Position numbers and translations under genes: made by a program. Source: Tabrizicola thermarum (lineage in GTDB: Bacteria; Pseudomonadota; Alphaproteobacteria; Rhodobacterales; Rhodobacteraceae). From it: a DNA stretch of 64,000 nt. Below the pieces are notes generated by a model, which saw nothing but the letters and a program-made list of their open reading frames with translations, searched no databases and was not told where the DNA came from. Position 1 is the first letter of the stretch. Each line of letters starts with the position of its first letter. Positions 1 through 64,000 of the stretch are shown here, piece by piece. The DNA is taken from the NCBI RefSeq assembly GCF_003574395.1, contig NZ_KZ984536.1:43322-107321 (forward strand). Direction: 5' to 3'.

Positions 1-552
1 AAAGCCTCGACCATCTCCTGGTTTGAGTTCGCGATCACGTCGAGTGGGCGGTGCTCCTGCCGCATGAGCGCGATCAGGAGACAGGCTGTGAATAGCCAGA
101 AGGGCGAACCGGCAGGAAGGCTGTAGCCGCTGATCATCGCCGTCAGCCGCTCGGCCATCGGCGGATATCTCCGATTACCCCAATGGGCGTGGGTCGGCGT
201 CATCGCATGGATGATCACGGCCGCGAGCGCTATCCCCATGGCGCGCTTCTGCTGGACTTCGGCGAAGTTATGCCCGTGCTTCTTCGCATAGGCTGCAAGG
301 CCGCTCGTCATGAAGTCGCGGGCATAGGTATCGCAGGCGATTTCCTCCTCGGGCAGCGCCGAGGGGGCACTGTTGTCGGCGCAATACATGACGTGTTGGA
401 ATTCGTGTAGAAGCGAGAACGCCAGGGCGAACGCCACGAGATCGAACGCCGCCATGTGCTGGACGTCGCCCAGACTTTCACGATCGGAAGTGGGTTCGGG
501 GATATCCGCTGGCCAAGAGATTTCGGCGGTCTGATCGGCTGAAACAAGATCC
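1..552 (-). pseudogene. Lit-like phage-exclusion metalloprotease (peptidase U49 type), 5'-truncated, runs off the window
   Basis: Reading the - strand, a frame is open from the IS110 junction (about 552) to position 1 and beyond. It contains a zinc-protease motif HEFQH (coded at about 394-408), then a Glu/Asp stretch (ALPEEEIACDTYARDF) and RAMGIALA, followed by YPPMAERL. This arrangement matches my memory of Lit-type phage-exclusion proteins, which cleave host EF-Tu when a phage infects. The normal N-terminal region before HExxH is missing: in-frame coding runs straight into the IS110 left end, and no continuation is found on the other side of the element. The first internal ATG is at 455. 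It is probably a broken abortive-infection gene. The family assignment is from motif memory, not a search. Confidence 0.6.
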
Positions 553-555
553 CAT

Positions 556-1870
556 GGGCAGGTGGACGACGGCCGACTCGCTGACAGAGTGGGGTTGTTC
601 ATCGGACCAACCACTCTGGAGCCAGCCATGGAGACCACAACCGAGCGCCCTGTCGAACCGACTGCCGTCCGCACCGATCTTGGCGCAATCTTCGTCTCGT
701 TGGAACTCAGCCGTTCGAGCTGGGTCGTCACCGCGTTGTTGCCGGGCGGCGGCGAGAAGATGTCGCGCCATGCGGTTCCCGGCGGTGACATGGTCGGCCT
801 TCTTGCGCGCCTTGCGCAACTCCGGGACAAGGCGCAGGCGCGCACCGGGCGCACCTTCCCGATCATCGTGATCGAGGAGGCCGGGCTCGACGGGTTCTGG
901 ATCCACCGCGCCCTGCAGAAGCAGGGCATCGAGAGCCACGTCGTGGATCCCGCCTCGATCGCCACGTCGCGCCGGCGGCGCCGCGCGAAGACCGATCGGC
1001 TCGACGGCGAAACGCTCGTCCGGACCCTGTTGGCCTTCAAGCGGGGCGAGCCGCGGGTCTGCGCCATGGTGCGGGCGCCGAGCCCCGAGGACGAGGATCG
1101 TCGGCGCATCACCCGCGAGCGCAAGGCGCTGATCGCGGAGCGCGTCGAGCACGTCAACCGCATCAAGGGCTTGCTGCTCGCCCAGGGGGTTCGCGGCTAC
1201 GAGCCCCTGCACCGGAACCGGCGCGCCCGGTTCGAGGACCTGCGCACCGGAGACGGCCGAGATCTGCCACCCCATCTGAAGGCGCAGATCCTGCGTGAGA
1301 TCGATCGGTTGGAGCTTCTCCTCAACCAGATCAAGGCGGTGGAGGCGGAGCGCGATACCGCGCTCGCTGCGGAGCCGCAGGATCGCGAGACGCCCGCGGC
1401 GGCGAAGATGCTGCTGGATATCAGGGGCATCGGTCCGGAGGTCGCCGCGGTCCTGTGGTCGGAGGGGTTGTTTCGCCATTTCGACAACCGAAGGCAGGTG
1501 GCGGCCTATGCGGGGCTGGCGCCGACGCCATGGCAAAGCGGCGCGGTGAGCCGCGAACAGGGTGTGTCGAAGGCGGGCAATCCCAGGTTGCGATCGACGA
1601 TGATCCAGCTCGCCTGGCTCTGGCTGGGCCACCAGCCGGACTCGGCGCTCACCCGCTGGTTCCGCGCGCGCGTCGAGCAGAATGGCGGCCGCCAGCGCAA
1701 GACGGCGATCGTGGCGCTGGCCCGGAAGCTGCTGGTAGCGCTGTGGAAATACGTGACGTCGGGCGTGGTGATGGAGGGCGCCACGATGAAGCCAACGGCC
1801 GCCTGAGCACCGTGGCCGAGAAGGAACATCGAATACCGGCCCGGGCCTGATCAGCCCGGATCGGTCCAGG
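556..1870 (+). mobile_element. IS110-family insertion sequence (ends approximate)
   Basis: The element carries one DEDD transposase gene (628-1806). The left edge is placed where the Lit-like reading frame loses sense. The right edge is uncertain, because members of this family lack clear terminal inverted repeats. A hairpin with arms CCGGGC/GCCCGG (1841-1859) lies just after the transposase gene. No target duplication could be identified, as is usual for IS110 elements. Confidence 0.6.
628..1806 (+). CDS. IS110-family transposase
   Basis: A 392-residue recombinase of the DEDD/RuvC-like type. The N-terminal part carries the acidic residues of the catalytic core: an IFVSLELSRS strand, VIEEAGLDG, and the KTDRLDGE block typical of the family. 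The C-terminal part carries the transposase_20 segment with a helix-hairpin-helix motif (DIRGIGPEVAAVL) followed by AAYAGLAPTPWQSG and GNPRLRSTMIQLAWLW. The start at 628 is chosen over 562 because GGAG (618-621) sits 6 bases upstream of the ATG. The element has cut the Lit-like gene at its left. The long antisense frame over this gene is a shadow. Confidence 0.9.
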   Translation: METTTERPVEPTAVRTDLGAIFVSLELSRSSWVVTALLPGGGEKMSRHAVPGGDMVGLLARLAQLRDKAQARTGRTFPIIVIEEAGLDGFWIHRALQKQGIESHVVDPASIATSRRRRRAKTDRLDGETLVRTLLAFKRGEPRVCAMVRAPSPEDEDRRRITRERKALIAERVEHVNRIKGLLLAQGVRGYEPLHRNRRARFEDLRTGDGRDLPPHLKAQILREIDRLELLLNQIKAVEAERDTALAAEPQDRETPAAAKMLLDIRGIGPEVAAVLWSEGLFRHFDNRRQVAAYAGLAPTPWQSGAVSREQGVSKAGNPRLRSTMIQLAWLWLGHQPDSALTRWFRARVEQNGGRQRKTAIVALARKLLVALWKYVTSGVVMEGATMKPTAA

Positions 1871-2354
1871 TGGGCGAGCCGTACCAGTCCGTGGCCTGAC
1901 AACAGGACCGTAAACAAGAAGGGTGTCGCCCCCTCCGAGCCCCGCCCGCCGCACGCGGGATATTGGTGCAGCCGCTCCGAGCGGCGACCGGATGTGAGGT
2001 TGATCGTGCCCGGCAGCGGGCCGCGTCATGCAACCGGGCTCCGTTCCTGGACCGAAGGGTATGGAAGATGCCCACAGGCGATGCGTCGCCCCGCGCGAGA
2101 CGCGCGCAACGCAGCCGCCGGGACCTTGATGGCCACAGGCCCGCAGCCCGAAGCCGTCCCCATTCGGGCCAACCTGCTACACCGCACCGGCCGCGGCCCC
2201 GCCGTCGCCAGCGGATAGGTGCGCGCGCCGACGGGGCCGCGGCCTCCGCCGTGCCGGTCTCGAGCCGTTCCGGCCCGAATTCGCCATCGCACCGTGTCGC
2301 TGCCCCGTTCTCAGCGGCCTCCAAGGCCAGTGTCTCAGCTCATCGAAGGGATCA
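1807..2354. other. Non-coding stretch after the IS110 transposase
   Basis: About 550 bases without a convincing gene on either strand; open frames here are low-complexity Arg/Ala shadows. It contains a strong hairpin (arms CCGGGC/GCCCGG, loop CTGATCA, 1841-1859) and several GC-rich self-complementary runs. Part of it may be the right end of the IS110 element and part the scar joining it to the truncated methylase gene. No promoter or terminator is obvious. Confidence 0.4.
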
Positions 2355-3104
2355 ATGGCGATGCCAAAGAAACGGTTGACGAAGAAAAGCCCATGTGAGG
2401 ACTGGTCCGCGTCCTACGGCACGACATGGGACGACAGTTCGCAGGGCGCGGAGCTTTACGATGGTTTCATCGCGGCGGCCGTGGCGGAAGCCATCACCGA
2501 GGACGCCGCCTGGTACTGCTGGCACGCGTCGCGCCGCCAGGCGATGCTTGAAGCCTGCTGGGAAAAGGCGGGGGCCTTCGTCCACCAGCAGATCATCTGG
2601 GTGAAGGACCGAGGCGTCCTGACCCGGTCGCACTACCTATGGAAACATGAGCCCTGCTTCATGGGCTGGCGCAGACCGAACCGCCCGCCGAAGGTGGCCG
2701 AGGAAACGCTGCCGTCGACATGGGCGCTGCCCAGCTTCGCCAAGGACGACCGGCCCGACCACCCGACGCCGAAACCGCTCGACGCCTTCGGCATCCCGAT
2801 GCGGCAGCACGTCGCGCGGGGCGGGCTCTGCTACGAGCCGTTCTCGGGCTCCGGCTCACAGATCATGGCGGGCGAGGCCAACGGCCGCCGCGTCTTTGCG
2901 ATGGAGATCAGCCCCGCTTACGTCGACGTCGCCGTCGAACGCTGGCATGCCGAGACCAGCCGCGACGCGATCCTCGACGGCGAAGGTCGGACCTTCGCGG
3001 CCGTGAAAGCTGAACGGCTGGGCGACGACACCAACGCCCCGGCCGAAGCTCCGGCAACGGACACCGAACCCGAACCTGCGCGCAAGCGCAAGACCGCCGC
3101 GTGA
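2355..3104 (+). pseudogene. Phage DNA adenine/N4-cytosine methylase, N-terminally truncated (ParB-methylase type)
   Basis: A 249-residue frame representing the C-terminal part of a phage-type N-4/N-6 DNA methylase. The AdoMet-binding motif FxGxG (CYEPFSGSGSQI, about residues 157-168) is followed by the strand VFAMEISPAYVDVAVERW, as in beta-class enzymes. The catalytic (D/N)PPY motif that should come first, and the ParB-like N-terminal domain often fused in phage homologues, are absent. The frame starts abruptly after the non-coding IS scar, so it is most likely a deletion remnant without activity. Its stop is one base before the cytosine methylase start at 3106, as expected for neighbours in one phage operon. 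Confidence 0.7.
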
Positions 3105-3105
3105 C

Positions 3106-4287
3106 ATGCATGACCTGGCTTTACATCCCTCCGGACTTGGCTCCGGAGCCGGAGACGCATGCCTCTTCGGACTCTCCCTCTGCTCCGGCGCGGGCGGGCT
3201 CGATCTCGGGCTTGCCATCGCCATCCCCGGATATCGTGCTGTGGGCCATGTCGAACGGGAAACCTTCGCCGCAGCCACTCTCGTGGCGCGGATGGAAGAC
3301 GCGTCCCTGGATCAGGCTGCTATCTGGGACGACGTTGGAACCTTCGACGGCCGACCGTGGCGCGGCGCGGTGGACATCGTTACTGCGGGCTATCCGTGCC
3401 AGCCGTTCTCGGTCGCGGGCCGACGGCTCGGTGCCGAGGATCCACGCCACCTCTGGCCGCATGTCGCCCGCATCATCGGCGAGGTCCAGCCGCCCTTCGT
3501 CTTCCTTGAGAATGTCGCCCATCATCTCCGCCTCGGATTCCCCGAAGTCGCCGCAGGACTGGTCGGCATGGGCTACCGCCTTGCGGCAGGCCTCTTCACA
3601 GCGGCGGAAGTCGGTGCGCCCCACAAACGCGAACGGCTCTTCATCCTCGCCATCCGCGAAGGCGACGAGCTGGCCGACCCCGCGCGCCTGCTCTGGCACC
3701 CGGTCGAGTGGCGGGAACCGGACGGAACTGCTGCGGCTGTGGCCGACGCCTCGGGCCAGTGCCAACGAGAACCGGCAGACGAAGCCGACACCCTCGCAGG
3801 AAGCGGGCCAGCACGGGATGAACCTGGCGACCACGGCGGCGCTGTGGCCAACCCCGCAGATCGACAGTTTCCGCAGCCGGGGTGGCGAACGAAAGGACGA
3901 GAAAGGCCTGGACCGGATGGCGCGGGATTGGCCGACGCCTATGGCCAACGATGGTTTCAAACCGAGTGCGGGCAACCGGCGGACAGCCGACCTGACCCAT
4001 GCAGCGGGAATGTGGATGACGCCTACGGCGCGGGACCACAAGGATGGGGCGACGACACTGGCGAACACGCCGGTCAACGGCCTGCTTGGCCGCCAGGTCC
4101 TGGCGACGCCGATGGCTGGGAGCGATACCTCCGAGCCGCGCCGGACCTTGAACCCGCTGTTCGTCGAGGCGCTGATGGGCTGGCCCACCGGGTGGACCGG
4201 CTTCGCCTCTGTGGCAACGGCGTGGTCCCGTTGGTTGCGGCGTATGCGCTGCGAACTCTGGCAGTTGAACTGCTGGTCGATGGATGA
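3106..4287 (+). CDS. Phage DNA (cytosine-5-)-methyltransferase
   Basis: A 393-residue C5-cytosine methylase that would methylate phage or host DNA. Motif I is LCSGAGGLDLG (about 24-34), motif IV with the catalytic cysteine is GYPCQPFS (about 97-104), motif VI is ENV (about 131-133), motif VIII lies near GAPHKRERLF, and motif X is RLCGNGVVPLVAAYA at the C-terminus. The target-recognition region between VIII and X is Gly/Ala/Asp/Pro-rich with repeated (L/V)ADA/NPADR-like units. The gene lies one base after the truncated methylase and overlaps nothing else on this strand except the alternate frame described separately. All catalytic motifs are intact. Confidence 0.88.
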   Translation: MHDLALHPSGLGSGAGDACLFGLSLCSGAGGLDLGLAIAIPGYRAVGHVERETFAAATLVARMEDASLDQAAIWDDVGTFDGRPWRGAVDIVTAGYPCQPFSVAGRRLGAEDPRHLWPHVARIIGEVQPPFVFLENVAHHLRLGFPEVAAGLVGMGYRLAAGLFTAAEVGAPHKRERLFILAIREGDELADPARLLWHPVEWREPDGTAAAVADASGQCQREPADEADTLAGSGPARDEPGDHGGAVANPADRQFPQPGWRTKGRERPGPDGAGLADAYGQRWFQTECGQPADSRPDPCSGNVDDAYGAGPQGWGDDTGEHAGQRPAWPPGPGDADGWERYLRAAPDLEPAVRRGADGLAHRVDRLRLCGNGVVPLVAAYALRTLAVELLVDG

Positions 4288-4300
4288 GGCGGCGACATGA
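3671..4300 (+). other. Alternate (+1) frame inside the cytosine methylase with WPTP repeats
   Basis: In the +1 frame relative to the methylase, the distal half of the gene is open to a stop at 4300. It encodes repeated (L/D/S)WPTPxA units (SWPTPRA, LWPTPRA, LWPTPQ, DWPTPMA, MWMTPTA, LATPMA) and ends with LNPLFVEALMGWPTGWT and a Trp/Arg-rich tail. These WPTP repeats and the LNPxFVExLMGWPxGWT block match, from memory, the C-terminal regions of another group of phage cytosine methylases. The bases GGCCGACGCC read as ADA in one frame and WPTP in the other. It is unknown whether this frame is ever translated. Confidence 0.45.
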
Positions 4301-4521
4301 AGCAGTCCCGCACCATGTCGCTGGTCGAGTCCGTCGCCAACGTGATCGTCGGCTACGGCGTCGCCGTCGTCACGCAGGTCCTGATCTTCCCGGTCTTCGG
4401 GCTGCACACGACGCTGGCGCAGAACCTGAAGATGGGGGCGGTGTTCACCATCGTGTCGATAGCGCGTTCCTTCGCCTTGCGGCGGGTGTTCGAGGCGATC
4501 CGGATGCGGACCGCCAAATGA
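4297..4521 (+). CDS. Small phage membrane protein, DUF7220-like
   Basis: A 74-residue protein with two hydrophobic segments (about residues 13-32 and 44-58) separated by a short QNLKMG loop, and a basic C-terminus (ALRRVFEAIRMR). It resembles the DUF7220 family found next to methylases in proteobacterial prophages; the function is unknown. The start ATG at 4297 lies 9 bases after the methylase stop and is preceded by a GGCGGCGAC stretch rather than a strong ribosome site, so translational coupling is likely. Confidence 0.7.
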   Translation: MKQSRTMSLVESVANVIVGYGVAVVTQVLIFPVFGLHTTLAQNLKMGAVFTIVSIARSFALRRVFEAIRMRTAK

Positions 4522-4575
4522 TCGACCGCCGCCCCATGCGGGACGGCGGCCATCAGCTTGTCGGGGGCCGGCGCG

Positions 4576-5148
4576 TCAGGCGGCGGGGAGTTTGTACACG
4601 CGCCCCCGGTTCTCGACCTTCTCCGAGGTCACCTCGAGCCCGAGCTTCTTCTTCAGCGCCCCGGCCATCGCGCCGCGCACCGTGTGCGACTGCCATCCCG
4701 TCGCGGCCATGATCTCCTCGATGTTCGCGCCGTCCGGCGCGCGAAGCATGGCGATCAGCGTTGCCTGCTTGGTGCCCTCGCGCGGTGTCCGCGTCTTGGG
4801 CGCAGCCTCCGGTTCGGTGGGGGTGTCCGGCGCGGCCTCCTCGGTCGGCGCGTCCGTCGCGCTCGCAGGCGCGGTGTTCGCTTCCTCGGGCTCGATGCCG
4901 ATGGCGGCGAGGCCTGCGTCTGTGGCGACCAGCGTGACGCCGTGGCCGTCGCCGGTCTCGCGCCAGACGGGTTCGTCCTTGCGCATGTCGGCGTCGACCT
5001 CTTCGAGGAAGCCTTTGGCGAGCATCGCGCCGACCACCTTGGCGGCGGCGCCGCCGCGCAGGCTCTCGGGCAGCGGCAGGGCGATGTGCTCGGGCCGCTG
5101 GGCGGCGGCGCTGAGGATCAGGGCTTGGGTGTCGGAAAGCTTGGTCAT
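4576..5148 (-). CDS. DUF3489 domain protein
   Basis: A 190-residue protein with an N-terminal winged-helix-like segment (about residues 1-70), an Ala/Pro/Glu/Thr-rich linker (about 88-120) and a C-terminal DUF3489 domain (about 122-188, with EGTKQATLIAMLRAP and GWQSHTVRGAM). The C-terminal domain looks like a small DNA-binding winged helix. Such proteins are common in alphaproteobacterial prophages and plasmids, but no role is established. It is transcribed against the methylases and faces them tail to tail, with 54 bases between stops. Confidence 0.75.
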   Translation of the reverse strand: MTKLSDTQALILSAAAQRPEHIALPLPESLRGGAAAKVVGAMLAKGFLEEVDADMRKDEPVWRETGDGHGVTLVATDAGLAAIGIEPEEANTAPASATDAPTEEAAPDTPTEPEAAPKTRTPREGTKQATLIAMLRAPDGANIEEIMAATGWQSHTVRGAMAGALKKKLGLEVTSEKVENRGRVYKLPAA

Positions 5149-5238
5149 CGTCGTCTCCCGTATCGGGGCGCGCGGGATGCGGGCCCTTCTACGAGGTCGA
5201 GCCCGCCAGTCGGCGGGCGGGACCGGGAGCGGGTCGTC

Positions 5239-5463
5239 TCACTCGGCGTGTTCGCCTTCGCTGAAGGCCATGTCGGCGATTTCGCGCAGCTTCGCGCGGT
5301 AGTGGTTCAGGGTGCCGACATGGCCCCAGTTGATCTCGTCGGGGCTGGTCTCGAAATGGTCCGCGCTGAGCGCGGCGAGCCGCTCCAGCATCGCGTCGAT
5401 CTCGGTCTTTGCGACGATGAAGGCGTCGAGGGCTTTCGTGTTGTCTTGTGCGCGGCGGGTCAT
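5239..5463 (-). CDS. Hypothetical phage protein, 74 aa
   Basis: A short acidic, helical protein (TKALDAFIVAKTEIDAMLERLAAL...NWGHVGTLNHYRAKLREIADMAF) without a recognised domain. The regular heptad-like spacing of Leu/Ile/Ala suggests a small helical bundle or coiled coil. It lies 90 bases upstream of, and co-directional with, the DUF3489 gene and may share its promoter, diverging from the terminase operon. Codon use looks like its neighbours. No function is proposed. Confidence 0.6.
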   Translation of the reverse strand: MTRRAQDNTKALDAFIVAKTEIDAMLERLAALSADHFETSPDEINWGHVGTLNHYRAKLREIADMAFSEGEHAE

Positions 5464-5524
5464 CGGGTGCTCCTTGGGTCGAGTTGCATCGCTTTCTTGC
5501 AGTGACGTTCGCTCTGTCCGCGAG

Positions 5525-5543
5525 GCTTATCAACTCGATAAGC
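5525..5543. promoter_or_regulatory. Perfect 7-bp inverted repeat between divergent phage genes
   Basis: GCTTATC-AACTC-GATAAGC lies in the 111-base gap between the - strand small gene (start 5463) and the + strand terminase small subunit (start 5575). The placement suggests an operator or a transcript hairpin for the late operon. No phage regulator is present in the window to pair it with. Confidence 0.4.
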
Positions 5544-5574
5544 GCATGATCTTGAATGATAATCGGAGCCGTCA

Positions 5575-6135
5575 ATGCAGGGCATGAGCGAGCGCCAGTA
5601 CGCCGCCCATGTCGGGCTGTCGCGAGGCGCGATCCAGAAGGCGAAGACGGCCGAGCGGCTGGTTCTCTATCCCGACGGCAGCATCAATGCGGCGGCCAGC
5701 GACACGCGGCGGGCGGAGATGACGGACCCGTCGAAGACGAGGAACCCGCCCGCATCGAAGTTGAAGCCTGTCCCCGAAGCGGCGGTGGCCGCCGTCGGCG
5801 ACACGCTCCGCGAACAGGGGCTGGCGGTCCCGGCCGTCGGGGGCGGCACGACCTTTCTGCAGGCGAAGACGGCGAACGAGGTGCTGAAAGCGCAGGAGCG
5901 TCGCATCCGGCTCCAGAAGCTGAAGGGGGAGCTGATCGAGCGGGCCCGCGCGCTGGCGCTGGTGTTCCGGCTGGCGCGCGAGGAACGGGACGCGTGGGTG
6001 AATTGGCCCGCGCGCGCGGCGGCGCTGATGGCGGCGGAACTGGGCGTGGAACCGGCCGCGATGCAGAAGGCCTTGGAAAAACATGTCCGTGCACACCTCG
6101 ACGAGCTTGCCGAGGCCCGGCCTGATTTCCGGTGA
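5575..6135 (+). CDS. Phage terminase small subunit (Nu1-like)
   Basis: A 186-residue DNA-packaging protein that would recognise the phage packaging site and recruit the large subunit. Residues 1-40 form a winged-helix-type DNA-binding domain (SERQYAAHVGLSRGAIQKAKTAERL), as in Nu1 of lambda. A Pro/Lys linker follows, then a helical oligomerisation region (ANEVLKAQERRIRLQKLKGEL, about 98-118). Its 3' end overlaps the large subunit by 53 bases, the usual arrangement. This is the first gene of the late structural operon. Confidence 0.82.
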   Translation: MQGMSERQYAAHVGLSRGAIQKAKTAERLVLYPDGSINAAASDTRRAEMTDPSKTRNPPASKLKPVPEAAVAAVGDTLREQGLAVPAVGGGTTFLQAKTANEVLKAQERRIRLQKLKGELIERARALALVFRLAREERDAWVNWPARAAALMAAELGVEPAAMQKALEKHVRAHLDELAEARPDFR

Positions 6136-8086
6136 CGATGATGGCCTGACGGGCTTTGACGGCGCGGCGGAGATTCTGCGCACTTGGGGCGCGGGGCTGA
6201 CGCCGGACCCTGACCTGACGGTGTCGCAGTGGGCGGACAATCATCGGATGCTGTCGGGCCGGGCCTCCGCGGAGCCGGGGCGCTATCGCACGGCCCGCAC
6301 GCCTTACATGCGCGAGATCATGGACCGGCTGTCGCCCGGCGATCCCACGCAGCGGGTCGTTTTCATGAAGGCCGCGCAGGTCGGCGCGACCGAGGCAGGC
6401 AACAACTGGATCGGCTTCGCCATCCACCAGGCGCCGGGGCCGATGCTGGCCGTCCAGCCGACGGTGGAACTGGCCAAGCGTAACTCGCGCCAGCGGATCG
6501 ATCCGCTGATCGACGAAAGCCCGGACCTTCGGGAAAGGGTGAAACCTGCGCGATCCCGCGACGCGGGCAACACGATGCTGTCGAAGGAATTCGCGGGCGG
6601 CATCCTGATCATGACCGGCGCGAACTCGGCGGTCGGGCTGCGGTCCACCCCGGCACGGTACATCTTTCTCGACGAGGTCGATGCCTATCCGGCCTCGGCC
6701 GACGAGGAAGGCGACCCGGTCACGCTGGCCGAGGCGCGGTCGCTGACCTTCGCGCATCGGCGAAAGGTCTTCCTGGTCTCGACCCCCACCATCCGGGGGC
6801 TCAGCCGGATCGAGCGGGAATACGAGTCCAGCGATCAGCGGCGCTTCTTCGTGCCGTGCCCGCATTGCGGCCAGGCACAATGGCTGAAGTTCGACCGGCT
6901 GCGCTGGCAGAAGGGCCGCCCGGAGACGGCGGAGTATCACTGCGAGGGCTGCGACGCGGCAATCGCGGAACACCACAAGACGGCGATGCTGGAGGGCGGC
7001 GAATGGCGGGCGACCGCCGTTGCCGCCGATCCGACCACGGTCGGGTACCACCTCTCGGCGCTTTACTCGCCGATCGGCTGGCTGAGCTGGGAGCGGATCG
7101 TGCGGGCATGGGACGCAGCGCAGGGTTCGGACGAGGCGATCAAGGCGTTCCGCAACACGATCCTCGGCGAGACATGGGTCGAGACCGGAGAAGCCCCCGA
7201 CTGGCAGCGGCTCTACGACCGCCGCGAGCGCTGGACGTCCGGCATGGTGCCTGCGGGCGGGTTGTTCCTGACCGCCGGGGCCGACGTGCAGAAGGACCGG
7301 ATCGAGGTCGATGTCTGGGCCTGGGGGCGCGGACTTGAGTCCTGGCTCGTCGACCACGTCGTCATCGAGGGCGGCCCCGACCGGCACGACGCCTGGTCGG
7401 AGCTGACGGCCTTGCTGGATCGAAGCTGGCCGCATGAACGCGGTGCGCATCTTCGGATCGCGCGGCTCGCCATCGACACGGGCTACGAGGCGCCAGCGGT
7501 CTATTCCTGGTCGCGGGCGCAGGGGTTTGGGCAGGTGTCGCCGGTGAAGGGCGTCGAGGGGTTCAACCGCTCGAGCCCGGTCTCCGGCCCGACCTTCGTC
7601 GACGCGACCGAGGGCGGCAAACGCCTCCGGCGCGGGGCGAGGCTCTGGACCGTGGCGGTCTCGACATTCAAGGCCGAGACCTACCGCTTCCTGTGGCTGG
7701 CGCGGCCGACCGACGAGGACATGGCCGAGGGTGCCGCGTTCCCGCCCGGCTCAGTGCATCTGCCGCACTGGGTCGAGAACGAATGGCTTAAGCAGTTCGT
7801 GGCCGAGCAGCTGGTGACGGTGCGCACCAAGCGTGGCTTCGCCCGGCTTGAATGGCAGAAGCTGCGCGAGCGCAACGAGGCGCTGGACTGCCGGGTCTAT
7901 GCCCGCGCCGCCGCCTGGATCGCGGGCGCGGACCGGTGGCCCGACGAGAAATGGCGTGACCTCGAGGATCAACTCGGGGCGGCCCCCACCGACACCGATC
8001 CCGCCGGGCAGATCAACCGGCCGGGACAGACCCCGCAGGGCAAGCGCCGCTCCGACTGGCTCGGGCGGCGCGGAGGATGGTTCTGA
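6083..8086 (+). CDS. Phage terminase large subunit (GpA family)
   Basis: A 667-residue packaging motor ATPase and nuclease. A degenerate Walker A is seen at MKAAQVGATEAGNN (about residues 94-107) and a Walker B at YIFLDEVDAYP (about 193-203), followed by the coupling motif FLVSTPT. A CPHC...CEGC zinc-binding pair lies near residues 258-295, typical of lambda gpA-like proteins. The nuclease half contains GADVQKDRIEVDVWAWG and AIDTGYEAPAVYSW. Length agrees with the family (600-700 aa). The start at 6083 overlaps the small subunit. No frame break is seen. Confidence 0.92.
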   Translation: MSVHTSTSLPRPGLISGDDDGLTGFDGAAEILRTWGAGLTPDPDLTVSQWADNHRMLSGRASAEPGRYRTARTPYMREIMDRLSPGDPTQRVVFMKAAQVGATEAGNNWIGFAIHQAPGPMLAVQPTVELAKRNSRQRIDPLIDESPDLRERVKPARSRDAGNTMLSKEFAGGILIMTGANSAVGLRSTPARYIFLDEVDAYPASADEEGDPVTLAEARSLTFAHRRKVFLVSTPTIRGLSRIEREYESSDQRRFFVPCPHCGQAQWLKFDRLRWQKGRPETAEYHCEGCDAAIAEHHKTAMLEGGEWRATAVAADPTTVGYHLSALYSPIGWLSWERIVRAWDAAQGSDEAIKAFRNTILGETWVETGEAPDWQRLYDRRERWTSGMVPAGGLFLTAGADVQKDRIEVDVWAWGRGLESWLVDHVVIEGGPDRHDAWSELTALLDRSWPHERGAHLRIARLAIDTGYEAPAVYSWSRAQGFGQVSPVKGVEGFNRSSPVSGPTFVDATEGGKRLRRGARLWTVAVSTFKAETYRFLWLARPTDEDMAEGAAFPPGSVHLPHWVENEWLKQFVAEQLVTVRTKRGFARLEWQKLRERNEALDCRVYARAAAWIAGADRWPDEKWRDLEDQLGAAPTDTDPAGQINRPGQTPQGKRRSDWLGRRGGWF

Positions 8087-8172
8087 CATGGTGAGGACCG
8101 GTCCGCGCAGCGGATGCGAAGCTCCAGTGGAGCGTCGCAAGGGAACGAACGCACTGAGCGGGAGCGAAGGGC

Positions 8173-8379
8173 ATGAACTGGACGGAAACCGAGCTCTCGG
8201 CGCTCCGCCGCGCCTATGCCAGCGGCACGACCCGGGTCAGCTATGACGGCAAGTCGGTGGATTACGGCTCGGCCGAGGATCTGCTCGCCCGCATCCGCAC
8301 CATCGAGCGCGCCATTGCGGGCGTGGGCCGTCCGCTGCCCGTGGCGGGGCTCGCAGGCTTCTCGCGCGGGGATCGCTGA
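8173..8379 (+). CDS. Phage head-tail joining protein (gpW-like)
   Basis: A 68-residue protein of the size and form of lambda gpW, which plugs the portal and builds the site for the tail connector. It shows the usual pattern of an N-terminal helix (ETELSALRRAYASGT), a beta hairpin (TRVSYDGKSVDYGS) and a second helix (AEDLLARIRTIERAI). It lies directly before the portal gene and overlaps its start (TGATG). The 86 bases upstream carry no gene. The start has GAAGGG 3 bases upstream. Confidence 0.8.
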   Translation: MNWTETELSALRRAYASGTTRVSYDGKSVDYGSAEDLLARIRTIERAIAGVGRPLPVAGLAGFSRGDR

Positions 8380-9920
8380 TGTCGGCGACCTGGTTCGATC
8401 ACGCCATCGCCACGGTGGCGCCGCGGATGGCCGCGCGCCGCGTGATGGCTCGTCAGGCGTTCGAGACCCTGACGCGGGGCTATGACGGCGCGGCGCGCGG
8501 ACGGCGGACGGAGGACTGGCGCGCGCCGGGATCCTCGGCCGACACCGAGATCGGCGTCGCCGGGGCGCTCTTGCGCGACCGGATGCGCGATCTGGTGCGC
8601 AATAACCCGCATGCGGCCAAGGCCGTGGCGGTGCTGGTGAACAACATCATCGGCTCGGGGCTAATGCCGCGCGCGGCCAGCGGCGACGACAAGCTGGACC
8701 GGAAGGTAGACGCGCTCTTCGAGCGTTGGACGGCGGACTGCGACGCCGATGGCCAACTCGACTTCTACGGCCTGCAGACGTTGATCTGCCGCGAATTGGT
8801 CGAGGCGGGCGAGGTGCTGGTGCGCCGCCGTCTGCGGCGCTCCTCGGACGGACTGCCGGTCCCGCTGCAATTGCAGGTACTGGAGGCCGACTTCCTCGAC
8901 GCCACGAAATCCGGCGCCCTCGGCGCGGGACGCCTCGTGCAGGGGATCGAGTTCGACCCGGTCGGCAAGCGCCGGGCCTACTGGCTCCATGCCGAGCACC
9001 CGGGCGATGCCTATGGCGCCTTGCAGAACGGGTTGCAGAGCCGCCCGGTCCCGGCGACCGAGATCGCCCATGTCTACGAGAAGCAGCGCACACAGGCGCG
9101 CGGCGTTCCCTGGGGCGCACCGGTGATCCGCAGCTTGCGCGATCTCGACGACTACGAGGTGGCCGAGCTGGTCCGCAAGAAGACCGAAGCCTGCGTGACC
9201 GCCATCGTCTTCGGCGACGACGAGGCGCAGCAGGGCATCGCGCCGTCGGTGGTCGATGCCGACGGGAACCGGGTGGAACAGTTCGAGCCGGGGCTCATCG
9301 CCTATGCCCGTGGCGGCAAGGACATCCGGTTCAACCAGCCCTCGGCAACCGGCGGCTATGGCGAATACAAGCGGGCGAGCCTGCACACGATCTCGGCCGG
9401 GTTCCGGGTGCCCTATGAGTTGCTGACCGGCGATCTCAGCCAGGTCAATTATTCCTCGATCCGGGCGGGGCTCGTCGAGTTCCGCCGCCAGATTGATGCG
9501 GTCCAGTGGCAGCTGTTCATCCCGATGTTTTGCGCCCCTGTCTGGCGCTGGTTCACTGAAGCGGCATGGGCGGCGGGCCAGATCCCGTCGCCCGATGTGC
9601 CGGTGGAATGGTCGCCGCCGAAGTTCGAAGCGGTCGATCCGCAGAAGGACGCGATGGCGAACCTGCTGTCGATACGGTCCGGCACCATGACGCTGGCCGA
9701 GGTGATCGCGAAACAGGGCCGCAACCCGGACGCCGTGCTGGCGGAAATCGCCGCGACCAACGCCAAGCTCGACGCGCTGGGGCTGGTGCTCGACAGCGAC
9801 CCGCGGCGTGTCACCAAGACCGGCAGCGCACAGACCGGCGATCCGGCGACCGATCCTGCCGCCGACGACCCGCCCGCTAACGCGGACAATGACCCGGCGC
9901 AGGCCGACCAACAGGACTGA
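8379..9920 (+). CDS. Phage portal protein (lambda family)
   Basis: A 513-residue dodecameric portal through which DNA enters the capsid. Family signs are NNPHAAKAVAVLVNNIIGSGLMPR near residues 70-93 (split here as NNPHAAKAVAVL and VNNIIGSGLMPR), the central EVLVRRRL...LQLQVLEADFLD block, IAHVYEKQRTQARGVPWGAP, and the C-terminal DLSQVNYSSIRAGLVEFRRQ. An Asp/Ala/Pro-rich tail follows. Length matches lambda gpB-type portals. It is coupled to gpW upstream (TGATG overlap) and is 5 bases from the protease-capsid gene. Confidence 0.93.
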   Translation: MSATWFDHAIATVAPRMAARRVMARQAFETLTRGYDGAARGRRTEDWRAPGSSADTEIGVAGALLRDRMRDLVRNNPHAAKAVAVLVNNIIGSGLMPRAASGDDKLDRKVDALFERWTADCDADGQLDFYGLQTLICRELVEAGEVLVRRRLRRSSDGLPVPLQLQVLEADFLDATKSGALGAGRLVQGIEFDPVGKRRAYWLHAEHPGDAYGALQNGLQSRPVPATEIAHVYEKQRTQARGVPWGAPVIRSLRDLDDYEVAELVRKKTEACVTAIVFGDDEAQQGIAPSVVDADGNRVEQFEPGLIAYARGGKDIRFNQPSATGGYGEYKRASLHTISAGFRVPYELLTGDLSQVNYSSIRAGLVEFRRQIDAVQWQLFIPMFCAPVWRWFTEAAWAAGQIPSPDVPVEWSPPKFEAVDPQKDAMANLLSIRSGTMTLAEVIAKQGRNPDAVLAEIAATNAKLDALGLVLDSDPRRVTKTGSAQTGDPATDPAADDPPANADNDPAQADQQD

Positions 9921-9925
9921 CCTTC

Positions 9926-11980
9926 ATGGACACGATGATCGAACTGCCGGCCATGCGCCGGTCGGCGGAGCTTGCGCCGAACACGGCCGATGCCGACAAC
10001 CGCACCGTCGAGGTGGTCTGGTCGGCCGGGGCGCGCGTCCGCCGTGCCACCTTTTTCGGCGAGCCTTATGACGAGGAACTGAGCCTCGACCCGGCCCATG
10101 TCCGGCTCGACCGGCTGAACGCGGGCGCGCCGTTCCTGAAGGTGCACGAGCTCGATACGCTCGACGCGGTGATCGGCTCTGTCGTCCCCGGTTCCGCCCG
10201 GATCGAGAACGGCCGCGGCATCGCGCTGGTGCGGATCAGCGAGCGCGCCGATGTCGAACCGATCTGGCGCGACATCCAGGCAGGCCACATCCGCGCGGTC
10301 TCCATCGGCTACCAGGTCCACCGCTTCGAGGTCTCCAAACCCGAGGCCGCGCGCGAACTCTGGCGCGCGGTGGACTGGACACCGTTCGAGGTCTCCGCCG
10401 TCGCCGTCGGCGCCGATCCCGCCGCGGGCTTTCGCGCCCAGCATCCCCTTCACGACTGCGTCCTTCACCGCCGGGACGCCCCCACAGAGCAAGGAGCAGA
10501 CCCGATGACGGAGCAGACCCAGACCCCGGCGCGCGACGCCGCAACCCCCGCCACCAATCAGCCGACCGAGCCGGTCGAAACCGAGGACACCACCATGACC
10601 GAGCCGAAACCGGCTGCGCCCAACCCGAAGGTCGCCGCCAGTGAGACGCGCGCGCAGCCGAAGACGCACGCAACGCCAGCACCCGACACCGAAGCCGTCG
10701 CCACCCGCGCCCGCGAGGCCGAGCGCGACCGGGTCTCCACCATCTATGATCTCGCGGGCCGCCTGAACCTCGAGCGCGGCTTTGCCGAGGATCTGGTCAA
10801 GCGCGGCGTCAGCGTCGACGAGTCCCGCCGCCTGATCCTCGACCAGGTCGCGGCGAAGTCGGACGAGACCCGGACCTTCGGCCATGTCTCCGTCCCGCTC
10901 GGCGCCCGCGACGAGCGCATCACCCGCCGCGACGCCGTGGCAAACGCGCTGCTGCACCGCTACAGCCCGACGCTGTTCCAGCTGGAGGACGCCGCCCGGC
11001 AGTACCGAGGCATGACGCTGCTGGAACTTGCCCGCGAAAGCCTCGGCAACGCCGGGGTCAACACCCGCGGCCTGTCGCGCGACGAGGTGGCGACGCGAGC
11101 GCTGCATTCGACCTCGGACTTCCCCGAGATCCTGTCGGCGGTCACCAACAAGACGCTGCGGCAGGCCTACGAGGCCTATCCCCGCACCTTCATGCTGTTC
11201 TGCCGCCAGGTTCTGGCCACCGACTTCAAGGCCATGCACCGGGTGCAGCTCGGTGAAGCGCCGCAGCTTCTGGAGGTCGGCGAAAGCGGCGAGTTCAAGC
11301 GCGGCACGCTCGGCGAGAGCAAGGAGAGCTACAAGGTCAAGACCTATGGCCGGGTGGTCGCCATCACCCGCCAGACGCTGATCAACGACGATCTGGACGC
11401 CTTCACGCGGATCCCGGCGATGTACGGCAACTCCATCGCCCAGCTTGAGTCGGACGTGGTCTGGGGCATCATCACCGCCAACCCGGCGATGGCCGACGGC
11501 AACGCGCTCTTCCACACCACACACAAGAACCTCGCGGGCACCGGCGCGGCGCTCGATGTCGGCAGTGTCGGCGCGGCCCGCGCCGCGATGGCGAAGCAGA
11601 CGGGGCTCGACAAGAAGACGGTGCTGAACGTCCGCCCCGCCTTCCTGATCGTGCCCGCTTCGCTGGAACTGAAGGCCGAACAGCTGGTCGCCCAGAACCT
11701 TGTGCCCGCCGCGACCTCCAGCGTCGTGCCGCAGTCGATCCGCACGCTCGCGCCGATCAGCGAGCCCCGGCTCGACGCCGCCAGCGAGACCGCATGGTAT
11801 CTGGCCGCGAGCCCGAACCAGATCGACACCATCGAGTACGCCTATCTCGAGGGCCAGCAAGGCGCCTACATCGAGACCCGCAACGGTTTCGATGTCGATG
11901 GCGTCGAGATCAAGTGCCGCCTCGACTTCGGCGCCAAGGCCATCGACTGGCGCGGCCTCTACAAGAACCCGGGCGCGTAA
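9926..11980 (+). CDS. Prohead protease / major capsid protein fusion
   Basis: A 684-residue polyprotein. The first ~190 residues are a capsid maturation protease domain (GAPFLKVHELDTLDAVIGSV, VRISERADVEPIWRDIQAGH, AVSIGYQVHRFE, WTPFEVSAVAVGADPAAGFR). A long Pro/Thr/Glu-rich linker (about 190-260) behaves like a scaffold segment. The remainder is a Mu gpT-like major capsid domain (about 290-684, with VTNKTLRQAYEAYPRTFMLF and GNALFHTTHKNLA). Such fusions are known in alphaproteobacterial phages; the protease presumably cleaves itself away during assembly. It is the main building block of the head. The N-terminal start at 9926 is 3 bases after a CTTC without a strong ribosome site. Confidence 0.88.
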   Translation: MDTMIELPAMRRSAELAPNTADADNRTVEVVWSAGARVRRATFFGEPYDEELSLDPAHVRLDRLNAGAPFLKVHELDTLDAVIGSVVPGSARIENGRGIALVRISERADVEPIWRDIQAGHIRAVSIGYQVHRFEVSKPEAARELWRAVDWTPFEVSAVAVGADPAAGFRAQHPLHDCVLHRRDAPTEQGADPMTEQTQTPARDAATPATNQPTEPVETEDTTMTEPKPAAPNPKVAASETRAQPKTHATPAPDTEAVATRAREAERDRVSTIYDLAGRLNLERGFAEDLVKRGVSVDESRRLILDQVAAKSDETRTFGHVSVPLGARDERITRRDAVANALLHRYSPTLFQLEDAARQYRGMTLLELARESLGNAGVNTRGLSRDEVATRALHSTSDFPEILSAVTNKTLRQAYEAYPRTFMLFCRQVLATDFKAMHRVQLGEAPQLLEVGESGEFKRGTLGESKESYKVKTYGRVVAITRQTLINDDLDAFTRIPAMYGNSIAQLESDVVWGIITANPAMADGNALFHTTHKNLAGTGAALDVGSVGAARAAMAKQTGLDKKTVLNVRPAFLIVPASLELKAEQLVAQNLVPAATSSVVPQSIRTLAPISEPRLDAASETAWYLAASPNQIDTIEYAYLEGQQGAYIETRNGFDVDGVEIKCRLDFGAKAIDWRGLYKNPGA

Positions 11981-12054
11981 GCCCAGCATCCTGAAACCCG
12001 ACATGCGGGCGGTCCAATCGGGCCGCCCTTCGTCATTCCACGAGGATCCCCATC

Positions 12055-12390
12055 ATGAAAAACTACGTCCAGCCCGGCAACACCATCACCCTGACCGCGC
12101 CCTATGCCGTCGCCTCCGGTGATGGCCTGCTCGTCGGCTCCATCTTCGGCATCGCGGCCGGGGACGCCGCCATCGGCGAGCCCGTCGAGACCGCGCTCAT
12201 CGGCATCTTCGACATCACCAAGGTCGGCTCGCAGGCCTGGACCGTCGGCGCCAAGGTCTATTGGGACGACACCAACAAGCGCTGCACCACGGTCGCCACC
12301 GACAACACGCTCATCGGCGTGGCCATCGAGGCGGTGGCGAGCGGCGCGGGCGACACCATCGGCCGGGTCCGCCTGAACGCGAGCTTCTGA
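12055..12390 (+). CDS. DUF2190 capsid decoration protein
   Basis: A 111-residue beta-rich protein (KNYVQPGNTITLTAPYAVASG... DTIGRVRLNASF) matching the DUF2190 family. These proteins follow the capsid gene in many siphoviruses and are thought to decorate or cement the head. GAGGATCC (12040-12047) precedes the ATG. The gene's stop overlaps the next ATG by one base (TGATG), so translation is probably coupled. Confidence 0.8.
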   Translation: MKNYVQPGNTITLTAPYAVASGDGLLVGSIFGIAAGDAAIGEPVETALIGIFDITKVGSQAWTVGAKVYWDDTNKRCTTVATDNTLIGVAIEAVASGAGDTIGRVRLNASF

Positions 12391-12701
12391 TGAGCGCCTT
12401 CGCCTTCGCCGTCGGCGTGCTCTTCGCCGATCCGAACATCGGCCGGGACGCGGTCTACATCGCCGACGGCGGCGCGCCCGTGCTGGTGCGCGTCGTCGCC
12501 CGGCGCGCCGACGCCATCACCGACTTCGGCGATGCGCGGCTCTGGTCCGAGACCACCCGCATTGACGTGCGCGTGGCTGAGGTGGCGAACCCGCGCCCGG
12601 GCGACCGTATCGAGATCGACGGAGACGCCTTCCTCATCCAGGGAGAACCCGCCCGCGACCGCGAACGGCTCGTCTGGACCGTCGATTTGCGCCCAGCGTG
12701 A
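12390..12701 (+). CDS. Head-tail joining protein (gpFII-like)
   Basis: A 103-residue beta-barrel-type protein (FADPNIGRDAVYIADGG...VRVVARRAD...RIDVRVAEVANPRPGDRIEIDGD). Size, position and composition fit the gpFII/head-tail attachment group that binds the connector and receives the tail. It begins at the ATG inside the preceding stop (12390) and overlaps the next gene by 4 bases. Some databases call relatives 'ATP-binding sugar transporter-like', which is a structural label and not a function. Confidence 0.7.
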   Translation: MSAFAFAVGVLFADPNIGRDAVYIADGGAPVLVRVVARRADAITDFGDARLWSETTRIDVRVAEVANPRPGDRIEIDGDAFLIQGEPARDRERLVWTVDLRPA

Positions 12702-13336
12702 CCGCTGTGAAGCTGAAGCTCAACATCGATCCCGACATCGTCGCGATGATGCAGGCCGAGGTCGCGGCAGGCGAACGCGCAGTGACAGCCGCCATGCGCG
12801 AGGCCGGGACCGGGCTGAAGTCGGCATGGCGGTTGCAGATCACCGGCGCGGGGCTCGGCACACGGCTCGCCAACTCGATCCGGAGCCAGAACTTCCCGAG
12901 GTCGGGCGAGAGCCTCGATGCCGCGGCTCTGGTCTGGTCCAAGGCTCCGGTCATCGTCGGCGCGCATGACACCGGGCCGCTGATCCGCTCGAAGAACGGG
13001 TTCTGGCTGGCGATCCCGTTGCCCGCGGCGGGCAAATCCCTGCGCGGCGGCCGGATCACGCCTGGCGAATGGGAGCGGCGCCGCGGCCTGCGCCTGCGCT
13101 TCGTCTATCGCCGCACGGGCCCCAGCCTGCTGGTGGCGGAGGGGCGGCTGAACACGAAGGGCCAGGCGGTGGTGTCGCGCTCGAAGACCGGGCGCGGCAA
13201 GGTCACCGCGCCGATCTTCCTGCTGGTGCCGCAGGTGAAGCTGCCGAAGCGGCTGGATCTGGCGCGGGATGCGGGCCGGGCGTTGGACAGCGTGCCGGGG
13301 TTGATCGTGGCCAACTGGGTAGATGCAAAGTTCTGA
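12698..13336 (+). CDS. DUF6441 phage protein (tail-completion position)
   Basis: A 212-residue basic protein, start GTGACC...GTGAAG region with a GTG/ATG-type start overlapping the previous stop. It contains a helical N-terminal half (DIVAMMQAEVAAGERAVTAA, MREAGTGLKSAWRLQITG) and a beta-rich C-terminal half. It matches the DUF6441 family as I remember it, which occupies the place of the minor tail/tail-completion protein (gpZ/HK97 gp10) in Rhodobacterales phages. It is the last phage gene before the transporter pair, which begins only 16 bases after its stop. Confidence 0.7.
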   Translation: MTAVKLKLNIDPDIVAMMQAEVAAGERAVTAAMREAGTGLKSAWRLQITGAGLGTRLANSIRSQNFPRSGESLDAAALVWSKAPVIVGAHDTGPLIRSKNGFWLAIPLPAAGKSLRGGRITPGEWERRRGLRLRFVYRRTGPSLLVAEGRLNTKGQAVVSRSKTGRGKVTAPIFLLVPQVKLPKRLDLARDAGRALDSVPGLIVANWVDAKF

Positions 13337-13351
13337 TGCTGGCGGACTGTC

Positions 13352-14314
13352 TCAGCGATCGGGCAGAAGCCGCGGCACCGCCTTCAGATAGACCAGCACG
13401 CCGAGCAATTCGACCAGCGACTGGAAGACGATGACCACGATGGCCAGCCGCCATTCCTGCGGCAGCGCCAGCGCCAGCGGCAGCACGACGAAGGAATTGC
13501 GTGTGCCGAGGCTGAACACCAGCGCGCGTCCTGACCGCGCGGGGAGATCGAGCGCCCGTGCTATTGCCAGCGCCGCGATCAGGGCGAGCACGAGGAAACC
13601 GACGAACACACCCGTCACCTGCGGCAGGACCGGAAGGGAGGCGGTCACGGTCTGCACCTGAGATGCGGAAATCAGGAAGACGACCAGCGCCAACAACGGC
13701 ACCGGGAACCAGGCAAGACGCGTCATCACCGCGCCCCGTCCGGATCGCGCCTCGGCCCATCGCTCTAATAGCCATGCCGCCACCAGCGGCGCCACGATCA
13801 GCGTCAGGAAAACGGTCAGGATGGGACCGACTGCGAAGATTTCCAGAAAGGCCGATCCCATGAAAAGCCAGAGATAGATGGGCAACAGCGCCATCTGCAC
13901 GATCAGGTTCACCGGCGTGGCGGCGATCGCCCGGCCGGTGTCGCCTCCCGCCAGATGCGTGAAGGTGATATACCAGTCCGTGCAGGGGACGAGCAGGACC
14001 AGAAGAACGCCCAGCCGGACTGCAGGATCGCTCGGCAGGAACACCAGCATCCCCGCCACGATCAGCGGGACGATCACGAAGTTGCCCGCGAGCATCGCCC
14101 CCATGAAGCGCCGGTCGCGGAACGCCTCCGGCAGATGGATCAGCGGGACCTGCGTAAAGGTCACAAAGATCAGGATGCCCAGAAGCGGCCAGAGCGCCGC
14201 CTCGAGATGTGCGGCGGCCCCCGGCAGCAACAGACCCAAGCCCAGCCCTGCCAGGATGGCGGCGAGATAGATCCAGACCTGGTGGCGCTCCAGCGCAATG
14301 CGGCTCATGTCCAT
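13352..14314 (-). CDS. ACR3/bile-acid:sodium symporter-type transporter (probable arsenite or anion efflux)
   Basis: A 320-residue integral membrane protein with about ten hydrophobic segments, of the BASS superfamily. The segment LVPCTDWYITFTHL corresponds to the conserved Cys-containing helix of ACR3 arsenite permeases, and GTRNSFVVLPLALALP to the second conserved crossing segment. Its relatives are usually annotated as arsenic resistance proteins, but substrate cannot be read from sequence. The start at 14314 (ATGGACATGAGC) is preferred; the upstream frame is antisense to the MFS gene. It is transcribed against the phage late operon, 16 bases from the DUF6441 stop, and divergently from the MFS gene. 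Confidence 0.8.
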   Translation of the reverse strand: MDMSRIALERHQVWIYLAAILAGLGLGLLLPGAAAHLEAALWPLLGILIFVTFTQVPLIHLPEAFRDRRFMGAMLAGNFVIVPLIVAGMLVFLPSDPAVRLGVLLVLLVPCTDWYITFTHLAGGDTGRAIAATPVNLIVQMALLPIYLWLFMGSAFLEIFAVGPILTVFLTLIVAPLVAAWLLERWAEARSGRGAVMTRLAWFPVPLLALVVFLISASQVQTVTASLPVLPQVTGVFVGFLVLALIAALAIARALDLPARSGRALVFSLGTRNSFVVLPLALALPQEWRLAIVVIVFQSLVELLGVLVYLKAVPRLLPDR

Positions 14315-14334
14315 CCTGTTCGATTGTTGCAGTC

Positions 14335-14347
14335 GAGGTATAACCTC
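14335..14347. promoter_or_regulatory. Inverted repeat in the divergent transporter promoter
   Basis: GAGGT-ATA-ACCTC sits in the 81-base gap between the two divergent transporter genes. Its central position would let one regulator control both. No regulator gene lies inside the pair, so any repressor would have to come from elsewhere (for example the ArsR at 41342). Confidence 0.4.
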
Positions 14348-14395
14348 CTCGTCAAAGAAGGCTATTGCCCTCCGATACAAAGAAGAACCTGAAGA

Positions 14396-15649
14396 ATGAA
14401 CGATGCCGATCCGAATGCGCACCAAACGGGCGTTCCAATGCCCCCCACCGGATGGTTCAACCGCACAGTCGCCGGTGCCGGGGTTACCTCGGCGCTCGGG
14501 GATTTCGCTTATGAGACGACGACCGTCATCCTGCCGGGTTTCCTCGCCGTGCTCGGCGTGCCGGCGGCGGTGCTGGGGATCATCGAGGGCATCGCGGATG
14601 CCGTGGCAAGTTTCACGAAGATGTTCGCGGGCCACATCGCCGACCGGTTCGGGCACCGCAAGGCGCTGGTTCTCTTTGGCTATGGCCTGACCCCGGTCGG
14701 GCAGGCGCTGATCGCCCTCGCGGTCGGCTGGCCGCTCCTGCTGCTTGGCCGCACGGTGTCGTGGTTCGGCAAGGGTCTGCGCGGCCCCTTGCGCGATGCG
14801 ATCATCGTGCAAGCGATCAGTCCCGAGACCCGCGGGCGCGCCTTCGGGTTTCATCGGGCGATGGATACTGTCGGGGCGATCTTCGGCCCGCTTCTTGGGA
14901 TCGCGGCACTCGGTTGGGCACAGGGACTTAATTGGCCGGATCCGGCTGATGCGTTTCGGTTCGTCTTCTGGTTAACGTTGATCCCCGGCGGGTTGGCCGT
15001 GCTGGCGTTTCTGACGTTGGTCCGCGACCCCGAGCATTCGCCCAACCCCGAGTTGCGTCTGATCTCGACGCTCAAGGGGCTGCCCGTACGGTTCAAGCAA
15101 TACCTCGGCGCGGTCGGGGTATTCGGTTTGGGGGATTTTTCGCACAGCCTGCTAATCCTGGCTGCGACGGTGCTGCTCACGGCGCAGATGGGCGTTGTGC
15201 AGGCGGCGCAGGTGGCGGGGCTTCTCTATGTCTGGCGCAACGTGGTGCAGGTGGTGGCATCCTATCCGGTGGGCGTGCTGGCCGATCGACTGGGGCCGGG
15301 CCGCGTGCTGGTCGCGGGCTATGCACTCGGCGTGCTGACCGCTGCTCTGATGGCGACGGCCTTCGCGTTCACGACGGAAAGCCTGTGGTTTCTTGGCCTG
15401 ATCTTCGCCATTGCCGGTCTCTATGTCGCTGTGCAGGAGGCGCTGGAGGCGACGGTCACAGCAGACATGGTGCCCGAGGACAGGCTGGCGACCGGCTACG
15501 GGGCGCTGGGAACGGTGAACGGTGCGGCCAAGCTGATTTCCAGTTCTGCTGTCGGGATCCTGTGGACGCTGGCCTCGCCTCTGGTCGCCTTCGCGGTGGC
15601 CGCAGCGCTGATGGCGGCGGGAACGCTGGCCTTGCTCCGAGTCAGGTAA
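14396..15649 (+). CDS. MFS transporter
   Basis: A 417-residue, 12-helix major facilitator. Motif A appears as GHIADRFGHRKAL (about 80-92), and the family-specific segment is SWFGKGLRGPLRDAIIVQAI (about 121-140). A second-half motif-A-like loop is YPVGVLADRLGPGR. It resembles the MFS protein at 57006-58202 (VGKGIRGAPRDALV, FGLRQSLDTVGAFAGPL), so the two are probably paralogues of one subfamily. The substrate is unknown. It points in the phage operon direction but is separated from it by the divergent partner. It may also transcribe into the downstream tail genes. Confidence 0.82.
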   Translation: MNDADPNAHQTGVPMPPTGWFNRTVAGAGVTSALGDFAYETTTVILPGFLAVLGVPAAVLGIIEGIADAVASFTKMFAGHIADRFGHRKALVLFGYGLTPVGQALIALAVGWPLLLLGRTVSWFGKGLRGPLRDAIIVQAISPETRGRAFGFHRAMDTVGAIFGPLLGIAALGWAQGLNWPDPADAFRFVFWLTLIPGGLAVLAFLTLVRDPEHSPNPELRLISTLKGLPVRFKQYLGAVGVFGLGDFSHSLLILAATVLLTAQMGVVQAAQVAGLLYVWRNVVQVVASYPVGVLADRLGPGRVLVAGYALGVLTAALMATAFAFTTESLWFLGLIFAIAGLYVAVQEALEATVTADMVPEDRLATGYGALGTVNGAAKLISSSAVGILWTLASPLVAFAVAAALMAAGTLALLRVR

Positions 15650-15689
15650 TCGGCGTGTCGTTCAACGTCTGAGGTCTATAAGCAGTTCA

Positions 15690-16109
15690 ATGCCCACCCC
15701 CCGTGAATCCATCCTCACCGCGCTGCACGCGCGGCTCTTGGCACTGCCCGCCACCGCCCTGCGCGGCGAGGTGCTGCCCGAGCGCGTGCCGGCCGAGGGC
15801 CTGCTGATCCTGCGCGATGGCGAGCCGGGGGAGCCGGAAGTGACCCTCTCGCCGCTTGCCTACCACTACCAGCACCGGGCCGAGATCGAGGCGGTCGTGC
15901 AAGGCGCCGACCGTGACGCCGCCTTCGACACGTTGACCGCCAGCATCGGCGCAGCGCTCGCCGCCGACCGCACACTGGGCGGGCTGTGCGACTGGGTAGA
16001 GGGCGAAGCCCCGAAGCCGGTCGATCTGCCGGTCGAGGGCGCGGCGAGCCTGAAGGCCGCCGTGATCCCGGTGGTGCTGCACTATTCCACGGCCGATCCG
16101 CTCGGCTGA
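15690..16109 (+). CDS. Phage tail terminator-like protein
   Basis: A 139-residue protein (RESILTALHARLLALPATAL ... EVTLSPLAYHYQHRAEIEAV) of the size and alpha/beta pattern of tail terminators (lambda gpU type). These proteins cap the tail tube and bind the head. Databases often mislabel relatives as acyl-CoA transferase. In related phages it directly follows the DUF6441 gene, so the transporter pair interrupts a normally continuous cassette. It starts 40 bases after the MFS stop. Confidence 0.68.
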   Translation: MPTPRESILTALHARLLALPATALRGEVLPERVPAEGLLILRDGEPGEPEVTLSPLAYHYQHRAEIEAVVQGADRDAAFDTLTASIGAALAADRTLGGLCDWVEGEAPKPVDLPVEGAASLKAAVIPVVLHYSTADPLG

Positions 16110-16133
16110 TCCCGACAACCCGAGGAGAACACC

Positions 16134-17075
16134 ATGGCACGAGCCCAAGGGGCGCGGGCGCAGATGGCGCTTGCGTTCGAGACGACCTACGGAACGCCGC
16201 CTGCCAGCGGCTTCACCCGGATGCCATTCGCCAGCGCGACGCTGGGGGCGGAGCAGCCGCTGCTGAACAGCGAACTGCTCGGCTACGGCCGCGATCCGCT
16301 GGTGCCGATCAAGGACGCGCTGACGGCCGACGGCAATGTCGTCGTGCCGATCGATGCGGAGGCGTTCGGCTTCTGGTTGAAGGCGGCCTTCGGCCAGCCG
16401 ATCACCACCGGCACCGCCGCGCCTTACAGCCACGAGTTCCGCTCGGGCAGTTACGTGCTGCCGTCGATGTCCATCGAGACCGGCATGCCGGAGGTGCCGC
16501 GCTTCGCGATGTACTCGGGCTGCGTGCTCGACACGCTCAGTTGGCAGATGCAGCGCTCGGGCCTGCTAACCGCGACGGCCAGCCTGGTCGCTCAGGGCGA
16601 GGCCATCGCCACGACCTCCGCCGCTGGCACGCTGGCCGAGATCGACCTCCAGCGCTTCGGGCATTTCAACGGGGCCATCACCCGCAACGGCCAGCCGCTT
16701 GGCAACATCGTCTCGGCCGAGATCACCTATGCCAACACCCTCGACCGGATCGAGACCATCCGTTCGGACGGGCGCATCGACGGTGCCGACCCCGGCATGG
16801 CGGCGCTCACGGGCCGGATCGAGGTGCGCTTCGCCGATCAGCTGCTGGTCAACCAGGCGATCAACGGCGAGCCCTGCGAGATGACCTTCGCCTACACGCT
16901 GCCCTCGGGGGAAAGCCTGACGCTGGTGGCGCATGCCGTCTACCTGCCGCGCCCGCGCATCGAGATTTCCGGGCCGCAGGGCGTGCAGGCGAGCTTCGAC
17001 TGGCAGGCGGCGAAGGATCCGGGGACGGGGCGCATGTGTACGATCACGCTGGTGAACGAACGGGAGACCTACTGA
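16134..17075 (+). CDS. Phage major tail tube protein
   Basis: A 313-residue structural protein with the beta-rich pattern of phage tail tube proteins (ALAFETTYGTPPASGFTRMP, VVPIDAEAFGFWLKAAFGQP, NGQPLGNIVSAEITYANTLD). A duplicated beta-sandwich arrangement is plausible from the length. AGGAGA (16121-16126) gives a clear ribosome site. Its stop overlaps the start of the tail assembly chaperone gene (TGATG). The tube stacks around the tape measure. Confidence 0.82.
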   Translation: MARAQGARAQMALAFETTYGTPPASGFTRMPFASATLGAEQPLLNSELLGYGRDPLVPIKDALTADGNVVVPIDAEAFGFWLKAAFGQPITTGTAAPYSHEFRSGSYVLPSMSIETGMPEVPRFAMYSGCVLDTLSWQMQRSGLLTATASLVAQGEAIATTSAAGTLAEIDLQRFGHFNGAITRNGQPLGNIVSAEITYANTLDRIETIRSDGRIDGADPGMAALTGRIEVRFADQLLVNQAINGEPCEMTFAYTLPSGESLTLVAHAVYLPRPRIEISGPQGVQASFDWQAAKDPGTGRMCTITLVNERETY

Positions 17076-17512
17076 TGCTGACACTCGATCTGACGAATGC
17101 GCCGCGCTGGCTCGACCTGCTGCCCGGCGTGCGACTGAAGCTGCGGCCGCTGACCACCGCGCTGATGGTCTCGGCGCGCAGCGATGCCGCGATCCGGGCA
17201 CTGCCGCCCGAGGCTGGGCCCGAGGAACTGGCGATGATCATGGCCAAGGCCGTGGCGCGGCGCGCGGTGCTGGATTGGGAGGGTGTCGGTGATGCCGCGG
17301 GCAACCCGGTCTCTGTGACGCCCGAGGGGATCGACGCGCTCCTCGACATCTGGCCGGCCTTCGACGCCTTCCAGTCCGCCTATGTCGCCAAATGGCTGCT
17401 CCTCGAGCAGGAAAAAAACGTCTCTGCGCCCTTGCCGAATGGTGGCTCGGCGGGGGCGATCGCTACTGTGCAGCCTGCGAAGGCCCGTGCCCGGACTGCC
17501 CGGCGCGGCTGA
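17075..17512 (+). CDS. Tail assembly chaperone (G-like, zero-frame product)
   Basis: A 145-residue protein placed between tail tube and tape measure, the position of lambda gene G. It has a mixed alpha/beta N-terminal part (PRWLDLLPGVRLKLRPLTTA) and a helical middle (FDAFQSAYVAKWLLLEQEKN). At codons 113-115 it contains the slippery heptamer A_AAA_AAC (17413-17419). Ribosomes that do not shift end at 17512 with a basic tail (AKARARTARRG). Ribosomes that slip back one base would enter the frame of the next feature. Confidence 0.75.
   Translation: MLTLDLTNAPRWLDLLPGVRLKLRPLTTALMVSARSDAAIRALPPEAGPEELAMIMAKAVARRAVLDWEGVGDAAGNPVSVTPEGIDALLDIWPAFDAFQSAYVAKWLLLEQEKNVSAPLPNGGSAGAIATVQPAKARARTARRG
17413..17419 (+). 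promoter_or_regulatory. Slippery heptamer A_AAA_AAC for -1 frameshifting
   Basis: The zero-frame codons are GAA AAA AAC. A tandem slip to AAA AAA leaves the ribosome reading CGT CTC TGC GCC, which is exactly the frame of the downstream cysteine-rich protein. The heptamer lies about 30 codons before the zero-frame stop. The GC-rich sequence just after it could form the stimulating structure. This is the G/GT arrangement of many siphoviruses. Confidence 0.72.
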
Positions 17513-17772
17513 ACCAGCCGGAAACCCCGGAAGGCTGGCAGGTCTGGGATCTCGCGCAACGGATTATGGGGCAACTGCGGGTCGCATCCGGCGCCGACGG
17601 GACAGTGGTTCTGGGCTGGGACATAACCGCGGCGCTGGCCATGGCGCAGGCGCTCGGGGTCGCCCCGCTCATCGCGGCCGAATGCCTGCCCGTGATCGAG
17701 GCCGTGATGGTCCGCAAGTTCAACGAACAGCGGGCGTCCGATGACCGGGCGTCCCCGCCCGGTGGCCGATGA
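17420..17772 (+). CDS. Tail assembly chaperone -1 frame extension (T-like), DUF7697-type
   Basis: In the -1 frame after the slippery site a protein segment reads RLCALAEWWLGGGDRYCAAC and continues with PCPDCPARL, then GWQVWDLAQRIMGQL and a helical C-terminal half (ALAMAQALGVAPLIAAECLP). The CAAC...CPDC pairs look like a small zinc knuckle. The segment is recognisable as a stand-alone family (DUF7697) in related prophages. It could start alone at the ATG at 17392 (126 aa) or be made as the C-terminal part of a G-T fusion; the canonical heptamer favours fusion. It ends 44 bases before the tape measure gene. Confidence 0.7.
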
Positions 17773-17816
17773 ACCCGGTCCGCAAGCCGCGCCCCGCTCG
17801 TCAGGAAGTCTGATCC

Positions 17817-20249
17817 ATGGCCCAGAAACGCGTCTCCGTCCGCCTCGTCGCCGAGGGCGGCAGGCAGGTGAAGGCCGAGTTCCAGGGCATCGGCGATGCG
17901 GGCGAGCGCAATTTCAAGCGGATCGAGCGGCAGGCCGATATCACCGGTGCCGTGGTGCGCCGCGTCATGGGCATTCTCGGCGCCGCGATCAGCACGCGCC
18001 AGCTTGTGGCCTATGCTGACCAGTGGACTGATCTGCGCTCGCGCGTCGATCTGGCCACCGGCTCGCAGGAAGCGGGTGCTGCGGTCATGGAACGGCTCGC
18101 CGCCATGGCGCGGCGGACCTATTCCAGCCTTGGCCAGACCACGGAGTCCTGGCTGGCCAATGCGACAGCGCTGCGCGAGCTGGGCCTGACCACGGCGGAG
18201 TCGCTGGATTTCACGGAGGCGCTGAACAACGCCATGGTGGTGTCGGGCGCGCGCGCCGAACGCGCGGCCTCGGTCCAGACCGCGCTCTCCCGGGCGATGG
18301 CGCTTGGCACCCTCAGCGGGGACAACCTCAACACTGTGATCCAGAACGGCGGGCGGCTGGCCGAGCTGCTGGCGGCTGAACTCGGCACCACCGTTTCGGG
18401 CCTGCGCAGGCTGGGCCAGGAGGGTGGGATCACCGGCGAAGTGATCCGAATGGCGCTCATCGGCAATCTCGAGCTGCTGCGCGAGGAAGCCGAAAGCATG
18501 CCGGCGACCATCGGCGATGCCTTCACGCTGATCGGCAACGCAGCACTGCAATTGGTCGGCACATGGGACCAGATGGTTGGGGCCTCATCGACGATGGCCG
18601 CGGCACTGATCGGGCTCGCCGACAACATGGAGCGGCTGGCGGCCATCGGCATCGCCTTCGCGGGCTTCATGGCCGCGCGCTGGGTTGCGGGGCTCATTGC
18701 GGCGCAGGTCGCCACCATCAGCCTCGCAGGCGCGCTTACGCTCTTGCGCGGGGCGATCATCCGCACTGGCATCGGGGCGCTGATCGTGGGTGCGGGCGAG
18801 TTGATCTACTGGTTCGGGCAGCTGGTGCGCGGCGCGGGCGGATTTGGCACTGCGCTCTCGCTCTTGGCCGATCTTGCCCGCGAGGTCTGGGAACGCATGA
18901 AGCTCGGTGCCGTCGCATTGGGGCTGGCGATCATGGCGAGTTGGGCCGATATCAAGGGCGCCATCGCGGAGGCGCTGCAGACCTCGCTGGAAGCCGTGGT
19001 CGGTTTTGGCAATTCGGCGCTGAACACATTCCAAGGGGCGTTTGAGGCAATCAAGGTGCTCTGGGGCGCGCTGCCCGCGGCGATCGGAGATTTTGCGTTC
19101 CAGGCTGCGAATGCGCTGATCTCGGGCGTCGAGGCCATGCTGAATGGCGTCGGCCAGCGGATCAACGGCTTTCTGGAGGGGATCAATGGCGGGCTCGAGG
19201 CGCTGGGGATCGAACGGCGCATCTCGCTGATCGGCAATCTGGAACTCGGCCGGATCGACAACCCCTTCGCCGGGTCGGCGACCGAGGCCGGAGCCGAAGC
19301 CCGTGCGGCGTTTCAGGCGGCGCTCTCAGCCGAGCCGATCACGATGCCGGATCTCGGGCTGGGCACCTATGCCGAGGAAGCGCGCGGTCAGGCCGAGGCC
19401 CTGCGCGCGACGATGGCCGGTGTGGCGGAAGCGGCGACGGCACCGCTCGAATCCATTGACGCCCTGCGCGAAGCGGTGACGGGAAGCGGTCTGGACTCTG
19501 AGGCCGCGCTGAACGGCGCACGTACGGCCGCCGAGGGGCTGGGAGAGTCGCTCGATGCTACGGGCGAGGCTGCGGGCCGCGCAGGTGGCGCCGGTCGCGG
19601 TGCGGGTCAGGCGCTACGCGAGGCGGCCGATACGGCGCGGGGTGCCTGGGAGGCTACCGCCGAGGCAGTCCGCGCGGCGCAGGAACGCTCGCGCGAGATC
19701 GCCCAAGGTCTGGCGCAGGACATCGTCGGTCCGATCAAGGAGGCGCTGCAGTCGGGTGAGTTCACTTGGGAGACCTTTGCCAGCGCCATCTCGCGTATCG
19801 CGCAGAACCTCGCGAACCGGCTGATCGAGCTGGCCTTCAAGCCGATCGAGAACGCGCTGATGCGCGCCTTCTCGGGCATGGGCGGAGGCGGTGGGTTCTT
19901 CGCGAGCCTGTTCGGCTTCGCCAGGGGCGGCGCATTTGCAGGCGGACAGGAACTGACCGCCTTTGCGCGCGGCGGTGTGGTCAACCGGCCGACGGTCTTC
20001 CCGTTCTCCCGCGGCATCGGGCTGATGGGCGAGGCCGGGCCCGAGGCGATCCTGCCGCTGCGGCGCGGGCGCGACGGGCGGCTCGGGGTCGAGATGAACA
20101 GCGCGCCCACCCAACCCGCGCAGGACATGTCGACGCGCATCATCAACGTGCTCGACCCGTCGGTGGTCGGCGACTACCTCGCCACGCCCTCGGGCGAGCG
20201 GGCCATCCTGAACGTCATCCGCCGCAACCGGAGTGCCCTGAATGCCTGA
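17817..20249 (+). CDS. Phage tail tape measure protein
   Basis: An 810-residue, Ala/Gly-rich protein with long helices. The N-terminal block (KRVSVRLVAEGGRQVKAEFQ) and the tape-measure core (LSRAMALGTLSGDNLNTVIQ, LGTTVSGLRRLGQEGGITGE) are followed by hydrophobic helices around residues 275-370. The C-terminus holds the lambda gpH-type block (SGEFTWETFASAISRIAQNL, GEAGPEAILPLRRGRDGRLG). Length predicts a tail of roughly 120 nm by the usual 1.5 Angstrom per residue rule. It overlaps the next gene by 8 bases. Confidence 0.9.
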   Translation: MAQKRVSVRLVAEGGRQVKAEFQGIGDAGERNFKRIERQADITGAVVRRVMGILGAAISTRQLVAYADQWTDLRSRVDLATGSQEAGAAVMERLAAMARRTYSSLGQTTESWLANATALRELGLTTAESLDFTEALNNAMVVSGARAERAASVQTALSRAMALGTLSGDNLNTVIQNGGRLAELLAAELGTTVSGLRRLGQEGGITGEVIRMALIGNLELLREEAESMPATIGDAFTLIGNAALQLVGTWDQMVGASSTMAAALIGLADNMERLAAIGIAFAGFMAARWVAGLIAAQVATISLAGALTLLRGAIIRTGIGALIVGAGELIYWFGQLVRGAGGFGTALSLLADLAREVWERMKLGAVALGLAIMASWADIKGAIAEALQTSLEAVVGFGNSALNTFQGAFEAIKVLWGALPAAIGDFAFQAANALISGVEAMLNGVGQRINGFLEGINGGLEALGIERRISLIGNLELGRIDNPFAGSATEAGAEARAAFQAALSAEPITMPDLGLGTYAEEARGQAEALRATMAGVAEAATAPLESIDALREAVTGSGLDSEAALNGARTAAEGLGESLDATGEAAGRAGGAGRGAGQALREAADTARGAWEATAEAVRAAQERSREIAQGLAQDIVGPIKEALQSGEFTWETFASAISRIAQNLANRLIELAFKPIENALMRAFSGMGGGGGFFASLFGFARGGAFAGGQELTAFARGGVVNRPTVFPFSRGIGLMGEAGPEAILPLRRGRDGRLGVEMNSAPTQPAQDMSTRIINVLDPSVVGDYLATPSGERAILNVIRRNRSALNA

Positions 20250-21414
20250 GATGGGAGGCCCACTGCCGCCGCTGTTCTGGTCCTTCCCGGCGGCGCAGGA
20301 GATCGCCGAAGTGCTGGAATGGCGCACCGATGTGCTGACATCGCGCGCGAGCGAACAGCGCATCGCACTCCGACCCCGGCCGCGCGAGATCGTCACATTT
20401 CGGCACAGGCTGGATGCGCTGGGGATGGCGCGCGCGACGGAAATGGCCCGCGTCGGGTTCGCCGGAGACTGGCAGGTCCCGCTCTGGCACATGGCGCTGC
20501 AGCCCAATGCCGATCTGGCGCAAGGCGTGACCGAGATCCTGCTCGACACCGGCGTGGCGGATTTCCGGAGCGGGGAACTGGCGGCGCTTGCGGTCGATGG
20601 CCGCGAGGCGGCGGCAGTGGCCATCGCCAGCGTTCAGGCCGACCGGCTGATCCTGGCGGAACCTCTGGTGCTGCAACTGCCCGGTCCGGTCGTGGCGGCA
20701 CAGCGGGTCACGGTCGCGCCGATCCGGGCCAGTGCGCTGACCTCAGCCATCGAGGTCACACGCCGCAGGCAGGGCGATGGCACGGTCACGGCCAGCTTCC
20801 TCTTGCGCGATGCGCCGGACATCACCGCACCGGTCCTGCCGACCTATCTCGGCCGCCCGGTCCAGACCGATCCGAGCCTTGTACGCCGCCCGCTCACCGC
20901 CAGCCTGCGCCGCGCGGTCGAATACGTCGACAACGGTTTCGGCCCGGTTGTGGCCGAGCCGCTGCGCGACGTCTTCGAGCGGAGCGAGACGATCACGCTG
21001 AAGGCACAAGGCCGCATTGCACGCCACGCCCTGCGGCGCTGGCTCTGGTCGCTCCGAGGGCGGCAGGCCAGCTTCTGGCTGCCGACCTGGGGGCGCGACC
21101 TGCAGTTGCGTGCCGCGATGACCTCTGGATCCACGCTGGTGCGCGTGGCGCCGGTCGCGTCGCTCCCGGCCTATGTCGGCCGCGCGATCCTGCTGGAAAT
21201 GCCGACCGCGCTGCGCTTCCGGACGATCACCGCCGCCACCGCCGAGGGCGCGGATCACCGGCTCACGCTGTCCTCGAACCTCGGCGAGAAGGTGCCGCTC
21301 ATGACCAAGGCGCATTTCCTGACCCCGATGCGCGCAGATGCCGACCGCGTGGAGATCCAGCATGGCGCTGTGGCGAGCGAGGTCACGCTGCCTCTTATCG
21401 AGGTGCCCGCATGA
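20242..21414 (+). CDS. Phage distal tail protein (hub-adjacent)
   Basis: A 390-residue protein placed between tape measure and BR0599-type protein. It has an N-terminal half with WRTDVLTSRASEQRIALRPR and WQVPLWHMALQPNADLAQGV, and a C-terminal half that repeats the same kind of pattern (HALRRWLWSLRGRQASFWLP, TWGRDLQLRAA). The internal resemblance suggests a duplicated tail-tip domain. Similar proteins precede BR0599-family proteins in several siphoviruses. No enzymatic motif is seen. Confidence 0.62.
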   Translation: MPEMGGPLPPLFWSFPAAQEIAEVLEWRTDVLTSRASEQRIALRPRPREIVTFRHRLDALGMARATEMARVGFAGDWQVPLWHMALQPNADLAQGVTEILLDTGVADFRSGELAALAVDGREAAAVAIASVQADRLILAEPLVLQLPGPVVAAQRVTVAPIRASALTSAIEVTRRRQGDGTVTASFLLRDAPDITAPVLPTYLGRPVQTDPSLVRRPLTASLRRAVEYVDNGFGPVVAEPLRDVFERSETITLKAQGRIARHALRRWLWSLRGRQASFWLPTWGRDLQLRAAMTSGSTLVRVAPVASLPAYVGRAILLEMPTALRFRTITAATAEGADHRLTLSSNLGEKVPLMTKAHFLTPMRADADRVEIQHGAVASEVTLPLIEVPA

Positions 21415-22277
21415 CCTATGCTAGCATCGAAGCCTCGGTCGCAGAGGGCCGCCCGTATTTCCTCTATCAGTTTGTCGAGGTGGATCAGGTCTGGCGTTTC
21501 ACCAGCCGAGCCACGGCCTGGACCAGCGCGGGGAGCGGCGGGACCGAGATCACCTGGGAGCCAGCCGCCGTGGCCCATGGCGATGTGGTGCAGACAAGCG
21601 AGATCGAGCGGGGGCGGCTGGAACTGACCTGGCCGCTCTCGCATCCTTTCGCGCGGCGCTTCCTCGGTCCCTTGGGCAACACGCCCGTGACGCTGACCAT
21701 CTTCCGTGGCCACGAGCAGGTGCTGGGGGAGACGGTCGCGCATTGGAAAGGCCGCGTGGTGGGGGCCGAGGTGGAGGGGCAGCGGATCCTGCTGCAGGCC
21801 GAGTCGATCTTCAGCACGCTGCGACGCGCGGGCGTGCGGGCGAAGTACCAGCGGCTTTGCCGCCATGCGCTTTACGGGCGCGGCTGCGGCCTCGACATCG
21901 CGCTCTACTGGCTGACCGGCACGGTGACGGCCGTATCCGGCAACGCCTCGAGCCTGACGATCCCCGAGGCGGCGGCTGAGCCCGCCGGCTGGTACCGGGG
22001 CGGTGTGCTCAGGTTCGGCGCGCAGCTCGGGTTCATCACCGGCCATGCCGGGGCCACCCTCACACTGTCGCGCCCGATGCCGGAACTGGCGGCGGCGCTC
22101 GCCGCGCCGGAAATCGATCCGGACACCGGCTCGCCGCTCCCGGTCCTCGCCGACATAGCCCCCGGCTGCGATCTGCGCGCCGCCACTTGTGCCGCGAAGT
22201 TCGGCAACCTCGCGAACTTCGGGGGCTTCCCCGAGATCCCCGGCCGCAACCCCTTCGGCGGCAGCTCCATCGTCTGA
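21411..22277 (+). CDS. Phage BR0599/DUF2163-family tail protein
   Basis: A 288-residue distal tail protein. The N-terminal part (YFLYQFVEVDQVWRFTSRAT, WEPAAVAHGDVVQTSEIERG) precedes a cysteine-containing C-terminal part: CRHALYGRGCGLD (about 148-160) and APGCDLRAATCAAKFGN followed by NFGGFPEIPGRNPFGG, the typical C-terminal signature. Four cysteines probably hold a metal, as in GTA gp13. The ATG at 21411 overlaps the previous stop by 4 bases (ATGA). It is intact, unlike its counterpart at 45549. Confidence 0.85.
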   Translation: MTYASIEASVAEGRPYFLYQFVEVDQVWRFTSRATAWTSAGSGGTEITWEPAAVAHGDVVQTSEIERGRLELTWPLSHPFARRFLGPLGNTPVTLTIFRGHEQVLGETVAHWKGRVVGAEVEGQRILLQAESIFSTLRRAGVRAKYQRLCRHALYGRGCGLDIALYWLTGTVTAVSGNASSLTIPEAAAEPAGWYRGGVLRFGAQLGFITGHAGATLTLSRPMPELAAALAAPEIDPDTGSPLPVLADIAPGCDLRAATCAAKFGNLANFGGFPEIPGRNPFGGSSIV

Positions 22278-22285
22278 GAACGCCC

Positions 22286-22534
22286 ATGGTCTGGACCTTC
22301 ATTGCACGGCTCGTCCTCGGGCTGGTCCTCTCGGCGATTTCCTATGCGCTGAGCCCGCGCCCCAAGGTCGAGAAGCCGCAGGCCGCAGGGCTAGACGACT
22401 TCTCCCTGCCCACCGCCGAGGAGGGTCGGCCGATCCCGGTTGTGTTCGGGACGGTGCTGATCACCGGGCCGAACGTCGTCTGGGCAGGCGACCTGAAGGT
22501 GGATCCGATCAAGAAGAAAGGCGGCAAGAAGTGA
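22286..22534 (+). CDS. Tail hub N-terminal-like small protein
   Basis: An 82-residue protein with a hydrophobic N-terminal segment (WTFIARLVLGLVLSAISYAL), followed by TAEEGRPIPVVFGTVLITGP and NVVWAGDLKVD, and a Lys-rich end. This matches the first domain of large host-specificity (gpJ-type) proteins, here encoded separately upstream of the main hub gene. The split is common in this phage group. It starts 8 bases after the BR0599 stop and is overlapped by the next gene's GTG. Confidence 0.72.
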   Translation: MVWTFIARLVLGLVLSAISYALSPRPKVEKPQAAGLDDFSLPTAEEGRPIPVVFGTVLITGPNVVWAGDLKVDPIKKKGGKK

Positions 22535-22737
22535 CGCGTGTGACGATCCAGGACCTGCGCGATGCCCGCTACTGCCTCGCGGGCGTGCGGCCATGGTTCC
22601 GCCGCCACGGGTTCGACTGGCAGGCGTTTCTCGACAGCGGCATCGAAGCCGACCGGCTGCGCATAACCGGGGATGCGCTGGTGGAGCCGGTGATCACGAT
22701 CGCCGAGCAGCGGGAGGCATGCGATGGGCGGGCGTAG
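22531..22737 (+). CDS. Small conserved phage protein, 68 aa, GTG start
   Basis: The gene starts at GTG 22531, overlapping the previous stop (GTGA). The product (TRVTIQDLRDARYCLAGVRP, WFRRHGFDWQAFLDSGI) resembles a short family often found before the tail hub gene in alphaproteobacterial prophages. It is helical with no motif of known function. It overlaps the hub gene by 14 bases. The size and place suggest a tail-tip assembly factor, but this is a guess. Confidence 0.6.
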   Translation: MTRVTIQDLRDARYCLAGVRPWFRRHGFDWQAFLDSGIEADRLRITGDALVEPVITIAEQREACDGRA

Positions 22738-25700
22738 CAAGGCGCAGACCGTTGGCTTCCGCTATTCGCTGGGGATGCATCTGGCGCTCTGCCATGGGCC
22801 GATCGATGCCATTCGCGAGATCCTCGTTGACCGCCGCACCGCATGGTCTGTCACGACCGGCGGCGGCGTTTCGGGTGGCGGCGCGGCCGTGGAGACGCGG
22901 ATCGGCACAGTCGCAGGCATGACCGCCACTGCCGCGCTGGCAGGCGACACGGGCGCCACGATCACCTTTCCGGGGACGCGCGCCGGGGTGCGCATCGGCC
23001 GGGACTACCGGCTGCAATTGGCGAATGGCACGAGCCAGACCATCACTCTGCGCGGCGTCACCTTCAACGCCACCACGAATGTGAGCTCCTGGTCCGTCCT
23101 GCCCGAGGCACTGAGCTTCCCCTCGCAGTCGGTCGAGGTGTTCGAGGCGACCAGCGCCGCCAGCAATGCCGGCGCTGGCGGTGGGCGCATCCGGATAGAC
23201 AAGCCCGACCTCTTTGGCGGCGAGAGCCGCGAGGGCGGTGTCCGCGGCGATGTCGATGTGCTGATGGGCGGGCCGGGCCAGGGGCAGAACGATTACCTGG
23301 CCGCGCGCATGGACGGAGACGTGCCCGGCTATCGCGGGCTTTGCAGCCTAGTGCTTCGGCAGGTCTATCTCGGCATCAATCCGTATCTGAAGCCTTGGGC
23401 GGTCCGCGTGACCCGCGTGCTGACCGGCGAGGCAGGCGCGGCGCAATGGTATCCCGAGAAGGCCGCCATCGTGCCCGAGGCCAATATCTCGGACGCCGCG
23501 ATCTATATCGCGCTCGATGTCTCGGGCTCGATGTCGGGCACGCGCATGGCGGCGCAGAAGGCAGGGGTTGCCGCGCTGATCCGCGAGATCGGGGCCAGCG
23601 TCGATCCCGACCGCCCGAACGACATCCGCATCGTGCTCTGGAACGCTGGCGTCGCGGGCGCGACCCTTCGCCGCGACATGGGCCCGGACGACTATGCCGC
23701 GCTCGATGCCTGGATGCTGGCGCTGTCGAACAGCACCTCGGGCGGCACCAGCTTTGACGCGGCCTTCTCGCAGGGGGGTGCGTTTTTCGCGGGCGGCGGG
23801 TCGAAACGACGGATCGTGATCTTCGTGACCGACGGCGAACCTGCGCCGGTCTCCTCGGTCGATGCGGCGCTGGCGATCATCCGCATGCTTCCGCCCGCCG
23901 ACATCTTCGGCTTCAACATCGCGCTCGCGAACACGACCTCTACCGCGCGCATCGACAACACGCCCGTGGACGGCGTGCCAGTGATCCCGGCCGGCAACCC
24001 GCAGGCACTGGTCGCCTCCCTTCGCGGGGCCTTCGGGAACGGCCCGGACATGAACCCGGCCCATATCATCCGGGAGTGCCTGACGAACCGTGACTGGGGG
24101 CTTGGCTATTCCACGGTCGAGATCGGGGCCAGTTTCACGGCGGCTGCGGACACGCTCTACACCGAAGGCTTCGGCCTGTCGCTGATCTGGCAGCAGGACA
24201 GTTCCATCGAGGAGTTCATCGGCAGCGTTCTCGACCATATCGACGCAACGCTCTTCATCGACCGGCGCACGGGGCTCTGGGAATTGCGGCTCATCCGGGC
24301 CGACTACACGGCCGCAACGCTGCCACTCTTCGACGAGACGAATGTCGTGGACTGGGGACGCCTCGGGCGGCGCGCGCCTTCGGACCTCGTCAACAGCGTG
24401 ACCGTGCGCTTCACCGATGCCTGGACGGACGACACCGGCGCCGTCAGCGTGACCGATACGGCCCGGGTCCAGTCGATGGGCGAGGTGATCGCCACCACGC
24501 TCGACTATCCGGGCATCCGCTACCAGGGGCTCGCGATCCGCGTGGCCGAGCGCGACCTTCGCGCCCTTTCCGTGCCGCTACTCACGGGCGAGATCGTGGT
24601 GAACCGTGAGGGCGCGGACCTCGGCCCCGGCGATGTAATTCGGCTGCGGTCGTCCCGCCTCGGGCTCGACGATGTCGTCATGCGCATCTCCGAGATCGGT
24701 CAGGGCGACGGCCGCGACAATGGAATCCGGCTGAAGCTTGCGGAGGACGTCTTTGCCCTTGGCGCGACCGCCATCGCAGGCGGGCGCATGCCGACTGGGT
24801 CCGGGGTCGCGGCTCCGCCTAGGGCACTCTCCCGGCGCATGGTCGAGGAAGCACCGTACTGGCTGCTGGTCCGCGAACTCGGCCACACCGAGGCCGACCG
24901 CATTCTGTCGGAGGATCCAGATGCGGGCGCGGTTGTCGCCACGGGCGAGCGCCCCAGCGCCGATGCGCTGGCGGCGGAACTCTGGATCGACCCTGGAACC
25001 GGCCCGGCACAGGAGGGCGTGGTCGCCTTCGCGCCCACGGCGCTGCTGGCTGCGGACATCTCGGACCACCCGGAGGCGCGCGTCCTTCCCGTCACCGGCT
25101 GGCGCGACATCGGCGAGGTCGGCATCGGCACGCTTGCGAGCATCGGTGGCGAACTGGTCCGCGTCGACGGGATTACCTCCACGGCCATCACCGTGGGCCG
25201 GGGTTGCCTCGACACCGTGCCGCGTGCCCACCCTGCAGATACGCCCGTGATCTTCTTCGACGAGGGCGCGCGGATTACAGAGGACAGCTGGGCCGCGGGC
25301 GAGACCCTCGCGATCCGGCTGCTGCCGGAGACCGGGCGTGGCACGCTCGCCTTCGCGCTGGCACCCGAGGACAGCGTCACACTGGACCGCCGCGCCATCC
25401 GGCCCCTGCCGCCCGGGCGGGTGCAGGCCAACGGCAGCTATGCTCCTGATGTCGATGCGCTGATCGCAGATGATCTGGTGCTGACCTGGACCCATCGTGA
25501 CCGGCTGACACAGACCAGCCCCGTGATCGTCGATCACACCGGTTCCTCCATCGGGCCGGAGCCGGGCGTCGGTTATGCAATCGAAGTGCGCTGGATCGAC
25601 CCCGACATCGGCGTGGCGCTCATGCCGCCCGGCATCGTGATCGACGCTGGCATGGGGACAAGCTGGACGCTCGCGCCCGAGGACATCCCCGAGACCGGCG

Positions 25701-25855
25701 CGCCGGACCGCACGGCCGAGATCGACCTCGCCGTGCGCTCACGTCGTCTGGTTGGAGGCGCCTGGCTCACCGACCGCGAGGCCCGCCAGTTCCGGCTGAC
25801 CGCGCCCTTCGCCGCTGGCTGGGATCGCGGCTGGGGCTTCCTCTGGGGCACCTGA
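22724..25855 (+). CDS. Phage tail hub/host-specificity protein with inserted VWA domain
   Basis: A 1043-residue gpJ-like tail tip protein. The N-terminal part (YSLGMHLALCHGPIDAIREI; YLKPWAVRVTRVL; QWYPEKAAI) is interrupted at about residue 255 by a complete von Willebrand A domain: the MIDAS motif DVSGSMSG (about 264-271), a conserved Thr in GGTSFDAAF, and the VTDGEP strand-loop. The hub sequence resumes at about residue 441 with DMNPAHIIRECLTNRDWGLG. Metal and surface binding are therefore plausible. The C-terminal half contains beta-rich hub domains (RDLRALSVPLLTGEIVVNRE, GPGDVIRLRSSRLGLDDVVM). The protein would sit at the tail tip and contact the host. Confidence 0.85.
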   Translation: MGGRSKAQTVGFRYSLGMHLALCHGPIDAIREILVDRRTAWSVTTGGGVSGGGAAVETRIGTVAGMTATAALAGDTGATITFPGTRAGVRIGRDYRLQLANGTSQTITLRGVTFNATTNVSSWSVLPEALSFPSQSVEVFEATSAASNAGAGGGRIRIDKPDLFGGESREGGVRGDVDVLMGGPGQGQNDYLAARMDGDVPGYRGLCSLVLRQVYLGINPYLKPWAVRVTRVLTGEAGAAQWYPEKAAIVPEANISDAAIYIALDVSGSMSGTRMAAQKAGVAALIREIGASVDPDRPNDIRIVLWNAGVAGATLRRDMGPDDYAALDAWMLALSNSTSGGTSFDAAFSQGGAFFAGGGSKRRIVIFVTDGEPAPVSSVDAALAIIRMLPPADIFGFNIALANTTSTARIDNTPVDGVPVIPAGNPQALVASLRGAFGNGPDMNPAHIIRECLTNRDWGLGYSTVEIGASFTAAADTLYTEGFGLSLIWQQDSSIEEFIGSVLDHIDATLFIDRRTGLWELRLIRADYTAATLPLFDETNVVDWGRLGRRAPSDLVNSVTVRFTDAWTDDTGAVSVTDTARVQSMGEVIATTLDYPGIRYQGLAIRVAERDLRALSVPLLTGEIVVNREGADLGPGDVIRLRSSRLGLDDVVMRISEIGQGDGRDNGIRLKLAEDVFALGATAIAGGRMPTGSGVAAPPRALSRRMVEEAPYWLLVRELGHTEADRILSEDPDAGAVVATGERPSADALAAELWIDPGTGPAQEGVVAFAPTALLAADISDHPEARVLPVTGWRDIGEVGIGTLASIGGELVRVDGITSTAITVGRGCLDTVPRAHPADTPVIFFDEGARITEDSWAAGETLAIRLLPETGRGTLAFALAPEDSVTLDRRAIRPLPPGRVQANGSYAPDVDALIADDLVLTWTHRDRLTQTSPVIVDHTGSSIGPEPGVGYAIEVRWIDPDIGVALMPPGIVIDAGMGTSWTLAPEDIPETGAPDRTAEIDLAVRSRRLVGGAWLTDREARQFRLTAPFAAGWDRGWGFLWGT

Positions 25856-25894
25856 GCCCCGCAATCACCATCCTCACGACAAGCGAGACCAAGC

Positions 25895-26572
25895 ATGCCC
25901 GAACGGATCATGCCGGGACTGGGGCTGCGTGCCTTCTATGATCCCGGCCAGCGCAACTGGGGCACCAGCCTCAGCGAAGACCTGCGCCGTCTCTCGGCCC
26001 TCGTGCAGGCGCGTGCCACATCGCGGACCGCAGCACTTCCTGCCACGGGCACCGCAGGCCAGATCGCCATCGTGCCCGCCGCGGCAGGCGCCAATGCCAA
26101 TGCGCTCGCCCTCTGGGACCAGTCGCCAGCCGGGGCGGCTGCATGGGTCTACCTGACCCCCGAGGAGGGCTGGCAGGTCTGGATCGCGGATGAAGCGCGG
26201 CATGTGCGGTTCACGGGTGGGGCATGGACCGAGGTGCCCCGACCGGGCGTCGTGCGCATCCGGACGCTGACGGCGACCAGCCACACGCTCGAAGCCGGCG
26301 ATCTGGGCAGCATCCTCGAGACGACCGGCTCCTCGGCCGTCACCGTAACGATCCCGATTGAGGCGACCGTGCCCTTCGAGATCGGCACGCTCATCAATGT
26401 CACGCAAGTCGGCGCCGGGATCGCCACGATCACCGCTGCACCGGGCGTGTCGCTCAATGGCGTCACTGGAGGCTCCGTCGCCCTCGATGGCCAATGGTCC
26501 GGCGCCGCCCTCGTCAAGCGCGGGGCAGATGCCTGGGTCATCCAGGGCGCGCTGGCGGGGGCTGTCGCATGA
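25895..26572 (+). CDS. DUF2793 tail fibre protein
   Basis: A 225-residue protein beginning like DUF2793 fibre proteins (MPGLGLRAFYDPGQRNWGTS, WVYLTPEEGWQVWIADEARH) and continuing into a beta-rich, Thr/Val-rich C-terminal domain (SAVTVTIPIEATVPFEIGTL, GAGIATITAAPGVSLNGVTG). It probably forms a trimeric tip attachment. It lies 39 bases after the hub stop, with its stop overlapped by the next ATG. A second DUF2793 fibre at 50861 belongs to the other phage remnant. Confidence 0.78.
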   Translation: MPERIMPGLGLRAFYDPGQRNWGTSLSEDLRRLSALVQARATSRTAALPATGTAGQIAIVPAAAGANANALALWDQSPAGAAAWVYLTPEEGWQVWIADEARHVRFTGGAWTEVPRPGVVRIRTLTATSHTLEAGDLGSILETTGSSAVTVTIPIEATVPFEIGTLINVTQVGAGIATITAAPGVSLNGVTGGSVALDGQWSGAALVKRGADAWVIQGALAGAVA

Positions 26573-27438
26573 GCCTGCTGATGATGCGCGCCGCCATCCT
26601 GGCGCAGGGCGGCGACACCGCTCCGCCGGTGGACATCGGCTCTGTCTGGCAACTCGACACAGCCCGCCGCCCTCCGGGCTACACTCTGTCCGATGCCAAT
26701 CAGACCGCCGTGAACACCTCTGGCGGGACCAACTATATGCGCTGGGTGCCGAGTGCCAAGGCGATCCTGCCCTCGGACGGGCGGCGCTATTGGGAAGTTC
26801 TCTGTGCAGCCAGCGGGGCTGCCAGTTTCGACGGCTACATGGGCGTCGTCTCCGCCGCGCAGCGCGAGGAGTTCAATGTCGGCAACAACCCGATCACGCT
26901 GGGCTCCATCGGCTATCGCGGCAACGGTACCCTCTGGTCGTCGAACAACACTGTGGCCGAGCAGCGCCTGACCGGCCTGCCCACCTTCGGGGCGGGCAGC
27001 GTGCTGATGTTCGTCCTGGACCCGGCCACCGCGCGGCTCTGGGTCGGCAGGAACGGCGTCTGGCGCGACGATCCGGTGAGCGGGGCGGCAACGTGGACGG
27101 CCGCGCAGAGCACGGCCTTCTATCCGCAGGTCCAGGGCCGCAATCCCGGCGACGGCGGCACGCTGCGTTCGCAGCCCTCGCAGTTCAGCTACCCGGTTCC
27201 TCCCGGGGCGCTGCCGCTCGGCTACGAGCACCCCGACCTGCGCATCTTCGAGGCGCATGCCTTCATCGAACTGGCCTGGGACAAGGACCTCAGCGTCGGC
27301 GAGTTCGAGGCCTGGTTCAATCTCGGCGGCGGCACGCGCCTCACGGCGGGCGGCGTCTCGATCTTCCTCGATCACGGCGGGGGAACCTCCCTCACCGCCG
27401 CCCAATCCGCCCTCTACATCGAAGTGGAACTGCCATGA
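26569..27438 (+). CDS. Tail fibre protein with SPRY-like domain
   Basis: A 289-residue protein whose middle (RRYWEVLCAASGAASFDGYM, GSIGYRGNGTLWSSN, GSVLMFVLDPATARLWVGRN) has the strand order and W/G pattern of SPRY/concanavalin-like domains (KYYWEV...G....GY..G). Such domains occur in phage adhesins. The C-terminal part (EAHAFIELAWDKDLSVGEFE) is beta-rich. The start overlaps the DUF2793 stop (ATGA), and the stop is overlapped by the next ATG. It is probably a receptor-binding or baseplate-linked fibre. Confidence 0.6.
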   Translation: MSLLMMRAAILAQGGDTAPPVDIGSVWQLDTARRPPGYTLSDANQTAVNTSGGTNYMRWVPSAKAILPSDGRRYWEVLCAASGAASFDGYMGVVSAAQREEFNVGNNPITLGSIGYRGNGTLWSSNNTVAEQRLTGLPTFGAGSVLMFVLDPATARLWVGRNGVWRDDPVSGAATWTAAQSTAFYPQVQGRNPGDGGTLRSQPSQFSYPVPPGALPLGYEHPDLRIFEAHAFIELAWDKDLSVGEFEAWFNLGGGTRLTAGGVSIFLDHGGGTSLTAAQSALYIEVELP

Positions 27439-28433
27439 GTTACATCCTGCATCTGGGCCACCAGCCCACCGACATCGCCGGCATCTCGGGGCTCCTGAGC
27501 ACCGCCGCCGGAGGGTTCGACCCGACGCTCGACGTCAACGCGATCCGGCACGTCGGCTTCAACACCTATTCCGCGCCGTTCTCCTTCTCGGTTTCGGAAC
27601 CCGTGGGCGATCTCTGGCTGGGGTTCCGCTATGTGCCGCCCAGCGCCGACGCCAACAGCATCAATCGGTCAGAGGCAAGCTTTCTGGAATTCTACAGTGC
27701 GACCAACGTGCTGCTGGCCCAGATCAAGCCGGTCACGACGTCCAACCGCTATCACGCTATCGCCGCTGGCGACACCAGCGTGCAGGGCAGTTCCTCCTAC
27801 ACCGCCCCCAACGGTCAGCCGCAATGGATCGACGTACGGGTGACGGTCGGTGCCCAGATTACCATCGAGTTCTATGTCGAGGGCGTTCTGCAATCGACGG
27901 CCACCGCCGCGAACGCGAATGGAAAGGGCAAGCCGCGCCACGTGGTCTTTGCCAACACCTCCCTGCACGGGATTTCCACGAACCGCACCTGGTACTACGC
28001 CCATATCGCGGCCCTCGACGGCGTCTCGACTATCGGGCGGCGTTTCGTGCGCCGCAGCCCCAATGCCATCGCCAGCTTCAACCAGATGGTGGGCAGCATC
28101 GATGCGCTGCGCGATGGCGATATCGCCACGCGGGTCGCCAGCACGGCAGCGGGGCAGCGCATGTCCTTCTCGCTGACTGGCCCGACCGGACCCGCCTCGG
28201 TCTCGGCCATCGCTGGCGTGCATCTCAAGCAGATCGCGCAGGCGGGCACGGTCGGGCCCGACGCCACGGCAGGCTTTCTTCGCATCGGCGGGGTGAACCA
28301 CGATGCCACCCCCGAGACCGTGCCGGACCTCGCACCCAAGCCCGTCTATTCGAGCTGGGCGGTGAACCCGGTCGATGCGAGCCCGTGGAGCGATCTGACC
28401 TTGCCCAACGAGGTTGGGATCCTGTCGGCATGA
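27435..28433 (+). CDS. Putative tail fibre/adhesin protein
   Basis: A 332-residue Ser/Thr/Ala-rich beta protein with no recognised family name. The first ~215 residues look like a jelly-roll or lectin-like domain (FSFSVSEPVGDLWLGFRYVP, WIDVRVTVGAQITIEFYVEG, NRTWYYAHIAALDGVSTIGR). The rest (RDGDIATRVASTAAGQRMSF, FLRIGGVNHDATPETVPDLA) is similarly beta-rich. The ATG lies inside the previous stop region (27435). Its position in a row of coupled fibre genes argues for a receptor-binding accessory protein. Confidence 0.58.
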   Translation: MSYILHLGHQPTDIAGISGLLSTAAGGFDPTLDVNAIRHVGFNTYSAPFSFSVSEPVGDLWLGFRYVPPSADANSINRSEASFLEFYSATNVLLAQIKPVTTSNRYHAIAAGDTSVQGSSSYTAPNGQPQWIDVRVTVGAQITIEFYVEGVLQSTATAANANGKGKPRHVVFANTSLHGISTNRTWYYAHIAALDGVSTIGRRFVRRSPNAIASFNQMVGSIDALRDGDIATRVASTAAGQRMSFSLTGPTGPASVSAIAGVHLKQIAQAGTVGPDATAGFLRIGGVNHDATPETVPDLAPKPVYSSWAVNPVDASPWSDLTLPNEVGILSA

Positions 28434-28720
28434 GCCCGCGTCGCTCCGGTGAGGGTCATGTCCGGATGCCCGATGCCGAGTTCGAGGAACTGCTGGCACG
28501 CGCGGCGGAAGAGGGTGCCAAACGCGCGCTGGCCGATGTCGGGCTCGACGGTACAGAGGCTGCAATGGATGTCCGCGATCTACGTGCGCTCGTGGACAGT
28601 ATCCGGCTGGTGCGCCGCACCGCCATGCAGACAGCCGTCCGCATGATCACCACCAGCGTCATGCTGGCGCTGCTCGCCGGTATTGCCATTAAGCTCAAGA
28701 TCTTCGGCGGCGGTCCGTAG
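28430..28720 (+). CDS. DUF6127-like small membrane-anchored phage protein
   Basis: A 96-residue protein with an N-terminal helical, charged part (MPDAEFEELLARAAEEGAKR) and a C-terminal membrane segment (TTSVMLALLAGIAIKLKIFG). It resembles DUF6127 of Rhodobacterales prophages, which lies before the endolysin. A role in lysis timing is possible but unproven. The start overlaps the previous stop (ATGA). A rho-independent terminator follows 33 bases after its stop. Confidence 0.66.
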   Translation: MSPRRSGEGHVRMPDAEFEELLARAAEEGAKRALADVGLDGTEAAMDVRDLRALVDSIRLVRRTAMQTAVRMITTSVMLALLAGIAIKLKIFGGGP

Positions 28721-28753
28721 CCGCGCCCATCCCGATCCATCAGCCCAACCGCA

Positions 28754-28775
28754 CCCGCCCTCGTGGCGGGTTTTT
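28754..28775 (+). terminator. Rho-independent terminator
   Basis: CCCGCC-CTCGT-GGCGGG is followed by five T's. It separates the fibre/DUF6127 block from the lysis genes. The lysis genes would need read-through or their own promoter. Confidence 0.75.
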
Positions 28776-28792
28776 CGTTTTCGGAGGACCCC

Positions 28793-29467
28793 ATGCCCAC
28801 GACTTTCCACCGCCACTGGCACGACGTGCCTGAGAGCACCTGGCGCTGGCCGAACTTCAGCCCGGCCGAAATCGCCTGCCGGGGCACCGGCAAGCTGCTC
28901 ATTAACGAACCGGCGCTCGACAAGCTCCAGGCGCTGCGCGACCGGCTGGGTAAGCCGCTGATCGTCCGTTCCGCCTATCGCAGCCCCGAGCACAACAGTG
29001 CTGTCGGAGGCGCGACCCGGTCGAAACACCTCGACGGCGCCGCATTCGACATCGCCATGGCGAACCACGACCCCGTGGCCTTCGAGACCGCGGCGCGCGA
29101 GGTCGGGTTCCTCGGCTTCGGCTTCTACCCGCGCTCGGGGTTCATCCATGTCGATCTCGGTCCCGCACGTCAGTGGGGCGAGCGGTTCCCGGTCCGGGCG
29201 ACCGCATTTGCAGCCGAGGCTCCGCCCGCGCGCGAAGTGCTCGCCGACAGCCGCACCATGAAGGGCGGTGGCGCGGCTGGCGTGGCGACACTGGGCGCAG
29301 CCGGAGTCGAGGTCGCGCAGAGCGTCCTGGCGGAGACCCAATCCGCCATCCTGCCGCTGGTGCCGTATCTCGACACGCTGCGCTGGGTGTTCATCGTGGT
29401 GGCGCTCGGTGGCATCGCGGTCACGATCTACGCCCGGCTCGACGACTGGCGCCGGGGGCGGCGGTGA
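28793..29467 (+). CDS. M15-type peptidase endolysin with C-terminal membrane segment
   Basis: A 224-residue protein. Residues 1-125 are a D,D-/L,D-peptidase of the M15A type: zinc ligands lie in SKHLDGAAFD and GFIHVDL, with SAYRSPEHN upstream. A linker precedes a hydrophobic segment near the C-terminus (LRWVFIVVALGGIAVTIYAR, about 195-214) and a basic end. GGAGG (28783-28787) sits 5 bases before the ATG at 28793, deciding this start. The soluble peptidase joined to a terminal membrane helix combines endolysin and holin-like parts. The stop overlaps the next gene's GTG. Confidence 0.8.
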   Translation: MPTTFHRHWHDVPESTWRWPNFSPAEIACRGTGKLLINEPALDKLQALRDRLGKPLIVRSAYRSPEHNSAVGGATRSKHLDGAAFDIAMANHDPVAFETAAREVGFLGFGFYPRSGFIHVDLGPARQWGERFPVRATAFAAEAPPAREVLADSRTMKGGGAAGVATLGAAGVEVAQSVLAETQSAILPLVPYLDTLRWVFIVVALGGIAVTIYARLDDWRRGRR

Positions 29468-29721
29468 TCGCAGCGCTGCTCACCGGGATTGCCGCCAGCC
29501 GCTGGATGCGGGTGGTCCTGCGCTACGGCGCCATCGCGGTCGCCGTACTTCTGTTCTTGCTGGCACAACGGCGCTCCGGCGAGCGCGCTGGCAGCCTCGT
29601 CGAACGCCTCGAAACCACGGAGAAGGCCAATGATGTCCAACGCCGGATGCTGGAAGCGGCGGCTCGCCGCCCTCGCAATCGCGACGATCTTGCTGACCGG
29701 CTGCGCAACGGTCGCTTCTGA
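29464..29721 (+). CDS. Probable i-spanin (Rz-like) membrane protein
   Basis: An 85-residue protein starting at GTG 29464, which overlaps the peptidase stop. It has an N-terminal membrane segment (VLRYGAIAVAVLLFLLAQ) followed by a charged helical periplasmic part (GERAGSLVERLETTEKANDV, QRRMLEAAARRPRNRDDLAD). This is the form of an inner-membrane spanin. A lipoprotein gene begins inside its 3' end in another frame, the typical overlapping Rz/Rz1 arrangement. Spanins disrupt the outer membrane at lysis. Confidence 0.62.
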   Translation: MIAALLTGIAASRWMRVVLRYGAIAVAVLLFLLAQRRSGERAGSLVERLETTEKANDVQRRMLEAAARRPRNRDDLADRLRNGRF

Positions 29722-29881
29722 ACCGCGCCTCGCGACCGTTTGTCCGCCCGTGGTGGAGTACACCCGCGAGGTTCAGGCGCGGGCGGCCGAAGAATCGTCG
29801 CAACTGCCCGAAGGCTCCTTGATTGCAGAGATGCTGAGCGACTATGCGGCCATGCGGGATCAGGCGAGAGCGTGTGATTGA
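29630..29881 (+). CDS. Probable o-spanin lipoprotein (Rz1-like)
   Basis: An 83-residue lipoprotein starting at 29630 (ATGATG) inside the i-spanin gene. The N-terminal signal (RRLAALAIATILLTGC) ends with the lipobox LLTGC, giving a lipid-modified cysteine. A short, polar mature part follows (VEYTREVQARAAEESSQLPE). GGAG (29620-29623) precedes the start. This is the last gene of the first phage module; the molybdenum genes begin 113 bases later. Confidence 0.62.
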   Translation: MMSNAGCWKRRLAALAIATILLTGCATVASEPRLATVCPPVVEYTREVQARAAEESSQLPEGSLIAEMLSDYAAMRDQARACD

Positions 29882-29993
29882 CACCCGTATGGCGATCTTG
29901 GCCACGCACTCCTGCCGCAGGCCCACCGCGACCTGCGAGACCGGAAAGCGATTGCTCTTGCATGCAACCGTAACAGGCCCCGATAGTAGGGAT

Positions 29994-30365
29994 ATGGATA
30001 CAAATACCAAACGCCCAGTCTTGCGCATCCGGATCGTCTTCGGCGACGAGGAAATGATCGGGCCCGGAAAAGCCGAACTGCTCGAACGCATCGATCGCTG
30101 CGGCTCCATCGCTGCAGCGGGGCGCGAAATGAGCATGAGCTACAAGCGCGCATGGCAGCTGATCGGCACGTTGAATGCAATGTTCCGCGAACCACTTGTC
30201 GACAGCACCCGCGGCGGGCCGGGCGGTGGCGGGGCGGTGCTGACCGAGACGGGCCGGAGGGTCCTGGCCCTTTACCGCGCTTTCGAGGCGGATGCGGCGG
30301 CCGCGGGGGCCGCGCGGCTGAACGATATGCAGGCACTGCTGCGGGATATTCCCGACGGAAGATAA
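29994..30365 (+). CDS. modE: ModE-type molybdate-responsive regulator, DNA-binding domain only
   Basis: A 123-residue protein equal to the N-terminal winged-helix domain of ModE: AELLERIDRCGSIAAAGREM, SMSYKRAWQLIGTLNAMFRE, and the wing GGPGGGGAVLTETGRR. The molybdate-binding MOP domains of full-length ModE are absent. Short ModE forms of this kind occur in alphaproteobacteria. It would repress modABC when molybdate is sufficient. The start at 29994 is chosen because the family sequence begins there; the upstream extension runs through the end of the phage region. It lies 65 bases upstream of modA. Confidence 0.82.
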   Translation: MDTNTKRPVLRIRIVFGDEEMIGPGKAELLERIDRCGSIAAAGREMSMSYKRAWQLIGTLNAMFREPLVDSTRGGPGGGGAVLTETGRRVLALYRAFEADAAAAGAARLNDMQALLRDIPDGR

Positions 30366-30392
30366 CGATTGACCTTCGTGCTCTGTTCCGGC

Positions 30393-30414
30393 GATATGTT
30401 TCTTGAACAATATC
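30393..30414. promoter_or_regulatory. Candidate ModE box upstream of modA
   Basis: An imperfect palindrome with outer arms GATAT/ATATC and inner matches TTC/GAA covers 22 bases in the modE-modA gap. ModE boxes are TA-rich palindromes of about this length. The position, 16 bases before the modA ATG, would allow repression of the transporter operon. Confidence 0.45.
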
Positions 30415-30430
30415 ACCGAAGAGGCCGCGC

Positions 30431-31222
30431 ATGTTCGTTACTTTCTCCCGTCGTTCCGTTCTTGCGGCCGTCGCCGCAGTTGTCTTCGCGACCGGACCCG
30501 CCTTGGCTCAGGACGACGCGCCTGTCGTCGCCGCTGCTGCGGACCTTCAATTCGCGGTCGAAGAGATCGCCGCCGCGTTCGAGGCCGAGACGGGCATGCG
30601 CGTGCGGTTATCGATGGGCTCGACCGGCAACTTTGCCCGGCAGATCCGCGAGGGTGCGCCGTTCCAGATCTTCATGGCCGCGGATGAGCAGTTCATCTTC
30701 GATCTGCACCGGGACGGCTTTGCCCCGAACGAAGGCGATCTTTATGCCATCGGCCGCATCGTGGTGAAGGTGCCGCCGGGCTCGACCCTTGTCGCCGACG
30801 GCACCCTCGGATCGCTGCGCCAGGCGCTGGCCGAGGGGCGGATCACCCGCTTTGCCATCGCCAACCCGGATCATGCGCCCTACGGCCGCCGCGCCAGGGA
30901 AGCGTTGCAGCACGCGGGACTGTGGGAGGATATCCAGCCCTTCCTCGTTCTGGGCGAGAACGTCAGCCAGGCCGCGCAGTTTGCGCTGTCGGGAAATGCC
31001 GAGGGCGGCATCATCGCTCTGTCGCTGGCGCTGGCGCCGCAGTTGCGTGACCTGGGCACCTCAGATCTGATCCCGGAGGATTTCCACGAACCCCTGCGTC
31101 AGCGCATGGTCCTTCTGAACGATGCAGGAGAGGTGGCGCAGGCGTTCTACGCCTATATGAACGCGCCCGCGGCGCGCGAGATCATGGAACGCTATGGGTT
31201 CCTCCTGCCAGAAGGCGAGTGA
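30431..31222 (+). CDS. modA: Molybdate ABC transporter, periplasmic binding protein
   Basis: A 263-residue secreted protein. The signal peptide (VLAAVAAVVFATGPALA) is followed by the ModA core: VAAAADLQFAVEEIAAAFEA, SMGSTGNFARQIREGAPFQI, FMAADEQFIFDL, and NPDHAPYGRRAREALQHAGL. The Ser/Thr residues in GSTGN and near AADLQ form the oxyanion site in the family. It captures molybdate or tungstate in the periplasm and delivers it to ModB. It is 3 bases upstream of modB. Confidence 0.92.
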   Translation: MFVTFSRRSVLAAVAAVVFATGPALAQDDAPVVAAAADLQFAVEEIAAAFEAETGMRVRLSMGSTGNFARQIREGAPFQIFMAADEQFIFDLHRDGFAPNEGDLYAIGRIVVKVPPGSTLVADGTLGSLRQALAEGRITRFAIANPDHAPYGRRAREALQHAGLWEDIQPFLVLGENVSQAAQFALSGNAEGGIIALSLALAPQLRDLGTSDLIPEDFHEPLRQRMVLLNDAGEVAQAFYAYMNAPAAREIMERYGFLLPEGE

Positions 31223-31225
31223 CCT

Positions 31226-31894
31226 ATGGACTGGACAGCGCTCTGGCTGTCCCTGCGGCTGGCCGCATGGACAGTCGTCATCCTGCTTCCTGTCTCGGTC
31301 TTCATGGGGCGGTTTCTGGCCTTCCGGCAGTTCCGGGCAAAGGGGCTGGTCGAGGCGCTGGTGATGCTGCCGCTGGTTCTGCCGCCCACGGTGTTCGGCT
31401 TCTACCTGCTCGTGGCCTTCGGGCGGAATTCGCCCGTGGGGGCGTTATGGCAGCAGACATTCGGACACCAGCTGGTTTTCAGCTTCGAGGGGCTGGTGGT
31501 GGCGTCGGTGATCTTCAACCTGCCCTTTGCCATCCAGCCCGCGCAACGCGGGTTCGAGGCCATCGCGGTCGAGGTGCGCGAGGCGGCGCGCTGCTGCGGG
31601 ATGTCGCCGCTGACCTCGCTGTGGAAGGTCGAGTTGCCGCTCGCCTGGCCGGGGCTGATGACGGCGATGGTGCTGACCTTTGCCCATACGCTGGGCGAAT
31701 TCGGCATCGTGCTGATGGTCGGCGGGTCGATCCCGGGCGAGACCAAGACCATCGCCATTTCCATCTATGACAAGGTTCAGGGCTTCGACGACCGCGGGGC
31801 GGCGATCATGTCGGCGACGCTGGTGGCGATCAGCCTTTTCACCATCGCGCTCACCTACTGGCTGTCGGCCCGTGTCGGGCGGAGGTTGTCCTGA
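31226..31894 (+). CDS. modB: Molybdate ABC transporter permease
   Basis: A 222-residue inner membrane permease with five or six membrane segments. The EAA loop that contacts the ATPase reads EVREAARCCGMSPLTSLWKV, followed by ELPLAWPGLMTAMVLTFAHT and LGEFGIVLMVGGSIPGETKT, typical of ModB. Length agrees with the family. The stop overlaps the modC start (TGATG), so the subunits are translated together. Confidence 0.93.
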   Translation: MDWTALWLSLRLAAWTVVILLPVSVFMGRFLAFRQFRAKGLVEALVMLPLVLPPTVFGFYLLVAFGRNSPVGALWQQTFGHQLVFSFEGLVVASVIFNLPFAIQPAQRGFEAIAVEVREAARCCGMSPLTSLWKVELPLAWPGLMTAMVLTFAHTLGEFGIVLMVGGSIPGETKTIAISIYDKVQGFDDRGAAIMSATLVAISLFTIALTYWLSARVGRRLS

Positions 31895-32994
31895 TGGCGC
31901 TGGAGGTGATGGCGCGGGCCACGACACCGATCCCGCTTGATGTGGCCTTTCGCGTCGAACCGGGCGAATTGCTGGCGCTGGTCGGCCATTCCGGATCAGG
32001 CAAGACGACGTTGTTGCGCACCATCGCCGGGCTTTGGCGGCCCGAGGGTGCGCGGGTCACGGTCGATGGCACGACCTGGCTGGATACGGTCGCGCGCGTC
32101 GATCTGCCCACGCATCGCCGCCGCGTCGGGATCGTGTTCCAGAACTACGCGCTGTTTCCGCATATGACCGCAGCGCAGAACGTGATGGCCGCGATGGACA
32201 CGGCGGATGAGGCCGAGGCCGAACGCATCCTCGATCTGGTCAACCTGCACGGACTGGCCGACCGCAAGCCCGCGCAGCTGTCGGGTGGCCAGCAGCAGCG
32301 GGTGGCGGTGGCGCGCGCGCTCGCCCGCAAACCCCAGGCGCTGTTGCTGGACGAGCCCTTCTCGGCGGTGGACCGCGCCACGCGCGAGCGGCTCTACGCC
32401 GAGATCATTGAGTTGCGCCGCTTCCTCGCCATGCCGGTGGTGCTGGTGACCCATGACATGAACGAGGCGCAGCTTCTGGCCGACCGGATGGTGGTCATCG
32501 AACAGGGCCGCGTCGTGCGTGAGGGCACGACCGCGCAGGTCATGGCCGACCCGGAGGCGCTGCGCGCCATGGGGATCCGCGAGGTGGCGGTGATGCTGCC
32601 CGCCGTCATCGCCGAGCACGGAACCGATGGGTTGACCCGTCTGGAGGCGGAGGCGGGACCACTGTTTCTGCCCGCAGTCGAGGGCGCGCCCGGAACGCAT
32701 GTTCGAGTGCGGATCATGGCGCATGAGGTGATCCTGTCGCGCGCCCGGCCCGAAGGGCTGTCGGCGCAGAACATCCTCAAGGGCCAGGTGACGGAGCTCG
32801 TAACGGGCAAGGGACCGGCCGTGACTGTGCACGTCATGGTGGGCGACCACGAGATACTCGCGCGCATCACCCGACGCGCCGCCGAGCAGATGGCGCTCAG
32901 GCCGGGCGACCCCGTCCACGTCATCCTGAAATCCATGTCGGTGGCCCGGGACCATGTCGCCCGCGCCCCCTCTGCGGCCCGGGCTGCCGAATGA
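31894..32994 (+). CDS. modC: Molybdate ABC transporter ATP-binding protein
   Basis: A 366-residue ATPase. Walker A is GHSGSGKTT (about 31-39), the Q-loop lies in FQNYALFPHM, the signature is LSGGQQQRVAVARAL, Walker B is ALLLDEPFSAVD and the switch His is in VLVTHDMNEA. The C-terminal ~70 residues (NILKGQVTELVTGKGPAVTV, HEILARITRRAAEQMALRPG) form a MOP/TOBE domain that binds molybdate and may give feedback inhibition. It is coupled to modB upstream and overlaps the TauE-type gene by 4 bases. Confidence 0.93.
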   Translation: MALEVMARATTPIPLDVAFRVEPGELLALVGHSGSGKTTLLRTIAGLWRPEGARVTVDGTTWLDTVARVDLPTHRRRVGIVFQNYALFPHMTAAQNVMAAMDTADEAEAERILDLVNLHGLADRKPAQLSGGQQQRVAVARALARKPQALLLDEPFSAVDRATRERLYAEIIELRRFLAMPVVLVTHDMNEAQLLADRMVVIEQGRVVREGTTAQVMADPEALRAMGIREVAVMLPAVIAEHGTDGLTRLEAEAGPLFLPAVEGAPGTHVRVRIMAHEVILSRARPEGLSAQNILKGQVTELVTGKGPAVTVHVMVGDHEILARITRRAAEQMALRPGDPVHVILKSMSVARDHVARAPSAARAAE

Positions 32995-33809
32995 ACCGCC
33001 CTGTACGCCCTGCGATGTCCTTTGGGATCGGCGCCGCCGTCGGCACCGCCGGGGGACTGATCGGCCTCGGCGGTGCTGAATTCCGGCTGCCTGCTCTCAT
33101 CGGGTTCCTGCGCTTTTCCGCGCGCGAAGCTGTGGCGATCAACCTCGTGGCCAGTTTCATCGTGCTTGCTGCGGCCTTTCCGTTTCGGGTATCAGCCGTT
33201 CCGATAATGGAGATCCTGCCGCACCTGCCCGCTGTGCTGGGAATGCTCGCAGGGTCCATGTCCGCCGCATGGGTCGGCGCAGGCTGGTTGCGCAAGACAT
33301 CCGACCGGTTGCTTGGTCGTCTGATCCTGATCCTGCTCGTCGTCCTCGGCCTGATGTTGATCGCAGAGGGGCTGTTCGTGGCCGAGCCCTATCGGCTTGT
33401 TGGGGAGGGGCTGGTCGTCACGGTCCTCGTGGCCGCTGCCTGCGGGGTGGTGATCGGCCTCGTGTCCTCGCTCCTCGGCGTGGCGGGGGGCGAATTGATC
33501 ATCCCCGTCTTCATCCTGCTGTTCGGCGTTGATGTGAAGCTGGCAGGTTCGATGTCGATGCTGGTGGGCATGCCCACCATCGCCGTGGGCCTGTTGAGGC
33601 ATTTCGGGGCGGGCTCGGTCCTGCGCGAAAGGCCAGTGTGGTGGCAGATCATCCTGCCGCTCGGGGCGGGTTCGGTCGTCGGCGCCATTCTCGGCGCGCT
33701 GGCGCTTGGACTTGTCCCGTCGCAGGCGCTCAAGATCGGACTGGGTTTCATCCTGATCTGGTCGGCTTGGGGCGTGTTCCGGCACCTCGAAGAGCGCCGA
33801 CTAGCTTGA
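32991..33809 (+). CDS. TauE/SafE-family membrane exporter
   Basis: A 272-residue protein with about eight membrane segments and two related halves (GAAVGTAGGLIGLGGAEFRL in the first, GLVSSLLGVAGGELIIPVFI in the second), the TauE/SafE pattern. Members are linked to sulfite, sulfoacetate or other anion export; the substrate here is unknown. It overlaps modC by 4 bases (ATGA), so it belongs to the molybdate operon. A sulfur-oxyanion link would make sense because molybdate and sulfate-type anions resemble each other. Confidence 0.8.
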   Translation: MNRPVRPAMSFGIGAAVGTAGGLIGLGGAEFRLPALIGFLRFSAREAVAINLVASFIVLAAAFPFRVSAVPIMEILPHLPAVLGMLAGSMSAAWVGAGWLRKTSDRLLGRLILILLVVLGLMLIAEGLFVAEPYRLVGEGLVVTVLVAAACGVVIGLVSSLLGVAGGELIIPVFILLFGVDVKLAGSMSMLVGMPTIAVGLLRHFGAGSVLRERPVWWQIILPLGAGSVVGAILGALALGLVPSQALKIGLGFILIWSAWGVFRHLEERRLA

Positions 33810-33927
33810 ACCGACTGAATTTTTGTGGGCGGTCCGAGGAATTCGCACACTGCGCAAATCATGACTTTCTCCACGTCAACATGGCACAAAACGAAGCTGC
33901 CGGTCAGTCAGTTAACTTCCCTTCTGC

Positions 33928-34629
33928 TCACAGTGCGGTGCCGACAAGCGCCCCGATACCTGCGGTCAGCGCCATCGCGAGTGCACCCCAGAACGTTACG
34001 CGCAGGGTTGCGCGCCAGACCGGCGCGCCTCCGGCAGACGCACCAACAGCCCCCAGCAAGGCAAGAAACAGCAGCGAGGCGATGGTGACCGTCCAGACCA
34101 ACAGATCGGCGGGCGAGACCAGGACCATCGTCAGCGGCATTGCGGCGCCAATGGCAAAGGTGAGCGCCGATGTCAGCGCCGCTTGAACCGGCCGCGCCGT
34201 CGTCACTTCGGAAATACCCAGCTCATCGCGCAGGTGCGCGCCGAGCGCGTCGTGTTCCATCATCTGGGCTGAAACCTGCCGGGCAAGCTCCGGCTCGACC
34301 CCGCGCGCAACGTATATCTGGGTCAGTTCATCAAGCTCCGCCTCGGGCTGGCCGACCAGTTCCGAGCGCTCTCTTTCGAGGTCGGCAGTCTCGGTATCGG
34401 ATTGGGAGCTGACCGAGACATATTCCCCTGCCGCCATCGACATGGCGCCAGCGACCAGCCCGGCGATCCCCGCAACCAACACTTCCGACGTTGCGGCAGA
34501 GGCCGCCGCGACCCCGACGATCAGGCTCGCCGTGGATACGATGCCGTCATTGGCGCCCAGCACGGCTGCGCGCAACCAGCCGATACGCGAAACAAGATGG
34601 GCTTCGGCGTGAAGGGTTACCGCGCGCAT
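33928..34629 (-). CDS. VIT1/CCC1-family transporter
   Basis: A 233-residue membrane protein of the VIT family, which moves iron or manganese out of the cytosol. Family signs are the N-terminal HLVSRIGWLRAAVLGANDGI with VSTASLIVGV, and the SMAAGEYVSVSSQSDTE loop that starts the metal-binding helical domain (AELDELTQIYVARGVEPELA). The C-terminal half has three more membrane segments. It is the last gene of the - strand arsenic/metal operon, 93 bases after the CDF gene. Confidence 0.87.
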   Translation of the reverse strand: MRAVTLHAEAHLVSRIGWLRAAVLGANDGIVSTASLIVGVAAASAATSEVLVAGIAGLVAGAMSMAAGEYVSVSSQSDTETADLERERSELVGQPEAELDELTQIYVARGVEPELARQVSAQMMEHDALGAHLRDELGISEVTTARPVQAALTSALTFAIGAAMPLTMVLVSPADLLVWTVTIASLLFLALLGAVGASAGGAPVWRATLRVTFWGALAMALTAGIGALVGTAL

Positions 34630-34722
34630 CGCTGCAACCTTCGGTCAGAATATGACGGGCTCATGCCCCTATTCCTTTGCGATTCCGGAGCGGATCGCTC
34701 CCCGATTGAATTGCTTGAGGGG

Positions 34723-35616
34723 TCATGTCGCCAGGCACACGGCCGCCCGTTCGCAGAGCGCCCTTTCCAACTGCAGCGTCACGTGGCCGATGCCGAAGTC
34801 ATGCTCCAACTCGTCCGTGACCTGTTCGATGAAAGCGTCGGCGTCGGCGCCCTGCCAGACCACATGCGCCGCCAGAGCCGTGCGCGTTGTCGACAGGGCC
34901 CAGATGTGCAGATCGTGCACATTGCTGACGCCTGGCAGGTCGCCGATCCAGTCGGCCACTGCTTGCCGATCAATGCCCTCCGGCACTCCGTCCAGCCCCA
35001 GTCGGAGCGATGCGCGCATCAGGCCCCACGCCGTCCAGGCGATCAGCAGGCTAACCGCTATGGCGACCGCCGGGTCCAGCCAGTGCCAGCCGGTAAGCAT
35101 GATTCCGGCCGCGGCAATGACGACCGCGCATGAGACGGCCGCATCGGCGGCCATGTGGAGATAGGCGCCCTTGGCGTTCAGGTCGTCCTTTTGCGACTCG
35201 ATGAACAACAGCGCCGATCCTGTGTTCACCCCGATCCCCACCATCGCGACCAGCAGGATCGTCAGCCCCGGCACCTCGACCACGGTCTGGAACCTTTGCG
35301 CGGCCTCCCACACCACCACGACGACTCCGATCAGGATCGCAACCGCGTTCAGCATCGCGGCGAGGATCGTCGCACGGCCATAGCCGAACGTGTAGGTGGC
35401 GCTGCCCACACGCTTGGCCAGCACCGCCGCCCCCCAGGCGATCAGCAGACCCGCCACGTCGGTCAGATTGTGCGCAGCATCCGCCAAAAGCGCGAGCGAG
35501 CCTGTCAGGAACCCGAACGTCGCCTCGACGATCACATAGGCCGTGTTCAGCCCCACCGCCCAGCGAAACGCCGGGCCAAGGTCGGTTGGTGGGGTATGCG
35601 TGTGGTCGTGGGCCAA
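34723..35616 (-). CDS. CDF-family metal cation efflux protein
   Basis: A 297-residue cation diffusion facilitator with six membrane segments. Metal-site residues of the family are seen in LLADAAHNLTDVAGL (HxxxD) and HMAADAAVSC (HxxxD in helix V), with a His-rich N-terminus (AHDHTHTPP). The cytosolic C-terminal domain includes VSNVHDLHIWALSTTRTALA, typical for Zn/Co/Cd members. Translation probably starts at TTG 35616, since GGAAAGG lies just upstream and no in-frame ATG fits; it begins 2 bases after the osmC-like stop. Confidence 0.88.
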   Translation of the reverse strand: MAHDHTHTPPTDLGPAFRWAVGLNTAYVIVEATFGFLTGSLALLADAAHNLTDVAGLLIAWGAAVLAKRVGSATYTFGYGRATILAAMLNAVAILIGVVVVVWEAAQRFQTVVEVPGLTILLVAMVGIGVNTGSALLFIESQKDDLNAKGAYLHMAADAAVSCAVVIAAAGIMLTGWHWLDPAVAIAVSLLIAWTAWGLMRASLRLGLDGVPEGIDRQAVADWIGDLPGVSNVHDLHIWALSTTRTALAAHVVWQGADADAFIEQVTDELEHDFGIGHVTLQLERALCERAAVCLAT

Positions 35617-35618
35617 TG

Positions 35619-36023
35619 TCAGCCTTTCCGCCGGATCGTGCCGGAAAGCTCCGTCGCACCCGCCAATGTGTTGAAGATCGTGCCATATTTCTGAAGGTTG
35701 CGGTGCAGCAGGTCGAGCCGCGCATCGGATTCGTCGGTGTCCACGACGATGTCGTAGGTTATGCGGACCATCTTTGGCGGGCTGTCCTGCCGTATGCCAT
35801 GCAGGCTGACCTCGATGCCGCGCAGATCGAAGATCAGCACCGGGGTGACCCGTTCAGCGCTTTTCAGGATGCAGGCGGCAAGGCTGGCCAGCAACATCTC
35901 GGCCGGATTGAATGCATCGGCTCGGCCCGCCATGTCGGTATCAAGGACGATCCGCGCCTCCTTCGTGGTGGCCTCGGAGCCGTGACTGTCGATGCGGCGG
36001 GCAGAGACGTGGTATTCCAGCAT
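35619..36023 (-). CDS. OsmC-family protein
   Basis: A 134-residue OsmC/Ohr-fold protein (DAFNPAEMLLASLAACILKS, GIEVSLHGIRQDSPPKMVRI). Classical members are thiol peroxidases with two cysteines. Here only the first cysteine (AACILKS) is visible; the second, usually near the C-terminal third, is missing, so peroxidase activity is doubtful. It sits between the arsC-VOC fusion and the CDF transporter with gaps of 11 and 2 bases, so it is part of the arsenic operon and may protect against metal or oxidant stress. Confidence 0.82.
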   Translation of the reverse strand: MLEYHVSARRIDSHGSEATTKEARIVLDTDMAGRADAFNPAEMLLASLAACILKSAERVTPVLIFDLRGIEVSLHGIRQDSPPKMVRITYDIVVDTDESDARLDLLHRNLQKYGTIFNTLAGATELSGTIRRKG

Positions 36024-36034
36024 GATCCGTCCTT

Positions 36035-36880
36035 TCAGGCCGAAGTCTCGGTGCCGGGAACCAGGAATTCCGGCGCCTGACCCTCGGGCATCGCCGCCAG
36101 TTCCTCTGCCGTCAGTCGGGCATAGACCTCGACCAGCGTGCCGTCAGGGTCGGTCAGCCACAACTCGTGCAGCGGCGTGCCCTTCCAGGTCGTCCGCGGA
36201 GGCTTTTCGACATGCCCGCCCACGGCGACAGCGCGGTGATAGGCGTCGATCACCGCCGCGCGGTCGGGCAGCGCGATCCCGAGGTGATAGAGCGTGTCGT
36301 GATGCAGATCCTCGCCGTCGGCGACCATGATCACGAAGTTGAGGTTCAGGTCGGGGCGGATGAAGGTCGCATAGCGGTGCGTCCATTCCTTGGGCCAGGT
36401 GTTCAGGAGCCAAGCGTAGAACCGTGTGCTGGCACCGAGATCGCGCACTCGAAGGCTGGCGTGAAACTCGGTCCCGGTCGGTCCTTCAGGCACATCGATC
36501 AGTCCCGCCAGAACCTCGATCCTCGCCTTGATCTGATCGCGTGCGGTGCGAAACGCAGCGATGTCGCCTGCTGCCGAGGGGTCGGTGATGGGCCAGTGCA
36601 GCCGCCTGACCGGGCCGGGGACGAAGGGGCAGACCTCTTCGGCGCAGAGCGTGACGATCAGGTCTGCCGTTTCTGGCGACACCTCCTCGAGCGGCTTTGA
36701 CCGGTGACCCGAAATGTCGATGCCCGCCTCGGAGAGAGCCTCCACTGCCAGCGGGTTCACTCGCCCGGGGTTTGAGCCCGCGCTGGCGACCTCCACGGAC
36801 GCAGGCAGCAATGCGCGGGCCAGCCCCTCGGCCATCTGGCTGCGGGCAGAATTGGCGACGCAGAGAAACAGGATACGCAT
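36035..36880 (-). CDS. Arsenate reductase (LMW-PTP type) fused to a VOC/glyoxalase domain
   Basis: A 281-residue two-domain protein. Residues 1-132 are a low-molecular-weight-phosphatase-type ArsC: catalytic loop CVANSARSQ (Cys7-Arg13), and a redox pair Cys79/Cys84 (LCAEEVCPF). The second cysteine of the CxNSCRS loop is Ala here. Residues ~138-265 are a vicinal-oxygen-chelate domain ([46 protein letters not shown]), with H-H-E ligands. The vicinal cysteine pair that binds the arsenical in the C-As lyase ArsI is not seen. The fusion suggests coupled steps on one arsenic compound. Confidence 0.85.
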
Positions 36881-36884
36881 GGGG

Positions 36885-37748
36885 TCAGACCTCGTTGTTC
36901 TGAAGCGGCACCATCAGCACAGGGCGGCGGGCGATCTCGCAAAGATTGGCTGCCGTGGAGCCGATGGTGATGCTGTCCACCCAGCCTTGGCCGTGCTTGC
37001 CGACGACGATGAGATCGGCATCGCGAGCGGCGGCTGCGCGGGCGATTTCCTCGAACGGTTTGCCCGTCGCCAACTGGACCTCGGACTTGCCACCGGCGGC
37101 GGCGACCTCATGGGCGATGTCGTCGAGTGCGGCACGCGCCATCACCGGCCAGCGCGGGTAGCGGGCCTGCTCGTCAGAACTGACGACATGGACCAGTTCG
37201 ACGACGCCCGCATGAGGGGCGAGCCTGGCAGCCACGGCTTCGGCGGCATGGGCTTGTGGCGAGAAATCCGTTGCCAGCAGAAACCGCCGCAAGCCCCCAT
37301 GACAGGTGCGCTCGCAGGCCGCATCGCCATCCGTGCCCGTGGCCTCGATCCATTCCAACCGCACCGGGAGGGTGCTGAGCCGGATCACCTCGCGCGCGAC
37401 AGAGCCGAGGAACAGGCCGCGGATCATGTTCTGCCCGCGCGATCCGATCACGATCAGGTCGGCGCCATGCTCACTGGCTGCGGAGAGGATGTCCTTCGCC
37501 ACTTCACCTGCGGCGCGTATGTCGACATCGACCTCGAGTCCTGCCTCGCGCATCGGCGCGGCCCGATCCCGCAGCCAATCCTCCAGCGCATCCTTGTTCC
37601 CGTAGGAAGCCCCCTGGCCGTAGCCGACTTTCACGACATGGGTCAGGATCACACGGGCGATGCCCATCTCGCGCAAGTCCGCCAGGCAGTCGAGCAGAGG
37701 GCCTTGGGCGGCGGAGTAATCGAGAGAAATCAGAGCTGTGCGAAACAT
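36885..37748 (-). CDS. Tandem universal stress protein (UspA family)
   Basis: A 287-residue protein with two Usp domains. The ATP-binding signature GxxGxxxxxx(G/S) appears in both: [18 protein letters not shown] (about 123-140) and [20 protein letters not shown] (about 254-273). Each half begins with a short beta strand ([26 protein letters not shown]). Double Usp proteins often sit in stress and metal-resistance operons. It lies between acr3 (sharing one base) and the arsC-VOC gene (4 bases), so it is co-transcribed with them. Confidence 0.88.
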
Positions 37749-38824
37749 CAGTTTTGCTCCTTTGTTCTGGGCGTGCGGATGGGGGTTTCCTCGGCCGGGA
37801 ACCAGTGTCGGGTGCGGTTGGCAAACCAGACCAGCGACAGCATCACCGGCACTTCGACCAGCACGCCCACCACTGTGACAAGGGCGGCGATGGAGTTGAG
37901 GCCGAACAGGCCGATGGCCACCGCCACGGCGAGTTCAAAGAAATTCGACGTCCCGATCATCGCGCAGGGGGCCGCGACGTTATGGGGTACGCGCCATGCT
38001 TTCGCGGCCCAGTAGGCAATGGCGAAGATGCCGTATGACTGGATCAGCAGTGGGATCGCGATCATCACGATGACCAGTGGCTGCGACAGGATCACCGCGC
38101 CCTGAAAGCCGAACAGCAGAACGACCGTCGCCAGCAGGCCCACAACCGAGAACGGCTTCACCTTGGCTGTGAACGCGCCGACGGCGGCCTCGGCAGCAGC
38201 CGGATCCGCGGCGCCGCGCGTCATCAGCATCCGCGTCACGATGCCAGCCGCCAGCGGGATCACGATGTAGAGGCCAACCGACAGGATCAGCGTCGCCCAG
38301 GGCACCGTGATATCGGTGACGCCCAGCAGCAAGGCCACGATCGGCGCATAGGCGAAGACCATGATCGCGTCGTTCAGCGACACCTGCGCCAGCGTATAGT
38401 TTGGATCGCCCTTGGTCAGTTGCGACCAGACAAAGACCATCGCTGTACAGGGCGCGGCACCCAGCAGGATCAGACCCGCGATATACTGGCCCGATGTGCC
38501 GGGCTCGATGAAGGGGGCGAAGATCCAGTCGAAAAACAGCACGCCGAGTGCTGCCATGGTGAAGGGCTTGATCAGCCAGTTCACCGCCAGCGTGATGATC
38601 AGACCCTTCGGCCGTTCATGGACCCGCGCAAGCGCCCGGAAATCCACCGCCACCATCATCGGATAGACCATCGCCCAGATCAGCGCGGCGACGACGAAGT
38701 TGACCGAGCCGTATTCCAGCGACGCAAGGAAGTTTACCAGCCCCGGAGCGATCTGACCGAGGGCAAGACCGGCGATGATCGCCAGTGCGACCCAGATCGA
38801 AAGATAGCGTTCAAATGCAGACAT
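37748..38824 (-). CDS. acr3: ACR3-type arsenite efflux permease
   Basis: A 358-residue, ten-helix arsenite exporter. The essential cysteine of ACR3 lies at Cys126 in [15 protein letters not shown], and the second functional site is the Glu in [15 protein letters not shown]. Length and order match ACR3(1)-type proteins. It moves As(III) out across the inner membrane and can pair with the ArsA ATPase encoded immediately upstream. The two genes are 22 bases apart. A second, shorter ACR3/BASS protein lies at 13352. Confidence 0.93.
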
Positions 38825-38846
38825 GGGCGACGTCGTCCTCTAGGGT

Positions 38847-40598
38847 TCAGGCTATGGCGGGTGTGCGGCCGACCAGCGCGCGCAGGCGGTCCGCGCCAAC
38901 CGGGTCTTCGGGCAGCATCGGCACCACGGCATGAAGTGCGGCAAGCCCACCGCGCACTTTGGCGATCTCAGGCGCTTCCGTGGCCGCGCGGGCCGCGAGG
39001 ACCGGATGCGTGGTCGCCGTGGCGGCGAGACTTGCGTTGATGACCCAGCCGTAGGGCGTGATCCCGGCGCGTTTCAGATCCTCCTGAAGCCGGGCGGCTT
39101 CCAGAACCGGCGTCGTCTCGGGCAGGGTCACGATCAGGATCTTGGTCATCTCCGGGTTCTGCAGCCGCATCATCGGCGTCGTCATGTGGCTGGCCTGCTC
39201 CCCCGCGTGCCGCAGCACATCACGGTGGTAGGATCCTGTCGCATCCAGCAGCAACAGCGTGTGGCCGGTTGGCGCGGTATCCATCACCACGAACTTGCGC
39301 CCCGCCTCGCGGATCACCCGTGAGAACGCCTGAAACACGGCGATTTCCTCGGTGCACGGCGAGCGCAGGTCCTCTTCCAGCATCGCGCGGCCCTGTGCAT
39401 CGAGGCTCGCGCCCTTGGACGCCAGGATGTGGTCGCGGTAGGTCTGCGTCTCGAGGGCGGGGTCGATGCGGCTGACGGTCAGGTGCGGCACGTCTCCGGC
39501 CAGCGTCTCGGTCAGATGCGCGGCGGGGTCGGTGGTGGTCAGCAGCACCTCATGCCCGCGCGCGGCGAGTTCGACGGCCACGGCGGCAGCGATGGTGGTC
39601 TTGCCGACGCCGCCCTTGCCCATGGTCATCACAAGTCCGCGGCCCCCGGCTTCGATCCCGTCGACCAACGCTGAGAGCGGCGGGAGATCGGTGTCGGTGA
39701 CGCGCGGCGCGGCCTTTCCGAGTTCGACCGGTGCATTCATCCGGCGCAGCGCGTCGAGACCTACAAGGTTCTCGGGCCGCAGCGCGAAGCGGCTTTGCGG
39801 CAGGGCTGCCAGGTGCGTGTCCATGCCATCCAGCGCCGCTTGGTCGCGCGCGATCAGGCTGGCGGCGAGCGCATCGCCCATGTCCTTGTCCGGCATCAGC
39901 CCGTTGATCGCCAGATGCTGGTTGCCGATGCCGATATCCGCCAGCTCCCCACTGGTGCGCGCGGCCTCCGCCAGCGAACTGACGCGCGGACGTGCGACGA
40001 GGATCAGCCGCGTGCGGGCCGCATCGGACAGGCTGTCCACGGCCGCCGCATAGCGCGCGCGTTGCTTCTCCAGCCCAGCAAGGGGACCGAGACAGGACGC
40101 ATCGCCCCCGGTTTCCAGAAACCCGCTCCAGGCGCCGGGCAGTTTCAGCATCCGGATCGTGTGGCCGGTCGGGGCCGTGTCGAAGATGATGTGATCGTAG
40201 GCACTGGTCACGGCATCGTCGGTCAGAAGTGCCGTGAACTCGTCGAAGGCGGCGATCTCGGTCGTGCAGGCGCCCGAAAGCTGCTCCTCGATGCCCTTCA
40301 GCGCCTTTTCGGGCAGCACCCCGCGCATCGGCCCGACGATGCGGTCGCGATACTCGGCCGCTGCCGCCTCGGGGTCGATTTCCAGCGCGTCGAGCCCAGG
40401 CACGGCGGCAACCGGGGTGACATGGTTGCCGATCTCGATCCCGAACACCTGCCCGACATTCGAGGCCGGATCGGTCGAGACCAACAGAACCCGCTCCCCC
40501 GCATCGGCTAGGCCCACCGCCGTGGCGCAGGCCAGCGAGGTCTTGCCCACGCCGCCCTTGCCGGTGAGAAAGACGAATTTGGGCAGATTGTTGAACAT
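38847..40598 (-). CDS. arsA: Arsenite-stimulated ATPase
   Basis: A 583-residue, duplicated P-loop ATPase. The A1 half has FLTGKGGVGKTS (residues 10-21) and the A2 half TMGKGGVGKTTIAAA (about 320-335). The signal sequence DTAPTGHTIRMLKLPG in A1 and DTAPTGHTLLLLDATG in A2 are both present. Three cysteines expected for As(III)/Sb(III) binding appear in LSGACTTEI, ASCLGPL and RSPCTEEI. AAAGGAGAAG lies just before the ATG. It receives arsenite from ArsD and energises ACR3 export. Confidence 0.94.
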   Translation of the reverse strand: MFNNLPKFVFLTGKGGVGKTSLACATAVGLADAGERVLLVSTDPASNVGQVFGIEIGNHVTPVAAVPGLDALEIDPEAAAAEYRDRIVGPMRGVLPEKALKGIEEQLSGACTTEIAAFDEFTALLTDDAVTSAYDHIIFDTAPTGHTIRMLKLPGAWSGFLETGGDASCLGPLAGLEKQRARYAAAVDSLSDAARTRLILVARPRVSSLAEAARTSGELADIGIGNQHLAINGLMPDKDMGDALAASLIARDQAALDGMDTHLAALPQSRFALRPENLVGLDALRRMNAPVELGKAAPRVTDTDLPPLSALVDGIEAGGRGLVMTMGKGGVGKTTIAAAVAVELAARGHEVLLTTTDPAAHLTETLAGDVPHLTVSRIDPALETQTYRDHILASKGASLDAQGRAMLEEDLRSPCTEEIAVFQAFSRVIREAGRKFVVMDTAPTGHTLLLLDATGSYHRDVLRHAGEQASHMTTPMMRLQNPEMTKILIVTLPETTPVLEAARLQEDLKRAGITPYGWVINASLAATATTHPVLAARAATEAPEIAKVRGGLAALHAVVPMLPEDPVGADRLRALVGRTPAIA

Positions 40599-40691
40599 GA
40601 CTTCTCCTTTCGCCGCCCCGAACGAGCGGTCGTCATCTGTCGCACGGGCTTTGCCGGCGTAAATTGCTTCAGGTCAGACGTTGGCGCCGCG

Positions 40692-41345
40692 TCAGCAGCA
40701 GCTTGCAGCCTTTTCCATGGCCGGTTCGGCCTTGGAACTGCCGCCGCAGCAGCCCGTCGCCGCAGCGGGTGCCGCCTTGGCCGGACCGCAGCAGGTTGAT
40801 GCCTTCGGGGTCTCGACTTCAGGCTCGGGGATCAGCTTTTCGGCCAAGGTATGAATGTTTTTTGCCGAGGCTTCCTTCACCATGCGCCCCACGGCGATGG
40901 CCTCGCGCATCTGCGCCTCGCTCAGCCCGACTTCCCGCGCCTTTTTCGTGTGATACTTCAGGCAGGGCTCGCAGCTTGCTCCAATTGCCGCCCCGAGCGC
41001 GATCAGCTCGCGCACCTGCTCGGTGATCTCGAGCTTCGGTGCGTTGATGCCCGTCCAGTCGGCCAGTTCCGCGCGGCTCGGATAGTGCGCCTTGGCCTTT
41101 AGCGCGCCGTTGATCATGAAGACCGGCAGATCGTCGCCTTCGCTGTCCTGCATGATCTGGCGGATCGTGTCGTTGGCGGCGAACTCGGCCGGTTCGCGGC
41201 TCAGCCCGAAACGCTGAACGCGCACGCCTTGCGCTTTAAGCCAGTCCAGATCGGCGGCCAGATCGACGAGTTTCTGGTCAACATCGGTGCCGCAGATGCC
41301 GGTCGAGCAGCACATGGCGGGGTCGTAGACTGTGATGGTGGTCAT
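40692..41345 (-). CDS. arsD: ArsD arsenite metallochaperone fused to an AhpD/CMD-like domain with Cys-rich tail
   Basis: A 217-residue fusion. Residues 1-~105 are ArsD with the As(III)-binding cysteines at 12, 13 and 18 (PAMCCSTGIC). Residues ~110-170 are a carboxymuconolactone decarboxylase/AhpD-like domain with the redox motif CxxC-x3-H (GASCEPCLKYH). The C-terminal ~45 residues contain three more vicinal Cys pairs (STCCGP, TGCCGG, ASCC). In E. coli ArsD hands As(III) to ArsA; the added thiol-redox domain might reduce the bound metalloid or the chaperone. The ATG overlaps the arsR stop (ATGA). Confidence 0.87.
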   Translation of the reverse strand: MTTITVYDPAMCCSTGICGTDVDQKLVDLAADLDWLKAQGVRVQRFGLSREPAEFAANDTIRQIMQDSEGDDLPVFMINGALKAKAHYPSRAELADWTGINAPKLEITEQVRELIALGAAIGASCEPCLKYHTKKAREVGLSEAQMREAIAVGRMVKEASAKNIHTLAEKLIPEPEVETPKASTCCGPAKAAPAAATGCCGGSSKAEPAMEKAASCC

Positions 41346-41719
41346 TTGCACATCTCCTTGGAAACGCATCCTTGCGGGGTGAAACAGCAGGGCGCCTCGC
41401 CTTCGGCCGGGCGTGCGGCAATGGCTTCGATCAGATCGCGGATCGGGGCGAGCGCCGCCGGGTCGAGCGCGTAGCAAACTCGGGGATAGTCAATGGTGCC
41501 CGTCACGAGCCCTGCATCCTTAAGGACCCGCAGGTGTTCGGAGACCGTCGATTGGGCCAGTCCGACTTGATCCACGATATCCCCGCCGATGCAGCCAGGC
41601 TTCGAGAGCAGAAAGGTGACGATCCTGACCCGGGCCGGATGCGCGAGCGCCTTGGCGATCGCAGCGATCTGTTCCGCCTCGATCGAAGGCGACAGCGCTA
41701 CGGTGTTTCGATCCAACAT
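41342..41719 (-). CDS. arsR: ArsR-family repressor
   Basis: A 125-residue winged-helix metalloregulator. The recognition region is VDQVGLAQSTVSEHLRVLKD, preceded by AKALAHPARVRIVTFLLSKP. The usual E. coli motif ELCVCDL in the recognition helix is replaced by GCIGGDIV with one cysteine; further cysteines lie at the C-terminus (CYALDP, PCCFTPQGC, MCK), which could bind As(III). It is the first gene of the nine-gene operon, 13 bases downstream of a palindromic operator, so autorepression is likely. Confidence 0.92.
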   Translation of the reverse strand: MLDRNTVALSPSIEAEQIAAIAKALAHPARVRIVTFLLSKPGCIGGDIVDQVGLAQSTVSEHLRVLKDAGLVTGTIDYPRVCYALDPAALAPIRDLIEAIAARPAEGEAPCCFTPQGCVSKEMCK

Positions 41720-41732
41720 GTCACAGCTTCCT

Positions 41733-41754
41733 TGTATCGGCTATATCCGATACA
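41733..41754. promoter_or_regulatory. Palindromic ArsR-type operator
   Basis: TGTATCGG-CTATAT-CCGATACA is a perfect 8-base inverted repeat with a 6-base centre, 13 bases upstream of the arsR start. A further inverted repeat (GGATCG/CGATCC) lies at about 41758-41770. The size and place fit an ArsR/SmtB operator controlling the - strand operon. Confidence 0.75.
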
Positions 41755-41935
41755 TATGGATCGGCGATCCACGATACAAGAGCCTATCGTCAATCACCGA
41801 TCAATAGTGCGACTGATGCGAAGTCGGGCAGGCTCGAAGCCGTTGACGGCGTGGGACGTCGGGCTTCCGAAAACGACGGCGCCAGATTGAGACATAATAG
41901 AATCAATTACTTAGAAGTGGAGAAGGTTGGATATC

Positions 41936-41954
41936 AGGCCCATCCCCTCCGCCA
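41936..41954 (+). other. Possible tRNA 3'-end remnant / att core
   Basis: The bases around GGCCCATCCCCTCCGCCA look like the T-arm/acceptor end of a tRNA-Ser-type gene (acceptor CCCCTCC + G + CCA). No matching 5' half (GGAGGGG with D- and anticodon arms) lies upstream, and the T-loop is not canonical. It could be the attachment core left by an integrated element. A terminator follows at 41981. Confidence 0.3.
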
Positions 41955-41980
41955 CTTGCCCTCGCGAAAGCGTTCTCTTC

Positions 41981-42002
41981 ATCCGGCTCCGGCCGGATTT
42001 TT
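41981..42002 (+). terminator. Rho-independent terminator
   Basis: ATCCGGC-TCCG-GCCGGAT is followed by five T's on the + strand. It lies after the tRNA-like end, as a tRNA terminator would, and no protein-coding gene precedes it on this strand. Confidence 0.7.
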
Positions 42003-42169
42003 CCGTTGTATTCGAGGGTTATGCGGGAGGGGCTGAGCACCGACTGCGGCGGTAGGAGGCCCGAAAGCGGTCTCTCCTGGCCGATATTCTCTGGACCTGT
42101 TGCCTGCGTCAATTCGGTGACGTTTTGACAAGCACCTGATAAGAATGCGTTTTATCAAGCGTCCCGTTA

Positions 42170-43022
42170 GGGTCAGGACTCGTTCTCCATTCATAGCCAG
42201 AACATGACGGTTGCGGCGAGTGCGACGGCTGAGAGGAAGACCTTTGGGCACCGGTCATAGCGGGTGGCAACCCTGCGCCAGTCCTTCAGCCGACCGAACA
42301 TGATCTCGATCCGGTTGCGCCGTTTGTAGCGTCGCTTGTCGTGCTTGATGGGTTTGCCGCGCGACTTCCTGCCCGGGATGCAGGGCTTTATCCCCTTGTC
42401 TTTCAACGCATCTCTGAACCAGTCAGCGTCATAGCCCCGGTCAGCCAACAGCCATTCTGCCTTTGGCAAGCTGCTCAGTAGCGCCGCCGCGCCGGTGTAA
42501 TCACTTACTTGGCCTGCCGTCATGAAGAACCGGATCGGGCGGCCATCAGCGTCGGTGACGGCATGCAGCTTGGTGTTCATGCCGCCCTTCGTCCGACCGA
42601 TCAGACGGCCCCTCTGGTCGCCTGGCCCCCCTTTTTCGACCGCAGGCTGGTCGCCGTGCGGTGCGCCTTGAGATAGGTCGCGTCGATCATCACCGTCTTC
42701 GGGGTGGCGGCCTCGGCGGCCAGCCCAGCCATCATCCGGGCAAAGACCCCCTTGTCGCTCCACCGCTTCCAGCGGTTGTAGAGGGTCTTCGGCGGGCCAT
42801 ATTCCTTGGGCGCATCACACCACCGCAAGCCATTGCGATTGATGAAGATTATCCCGCTCAACACCCGCCGGTCATCGACCCGCGGCTTTCCGTGGCTTTT
42901 GGGAAAGAAGGGCTGAAGCCGCGCCATCTGCGCGTCGGTCAGCCAGAAAAGGCTGCTCATGATCCAGTCTCCTTGCGGAGCTTGAATCAGGCCGAGCCCA
43001 CAAAATCAATGGGTCCTGACCC
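42170..43022 (-). mobile_element. IS5-family insertion sequence (IS427-like)
   Basis: An 853-base element bounded by the perfect 10-base inverted repeats GGGTCAGGAC (42170-42179) and GTCCTGACCC (43013-43022). It is flanked by TA on both sides (42168-42169 and 43023-43024), a likely 2-base target duplication. The transposase is on the - strand in two overlapping frames. It separates the arsenic region from the hsdR fragment. Confidence 0.88.
42191..42960 (-). CDS. IS5-family transposase, two frames joined by -1 frameshift
   Basis: The first frame (42960 to 42601, 119 aa) begins SSLFWLTDAQMARLQPFFPK and includes KTVMIDATYLKAHRTATSLR, carrying the first catalytic Asp. The second frame continues with GRTKGGMNTKLHAVTDADGR, ADRGYDADWFRDAL (second Asp) and RYKRRNRIEIMFGRLKDWRR (catalytic Glu in the Y-2-R-3-E-6-K-like region). 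They join at the - strand heptamer G_GGG_GGC (42625-42631), where a -1 slip enters the second frame. This is the normal expression mode of this IS group, so the element may still be active. Confidence 0.86.
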
Positions 43023-43024
43023 TA

Positions 43025-43388
43025 GGCACCATGAGAACGCGGCCATCGATCCTTCGCGGAACGAGATCCTTGTAGATCAGTGAGCCGTCTGTTCCTGGCG
43101 GCGACTCGTTCCAAAGCACCTGTTTGCATAGCAGCAGGACGCCGGCGTAAAGGTTCCGGATGACCGAGATCACCACGTCCGACACCTCGGGCTGCAGATG
43201 GCGGTCGAGTTCCTGCTTGTAGAGCAGACAGCTCTCGCGGTCGAAGGTCACCACCTGCGCGCCAAAGCCGTTCGGGGCGACCTTCTCCTGGAAGTGCTTG
43301 GCGATGTCGCCGCAGATCGCGCGGATGCGTTCGGGCGCCTTGACCAGGATCGACATCTTGGCCGCCGCCTTGCCCACCCGCACCGACC
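43025..43388 (-). pseudogene. Type I restriction enzyme HsdR internal fragment
   Basis: A - strand frame reads VGKAAAKMSILVKAPERIRA, DIAKHFQEKVAPNGFGAQVV and TFDRESCLLYKQELDRHLQP, which matches, from memory, the region between the helicase motifs of HsdR-type subunits (the usual FKAQVVTFDREAC...YK.ELD..L.P). It covers about 75 residues. The 5' side is lost at the junction with the phage DUF2460 remnant; the 3' side changes to unrelated sequence near 43160 and meets the IS element. It is a non-functional relic of a restriction system. Confidence 0.6.
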
Positions 43389-43727
43389 GATCAGGTGATC
43401 GGCACCGGCGATGGCGCGACGACCGCGTTCCAATTGGTGAAGCGCTACGCCTCGGGCGCGCAGTCGTGGACGCGTACCATCGCCAAGCCGGTGGCGGGAA
43501 CCGTGCGCATCGCGCTGGCGGGCGTCGAGCAGCTGTCCGGCTGGTCGGTCGATACCACGACCGGTGTCATCACCTTCACCGCGGCGCCGGGCTCCGGCGT
43601 CGCGATCACCGCGGGCTTCGAGTTCGACGTGCCGGTCCGTTTCGACACCGACGTGCTCGACGTGACGCTCGACCTCGAGCGGCTGGGCTCGATCACCTCC
43701 ATCCCGCTTCTGGAGATCCGACGATGA
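43389..43727 (+). pseudogene. DUF2460 tail protein (GTA gp12-like), 5'-truncated
   Basis: Only the C-terminal half of a DUF2460 protein remains: TAFQLVKRYASGAQSWTRTI, GVEQLSGWSVDTTTGVITFT and the end RFDTDVLDVTLDLERLGSIT. About the first 100 residues are lost at the junction near 43388, where sequence switches to the antisense hsdR fragment. A GTG at 43395 could start a short product, but it would lack the N-terminal domain. It opens the second phage remnant. Confidence 0.8.
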
Positions 43728-44074
43728 ATGACGAAACCGGATTTCTGGCGGCGGCGCTGAAGGAACTGCTCGCCTCCACAGCGGTGATCCTTGCCGCCTG
43801 GGGTGCGCTCGGGGGCGCGACCAACGCGCTGACGACGAAAATGCGCCTGCGTGACGCGCTGCGCCACATCCTGCTCGGCGGTCTGATCGCGGCCGGGATG
43901 GGCAGCCTGTCGATGGCGATCATCACCCGCTGGCTGAGCCTGCCGCCCGAGGCGATCCCAGCCGGGGGCGCGGCCGGATCGGCCGCCTATCTGGTCGGCG
44001 TTTTCGGTCCCGCCTTCATCGAGGTGCTGCTCGCCCGCCTGCGCCATGCCGGGAAAGGTGATGGCGATGCATGA
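43724..44074 (+). CDS. Putative phage holin
   Basis: A 116-residue protein with three hydrophobic segments (AALKELLASTAVILAAWGAL; HILLGGLIAAGMGSLSMAII; GSAAYLVGVFGPAFIEVLLA) and a basic C-terminus (RLRHAGKGDGDA), consistent with a holin or holin-like membrane protein. It starts inside the DUF2460 stop (ATGAATGA) and is two genes upstream of the GH24 endolysin, as expected for a lysis cassette. No holin family could be named with certainty. Confidence 0.65.
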   Translation: MNDETGFLAAALKELLASTAVILAAWGALGGATNALTTKMRLRDALRHILLGGLIAAGMGSLSMAIITRWLSLPPEAIPAGGAAGSAAYLVGVFGPAFIEVLLARLRHAGKGDGDA

Positions 44075-44198
44075 CATTTTCCGCCTCGCGCGCTCCCTGC
44101 GCTGCGACCCGGCCGATCCCGGCCAGGCCTTCCGCCACCGCCTGGGCGTCGGCATCGCCTTCGCCGCGCTGATCCTGATCCTCTCGCTTCTGGGGTAA
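44061..44198 (+). CDS. Small membrane protein, 45 aa
   Basis: A short frame starting at ATG 44061 (or 44067), overlapping the holin gene end. It has a charged N-terminal part (MHDIFRLARSLRCDPADPGQ) and a C-terminal membrane helix (GVGIAFAALILILSLLG). It lies 5 bases before the endolysin. The coding look (no frame breaks, coupled position) supports a real gene, perhaps a regulator or partner of the holin. Confidence 0.55.
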   Translation: MAMHDIFRLARSLRCDPADPGQAFRHRLGVGIAFAALILILSLLG

Positions 44199-44203
44199 CT
44201 TCC

Positions 44204-44869
44204 ATGCAGATGACTGACTGGGGCCTTCTGGCCCTCGTGCGGCACGAAGGGATCGTGCCCGGACCCTACACGGATGTGAAACAGGTCTGGACGTTCGGCA
44301 TCGGCCACACGGGCGCAGCCGGGGCACCCGATCCCGCCACGATGCCGCGCGGCATGCCCGCCGATCTCGATGCCGCGATCCGCGAGGCGTTCCGGGTCTT
44401 CCAGGCCGACCTCGCGCGTTACGAGGATGACGTTTTGCGCGCCGTGAAGGTGCCGCTCGAGCGGCACGAATTCGATGCGCTGGTCTCCTTCCATTACAAC
44501 ACAGGCGGCATCGCCAAGGCAGCGCTCACTCGGCACCTGAACGCGGGCGACCGGGCAACAGCCGCAGGAGCCTTCATGGGCTGGCTCAAGCCCGCCGCGA
44601 TCCGCCCGCGCCGCGAGGCCGAGCGCGATCTCTTCGCCACGGGCCGCTATCCGACTGGTACCATCCCGGTCTGGTCGGTGGATCGCAACGGCCGGGTCGA
44701 TTTCTCGCGACCGATGCGGCGCCTGACCGAGAACGAGGCGCTGGCAATGCTGCGTCCCGCAAGCGTGCCGATACAGAGACCATCCGTGCCTGCCGCCACA
44801 CCTGAACCCGCAATCAGCTGGTTTACCCGGCTGACCTCCTTCTTCTCCAGCCTGAACCGGAGGGCCTGA
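44204..44869 (+). CDS. Phage endolysin, lysozyme of GH24 (T4-like) type
   Basis: A 221-residue muramidase. The catalytic triad pattern Glu-x8-Asp-x5-Thr is present at E15, D24 and T30 (ALVRHEGIVPGPYTDVKQVW, then T). The second conserved block is DALVSFHYNTGGIAKAALTR. A Pro-rich linker and a hydrophobic/aromatic C-terminus (ISWFTRLTSFFSSLNRRA) follow. No signal peptide is seen, so release through the holin is likely. The lysis system differs from the M15 type of the first module. Confidence 0.9.
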   Translation: MQMTDWGLLALVRHEGIVPGPYTDVKQVWTFGIGHTGAAGAPDPATMPRGMPADLDAAIREAFRVFQADLARYEDDVLRAVKVPLERHEFDALVSFHYNTGGIAKAALTRHLNAGDRATAAGAFMGWLKPAAIRPRREAERDLFATGRYPTGTIPVWSVDRNGRVDFSRPMRRLTENEALAMLRPASVPIQRPSVPAATPEPAISWFTRLTSFFSSLNRRA

Positions 44870-44874
44870 TCCCC

Positions 44875-45105
44875 ATGCGCTACATCCGTCCGACCTCGCT
44901 CACCTGGTGGGCGGGGTGCCTCACCATGCTCACCGGCATTGCCTCGCTCGCGCTGCCCGCCACCGGGCCGTTCGGCGAACTCTCCCGCTTCGTCGCGCTG
45001 CTTGCCGGCAGTGGCGATGCCTCGCCCGCGGGGCTGATGTTCCTCGGGCTGGGCCTGATCGGCCTGCGTGACCGGATCGAGCGCGGGTTCCGCGGCGATG
45101 CTTGA
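44875..45105 (+). CDS. Small phage membrane protein, 76 aa
   Basis: A protein with two membrane segments (SLTWWAGCLTMLTGIASLAL; AGLMFLGLGLIGL) and a basic end (RDRIERGFRGDA). It is 5 bases downstream of the endolysin and overlaps the next small gene. The family is not recognised. In related prophages a protein of this form is part of the lysis cluster. Confidence 0.6.
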   Translation: MRYIRPTSLTWWAGCLTMLTGIASLALPATGPFGELSRFVALLAGSGDASPAGLMFLGLGLIGLRDRIERGFRGDA

Positions 45106-45199
45106 GTTCCTCGCAGGGATCATCCTGGGCGGGGGTCTCGGCGTTTTCGTCGTCGCCCTCTGCGTCGCTGCCGCGCGCGGGGATCACGACGATGGCTGA
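45098..45199 (+). CDS. Very short membrane protein, DUF3789-like, 33 aa
   Basis: A 33-residue frame with a single membrane helix (LEFLAGIILGGGLGVFVVAL) and a short acidic tail (RGDHDDG). The form resembles DUF3789 phage proteins. It overlaps its neighbours on both sides by 8 bases, which supports translation by coupling. Its function is unknown. Confidence 0.5.
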   Translation: MLEFLAGIILGGGLGVFVVALCVAAARGDHDDG

Positions 45200-45341
45200 G
45201 TTCCTGATCTGGCTGGTTGCAGGTCTCGGCGCGATCGGAGGCGTCGTCCTCGGCCGGGTCTGGGGCCGCGCGGAAGGCGAACGCCAAGGCAAACGGGAGG
45301 CGGAACGCGATGCCATGGAAGACAAGAGCAAGCGTCTCTAG
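45192..45341 (+). CDS. Probable i-spanin-like protein, 49 aa
   Basis: A short protein with an N-terminal membrane segment (FLIWLVAGLGAIGGVVLGRV) and a charged helical tail (GRAEGERQGKREAERDAMED). It is followed 10 bases later by a lipoprotein gene, the usual order of spanin pairs. The short length makes the assignment tentative. Confidence 0.5.
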   Translation: MAEFLIWLVAGLGAIGGVVLGRVWGRAEGERQGKREAERDAMEDKSKRL

Positions 45342-45351
45342 CGTGGGCGGG

Positions 45352-45552
45352 ATGCGGTCCGTGACGGTCGCGGTGCTGGCGATCCTGCTGACCGGCTGCG
45401 CCGCAACGACGGGCGCTGGTGATGCAGGCTGCGCCTCCTATGCCGAGGCGCGGCTGGCCCGGCCGCCTGCCTCTGCTGTAGCCGCCGCGCCCCCGGAATG
45501 GGCGATCTGGATCGCCGATCTCGACGACCGCATGACAGGAACCTGCCGATGA
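45352..45552 (+). CDS. Phage lipoprotein (o-spanin-like), 66 aa
   Basis: The signal sequence (RSVTVAVLAILLTGC) ends in the lipobox LLTGC. The mature part has two further cysteines (GCASYAEA and GTCR) and a Pro/Ala-rich centre. ATG 45352 is used; GTG 45343 is an alternative. The stop overlaps the DUF2163 start. The position after the small membrane-anchored protein supports an outer-membrane spanin. Confidence 0.55.
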   Translation: MRSVTVAVLAILLTGCAATTGAGDAGCASYAEARLARPPASAVAAAPPEWAIWIADLDDRMTGTCR

Positions 45553-46433
45553 AATCCCTCTCGTCCGCCCTGCAGGCCCATCTCGACGAAGGCACGACGA
45601 CGCTGGCTTGGTGCTGGCGGATCGCCCGGGCCGATGGCGTCACCTTCGGCTTCACCGACCATGACCGGACGCTCAGCTTCGACGGCACGGATTTCGAGCC
45701 AGAGAGCGGGCTGACGGCATCGGAGGTTCGCTCGGGCTCGGACCTGTCAGTCGATGCGCAGGACGCCGAAGGCGTGCTGACCTCCGACCGCATCACCGAG
45801 ACCGACATCCTCGATGGCCGCTGGGACAACGCGGCGGTCGAGGTCTAGCGCGTGAACTGGGCCGACACCGCGCAGCGCGTGCTGATGCGGCGCGGGGCCA
45901 TCGGTCAGATCCGGCGCGGGCGGCTTGCCTTCGTCGCGGAGGTGCGCTCGCTGGCCCATGTGCTGGGCCAGACGGTGGGGCGAACCTTTCAGGCGAGTTG
46001 CGACGTGGCGCTCGGCGATGCGCGCTGCGGAGTCGATCTGGAGGACCCCACCTTCAAGAGCTCGGGCGTCGTCGTCGATCTGCTGCGCGACCGCGCCTTC
46101 ACCGCCTCGGGTCTTGGCGGCTTCGACGCTGGCTGGTTCACTTTCGGCTCGCTGGACTGGACGAGCGGCGCGAATGCTGGGCGGCGCACCGAGGTGCTGG
46201 GCCATGACGTCACGGACGGCATCGCGGTGCTGACCCTGCTCGAGGCACCGGTGCGCGCGATTGCCGAGGGTGACGCCTTCGTCATCCGGGCGGGCTGCGA
46301 CAAGCGCCTCGCCACCTGCGGGACGAAGTTCGCCAACACCGCCAGCTTCCGGGGCTTTCCGCATATTCCCGGTCAGGATGCCGTTCTGCGCTATGCCACC
46401 AAGGACGGCGGCCACGAGGGGGCTGTGCTGTGA
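45549..46433 (+). pseudogene. DUF2163 tail protein (GTA gp13-like) with in-frame amber codon
   Basis: One reading frame spans 45549-46433 (about 294 codons) but contains TAG at 45846-45848, codon 100, in the context WDNAAVEV-stop-RVNWADTAQRVL. The equivalent position in this family is normally Trp (TGG), so one base change explains it. The N-terminal half (AWCWRIARADGVTFGFTDHD) and the C-terminal half, with four cysteines (FQASCDVALGDARC, RAGCDKRLATCGTK) and SFRGFPHIPGQDAV, are otherwise intact. Restart at GTG 45852 could give a short C-terminal product. The gene is probably inactive unless an amber suppressor is present. Confidence 0.88.
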
Positions 46434-46864
46434 CACCGGCCGATCCCGATCTGGTCATCGCCGTCGCACGGTCCTGGCTGGGCACGCCCTATCACGATCA
46501 GGCTAGCCTCAATGGCATCGGATGCGATTGCCTTGGCCTTGCGCGCGGTGTCTGGCGCGAGGTTGTCGGACCCGAACCCTTCCCGATCCCGCCTTACAGC
46601 CGCGACTGGGGTGAGAGCGGCCCGCGCGAAGTGCTGGCCGAAGGCGCGCGTCGCATGATGCCGGAAATCGCACCCGTCGATGCCCCGCCCGGCGCGTTGA
46701 TCCTGTTCCGCATGATGCCGCGCGCCATTGCCAAGCATGTGGGCATCCTGACCGGCCCCGACACCTTCCTGCACGCCTACGAGCGCCTCGGCGTCATCGA
46801 GGAACCGCTGACCCCAACGTGGCGACGCCGTATCTCCTTCGCCTTTCTCTTTCCCCAACGTTGA
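46430..46864 (+). CDS. NlpC/P60 peptidase (GTA gp14-like)
   Basis: A 144-residue cell-wall peptidase. The catalytic cysteine is in GIGCDCLGLARGVW (about 28-41), the histidine in IAKHVGIL (about 101-108). ARSWLGTPYHDQASLNG is the usual lead-in. GTA gp14 peptidases act at the tail tip, opening the peptidoglycan during entry. The GTG start at 46430 overlaps the DUF2163 stop (GTGA). It lies 9 bases before the large tail protein gene. Confidence 0.88.
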   Translation: MTPADPDLVIAVARSWLGTPYHDQASLNGIGCDCLGLARGVWREVVGPEPFPIPPYSRDWGESGPREVLAEGARRMMPEIAPVDAPPGALILFRMMPRAIAKHVGILTGPDTFLHAYERLGVIEEPLTPTWRRRISFAFLFPQR

Positions 46865-46873
46865 GAGTTTTCC

Positions 46874-49800
46874 ATGGCCACGCTTGTCCTCGGCGCTGTC
46901 GGCACGGCCATCGGCGGGGCCTTTGGCGGCGCGATCCTCGGCTTTTCCGGTGCGGCCATCGGCAGCTTCATCGGCTCGACCGTGGGCTCGGTGGTCGACA
47001 ACTGGATCGTCTCATCGCTGGCCCCGGCTCAGCGGATTGAGGGCGCGCGGCTTGACACGCTGCGCATCACCTCGGCCACCGAAGGCGCGGTGATCCCGCG
47101 CCTTTACGGTCGTATGTGGATCGGCGGCAACATCATCTGGGCGACCGATTTCCGCGAGGAGACGAAGACCACCACCCAAGGCGGCGGCAAGGGCGGTGGG
47201 GGCGGCAAGGTCAAGACCACCGAATACCTCTACTATGCCAGCTTTGCCGTGGCGCTGTGCGAAGGTCCGATCACCGGCATCGGCCGCATCTGGGCCGACG
47301 GAAAGGCGATGGACATGACCGGCGTGACCTGGCGCTGGTATCCCGGCAACGAAGTGCAAACCGCCGATCCGTTCATCGCAGCAAAAATGGGGGCCGCTAA
47401 CACGCCCGCCTATCGTGGCACGGCCTATGTCGTGTTCGAGGATCTGGCGCTGGCGACCTTCGGCAGCCGCCTGCCACAACTGTCGTTCGAGGTGTTCCGC
47501 CCACTGGCCGATCCCGACACCGCCGAAGGCCTGACCCGAGCCGTCACCCTGATCCCGGCCTCGGGCGAGTTCACCTATGCCACCGACGCGATCCGGAAGG
47601 GCAGCGGCGGTGCCACCGTGGCCGAGAACCTGAACGCGCTGCCCGACCAGGCCGACATCGTCGTGGCGCTGGACCGGCTGCAGGCCGTGGCTCCGGCGGT
47701 CGAGAGCGTGAGCCTCGTCGTGGCCTGGTTCGGCAACGATCTGCGCGCGGGTTCCTGCAAGGTAAAGCCGGGTGTCGAGGTCGCCTCCAAGGCCACCACG
47801 CCCGCCAACTGGTCGGTGAATGGCGTCAGCCGGGCCAGCGCCCATCTGGTCAGCCGTGATGCCGAAGATCGGCCGGTCTATGGCGGGACACCTGCGGATT
47901 TCGCGGTGGTGCAGGCGATCCAGGAGATGAAGGCGCGCGGGCTGCGGGTCACCTTCTATCCCTTCCTGCTGATGGATGTGCCGCCCGGCAACACGCTGCC
48001 GAACCCCTACAGCGCCAATGCTGCCACGCTGGGTCAACCCGCGTTTCCATGGCGGGGGCGGATCACCTGTTCCCCAGCGGCCGGATTTGCCGGATCGGTG
48101 GACAAGAGCGGCACGGCGGCAACGCAAGTGTCGGCCCTGTTCGGGGCGGCGACGCCGGGGAATTTCAGCGTGTCGGGCGAGAGCGTCAGCTTCACCGGCT
48201 CGCCCAGCGACTGGGGCCTGCGCCGCATGGTGCTGCACTACGCGCACCTTTGCGCAGCGGCGGGTGGCGTCGATGCCTTCCTGATCGGCACCGAGATGCC
48301 AGGCCTCACCACCATCCGCTCGGGGGCCAGCACTTACCCTGCCGTCACCACTTTCAAGACCCTCGCGGCCGACGTGAGCTCCATTCTCGGCGCGGGCACC
48401 AAGATCGGCTATGCGGCCGACTGGTCGGAATACTTCGGCCACCATCCGCAAGACGGCAGCAATGATGTCTATTTCCACCTCGACCCGCTCTGGTCGGATG
48501 GCAACATCGACTTCGTGGGCATCGACAACTACCTGCCGCTGTCAGACTGGCGCGACGGTTTCGATCATGCCGATGCGCTTCAAGGGTGGCCCGCGATCTA
48601 CGACCGGGCATATCTGCAAGCGAACATCGCAGGCGGCGAAGGCTTCGACTGGTTCTATGCCAGCGCCGTTGACCGCTCCGCCCAGATACGGACAGCAATC
48701 ACTGATGGTGCGGCAGGCAAGCCGTGGGTGTTTCGACCCAAGGATATCCGCGCCTGGTGGACGAACCCGCATTTCAACCGGCCAGGCGGGGTGGAAAGCG
48801 GCGCGCCCACCGCATGGGTGCCGCAGTCGAAGCCCGTGTGGTTCACGGAACTGGGCTGCCCGGCCATCGACCGGGGCACAAACCAGCCGAACGTGTTCTT
48901 CGACCCGAAGTCGTCGGAGAGCTTCACGCCCTGGTTCTCCCGCGGCTGGCGCGACGACGCGATCCAGCGCGCCTATCTCGAGGCCAGTTACCTCTGGTGG
49001 GGAACCCCGGCAAACAACCCGACATCCACGATCTACGGCGGCCGGATGGTCCATGTGCCGGAATGCGCGGCATGGACCTGGGACGCGCGGCCCTATCCGT
49101 TCTTCCCTGAGCTGACCGGCGTCTGGACGGACGGCCCCAACTGGCGGCTTGGTCACTGGCTGACGGGGCGGCTGGGCGCGGTGTCTCTCGCCGCCCTCGT
49201 GCGCCACCTGTGCCTGCGAGCGGGCCTCGATGAGGCATTCATCGACGTCTCCGGCCTCTGGGGCGCGGTCGAGGGCTATGTCATCGGCGCCCTCGAAAGC
49301 CCTCGCGCGTCGATTTCCACGCTGGCCCGACATTTCGGCTTCGATGCCATCGAGACCGAAGGCATGATCCGCTTTGTCATGCGCGGGCGGGCTTCGGTTC
49401 TGAGCCTGGCGCATGACGACCTCGTGGCATCCCGCGAAGGGGAAGCGCTGGAACTGGTCCGCGCGCAGGAAACCGAACTGCCGCAGGCGCTGAAGTGGCA
49501 GGTCGCGCGCGCCGACGAGGACTATGATGCCGCCCTCGTGGAAGCGCGGCGCATCACGGTCGATACGACGCGCATCGCGTCCGAGAGTTTCCCGATGGCC
49601 ATCCCGCCAGAGGAGGCCGAACGGCGCTGCCGCCGCGCGCTGATGGAAGCGTGGATCGGTCGCGAGAGCGCGACCTTCCGTCTGCCGCCCTCGCGGCTGG
49701 CTCTGGACCCTGCCGACGTGATCCGGCTCTCCCATGACGGCCGCGAGGTCGAGTTCCGCCTGGTCTCCGTCGCCGACGCCGAGGCACGCGGCATCGAAGC

Positions 49801-50839
49801 GGTGCGTCAGGACCGTGCCGCCTATGACCTGCCGCCGTGGGACCCCCGGCCCGCGAGCATTTCCAGCCCTGTCGTGTTCGGCACGCCGGAAGTGGTGATG
49901 CTGGACCTGCCGCAGATCAGCGAGGACCAGCCCGCGCATCGCCCCCTGATCGCCGCCCATGCCAGCCCCTGGCCGGGCGAGATCGCGGTGTTCCGCAGCG
50001 CGTCGACGGACGGGTTCAACCTCCTGACGACCTTCGGGAGCCGTGCGCGGATCGGCACGCTGGCTTTCGATTTCTTTCCGGGACCGACCTCGCGCTTCGA
50101 TCTGGGCAACGCGCTGGTCGTCGATCTGCTGTCAGGGACGCTCGAGGGTGTGACGGACGTTGCCCTGTTCGGCGGGGCAAATGCACTGGCTGTCGAGTCT
50201 GCGGCCGGGGTCTGGGAGATCGTCCAGGCTGGCCAAGCCGAACTGATCGCCCCCGATCGCTACCGGCTGACCCGCCTGCTGCGTGGCCAGCGCGGGACGG
50301 AACAGGCTATGGGCAATCCCGCCCCGGCCGGGGCGCGGGTCGTTGTATTGGAAACGACACTGGCCTCGCTGCCCATTACAGAGGCCGACCTCGGCCTGCC
50401 ATGGAACTGGCGGGTCGGCCCTGCCGCGCGCGATGTCAGCGACGCGAGCTATGCCGCGCTGGGCTTTACGCCGACAGGGCGCGGCCTCGTGCCCTTCGCG
50501 CCGGTCCATGTCGAACAACCATGGCGGACGGCGCGCAGCCCGGGCGATCTAACCATTCGATGGACACGGCGATCGCGCACGCTCGTGGCCGATTCCTGGG
50601 AACAGGTCGAGGTGCCGCTGGCCGAGGATCTGGAATCCTACGACGTCCAGATCCTCGACGGCGCCGCCGTCAAGCGCACGCTGACCAGCACCACGACCTC
50701 CGTCCTCTACACCGCCGCCCAGCAGAGCGCTGATTGGGGCACGCCGCTCGCACCCGGCCAGACGCTGTCGATCCGCATCTACCAGCTCTCGAACCGCCTC
50801 GGCCGCGGCACGCCTGCCGCGGTCACGATGCAATTCTGA
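46874..50839 (+). CDS. GTA-like tail hub protein with TIM-barrel domain (gp15-like megatron)
   Basis: A 1321-residue tail tip protein. It starts with a Gly-rich hydrophobic segment (GAVGTAIGGAFGGAILGFSG), then a hub domain (VIPRLYGRMWIGGNIIWATD; LYYASFAVALCEGPITGIGR). A glycosidase-like TIM barrel follows at about 430-730 (DFVGIDNYLPLSDW; VWFTELGCPAIDRG; YLEASYLWWGTPANNP). C-terminal hub domains come last (LRGQRGTEQAMGNPAPAGAR). This is the order of RcGTA gp15. No frame break is seen although both neighbours are damaged. Confidence 0.92.
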   Translation: MATLVLGAVGTAIGGAFGGAILGFSGAAIGSFIGSTVGSVVDNWIVSSLAPAQRIEGARLDTLRITSATEGAVIPRLYGRMWIGGNIIWATDFREETKTTTQGGGKGGGGGKVKTTEYLYYASFAVALCEGPITGIGRIWADGKAMDMTGVTWRWYPGNEVQTADPFIAAKMGAANTPAYRGTAYVVFEDLALATFGSRLPQLSFEVFRPLADPDTAEGLTRAVTLIPASGEFTYATDAIRKGSGGATVAENLNALPDQADIVVALDRLQAVAPAVESVSLVVAWFGNDLRAGSCKVKPGVEVASKATTPANWSVNGVSRASAHLVSRDAEDRPVYGGTPADFAVVQAIQEMKARGLRVTFYPFLLMDVPPGNTLPNPYSANAATLGQPAFPWRGRITCSPAAGFAGSVDKSGTAATQVSALFGAATPGNFSVSGESVSFTGSPSDWGLRRMVLHYAHLCAAAGGVDAFLIGTEMPGLTTIRSGASTYPAVTTFKTLAADVSSILGAGTKIGYAADWSEYFGHHPQDGSNDVYFHLDPLWSDGNIDFVGIDNYLPLSDWRDGFDHADALQGWPAIYDRAYLQANIAGGEGFDWFYASAVDRSAQIRTAITDGAAGKPWVFRPKDIRAWWTNPHFNRPGGVESGAPTAWVPQSKPVWFTELGCPAIDRGTNQPNVFFDPKSSESFTPWFSRGWRDDAIQRAYLEASYLWWGTPANNPTSTIYGGRMVHVPECAAWTWDARPYPFFPELTGVWTDGPNWRLGHWLTGRLGAVSLAALVRHLCLRAGLDEAFIDVSGLWGAVEGYVIGALESPRASISTLARHFGFDAIETEGMIRFVMRGRASVLSLAHDDLVASREGEALELVRAQETELPQALKWQVARADEDYDAALVEARRITVDTTRIASESFPMAIPPEEAERRCRRALMEAWIGRESATFRLPPSRLALDPADVIRLSHDGREVEFRLVSVADAEARGIEAVRQDRAAYDLPPWDPRPASISSPVVFGTPEVVMLDLPQISEDQPAHRPLIAAHASPWPGEIAVFRSASTDGFNLLTTFGSRARIGTLAFDFFPGPTSRFDLGNALVVDLLSGTLEGVTDVALFGGANALAVESAAGVWEIVQAGQAELIAPDRYRLTRLLRGQRGTEQAMGNPAPAGARVVVLETTLASLPITEADLGLPWNWRVGPAARDVSDASYAALGFTPTGRGLVPFAPVHVEQPWRTARSPGDLTIRWTRRSRTLVADSWEQVEVPLAEDLESYDVQILDGAAVKRTLTSTTTSVLYTAAQQSADWGTPLAPGQTLSIRIYQLSNRLGRGTPAAVTMQF

Positions 50840-50860
50840 TCCCAACCCACGGGAACCCCC

Positions 50861-52782
50861 ATGTCCGACACCACGACCCATCTGGGCCTGCCCTATCTTC
50901 TGGCGGCGCAGGCGCAGAAGCATGTCACCCACAACGAGGCGCTGCGCCTGCTTGATGCCATGGTGCAGCTCTCGGTCCTCGACCGCACGCGCACTGCGCC
51001 CCCGGCCAGCCCCGCCGACGGCAACCGCCATCTGGTGGCCTCGAGTGCCACCGGCCTCTGGGCCGGGTGGGACCTGAACATCGCCTTCTGGATCGATGGC
51101 GCGTGGATCCGCCTCGTGCCACACACCGGCTGGCTGGTCTGGGTTGCGGCCGAGAGCCTGTCCTCGTCTGGACCGGCAGCGCCTGGGAGGTCGTGGGCGA
51201 GCCACGCGACGTCTCCGACGCGGTCTTCAGCTTGGTGAACGATGCGGACCCGACGAAGAAGGCCACCTTCTCGCTGGCAGGGATCAGCACGGGCACGACG
51301 CGCAGCTTCACCCTGCCAAACACCTCATCCGAACTGGCGATCCTCGCGGGAACACAGACCTTTAGTGGCAACAAGACGTTTTCGGGGACGCTCACGGCGT
51401 CCGGGACCGTGACTGTCTCCGCAGCCAGCGCCTCGATCGGCACGGCGACGACGACCGCCACCTACGGGATGGGCACCGGCGCCACGACCACGGGCGTGAC
51501 CAAGACCGTGAACCTCGGCACCGGCGGCGCGTCCGGGTCGACAACGGTCATCAACATCGGCTCGGCCACGGGTGGTTCGGGCGGCACGACCGTCATCAAC
51601 ACGCCGACCGTCACCTTCGCCAATGCCGTCACACAGGTCGGCATGCCCCAGGCGAACCTGACAGCGCAGCTCCTGGGCCTCGGAGGGGCCACGGCCGACA
51701 GCTACAACCGGGTGTCGGTCAACACGCCTGCCGTCCTTCTGAACAACGCGGGCGCGGGCATCGAGGCCACGGTGAACAAGGCGGCCCCGGCTAACGACGC
51801 AGCCTTTGCCTTCAAGACCGGCTTCTCGGCGCGGGCGCTGATCGGCCTCTTGGGCAACGACGACTTCAGCTTCAAAGTCAGCCCGGACGGCTCGGCCTTC
51901 TTCGATGCCTTGAAGATCGACCGCACCAATGGCCAGGTGGAACTGCCGCAGCCGACGATCCTGCCCGGGCTCAGCGCCTCCCCGAGCGCGCCGCCCACCG
52001 GCAAGGCGGCGATCTATGCCCGTAACCGGGCGGGCGCACCGTGGATCGACGTGATGCGCCCCTCCGGCCGGGATTTCCCGCTTCAGCCGCATTTCGGGGT
52101 CAACCGGATTGCCAACTGGTCGCCCTCGGTCACCACCACGATCACCAGCGAAGGCCTGCCGATCACCTCGGTCGGAACCGTCTCGCATCCCACGCTGGCC
52201 GCGACCAGCCTGGCCGCCAGCATGCGGCGCTGGCGTTTGACCTCGGCCGCGGTGGTGGACTCGGTGGCCGACCAGCGCTCCGCAGGCTGGGCCTGCTGGC
52301 GCGGCAATGCCGCGGGCTTGGGCGGCTGGACCTTCGTGACGCGGATTTCGCTCACAAACCTACAAGCCACCGGCATGGGCTTCTTCGGCCTCTACGGTTC
52401 CACCGCCGCGCTCGCCACCACCCTGACGCTCTCGGCCGTCATCAACTGCATCGGCATCGGCTTTCAGCGCGGCACCCACACTCGTTGGCAGCTGGTCGCC
52501 AACGACGGCACCGGGGCGCCAACCCTGACCGACATGGGCGCAAGCTTCGCCATCGCCACCGGCGGCGTGCTGACCCTGTTCATCGCAGCGCCACCGAATG
52601 GATCATCCGTCTGGGTGCGGGTGATCGACGAGGTCTCCGGCGCGGTCTTCGAGCAGGAAATCACCACGGACCTGCCAGCCAACACACAATTCCTGTCACC
52701 CCGGCTGTTCATGAACAACGGGGCAACTGCTGCGGCAGTCGCTTACGACTGCTCGGGGGTCTATCTGGAGACAGATTTCTAG
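50861..52782 (+). pseudogene. DUF2793 tail fibre, split by a frameshift near 51160
   Basis: The first frame (50861 onward: HLGLPYLLAAQAQKHVTHNE; GWLVWVAAESL) is a DUF2793 start, but runs into unrelated sequence after about 51155 and stops at 51238. The normal continuation (PVLVWTGSAWEVVGEP) is found in the next frame and stays open to 52782. One missing C in the AGAGCC(C)TGTCC context at about 51157-51162 explains the change. The fibre part is Thr/Gly/Ser-rich (TGGASGSTTVINIGSATGGS) with a beta-rich C-terminal head. Either decay or a sequencing error is possible. Confidence 0.82.
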
Positions 52783-52900
52783 GTAACGAACATAATCCAT
52801 GTGCGAAGCGAAAAGGGTGAGGCAACTGGTCCACGTATTGCAATCGCAAGGACCAGCATGTTGACTTCGATCTTAAGGGCGGCCTGACTGACCAAGCGAC

Positions 52901-52936
52901 AAAAAAACTCCCTGCGCAGGAAACTGACCCGCGCAG
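52901..52936 (-). terminator. Rho-independent terminator of the - strand ABC operon
   Basis: On the - strand, CTGCGC and GCGCAG arms are separated by 13 bases and followed by GGAG and seven T's. It lies 43 bases downstream of the calcium-binding protein gene and would end the operon. It also faces the phage fibre gene tail to tail. Confidence 0.65.
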
Positions 52937-52978
52937 AGAAAATGGCAGGAGGCAGGGCCAAGCCTGAACCGGAAGCCC

Positions 52979-53611
52979 TCAGTCTGCGGCTTCCGCACCG
53001 CCCTTATCCTTGGCGACATCGACGCTGACCGGCGCCTGGCCATCGGCCTTCAGAACGAAGGTGATCGTCTTTGCGGCCTGGCTGGTGATGTAGATCGAGT
53101 TCGGGTTGGCGCGGAAATGCCCGGCCACGGCCCCGTCGTCGAGGTGGATCCGCGCTTCACCCCCGGCGGGAACGCTGAAGCCGTCAAGCTTGCGGAACGT
53201 GCCCTCGACCTTGCCCGTGTCGGCATCCGTGATGCTGTAGTAGATCGAGAACCCCGACAACGCGGCGCTGCCCGAATTGGTCACCAGGAGTTCCAGGTGA
53301 TCGGTCGCGTCCTTCTTGGCGGCATAGTCATAGTTGTTTTCGACCAGCGCCTCCTTGATCGCAAAAGTGGCGGGCGCACCGGTCATGTCCAGCGGATTCG
53401 CCATGAAGGCGGGATCGGTGTCAGCCAGATCGTTCTGACCGTCGCCATCGGTGTCGGCCACCATCGGATCGGTGCCAAGCAGCACCTCCGAGGCATCGGG
53501 CACACCGTCGCCATCCGTATCGGTCGTGGTCTGCGAAAACCCGGGATTGGCCAGTGTCAGGCCAAGAATGGAGACGAGGGCAAGCGTCGAGATGTGTTTC
53601 TTGAGAGTCAT
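52979..53611 (-). CDS. Secreted calcium-binding protein with thrombospondin type 3-like repeats
   Basis: A 210-residue exported protein. The signal peptide (LALVSILGLTLANPGFS, cleavage after about residue 26) is followed by two DTDGDG repeats (TDTDGDGVPDASEVLLGTDP; VADTDGDGQNDLADTDP), the calcium-binding unit of TSP3-type proteins. The remainder is a beta-sandwich-like domain (HLELLVTNSGSAALSGFSIY). It is the last gene of a four-gene ABC operon, 18 bases after a permease, and may be handled or matured by that transporter. Confidence 0.8.
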   Translation of the reverse strand: MTLKKHISTLALVSILGLTLANPGFSQTTTDTDGDGVPDASEVLLGTDPMVADTDGDGQNDLADTDPAFMANPLDMTGAPATFAIKEALVENNYDYAAKKDATDHLELLVTNSGSAALSGFSIYYSITDADTGKVEGTFRKLDGFSVPAGGEARIHLDDGAVAGHFRANPNSIYITSQAAKTITFVLKADGQAPVSVDVAKDKGGAEAAD

Positions 53612-53629
53612 GGTGTATTTCCTTTGAGT

Positions 53630-54637
53630 TCAGGCTTTTGCAAGCCGGTCGGGGTTGAGGGGAAGGGCCAGCGCCAGCGCGCCGAGCCCGAGGGCAGTGA
53701 GGAAAATCCAGATCAGATTGCCCAGCATTTCGATCAGGATCGGGCCAAGCGGCATCCCGGCATAGGTCGCCTTGATACCCAGCACGGCGAAGGTGAACCG
53801 CTCGAAATGTTTGGTGACAGAGGCCTGTTCGATGCCGTCGCGCACTGTCTCGAAGGTGGCAAAACCCTTCATGATCTCAATCTGATCAGGTTTGGCGATG
53901 TTCAATTGCTTGAACACACCCCCGGCCACCTGATTGTCGGGGTCCAGCGTGTCACCGATCTGCGGCGCGATCAGCACCAGGGTCAGCCAGATCGCAAAGG
54001 CCACCAGCAGCGCGTGGCTGGGCTGCTTCATATGCAGCGACAGGATGAAACTGACCAGGAAGAAGCAGGCGGTATAGGCCACGGCCACAGCCCAGACCAC
54101 AGCGATGCGCAGCACGTCATCCGCGCCCAGACCGATGCCGGACATCAGGTGCAAGAGCAACGTCAACCCGCCCAGAACCAGCGCAAGACCGCCCGCCAGC
54201 AGGCCGATCCCGGCCAAGGCCTTGCCTGCCACAAATTGCCACCGGCGCATCGGGCGGGTCAGCATCAGCGCCAGGGTTTGCCGACCGCGTTCGCTGGCGG
54301 CCGAGCGATAGCCGATCAGGATGGCGATGGCGGCCCCGATGATCTCGATCTGTTCGATGGCGCCGCGCAGCAGACGCAACGGGTAGAATTCGGGCGCCTT
54401 GATTGCATCGGCCGATTTGCCAAGCGCCAGAAGGGACGCCTTGGCCGCCTCGTAGGTGGCGACGTCGTTGCGCAGGGCGATGGCACCTGTGACCAAGGCT
54501 ACCAATGCAGCGAGGCCCAGAAAACCGGTAACAATCAGGATGAATCGGTCGCGCAGCGCATCGCGGATATCCTTGGCGGCGATGGTGCGGACGGGGGTCG
54601 GGTTCAGACGGACGGGGTTCAGGGCGGCGTCAGACAT
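53630..54637 (-). CDS. ABC-2 type permease subunit (NosY/copper-maturation-like)
   Basis: A 335-residue membrane protein with six or more membrane segments. The first (FILIVTGFLGLAALVALVTG) is followed by a ~60-residue periplasmic loop and then a block of five helices (GRQTLALMLTRPMRRWQFVA region, LLAGGLALVLGGLTLLLHLM, and others). ABC-2 permeases with this arrangement export lipids, peptides or support secreted-enzyme maturation. It overlaps the neighbouring permease by 8 bases, indicating one complex. Confidence 0.78.
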   Translation of the reverse strand: MSDAALNPVRLNPTPVRTIAAKDIRDALRDRFILIVTGFLGLAALVALVTGAIALRNDVATYEAAKASLLALGKSADAIKAPEFYPLRLLRGAIEQIEIIGAAIAILIGYRSAASERGRQTLALMLTRPMRRWQFVAGKALAGIGLLAGGLALVLGGLTLLLHLMSGIGLGADDVLRIAVVWAVAVAYTACFFLVSFILSLHMKQPSHALLVAFAIWLTLVLIAPQIGDTLDPDNQVAGGVFKQLNIAKPDQIEIMKGFATFETVRDGIEQASVTKHFERFTFAVLGIKATYAGMPLGPILIEMLGNLIWIFLTALGLGALALALPLNPDRLAKA

Positions 54638-55577
54638 TGTAATCTCCTTGCGTCATGGAAAGCCGGGTCAGCGCGCGCCAGGCGACAGCGGCCGCGACAC
54701 AGCTGGCGAGGATCAGGGTCAGGACAGGAGGGTTGAAGGAGGGCGAGGCGATGCCCTGCGGCAGGTAGTCCAGCAGTCCCGCCGAGGCGAACTTGTAGGC
54801 ATCGGCCAGCGAGACGGGGCCAAGAACAATCGCCGCCCAGTGAAAGAAGCTGGTGTCGGGTGGGGTGGCCAGCGCCGAGATCGGGTTGATCGCAGCCGTG
54901 GGGTTCAGGTTGGCGGTCAGCTGCGGCAGGATGAAGGTCAGGGTCAGCCAAAGGGTAACCGGCAGCAAGAGCCCGACAGTTTCCGACTTTGCCCAAGCCC
55001 CAGACGCGAGGCCGATCAGCCCGAAGATGCCCATGTAAAGCGTGGTGATGGCCATAAACCCGGCCAATTGGGCCCACTGCGTGCCCGTCAATGTGATGGC
55101 AGGCAGCATCAAAAACGTTGCAACGGCTACAACTCCGGCCACCGCGCCCAAGGCCAGGATCAACCCGGTCAGGGCTGCGATCTTGCCGCCCGCATAGGCA
55201 TTGCGTCCGAGCGGACGGATGCCGATCAGCGGCAGCACCCCCGCCTTGCGATCAAGGCCAATCAGTCGATTGCCTATCACGATGGCGGAAAGCGCCCCGA
55301 TCAGTGCTACGTAGACCGACATGTTGCGCATCAACGACAGGGGCGAGATGTCCAGAACCGGATTTGTCGGCACCGGCTGGCCTGCCTTTTGCAGAAACGC
55401 TGCCGCGTCCAGATAGATGCGGTTCACGGTCGAGGTCGCGGACCAGCCAAGCCAGGCCGAGATCAACACAAGGACAACAAACATCAGCGACAGAAGCGCC
55501 ACGGTGCGTTCGCGCAGCACGAAGCGTGCGGATTGGCGGGCGATCAGCCAGCCGGGTGAGGGTGCAGCTTCCATCAC
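54630..55577 (-). CDS. ABC-2 type permease subunit
   Basis: A 315-residue partner permease. It starts with a basic cytosolic segment (GWLIARQSARFVLRERTVAL), a membrane helix (LMFVVLVLISAWLGWSA), a ~75-residue external loop and five further helices (YVALIGALSAIVIGNRLIGL; ALGAVAGVVAVATFLMLPAI). It overlaps the ATPase gene by 4 bases (ATGA) and the next permease by 8. The unequal permeases would form a heterodimer with one ATPase type. Confidence 0.78.
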   Translation of the reverse strand: MMEAAPSPGWLIARQSARFVLRERTVALLSLMFVVLVLISAWLGWSATSTVNRIYLDAAAFLQKAGQPVPTNPVLDISPLSLMRNMSVYVALIGALSAIVIGNRLIGLDRKAGVLPLIGIRPLGRNAYAGGKIAALTGLILALGAVAGVVAVATFLMLPAITLTGTQWAQLAGFMAITTLYMGIFGLIGLASGAWAKSETVGLLLPVTLWLTLTFILPQLTANLNPTAAINPISALATPPDTSFFHWAAIVLGPVSLADAYKFASAGLLDYLPQGIASPSFNPPVLTLILASCVAAAVAWRALTRLSMTQGDYNV

Positions 55578-56323
55578 GCCACCTCGGCCAGACGGCCAAC
55601 CGGGGTCAGCGACAGGTAAAGTTCCTCCAAGGCCGCGTCGTCGCCATACCGGGCGGTGACGGCTTCAATCCGGTCGTGGTAGACCAGCTTGCCGTGGCTG
55701 AGCACCGCGATGCTGGTGCAGGTCTTGGCAATCTCGGAAATCAGATGGGTGTTCATGAAGATGGTCATCCCGAATTCGTTATTCAGGCGCATCACCAAGT
55801 CGCGCAGCATCTTGATGCCCATCGGGTCGAGTCCTGAAGTGGGCTCATCCAGAAACAGGACTGCGGGCTGGTGCAGGATGGCCTGCGCAAGGCCCACCCG
55901 CTGCCGCATCCCCTTGGAAAAGCCGCCCACGCGCTTGTCGGCCAGGTAGGCGCAGTCCAAGAGGTCAAGCACCTCTGCCACGCGCCACTTCGGGTCCGCC
56001 ACACCCGACAAGCGGGCAAAGAACATCAGGTTCTCCGCCGCCGTCAGAGTGTCGTAAAGCCGCACGTTTTCGGGGACATAGCCGATGCGGCGTCGCACCT
56101 CCAACGGGTCGTCGCAGATGTCATGCCCTGCCACGGTCGCCGTCCCGGAGGCAGGACGCGCCAAGGTGGTCAGCATCTGGATTGTGGTCGTTTTGCCCGC
56201 ACCGTTGTGACCGAGAAAGCCGAAGATCTCGCCTTTGGCGATGTCCAGCGACAGGGCATCAACGGCGGTCACCCCTTCGAAAGATTGCGTTAGCCGGTTC
56301 AACCGGATCATGGGTTCAGGCAT
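55574..56323 (-). CDS. ABC transporter ATP-binding protein
   Basis: A 249-residue ATPase of the drug/lipid/Nos type. Walker A is GHNGAGKTTT (about 38-47), the Q-loop lies near RRIGYVPENVRLYD, the signature is GGFSKGMRQRVGLAQA, Walker B is VLFLDEPTSGLDPMG and the switch His is in TIFMNTHLI. The start at 56323 is chosen because AAGGAA lies just upstream; a longer frame has no support. It is the first gene of the operon, with a TTACA-N4-TGTAA site about 90 bases upstream. Confidence 0.88.
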   Translation of the reverse strand: MPEPMIRLNRLTQSFEGVTAVDALSLDIAKGEIFGFLGHNGAGKTTTIQMLTTLARPASGTATVAGHDICDDPLEVRRRIGYVPENVRLYDTLTAAENLMFFARLSGVADPKWRVAEVLDLLDCAYLADKRVGGFSKGMRQRVGLAQAILHQPAVLFLDEPTSGLDPMGIKMLRDLVMRLNNEFGMTIFMNTHLISEIAKTCTSIAVLSHGKLVYHDRIEAVTARYGDDAALEELYLSLTPVGRLAEVA

Positions 56324-56411
56324 TGGGGGTTCCTTTTCTGGGGGGCCGTGTGGGCGGGTTCTCGATGGACCCTGTTTGTCTGACCCAAACCGCAGCGTCC
56401 TTTCGCCCAAC

Positions 56412-56425
56412 TTACAGTTTTGTAA
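56412..56425. promoter_or_regulatory. TTACA-N4-TGTAA site upstream of the ABC operon
   Basis: Perfect 5-base inverted repeat. On the - strand it reads TTACA-AAAC-TGTAA and is followed by GTTGGGCGAAAG. The same combination (palindrome plus GGCGAAAG-like bases) occurs at 63753 and, with small changes, at 58295. It lies 89 bases before the ATPase start. Confidence 0.68.
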
Positions 56426-56509
56426 TGTGGGCTTTTTCCGGCGATGTCTTTTGGGCAAAAGAAAAGGCGGCGCCTTGCGGCACCGCCTATCCTGGCATTG
56501 GGTCAGAGA

Positions 56510-56911
56510 TCAGTTGTTGGCGTTTTCGCCATCCTGCTCGCCGTCACCGTCTTCGCCGTCCTGTTCGTCACCCTGCTGGTCGTTCTCGGCCAGCGTGATG
56601 TTCATCACCTTGCCATCGGCGGGATTGATGGCGACGGTTTTCTCGCTGCCGTCGGCAAGCACCACGTCGGCCATGATCAGGTCAGGCGCACCGTTTTCCC
56701 CGCTCTGGTATTCGATGCTGGACACCTTGCCGCCTGCCGCCGCTTCCGCGGCGGTAATCGCTTGGGAAAGGCTCGTGGGCGAGGCCAGAAAGGCCTGCGC
56801 TTCGGCCATCGGGTCTTCGGTGCCTGTGGTTTCGGCAAAGGCCGAGGTGCCAGAGATCAGGGAAAGCGCCAGAAGCGCGCCGGTGATCGTCAAGGAACTT
56901 TTCGTTTTCAT
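56510..56911 (-). CDS. Secreted PepSY domain protein
   Basis: A 133-residue exported protein. The signal peptide (LTITGALLALSLISGTSAFA) is followed by a PepSY-type domain (SLSQAITAAEAAAGGKVSSI; PDLIMADVVLADGSEKTVAI) and a very acidic Asp/Gln/Glu/Gly tail. GGAGAG lies upstream of the ATG at 56911. PepSY proteins often accompany two-component systems and cytochrome b561 proteins, as here, and may sense or buffer metals or peptidases in the periplasm. It stands alone between the ABC operon and the MFS gene. Confidence 0.82.
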   Translation of the reverse strand: MKTKSSLTITGALLALSLISGTSAFAETTGTEDPMAEAQAFLASPTSLSQAITAAEAAAGGKVSSIEYQSGENGAPDLIMADVVLADGSEKTVAINPADGKVMNITLAENDQQGDEQDGEDGDGEQDGENANN

Positions 56912-57005
56912 GGGTCTCTCCAGTAAATCACGACCACGGGTTGCGGCCTGATGAAAGACACATGGGGTTGCCATCTTAGACTCACTTGTCAGCAGCCTTA
57001 CAAGC

Positions 57006-58202
57006 TCAGGCCCCGCGCGCGGTGGGCAGATTTCCGCCACGCTTGAAAAGCAGGACCAAGGCCGCAGCACTGAACACCGCCCCCGTCAAGAACGTTGCCG
57101 GGGCGCCAAGACTGTCCCACAAGAGCCCCGCCACAAGGCTTGCGATCAAGAGCGCCACCCCGCTGACCAGATTGAAAAACCCGTAAGCCGTGCCGCGCAA
57201 GTCTGCCGGGGCAGTGTCGGCCACCATGACGGCCAAAAGGCCCTGCGTCATGCCCATGTGAACGCCCCAGACCGCCACTCCGGCAAGAACCACGGCCCAA
57301 TGGGCGGAGCTGGCCAGAATGAGGTCAGCCACGATCAGCAAGGCCAGCCCCCCGATCAACAGGGATTTGTGGCTGACCCGGTCCGAAAGGCGGCCCAGCG
57401 GGTAGGCCGACAGGGCATAGACCAGGTTCATCGCTACCATGACCAATGGCACAGTGGCCAAAGGAATTCCGCTTTGCTGGGCGCGCAGGACCAGAAACGC
57501 TTCGCTGAAGCGGGCTAGCGTAAAGACGGCGCCGATGCCGACAACCTGCCAGTAGGCGGGCGGCAGGCGGGCAAGACTGGCACGCCGTATCGGGTTTTGC
57601 CGGAGGGCTCCGGGTTTCGGCGGCGGCTCCTTCACGCCGAAAGCGAGCAGCGCCACGGCCAAGGCACCGGGGATGACCGCCACCCAGAACACCGCCTGAA
57701 AGTCGTTGGACCACAGTAGCATCAGCCCCACTGCGACCAGCGGCCCGGCAAAGGCGCCAACTGTGTCCAGCGACTGGCGCAGCCCAAACGCAGCACCTCG
57801 CAACTCGGGCGGGGCGATATCGGCGACGAGCGCATCGCGGGGCGCGCCGCGAATGCCCTTGCCCACGCGGTCCAAGAGCCGTGCGGTCAACACCACACCC
57901 ACACTTGGAGCAAGGGCGAAGAGCGGCTTTGTGACCGCCCCAAGACCGTAGCCGATCAGCGCCAAGCCTTTGCGCCGCCCGAACCAATCACTCAGCACGC
58001 CCGAAAACACCTTGACGATCAGCGCGGTTGCTTCGGCCAGCCCCTCGATCAGCCCGACAACCAGCGCACTGGCCCCCAATGAGGTGACCATGAAAAGCGG
58101 CAGCAGGCTGTGGATCATCTCGGACGAGACATCCATCAAGAGACTGACGAAGCCCAGAATCCAAATACCGGTCGGAATCTGGCTGTGGTTGGATGCGAAC
58201 AT
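57006..58202 (-). CDS. MFS transporter
   Basis: A 398-residue, 12-helix transporter. Motif A is GVLSDWFGRRKGLALIG (about 68-84); ARLLDRVGKGIRGAPRDALV and FGLRQSLDTVGAFAGPLVAV are subfamily blocks shared with the transporter at 14396. The start MFASNHSQIPTG at 58202 is chosen; the longer frame upstream is unlike a membrane protein. It is divergent from the cytochrome b561 gene and shares the gap that contains the TTACA-N4-TGTGA site. The substrate is unknown. Confidence 0.84.
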   Translation of the reverse strand: MFASNHSQIPTGIWILGFVSLLMDVSSEMIHSLLPLFMVTSLGASALVVGLIEGLAEATALIVKVFSGVLSDWFGRRKGLALIGYGLGAVTKPLFALAPSVGVVLTARLLDRVGKGIRGAPRDALVADIAPPELRGAAFGLRQSLDTVGAFAGPLVAVGLMLLWSNDFQAVFWVAVIPGALAVALLAFGVKEPPPKPGALRQNPIRRASLARLPPAYWQVVGIGAVFTLARFSEAFLVLRAQQSGIPLATVPLVMVAMNLVYALSAYPLGRLSDRVSHKSLLIGGLALLIVADLILASSAHWAVVLAGVAVWGVHMGMTQGLLAVMVADTAPADLRGTAYGFFNLVSGVALLIASLVAGLLWDSLGAPATFLTGAVFSAAALVLLFKRGGNLPTARGA

Positions 58203-58294
58203 TGTGCTGGCTCCGGGCGATGAACGGACTGGGTTGCAGCCGAGCTGTGCGTCGGCATCCAGCGACGGCGCAACCTCGACGCCCTTCGGCAACC

Positions 58295-58308
58295 TTACAA
58301 ATTTGTGA
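58295..58308. promoter_or_regulatory. TTACA-N4-TGTGA site between MFS and cytochrome b561 genes
   Basis: TTACA-AATT-TGTGA, one mismatch from the perfect repeat, followed by CCTGGCGGAAAGG on the + strand. It is 88 bases before the cytochrome b561 start and 92 bases from the divergent MFS start. The distance to the + strand start equals that seen at the other two sites. Confidence 0.62.
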
Positions 58309-58396
58309 CCTGGCGGAAAGGCTGGCGTGGATTTGGAGATTTAGTTGGGCGCATCGGTCCCGTCTTTCTGGCCGCCCCAATTGGAACAACCTCGAC

Positions 58397-59008
58397 ATGC
58401 ACAGCACCACTCCTGTCACAAACCTTCAAACCCGGCACAGTCGCCCAACCCGCCTTTTGCATGCAGGTCTGGCCCTCGCCATTGTGACCCAGCTCTTGAC
58501 CAGCCTGCAGATGCACGGACCGGATGATGTGCAGGCTGGCGATATCCTGTTTCAGGTTCATCGCTATTCGGGCCTTGCGGCCACGGTTCTGGCATTCGGG
58601 CTTTGGGTGACGATTCTGGTGCGCTCGCGCGGGACTGACCTTGGCGCATTGATCCCGTGGTTTTCCGTCCGGCGCTTGGTGGCACTGCGGCGCGATATCA
58701 AGGTGCATGCCGAGGCAGCGTTGAAGTTGCGGCTTCCCGAGCATGACCCCCAGGCGGCGTTGCCGTCAGCCATTCATGGCCTTGGTCTGCTGTTGATCTC
58801 GGCTATGGCCGCCTCTGGCGCGATCTATTTCGTGCAGGTCGCTCTTGGTCTGCATTCGGCAGAACCGGATGGGATGATCGCGATCACCGTTCACTTGGCG
58901 CTGGCCAATTTGGTCTGGGCCTACCTGATCGCCCACGCTGGCCTCGCCCTGCTGCACCATCTGTTGCAGTCGATGCGCCTGTCGACGATGTGGTCCTTGG
59001 GGCGGTAG
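58397..59008 (+). CDS. Cytochrome b561-type membrane protein
   Basis: A 203-residue four-helix membrane protein. Histidines suited to bind two b hemes lie in TRLLHAGLALAIV, FQVHRYSGLAATV, SAIHGLGLLLISA and YLIAHAGLALLHHL. Such cytochromes carry electrons across the inner membrane to periplasmic partners. It starts at 58397 (MHSTTPVTNL), where the family begins. It is 9 bases before the PAP2 gene, so they form a small operon. Confidence 0.8.
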   Translation: MHSTTPVTNLQTRHSRPTRLLHAGLALAIVTQLLTSLQMHGPDDVQAGDILFQVHRYSGLAATVLAFGLWVTILVRSRGTDLGALIPWFSVRRLVALRRDIKVHAEAALKLRLPEHDPQAALPSAIHGLGLLLISAMAASGAIYFVQVALGLHSAEPDGMIAITVHLALANLVWAYLIAHAGLALLHHLLQSMRLSTMWSLGR

Positions 59009-59017
59009 GGCCCCGAT

Positions 59018-59638
59018 ATGACCTTGTCCGCAGTCGAGCTTTGGAATCAGAACGCCTTTCTTGTGATCAACGCCGGTGCGCAAGCACCGGCTCTTGTCAT
59101 CGCGATTGCCAGAATGCTGGCAAGTTGGGCGATCTATCTCGCCATGATCCTGTTGATCATTGCATGGGTTCGGCGCGGCAAGGCCGTCCGATTTGCTCTG
59201 CTGGATGCAACAGGCGCCGCTTTGATCGGCTTGGCCGCCGCTCAGGGGATCACGGCAACCTGGTATCACCCAAGACCCTTCGAGATCGGGCTGGGTCGCC
59301 AGTTGCTGGACCATGCCGCAGAAGCGTCTTTTCCAAGTGACCACGCCACTTTGATGTTTTCTTTGGCAATACCCCTGCTTTTGAATGCGGCCAGCCGGGG
59401 CTGGGGAGGGATCCTTCTGGTTTTGGGCTTTGCCGTGGCCTGGTCCCGCATTTACCTCGGGGTTCATTTCCCCCTCGACATGGTCGGCGCTTTGGGAGTG
59501 GCGGCCTTAGCCTCCCTCTTGATCACGATGGCCGGTTCGCACCTGCGCCGCCTGTTCTATCCACGGCTGGTCTCGATTTACGAGACAGGTCTTCGCGGGC
59601 TCAAGCTTCCTGGCCCCATCTTTCCCCGCAACTTGTAG
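59018..59638 (+). CDS. PAP2-family phosphatase (undecaprenyl-diphosphatase-like)
   Basis: A 206-residue membrane phosphatase. The three catalytic motifs are present: YHPRPF (form of KxxxxxxRP), PSDHATLM (PSGH type) and SRIYLGVHFPLDM (SRxxxxxHxxxD). Membrane segments flank them. PAP2 enzymes recycle undecaprenyl pyrophosphate or act on lipid phosphates in envelope remodelling. It follows cytochrome b561 and is convergent with the DedA-PAP2 fusion at 59657, 18 bases away. Confidence 0.87.
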   Translation: MTLSAVELWNQNAFLVINAGAQAPALVIAIARMLASWAIYLAMILLIIAWVRRGKAVRFALLDATGAALIGLAAAQGITATWYHPRPFEIGLGRQLLDHAAEASFPSDHATLMFSLAIPLLLNAASRGWGGILLVLGFAVAWSRIYLGVHFPLDMVGALGVAALASLLITMAGSHLRRLFYPRLVSIYETGLRGLKLPGPIFPRNL

Positions 59639-59656
59639 GAACGAAATTTTGGCCGA

Positions 59657-61651
59657 TCATGGCGCGGCTGAAAGGGGAAGGTCGACAATCCTTCTCATGT
59701 CCCCGGCGGTTTGAGGCAGGGCCGCCACCACCCCGGCCTTTACAGTCGCCAGCTGGTCCGGCCGAAACTCTGCCTCCTCAAGTTGCGTATATCCAAAAGC
59801 GACTGGGTCCAGCCTGTCGGCGCTTAGCGAGACCATCAAAAGCGGTGCAGTGCCCGTGCCATCCTGCACAAGGGTTTGCGTTTCCCAGATCCGCAACACA
59901 ATGCGCTGATCGGTGGCGTCCATCCTGGTGAAGGTCGCCAATGCCGAGCGGCCAAGATGCGTCATCGGCCAAGGGGCGTGACCGCCAAGCTCATGACGAG
60001 ATGGCACGACGGCTGAAAGGATCTCGTCCGACAGTGTGGCCTGCGAAGATTGCCAGCCCGCAGCCTCGAATGCGGTCACCAGGTCCGGCAGAGGCAAGGT
60101 GGTTTGTAACAGCATCGGCTCGCCCTGTTCGCCGTCCAGCAAGATGCGATGGGTGGGCATCTGTTGCCAGCCGGTCGCCAGCCAGTCACCTGCGGCAAGC
60201 GTCGTCAAGGGCGGCGCGGCATCATAGCGGGCTGCAGCAGTGGTCCAGCCTGTCCACAAATGCAACGGCATGATGCCCAGCCCGATAACCATCAGCAAGG
60301 CGCCAAACGCAGGACGCGGAATAGCCACGCCCCGCGCATGCAGCAGCAACGCTACGACGCTGACCACAGCACTGCCAAACAGCATCCCCGCCAGCACATC
60401 ACTGGGCCAATGCGCCTGCAGATACACGCGCGACAGTCCAATCAGCGCAATCAAAGTGGCGATGCTACCGTAAACCAAACTGCGAAATCTTGCGGGCAGC
60501 GAATGCGCCAGGAAAAGCGCCAGCATGCCGAAGATGATGGTGGCCAATGTGGAATGGCCGCTGGGAAAGCTGAAGCCGTCCGCTCCCTGATACATGGGGA
60601 TCGGGCGCGCGCGGTGCAGTAGTGTCTTGAACAAAGGCACAAAGACAACCCCTGCCATGCTTGCGACCGTGACGGCCACGGCCAAAGCCCATTGGCGACG
60701 GACCGCGAGAACTGCGATCAGCAGCAGTGCCACCGGCAGCAACACTGCGGTATCCCCCAACATGGTGATGCCAACCATTGCAGACGTGGCCCAATCGGTA
60801 CGCAGCCCCTGCACGAACTGTCCGATCGCCGCATCCGCCTGCGCCATTTCCGGATCAAAAATCACTGCGACAAGCAGTAGCGCAAAACTGGCAAGTGCCA
60901 CGAACGCCAGCCCGATCAGAGCCGCCGCTTCCAGCATCCGGTCGTGATTTCGCAAGACGCGCGCCAAAGCTCCGCTGCGGTCCCCCTGACGCTCAAGCCA
61001 AAGGGCCAGGCGCAGGCGGCCTTGGTCGGCCGCAGGGACCAGAACGCCCCGCACAAGGCGCAATGAGGCCCAGGCCAGCAACGCGGCCGCGACGCCGAGC
61101 CCCGCGAGGATGGCAAAGCGCGGGTTAGCCGCGTGGGCGACCTGCAGGCCGCGCCCCAACGCGATGGCGGGCAACAGATGTGCCGCTGCCCAAACGAAAG
61201 CCGACCCGACATTGACCAGCACAAAACGTGTCGTGCTCATCCCCATCATTCCAGCAATCGTTGGCACCACCGCCTTCACACCCGGTATGAAACGGACGAT
61301 GAAGATGCTCTTGCCACCATGGCGCGCAATGAACTGCTCGCCTTTATCCATCAGCGCTGTGTAGCGCGAGAATGGCCAGAATGTACGGATCTGCTCTTTC
61401 CAGTGCACACCTGCCCAAAACGAAAGGGCATCCCCGGCAATGGCTCCCGCAACCGTTGCGGCGAAGACCGGCAGAAAGGCCATTTTTCCTAGACCGATCA
61501 ATGTGCCCAGACCGACCAGCACTGTCGTCGAGGGTACAAACAAGCCAAGGATCAGCAACGCCTCGCCAAATGCCACAAGAAAGGCAAACAGGATCGCCAG
61601 CATCTGATGCGCCGCAAGGAAATCCACGAGCTGTGACAGCAAATGGCTCAT
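59657..61651 (-). CDS. DedA-PAP2-LssY three-domain membrane protein
   Basis: A 664-residue fusion. Residues ~1-215 are a DedA/SNARE-associated domain (EALLILGLFVPSTTVLVGLG; FIVRFIPGVKAVVPTIAGMM). Residues ~225-450 are a PAP2 phosphatase with LHRARPIPMY, FPSGHSTLATI and SRVYLQAHWPSDV. The C-terminal ~200 residues match the LssY type (LPLPDLVTAFEAAGWQSSQA). It may translocate and dephosphorylate undecaprenyl phosphate or another lipid. It overlaps the kinase gene by 4 bases (ATGA), so it is the third gene of the two-component operon. Confidence 0.87.
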   Translation of the reverse strand: MSHLLSQLVDFLAAHQMLAILFAFLVAFGEALLILGLFVPSTTVLVGLGTLIGLGKMAFLPVFAATVAGAIAGDALSFWAGVHWKEQIRTFWPFSRYTALMDKGEQFIARHGGKSIFIVRFIPGVKAVVPTIAGMMGMSTTRFVLVNVGSAFVWAAAHLLPAIALGRGLQVAHAANPRFAILAGLGVAAALLAWASLRLVRGVLVPAADQGRLRLALWLERQGDRSGALARVLRNHDRMLEAAALIGLAFVALASFALLLVAVIFDPEMAQADAAIGQFVQGLRTDWATSAMVGITMLGDTAVLLPVALLLIAVLAVRRQWALAVAVTVASMAGVVFVPLFKTLLHRARPIPMYQGADGFSFPSGHSTLATIIFGMLALFLAHSLPARFRSLVYGSIATLIALIGLSRVYLQAHWPSDVLAGMLFGSAVVSVVALLLHARGVAIPRPAFGALLMVIGLGIMPLHLWTGWTTAAARYDAAPPLTTLAAGDWLATGWQQMPTHRILLDGEQGEPMLLQTTLPLPDLVTAFEAAGWQSSQATLSDEILSAVVPSRHELGGHAPWPMTHLGRSALATFTRMDATDQRIVLRIWETQTLVQDGTGTAPLLMVSLSADRLDPVAFGYTQLEEAEFRPDQLATVKAGVVAALPQTAGDMRRIVDLPLSAAP

Positions 61652-63009
61652 GACGCACCGACGATCCGCGCGAACCGCATTTCCACGCGCAGACCCGGCC
61701 TTGCATCTGCCAGCGCCAATTCGGCGCCATGCAGATCCACTACGGCCTTGACCAGCGACAGACCAAGCCCCGTGCCTTCGGTCGTGCGGCTTTTCTCGAG
61801 GCGGTAAAGCCGGCGCAGCACCAATTCGCGCTCCCCGGCCGGAATTCCCGGCCCGGTATCCGAGACTGACGCCGTCACCTGGTTGCCCACTGCTTGCGCC
61901 GTGCAGGTGATCGCCGTGCCACTAGGGCAATGCCGGATCGCGTTTTCGATCAGGTTTGCAAAGGTCTGAGTCAGCAATTCCTTGTCGCCCATCACCCATG
62001 CAGCCCCCCCCGCATCGCACGACAGGGTCTGGCCCGCATCTTCGGCCACCTCGACATAGACATCTGCGACATCAGCAAGCAGGGCCGCCAGATCGACCGG
62101 AGCGAATTTCTCGCGCCGTGCCCCGGCCTCGATCTGGGCGATGCGCAGCAGCGCAGAAAAGGTCTGGTCGATGGCTTCGCTTTGCGCGATGGCGGCGGCA
62201 AGGTCGTCCTCGACCGGGGCGGAGACGGCGGCATTGCGTGCTGCCTGCTCAATGTGAATGCGCAGTCTGTTTAACGGGGTGCGCAATTCATGGGCGATGT
62301 CGGCGCTGACCTGACGCATCGCCTCGACCAGCGCGCCAAGGCGGCCCACGGTATGGTTGATCTCACCAGAAATCAGGTCGAGATCATCACCACGGCCCGA
62401 CAAGGTCAATCGTGTGGACAAATCCCCGCCGGCAACGCGGTGCAGCCCGGCGGTGACCTCGGTCAGTCGCCGCTGCAGTCGCGCTGCGACCCAGGCTCCG
62501 GCAGCGATGGCGGCAATCAGGATTGCCACGGCTGACCAGATGAACCCGGTCAGAATGATTTCGGCCAGATCGTCCAGATCGGCGTTACTCAAGCCCACGA
62601 CCAGATAATCGCCATGAAGCTCCCCGGCATAGACGCGGTAGGGATAGTCGGTCTGCACCCCAAGAACCTCGGCCTCGACCGTGGACCAGCCTGACCCGAT
62701 CGGGACATCGTTGATGTTGCCGACCAAAACCTTGCCCGTCGCATCCCGAAGCAGAAAAACCGAAGCGTGGGTCGGACTGGCGGTGATGCGGGCCGCAATC
62801 GCCTCGATCAGATCCTGCTGATCGGCCGCATCGGATTGCTGCAAGGTGGTGAAAATTTCCAGCAGCCGCGCATCCTGCCTGTCGGCCAACTGCCGATGCA
62901 GGACGGTGTAACCGATGGCGCCCACAAGGATCAGCGCAGCAAGAACCGCCAGTGTGACGCCGAGCGCCAGCCGGAACGAGCTGTGCCGCCAGAGATCAGC
63001 GGGGCGCAT
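61648..63009 (-). CDS. Sensor histidine kinase
   Basis: A 453-residue membrane kinase: membrane segment 1 (about 13-35), periplasmic sensor (~36-150), membrane segment 2 (~152-176), HAMP, H-box with His240 (DIAHELRTPLNRLRI), N-box (NLIENAIRHCP), G-boxes (SDTGPGIP; GTGLGLSLVKAVV). It would sense a periplasmic signal and phosphorylate the response regulator encoded just upstream, with which it overlaps by 14 bases. The sensor domain is not recognised. Confidence 0.92.
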   Translation of the reverse strand: MRPADLWRHSSFRLALGVTLAVLAALILVGAIGYTVLHRQLADRQDARLLEIFTTLQQSDAADQQDLIEAIAARITASPTHASVFLLRDATGKVLVGNINDVPIGSGWSTVEAEVLGVQTDYPYRVYAGELHGDYLVVGLSNADLDDLAEIILTGFIWSAVAILIAAIAAGAWVAARLQRRLTEVTAGLHRVAGGDLSTRLTLSGRGDDLDLISGEINHTVGRLGALVEAMRQVSADIAHELRTPLNRLRIHIEQAARNAAVSAPVEDDLAAAIAQSEAIDQTFSALLRIAQIEAGARREKFAPVDLAALLADVADVYVEVAEDAGQTLSCDAGGAAWVMGDKELLTQTFANLIENAIRHCPSGTAITCTAQAVGNQVTASVSDTGPGIPAGERELVLRRLYRLEKSRTTEGTGLGLSLVKAVVDLHGAELALADARPGLRVEMRFARIVGAS

Positions 63010-63673
63010 GAAGTGAATAGCCCATGTTTTTCAGAGTGTGCAGCAAGGCCACCTCGAACGGCTTGTCGATTTTGGCGCGCAACCGGCTGATGTGGGTTTC
63101 CACCACTGACGTGTTCGGATCGAAATGGAAGTCCCAAACCCGTTCCAACAGCATTGTGCGGGTCACCACCCGGCCTTCGTTGCGCATCAAGACCTCAAGC
63201 AGCGTGAATTCCTTTGGCAGAAGCTCAATCGCCTGCCCCCCGCGTGAGGCCTGCCTGCGCATCAGATCCAGTTCCAGATCGGCGACCCTGAGCACTGTTT
63301 TCACCTCTTGCACCGGAGGGCGGCGGGCCAAAGCGTTGACGCGCGCCAACAGTTCCGCAAAGGCGAAGGGCTTGGTCAGATAGTCATCACCACCGGCCTC
63401 CAGCCCCTCGACCCGGTCGTCAATGCCGCCAAGCGCCGTCAGAAACAGCACCGGCGTCTTGCGCCCGGCAGCCCGCAACGCACGCACCAGCGACAGACCG
63501 TCGAGGCCCGGTATCATCCGATCCACGACGACGACGTCATAGCTTTCCCGCGTAGCGGCAAACAGCCCATCCGTGCCATCGGCCAGGACATCGCAAACAT
63601 GGCCGTTCTCGGACAGTCCGCGAGCGACATAGTCGGCGGCTGAGGGATCGTCCTCGATCAGCAGGATGCGCAT
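62996..63673 (-). CDS. OmpR-family response regulator
   Basis: A 225-residue regulator. The receiver domain has acidic residues E7-D8-D9 (LLIEDDPS) and the phosphoacceptor Asp51 (VVVVDRMIPG), and Lys in LTKPFAFAEL. The winged-helix output domain includes EFTLLEVLMRNEGRVVTRTM and VVETHISRLRAKID. It resembles the CopR/QseB/PmrA group. A TTACA-N4-TGTAA palindrome lies 80 bases upstream, in the shared gap with the gene at 63847, so autoregulation is likely. Confidence 0.92.
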   Translation of the reverse strand: MRILLIEDDPSAADYVARGLSENGHVCDVLADGTDGLFAATRESYDVVVVDRMIPGLDGLSLVRALRAAGRKTPVLFLTALGGIDDRVEGLEAGGDDYLTKPFAFAELLARVNALARRPPVQEVKTVLRVADLELDLMRRQASRGGQAIELLPKEFTLLEVLMRNEGRVVTRTMLLERVWDFHFDPNTSVVETHISRLRAKIDKPFEVALLHTLKNMGYSLHAPR

Positions 63674-63752
63674 TGGCGGTCATTCAAGCTCGGATATCTG
63701 GATAGGAGTGACCAGACTATGTGGGCGGCTTAACACATAGGTCTCGGCCACA

Positions 63753-63766
63753 ATACAAATCTGTAA
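63753..63766. promoter_or_regulatory. TACA-N4-TGTA site between the response regulator and the 63847 gene
   Basis: ATACA-AATC-TGTAA followed by GCTGGGCGAAAG. The palindrome and the GGCGAAAG extension match the site at 56412. It sits 80 bases from the start of the + strand gene and 79 bases from the response regulator start. Confidence 0.68.
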
Positions 63767-63846
63767 GCTGGGCGAAAGTTGGCTGCAGGATTGCCGGTTC
63801 AGAAGCGCCAAGGCCGGGTCACTTCCGGTTCCAACCGGAGCAAACC

Positions 63847-64000
63847 ATGAGACAACTTCTTCTCGCCACGGCGCTGATCGCGCTGCCCGTGGCCGCCTTT
63901 ACTGGCTACAACGTCTACGCGGCCAAGGCGGCGGTCACCGCCAACGCGCCATCTGCCAGTCTTGGCGACCTGTCCAGCTTCAGAACCATCATCACCGATG
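63847..64000 (+). CDS. Exported protein of unknown function, 3' end outside window
   Basis: The first 51 codons are inside the window. An N-terminal signal (RQLLLATALIALPVAAFTGY) precedes a mature part starting NVYAAKAAVTANAPSASLGD. ACCGGAGCAAACC precedes the ATG. The protein is divergent from the two-component operon and lies behind the shared palindrome at 63753. The family is not named; a periplasmic protein controlled by the two-component system is the most likely reading. Confidence 0.7.
   Translation, partial: MRQLLLATALIALPVAAFTGYNVYAAKAAVTANAPSASLGDLSSFRTIITD

Follow-up and report, generated by a model that had tools for sequence, protein, structure and literature searches.

A von Willebrand A domain in an exchangeable loop of a siphophage tail hub: a candidate tail-tip adhesin

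RESULTS

A tail hub with an inserted domain

The DNA analyzed here (the window) is a stretch of 64,000 nucleotides from Tabrizicola thermarum. The tail-tip genes that it carries, and the features within the hub gene, are as follows.

17817 to 20249, + strand: tape-measure protein
20242 to 21414, + strand: distal tail protein (DTP), short form of 390 aa, without a von Willebrand A (VWA) domain; overlaps the tape-measure gene
21411 to 22277, + strand: upper baseplate protein (UBP, JBD30 gp50 type), without a VWA in the window
22724 to 25855, + strand: tail hub of the JBD30 gp53/Chi gp30 type, 1043 aa, with an inserted VWA
22859 to 23173, + strand: second, lineage-specific hub insert, approximately residues 46 to 150, modeled as all beta
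23471 to 24049, + strand: predicted VWA insert, hub residues 250 to 442 (193 aa), between WYPEKAAI and MNPAHI
23516 to 23530, + strand: MIDAS motif 1, DxSxS (D265, S267, and S269)
23747 to 23749, + strand: MIDAS Thr342, within GGTSF
23831 to 23833, + strand: MIDAS Asp370, within VTDGEP

The open reading frame at 22724 to 25855 is a siphophage hub of the JBD30/Chi type, as shown by its match to the tail family phrog_1101 in a PHROGs profile search (E value of 9e-264), a Phage-tail_3 domain (PF13550) at residues 501 to 658 (Pfam, E value of 1.3e-9), and the Foldseek pairing of its model with the solved hubs of JBD30 (8rk3_b, E value of 2.5e-55) and Chi (8vjh, E value of 1.4e-50). No fiber homolog was found upstream of the hub, and no genes of the JBD30 gp47/gp48 type lie between the tape-measure and DTP genes, which overlap. 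Other candidate fiber genes are located downstream of the hub at 25895 to 27438.

The original prediction, made from the sequence of the window, placed a VWA domain with a complete MIDAS signature inside this hub at 23460 to 24060, which proved correct to about 10 bases. In a Pfam search, VWA_2 (PF13519) matched hub residues 261 to 372 with an E value of 2.3e-7 and 31.9 bits against a cutoff of 27. The match of PF00092 (VWA) to the hub had an E value of only 0.022, under the cutoff, and the hub domain was not among the matches when the whole genome was searched with PF00092 alone; the finding therefore rests on PF13519 and on the phage profile. The tail family phrog_15205 also matched the VWA part of the hub, at residues 254 to 433 (E value of 9e-24). 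The AlphaFold2 model of the hub (66-row alignment, mean pLDDT of 83.9, pTM of 0.54) placed an alternating beta/alpha domain at residues 258 to 434, with block-mean pLDDT of 80 to 95 at residues 261 to 410 and of 67 to 79 onward to residue 440; the pTM leaves the placement of the hub domains relative to each other uncertain. The insert model paired in Foldseek with the VWA of CMG2 (8fz4, TM by target of 0.76). The structure check suggested with the prediction thus agreed with it, and the insert is predicted to have the alternating beta/alpha, Rossmann-like fold of a VWA. All five MIDAS residues (D265, S267, S269, T342, and D370) are present. The phage form of the domain ends in a DNTPxDGVPV-type sequence.

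The flanks WYPEKAAI and DMNPAHI align without an insert to the hubs of JBD30 (8rk3, residues 141 and 149) and Chi (8vjh, residues 143 and 159), leaving 7 residues between the aligned flank ends in JBD30 and 15 in Chi. That the two segments are adjacent in related hubs, as stated in the prediction, therefore holds for JBD30, Chi, AAT-1, and others but not for the many relatives that carry a VWA or another insert.

The hub loop is an exchange site

Hubs were surveyed in viral-contig loci, 16 named phage records, and the window, giving 283 loci with a full hub and 215 unique hubs, 15 of which came solely from the named phages or the window. The content of the loop varied: among the unique hubs it was empty in 68, held a VWA in 113, and held another insert in 34, proportions that are biased because several search queries were VWA hubs. 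An empty loop comprised 0 to 39 residues among the unique hubs and 3 to 21 among clusters. Clustering at 90% identity gave 128 hub clusters, 49 with a VWA, 46 empty, and 33 with other inserts, the latter 120 to 323 residues long. Pfam was run on 9 of the 33 other-insert representatives. Laminin_G_3 was found in one (E value of 1.7e-9) and a sub-threshold Glyco_hydro_2_N in another (E value of 0.0028), while the other seven gave only weak matches in one and none in six. The glycosidase-2-like inserts form a family of 12 members by BLAST links, and a model (pLDDT of 87.7) matched GH2 beta-galactosidases with an E value of 2.5e-5 and a TM by query of 0.52.

A hub tree was built from 126 of the 128 clusters with the insert excluded from the alignment. 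It required at least 17 changes among four insert states, or 26 changes when named insert families were used and ungrouped inserts were left out. Sister hubs that differ in their insert include the locus pairs L133/L272, L222/L230, L224/L285, and L252/L216 (support of 96 to 99). The window's own hub lineage is uniformly VWA, with no swapping, and in its wider clade one locus (L211) has its VWA confined to the DTP. Taken over all hubs, the loop is an exchange site for nothing, a VWA, or other domains.

The VWA also occurs in two neighboring tail proteins

In tblastn searches of 50,697 phage records, whole-hub relatives were found in 758, with one place covering at least 80% of the query in 20. 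The VWA alone matched 23 of the records, corresponding to 15 phages after GenBank/RefSeq pairs were merged, which infect Bordetella, Erythrobacter, Xanthomonas, Stenotrophomonas, Variovorax, Pseudomonas (PaMx28), and Rhodobacter. One GenBank record, MW2 (KY000218), already calls its hub "von Willebrand factor type A." The same VWA was also present in two proteins neighboring the hub, UBP and DTP; it sits in the middle of the DTP in RcSpartan and is in the DTP of RcThunderbird. Several phages carry it in the hub and UBP, or the hub and DTP, together. The original picture of a single unusual insertion in a single hub was thus too narrow, because the VWA has other carriers and is itself one of several inserts.

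In the window's family, VWA matches with E values of ≤1e-6 were found in 29 of 295 genomes, its own included. The strong matches (E values of ≤5.1e-35) were in open reading frames of hub size (875 to 1129 aa) or DTP size (564 to 568 aa), and the weak ones were in other proteins of 796 to 3345 aa. In the two genomes of the family that were inspected, a hub-VWA and a DTP-VWA adjoin. A VWA tree of 57 rows required at least seven changes of carrier label, one label being that of three cellular rows, and the DTP copies of L307, L116, L211, L093, and L308 clustered with hub copies of their own wider clade (support of 97). This clustering suggests copying of the domain between neighboring genes.

The MIDAS residues were surveyed in 127 VWA copies (108 from hubs, 9 from UBPs, 9 from DTPs, and 1 from a tail-tube-like protein), many of which are close relatives, so that the counts are not independent. 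The five positions were intact in 107 of the 108 hub copies, the remaining one being truncated and gapped at those positions, and in all nine UBP copies. They were intact in seven of nine DTP copies; the Thr was lost in one of the eight fully aligned copies, and the gapped ninth was altered. In the single tail-tube-like copy the MIDAS was lost.

The closest relatives of the VWA are adhesin domains

A 17-row VWA profile was compared with the PDB. The nearest matches were 9no5, a "putative secreted protein, hemolysin" (E value of 8e-15), and 9das (E value of 7.9e-12), which is the vWFA domain of the Aeromonas RTX adhesin AhLap (PMC12077191). Four distant cellular matches from the window's family were inspected, three with the domain in called open reading frames and one (L305) without. 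Those three proteins are large, with cadherin-like and bacterial Ig repeats, and two of the three also have RTX repeats. By sequence comparison, the phage VWA is related to the vWFA domains of RTX adhesins. According to the available text of the AhLap study, the ligand-binding CBM and vWFA units of that protein, whose termini are adjacent, bud out from split domains, and its vWFA bound a diatom but not the tested endothelial cells, erythrocytes, or yeasts (PMC12077191).

The profile also matched collagen VI and the pilus proteins 6m3y/6m48. VWA domains of the PilY1/TadG type are found at the pilus tip. Such an origin was considered for the phage domain; however, the E value for 6m3y/6m48, 1.1e-5, is far weaker than that for 9no5, and a search of the window's own genome with the phage VWA profile (E values of ≤0.01) gave nothing besides the hub. 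For both reasons no pilus-tip origin is claimed.

Side fibers and hub inserts exclude each other

In JBD30, three tail fibers made of gp47 and gp48 bind the type IV pilus; they are wrapped by the N-terminal domain of the DTP, and their attachment sites are formed from DTP, UBP, and hub (PMC11445458). Fiber genes of this type were sought in the 99 of 118 DTP-containing clusters with at least 1500 b upstream of the DTP. Ten of the 128 clusters had no DTP in the available sequence, and the 19 with less than 1500 b include three uninserted clusters with no fiber match (L170, L203, and L206) and one uninserted cluster with a fiber (L193). Fibers were found in 0 of the 60 clusters with a hub insert (37 VWA and 23 other) and in 34 of the 39 uninserted clusters, the other 5 of which have a DTP-VWA (Fisher's exact P value of 1.5e-21, with relatedness ignored). 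In 2 of the 34 fiber-bearing clusters, one of the two fiber proteins was detected alone.

Gene spacing was determined in clusters with 2500 b upstream. All 21 other-insert clusters, and 30 of the 31 VWA clusters that could be measured (2 more could not), have abutting tape-measure and DTP genes (−22 to +4 bp). For the one remaining VWA cluster (L110) the gap had been taken from a stray second DTP match; its intact DTP, at 2759, overlaps the end of the tape measure. In the uninserted clusters a gap of 953 to 2864 bp was present in 30 (3 unmeasurable) and absent in 5, the same number as the DTP-VWA clusters. Since abutting genes leave no room, missed divergent fibers do not explain the exclusion. 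The DTP was mostly 373 to 422 aa in clusters with a hub insert and 520 to 624 aa in those with fibers. Exceptions without fibers were R6L (529 aa), six other-insert clusters (515 to 543 aa), and the long DTPs of Chi and Soft, and one fiber-bearing cluster has a DTP open reading frame of 310 aa.

A second collection, from genome contigs, comprised 80 loci, 3 of them without a full hub and 15 duplicates, leaving 62 hubs not identical to those already surveyed, 46 with room for the test; they were unclustered, and many came from lineages already in the first survey. Fibers were present at 0 of 38 inserted and 6 of 8 uninserted loci, the other 2 uninserted loci having a DTP-VWA. Four inserted loci have 129 to 379 bp between the tape-measure and DTP genes.

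Phages of the genus to which PaMx28 belongs were compared. AAT-1, placed in this genus by its record taxonomy, has fiber genes of the gp47 type (E value of 2e-30) and gp48 type (E value of 1e-20), a 560-aa DTP, and an empty slot. In PaMx28, no gene separates the tape measure from the DTP, which has 386 aa, and both UBP and hub carry a VWA. Nine further isolates were inspected. The slot is empty in AXL1, which uses type IV pili (PMC9206674), and in B3, both with clear fibers, and also in CC6 and 1.117.O, whose fiber matches are weak or partial. BUCT551 has approximately 430 residues in the slot, and RcThunderbird has its VWA in the DTP. RcPacific gave no fiber match, and its UBP has a TIM-barrel region at the N terminus. 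Chi and Soft have neither fibers nor a slot insert. A hub insert and JBD30-type fibers were found together in no case in either collection or among the further isolates.

On the tree, the number of independent contrasts between insert and fiber was three (four when all branches were used), which leaves the test underpowered; the fiber goes the opposite way in one of them and does not differ in two, so that the association comes from few events. A stricter rule, that one of fibers, hub insert, or DTP-VWA is always present, was discarded, since all three are missing in Chi and Soft; a slot adhesin is thus not obligatory.

A gene transfer agent hub in the same window

A second hub, which is not part of the prophage, lies further downstream.

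46874 to 50839, + strand: hub ("megatron," Rcc01698 type) of a gene transfer agent (GTA), with GTA_TIM in residues 447 to 745

Pfam located GTA_TIM at residues 447 to 745 and Phage-tail_3 at 808 to 966. The N flank of the GTA hub matched the hub N profile in a one-sequence search (E value of 6e-7). The match to the hub C profile was marginal, so that equivalence of the C flank rests on Phage-tail_3, which starts approximately 60 residues past the insert in both hubs of the window. Profile alignment of the two hubs left the insert region itself unresolved, the slot equivalence resting on the two flanks. Judged by these flanks, the GTA_TIM domain looks like the occupant of a slot equivalent to that of the VWA. 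In RcGTA, residues 230 to 744, between an adhesin-like (47 to 229) and a central (745 to 984) domain, are called "peripheral" (PMC7296036). By analogy, this parallel supports an outward-facing slot in the phage hub.

DISCUSSION

We propose, with a probability of roughly 0.6, that the VWA serves the tail tip as a metal-dependent side adhesin, one that can be exchanged and that takes the place of pilus-binding fibers. The hub loop between the N-terminal region and the MNPAHI helix would be an outward slot for a ready-folded binding domain, which may be a VWA, a Laminin-G type domain, a glycosidase-2-like jelly roll, or, in GTAs, a TIM-barrel domain. In the window phage, the three VWA copies of a hub trimer would encircle the baseplate with their MIDAS sites facing outward, and each site, with Mg or Ca bound, may have as its ligand an acidic group on a surface protein or glycan. 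The slot domain would in this way do the first-contact job of the paired gp47/gp48 side fibers that JBD30 directs at type IV pili. A replacement of fibers by the slot domain would account for the absence of the fiber genes and for a DTP that usually lacks the extra N-terminal region found when fibers are present. A role in host or surface recognition, as originally suggested for the window hub, is supported indirectly by the domain exchange, which includes lectin and sugar-binding types, by the exclusion of fibers, and by the adhesin relatives of the VWA.

Alternatively, the VWA may be a structural or trigger module that braces baseplate subunits, the hub with UBP or DTP, or that relays the binding of a fiber so that the tip opens; the partner held by the MIDAS would then be a phage protein and not the host. 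VWA domains often mediate protein-protein contacts, those in the hub and UBP, or hub and DTP, of several phages could pair with each other, and the MIDAS is intact in every hub copy but the truncated one. However, the slot takes unrelated domains or nothing, unlike a bracing partner, and the budding of vWFA domains from RTX adhesins as binding units, one of which bound a diatom (PMC12077191), also argues against this explanation, which we consider unlikely.

Less probable still is an accessory role in which the VWA binds extracellular polymers or surfaces, such as biofilm or particles, and raises the encounter rate while downstream fibers bind the true receptor. Tail-fiber-like genes do lie downstream of the hub, and the CBMs of evolved Dit proteins bind the host of the main receptor-binding protein with lower affinity (PMC7291167), but mutual exclusion with side fibers suggests that the VWA takes over from the first-contact organ and does not merely supplement it. 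That the VWA is an adaptor for a MoxR-type AAA+ chaperone in tail assembly, as AAA+/VWA gene pairs in haloarchaeal viruses (PMC7911831) might suggest, is highly improbable, given that the domain lies inside a virion hub and is replaceable by other domains and that the 20 window proteins scanned, part of the window's open reading frames, gave no MoxR-like match.

If the VWA is indeed a side adhesin, integrin-like, lectin-like, and TIM-barrel domains alternate in one conserved slot of a common Gram-negative tail type, where they take the place of pilus-binding fibers, and the receptor of VWA-bearing phages becomes directly testable via the five MIDAS residues. More tentatively, and at somewhat less than even odds, a single outward hub slot of Gram-negative siphophages and alphaproteobacterial GTAs may serve generally as a cartridge for adhesion domains. 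A tail with this slot filled by a VWA, lectin fold, or TIM barrel, or with the corresponding slots of UBP or DTP filled, could do without the pilus-binding side fibers and the DTP region that holds them. The tail-tip genes by themselves would then tell whether the first receptor is a pilus or a surface polymer or protein. For phages of this group, such a rule would allow a guess from sequence at whether infection starts on pili or elsewhere on the surface, and the evolved-Dit idea would come to include Gram-negative phages and GTAs.

A partial search of the open-license PMC literature gave no report of a VWA in a siphophage hub, the nearest being that on Bacillus phage 0305phi8-36 (PMC2147016). 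VWA domains with AAA+ or CobT partners have been described (PMC7911831 and PMC8651126), and vWFA genes of N4-type and Delftia phages have been named without a tail role in the available text (PMC4193335 and PMC5735904). The word "willebrand" is absent from PMC11946847 and PMC6469090. For VWA-bearing phages, no receptor is given in the available parts of the reports on Elanor and Mallos (PMC9316219) or RcSpartan (PMC10783043).

Among known systems, the hubs of JBD30 (gp53) and Chi are homologous to the window hub and share its flanks but have no loop insert, and JBD30, unlike the window phage, has gp47/gp48 type IV pilus fibers and a long DTP. The megatron of RcGTA, Rcc01698, has an extra segment in an apparently equivalent slot, but this segment is TIM-barrel containing and approximately 515 residues long (PMC7296036). 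UBPs with an N-terminal VWA, such as PaMx28 gp30, are already grouped in phrog_15205, named only "tail assembly protein" in PHROGs; the carrier there is the UBP and not the hub. The vWFA of AhLap belongs to a bacterial surface fibril and has its own inserted subdomain, whereas the phage VWA is in a virion hub (PMC12077191). In the evolved Dit proteins of Gram-positive siphophages, binding domains are placed in loops of a tail-tip protein and also on tail-tube proteins (PMC7291167). The carrier in those phages is Dit, with CBMs as modules, whereas in the Gram-negative phages the module, a VWA with a MIDAS, is carried by hub, UBP, and DTP. The hub VWA would therefore work like an evolved Dit without being one. 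In gp164 of 0305phi8-36, a VWA lies centrally in a baseplate/fiber-region protein, like the hub VWA, and it is swapped for another domain in the relatives BtI1 and BwK1, as described in 2007 (PMC2147016). That phage is a Gram-positive myophage and gp164 is a different protein; the available account includes neither a MIDAS survey nor a link to side fibers (PMC2147016). A swapped VWA in a phage baseplate/fiber gene has thus been known since 2007, to which the present analysis adds the hub slot, its alternative fillings, the neighboring carriers, and the exclusion of side fibers.

A second insert in the tail hub

The prophage tail hub carries, besides the VWA domain in one of its loops (the slot), a second insert close to its N-terminus.

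22859-23173, second hub insert (residues ~46 to 150), all-beta in the model

Among the hub clusters measured, this insert was found in 27 of the 46 with a VWA domain in the slot, compared with 2/41 with an empty slot and 1/32 with another domain there. The clusters exhibiting it belong mainly to the wider clade of the window's hub.

Variation of tail proteins in other loci

A phrog_290 protein (L258:2-2179) carries a VWA domain with a degraded MIDAS, the predicted metal site, and is a fourth carrier of this domain after the hub, the upper baseplate protein, and the distal tail protein. The window's presumed tail-tube protein (16134-17075) also belongs to phrog_290. In the Mesorhizobium prophages L375, L376, and L387, the hub slot is occupied by a domain of 339 to 348 residues; when the L375 hub was compared with Pfam, Phage-tail_3 was the sole match. 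The distal tail protein of phage R6L (L008:2781-4370) was observed to have a long N-terminal extension whose letters, by eye, are like those of the jelly-roll inserts of other hubs.

Other genes in the window

46874-50839 (+), gene-transfer-agent hub of the Rcc01698 type, with a TIM-barrel domain
38850-40598 (-), ArsA-type ATPase, apparently doubled
25895-27438, genes 3' of the prophage hub
22295-22737, two small genes between the upper baseplate protein and hub genes

The gene-transfer-agent hub lies ~21 kb away from the prophage hub. The ATPase has an ArsA match at 7-288 and more P-loop matches from 323 on. One gene 3' of the hub matched phage tail-fibre families (phrog_7049, Pfam DUF2793) and the one following it had no clear family match; these genes possibly encode further receptor-binding proteins. 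The first small gene upstream presumably resembles part of a hub N-terminus, as judged by eye. Relatives for which annotation was examined have the pair at the same place (gp51 and gp52 in JBD30).
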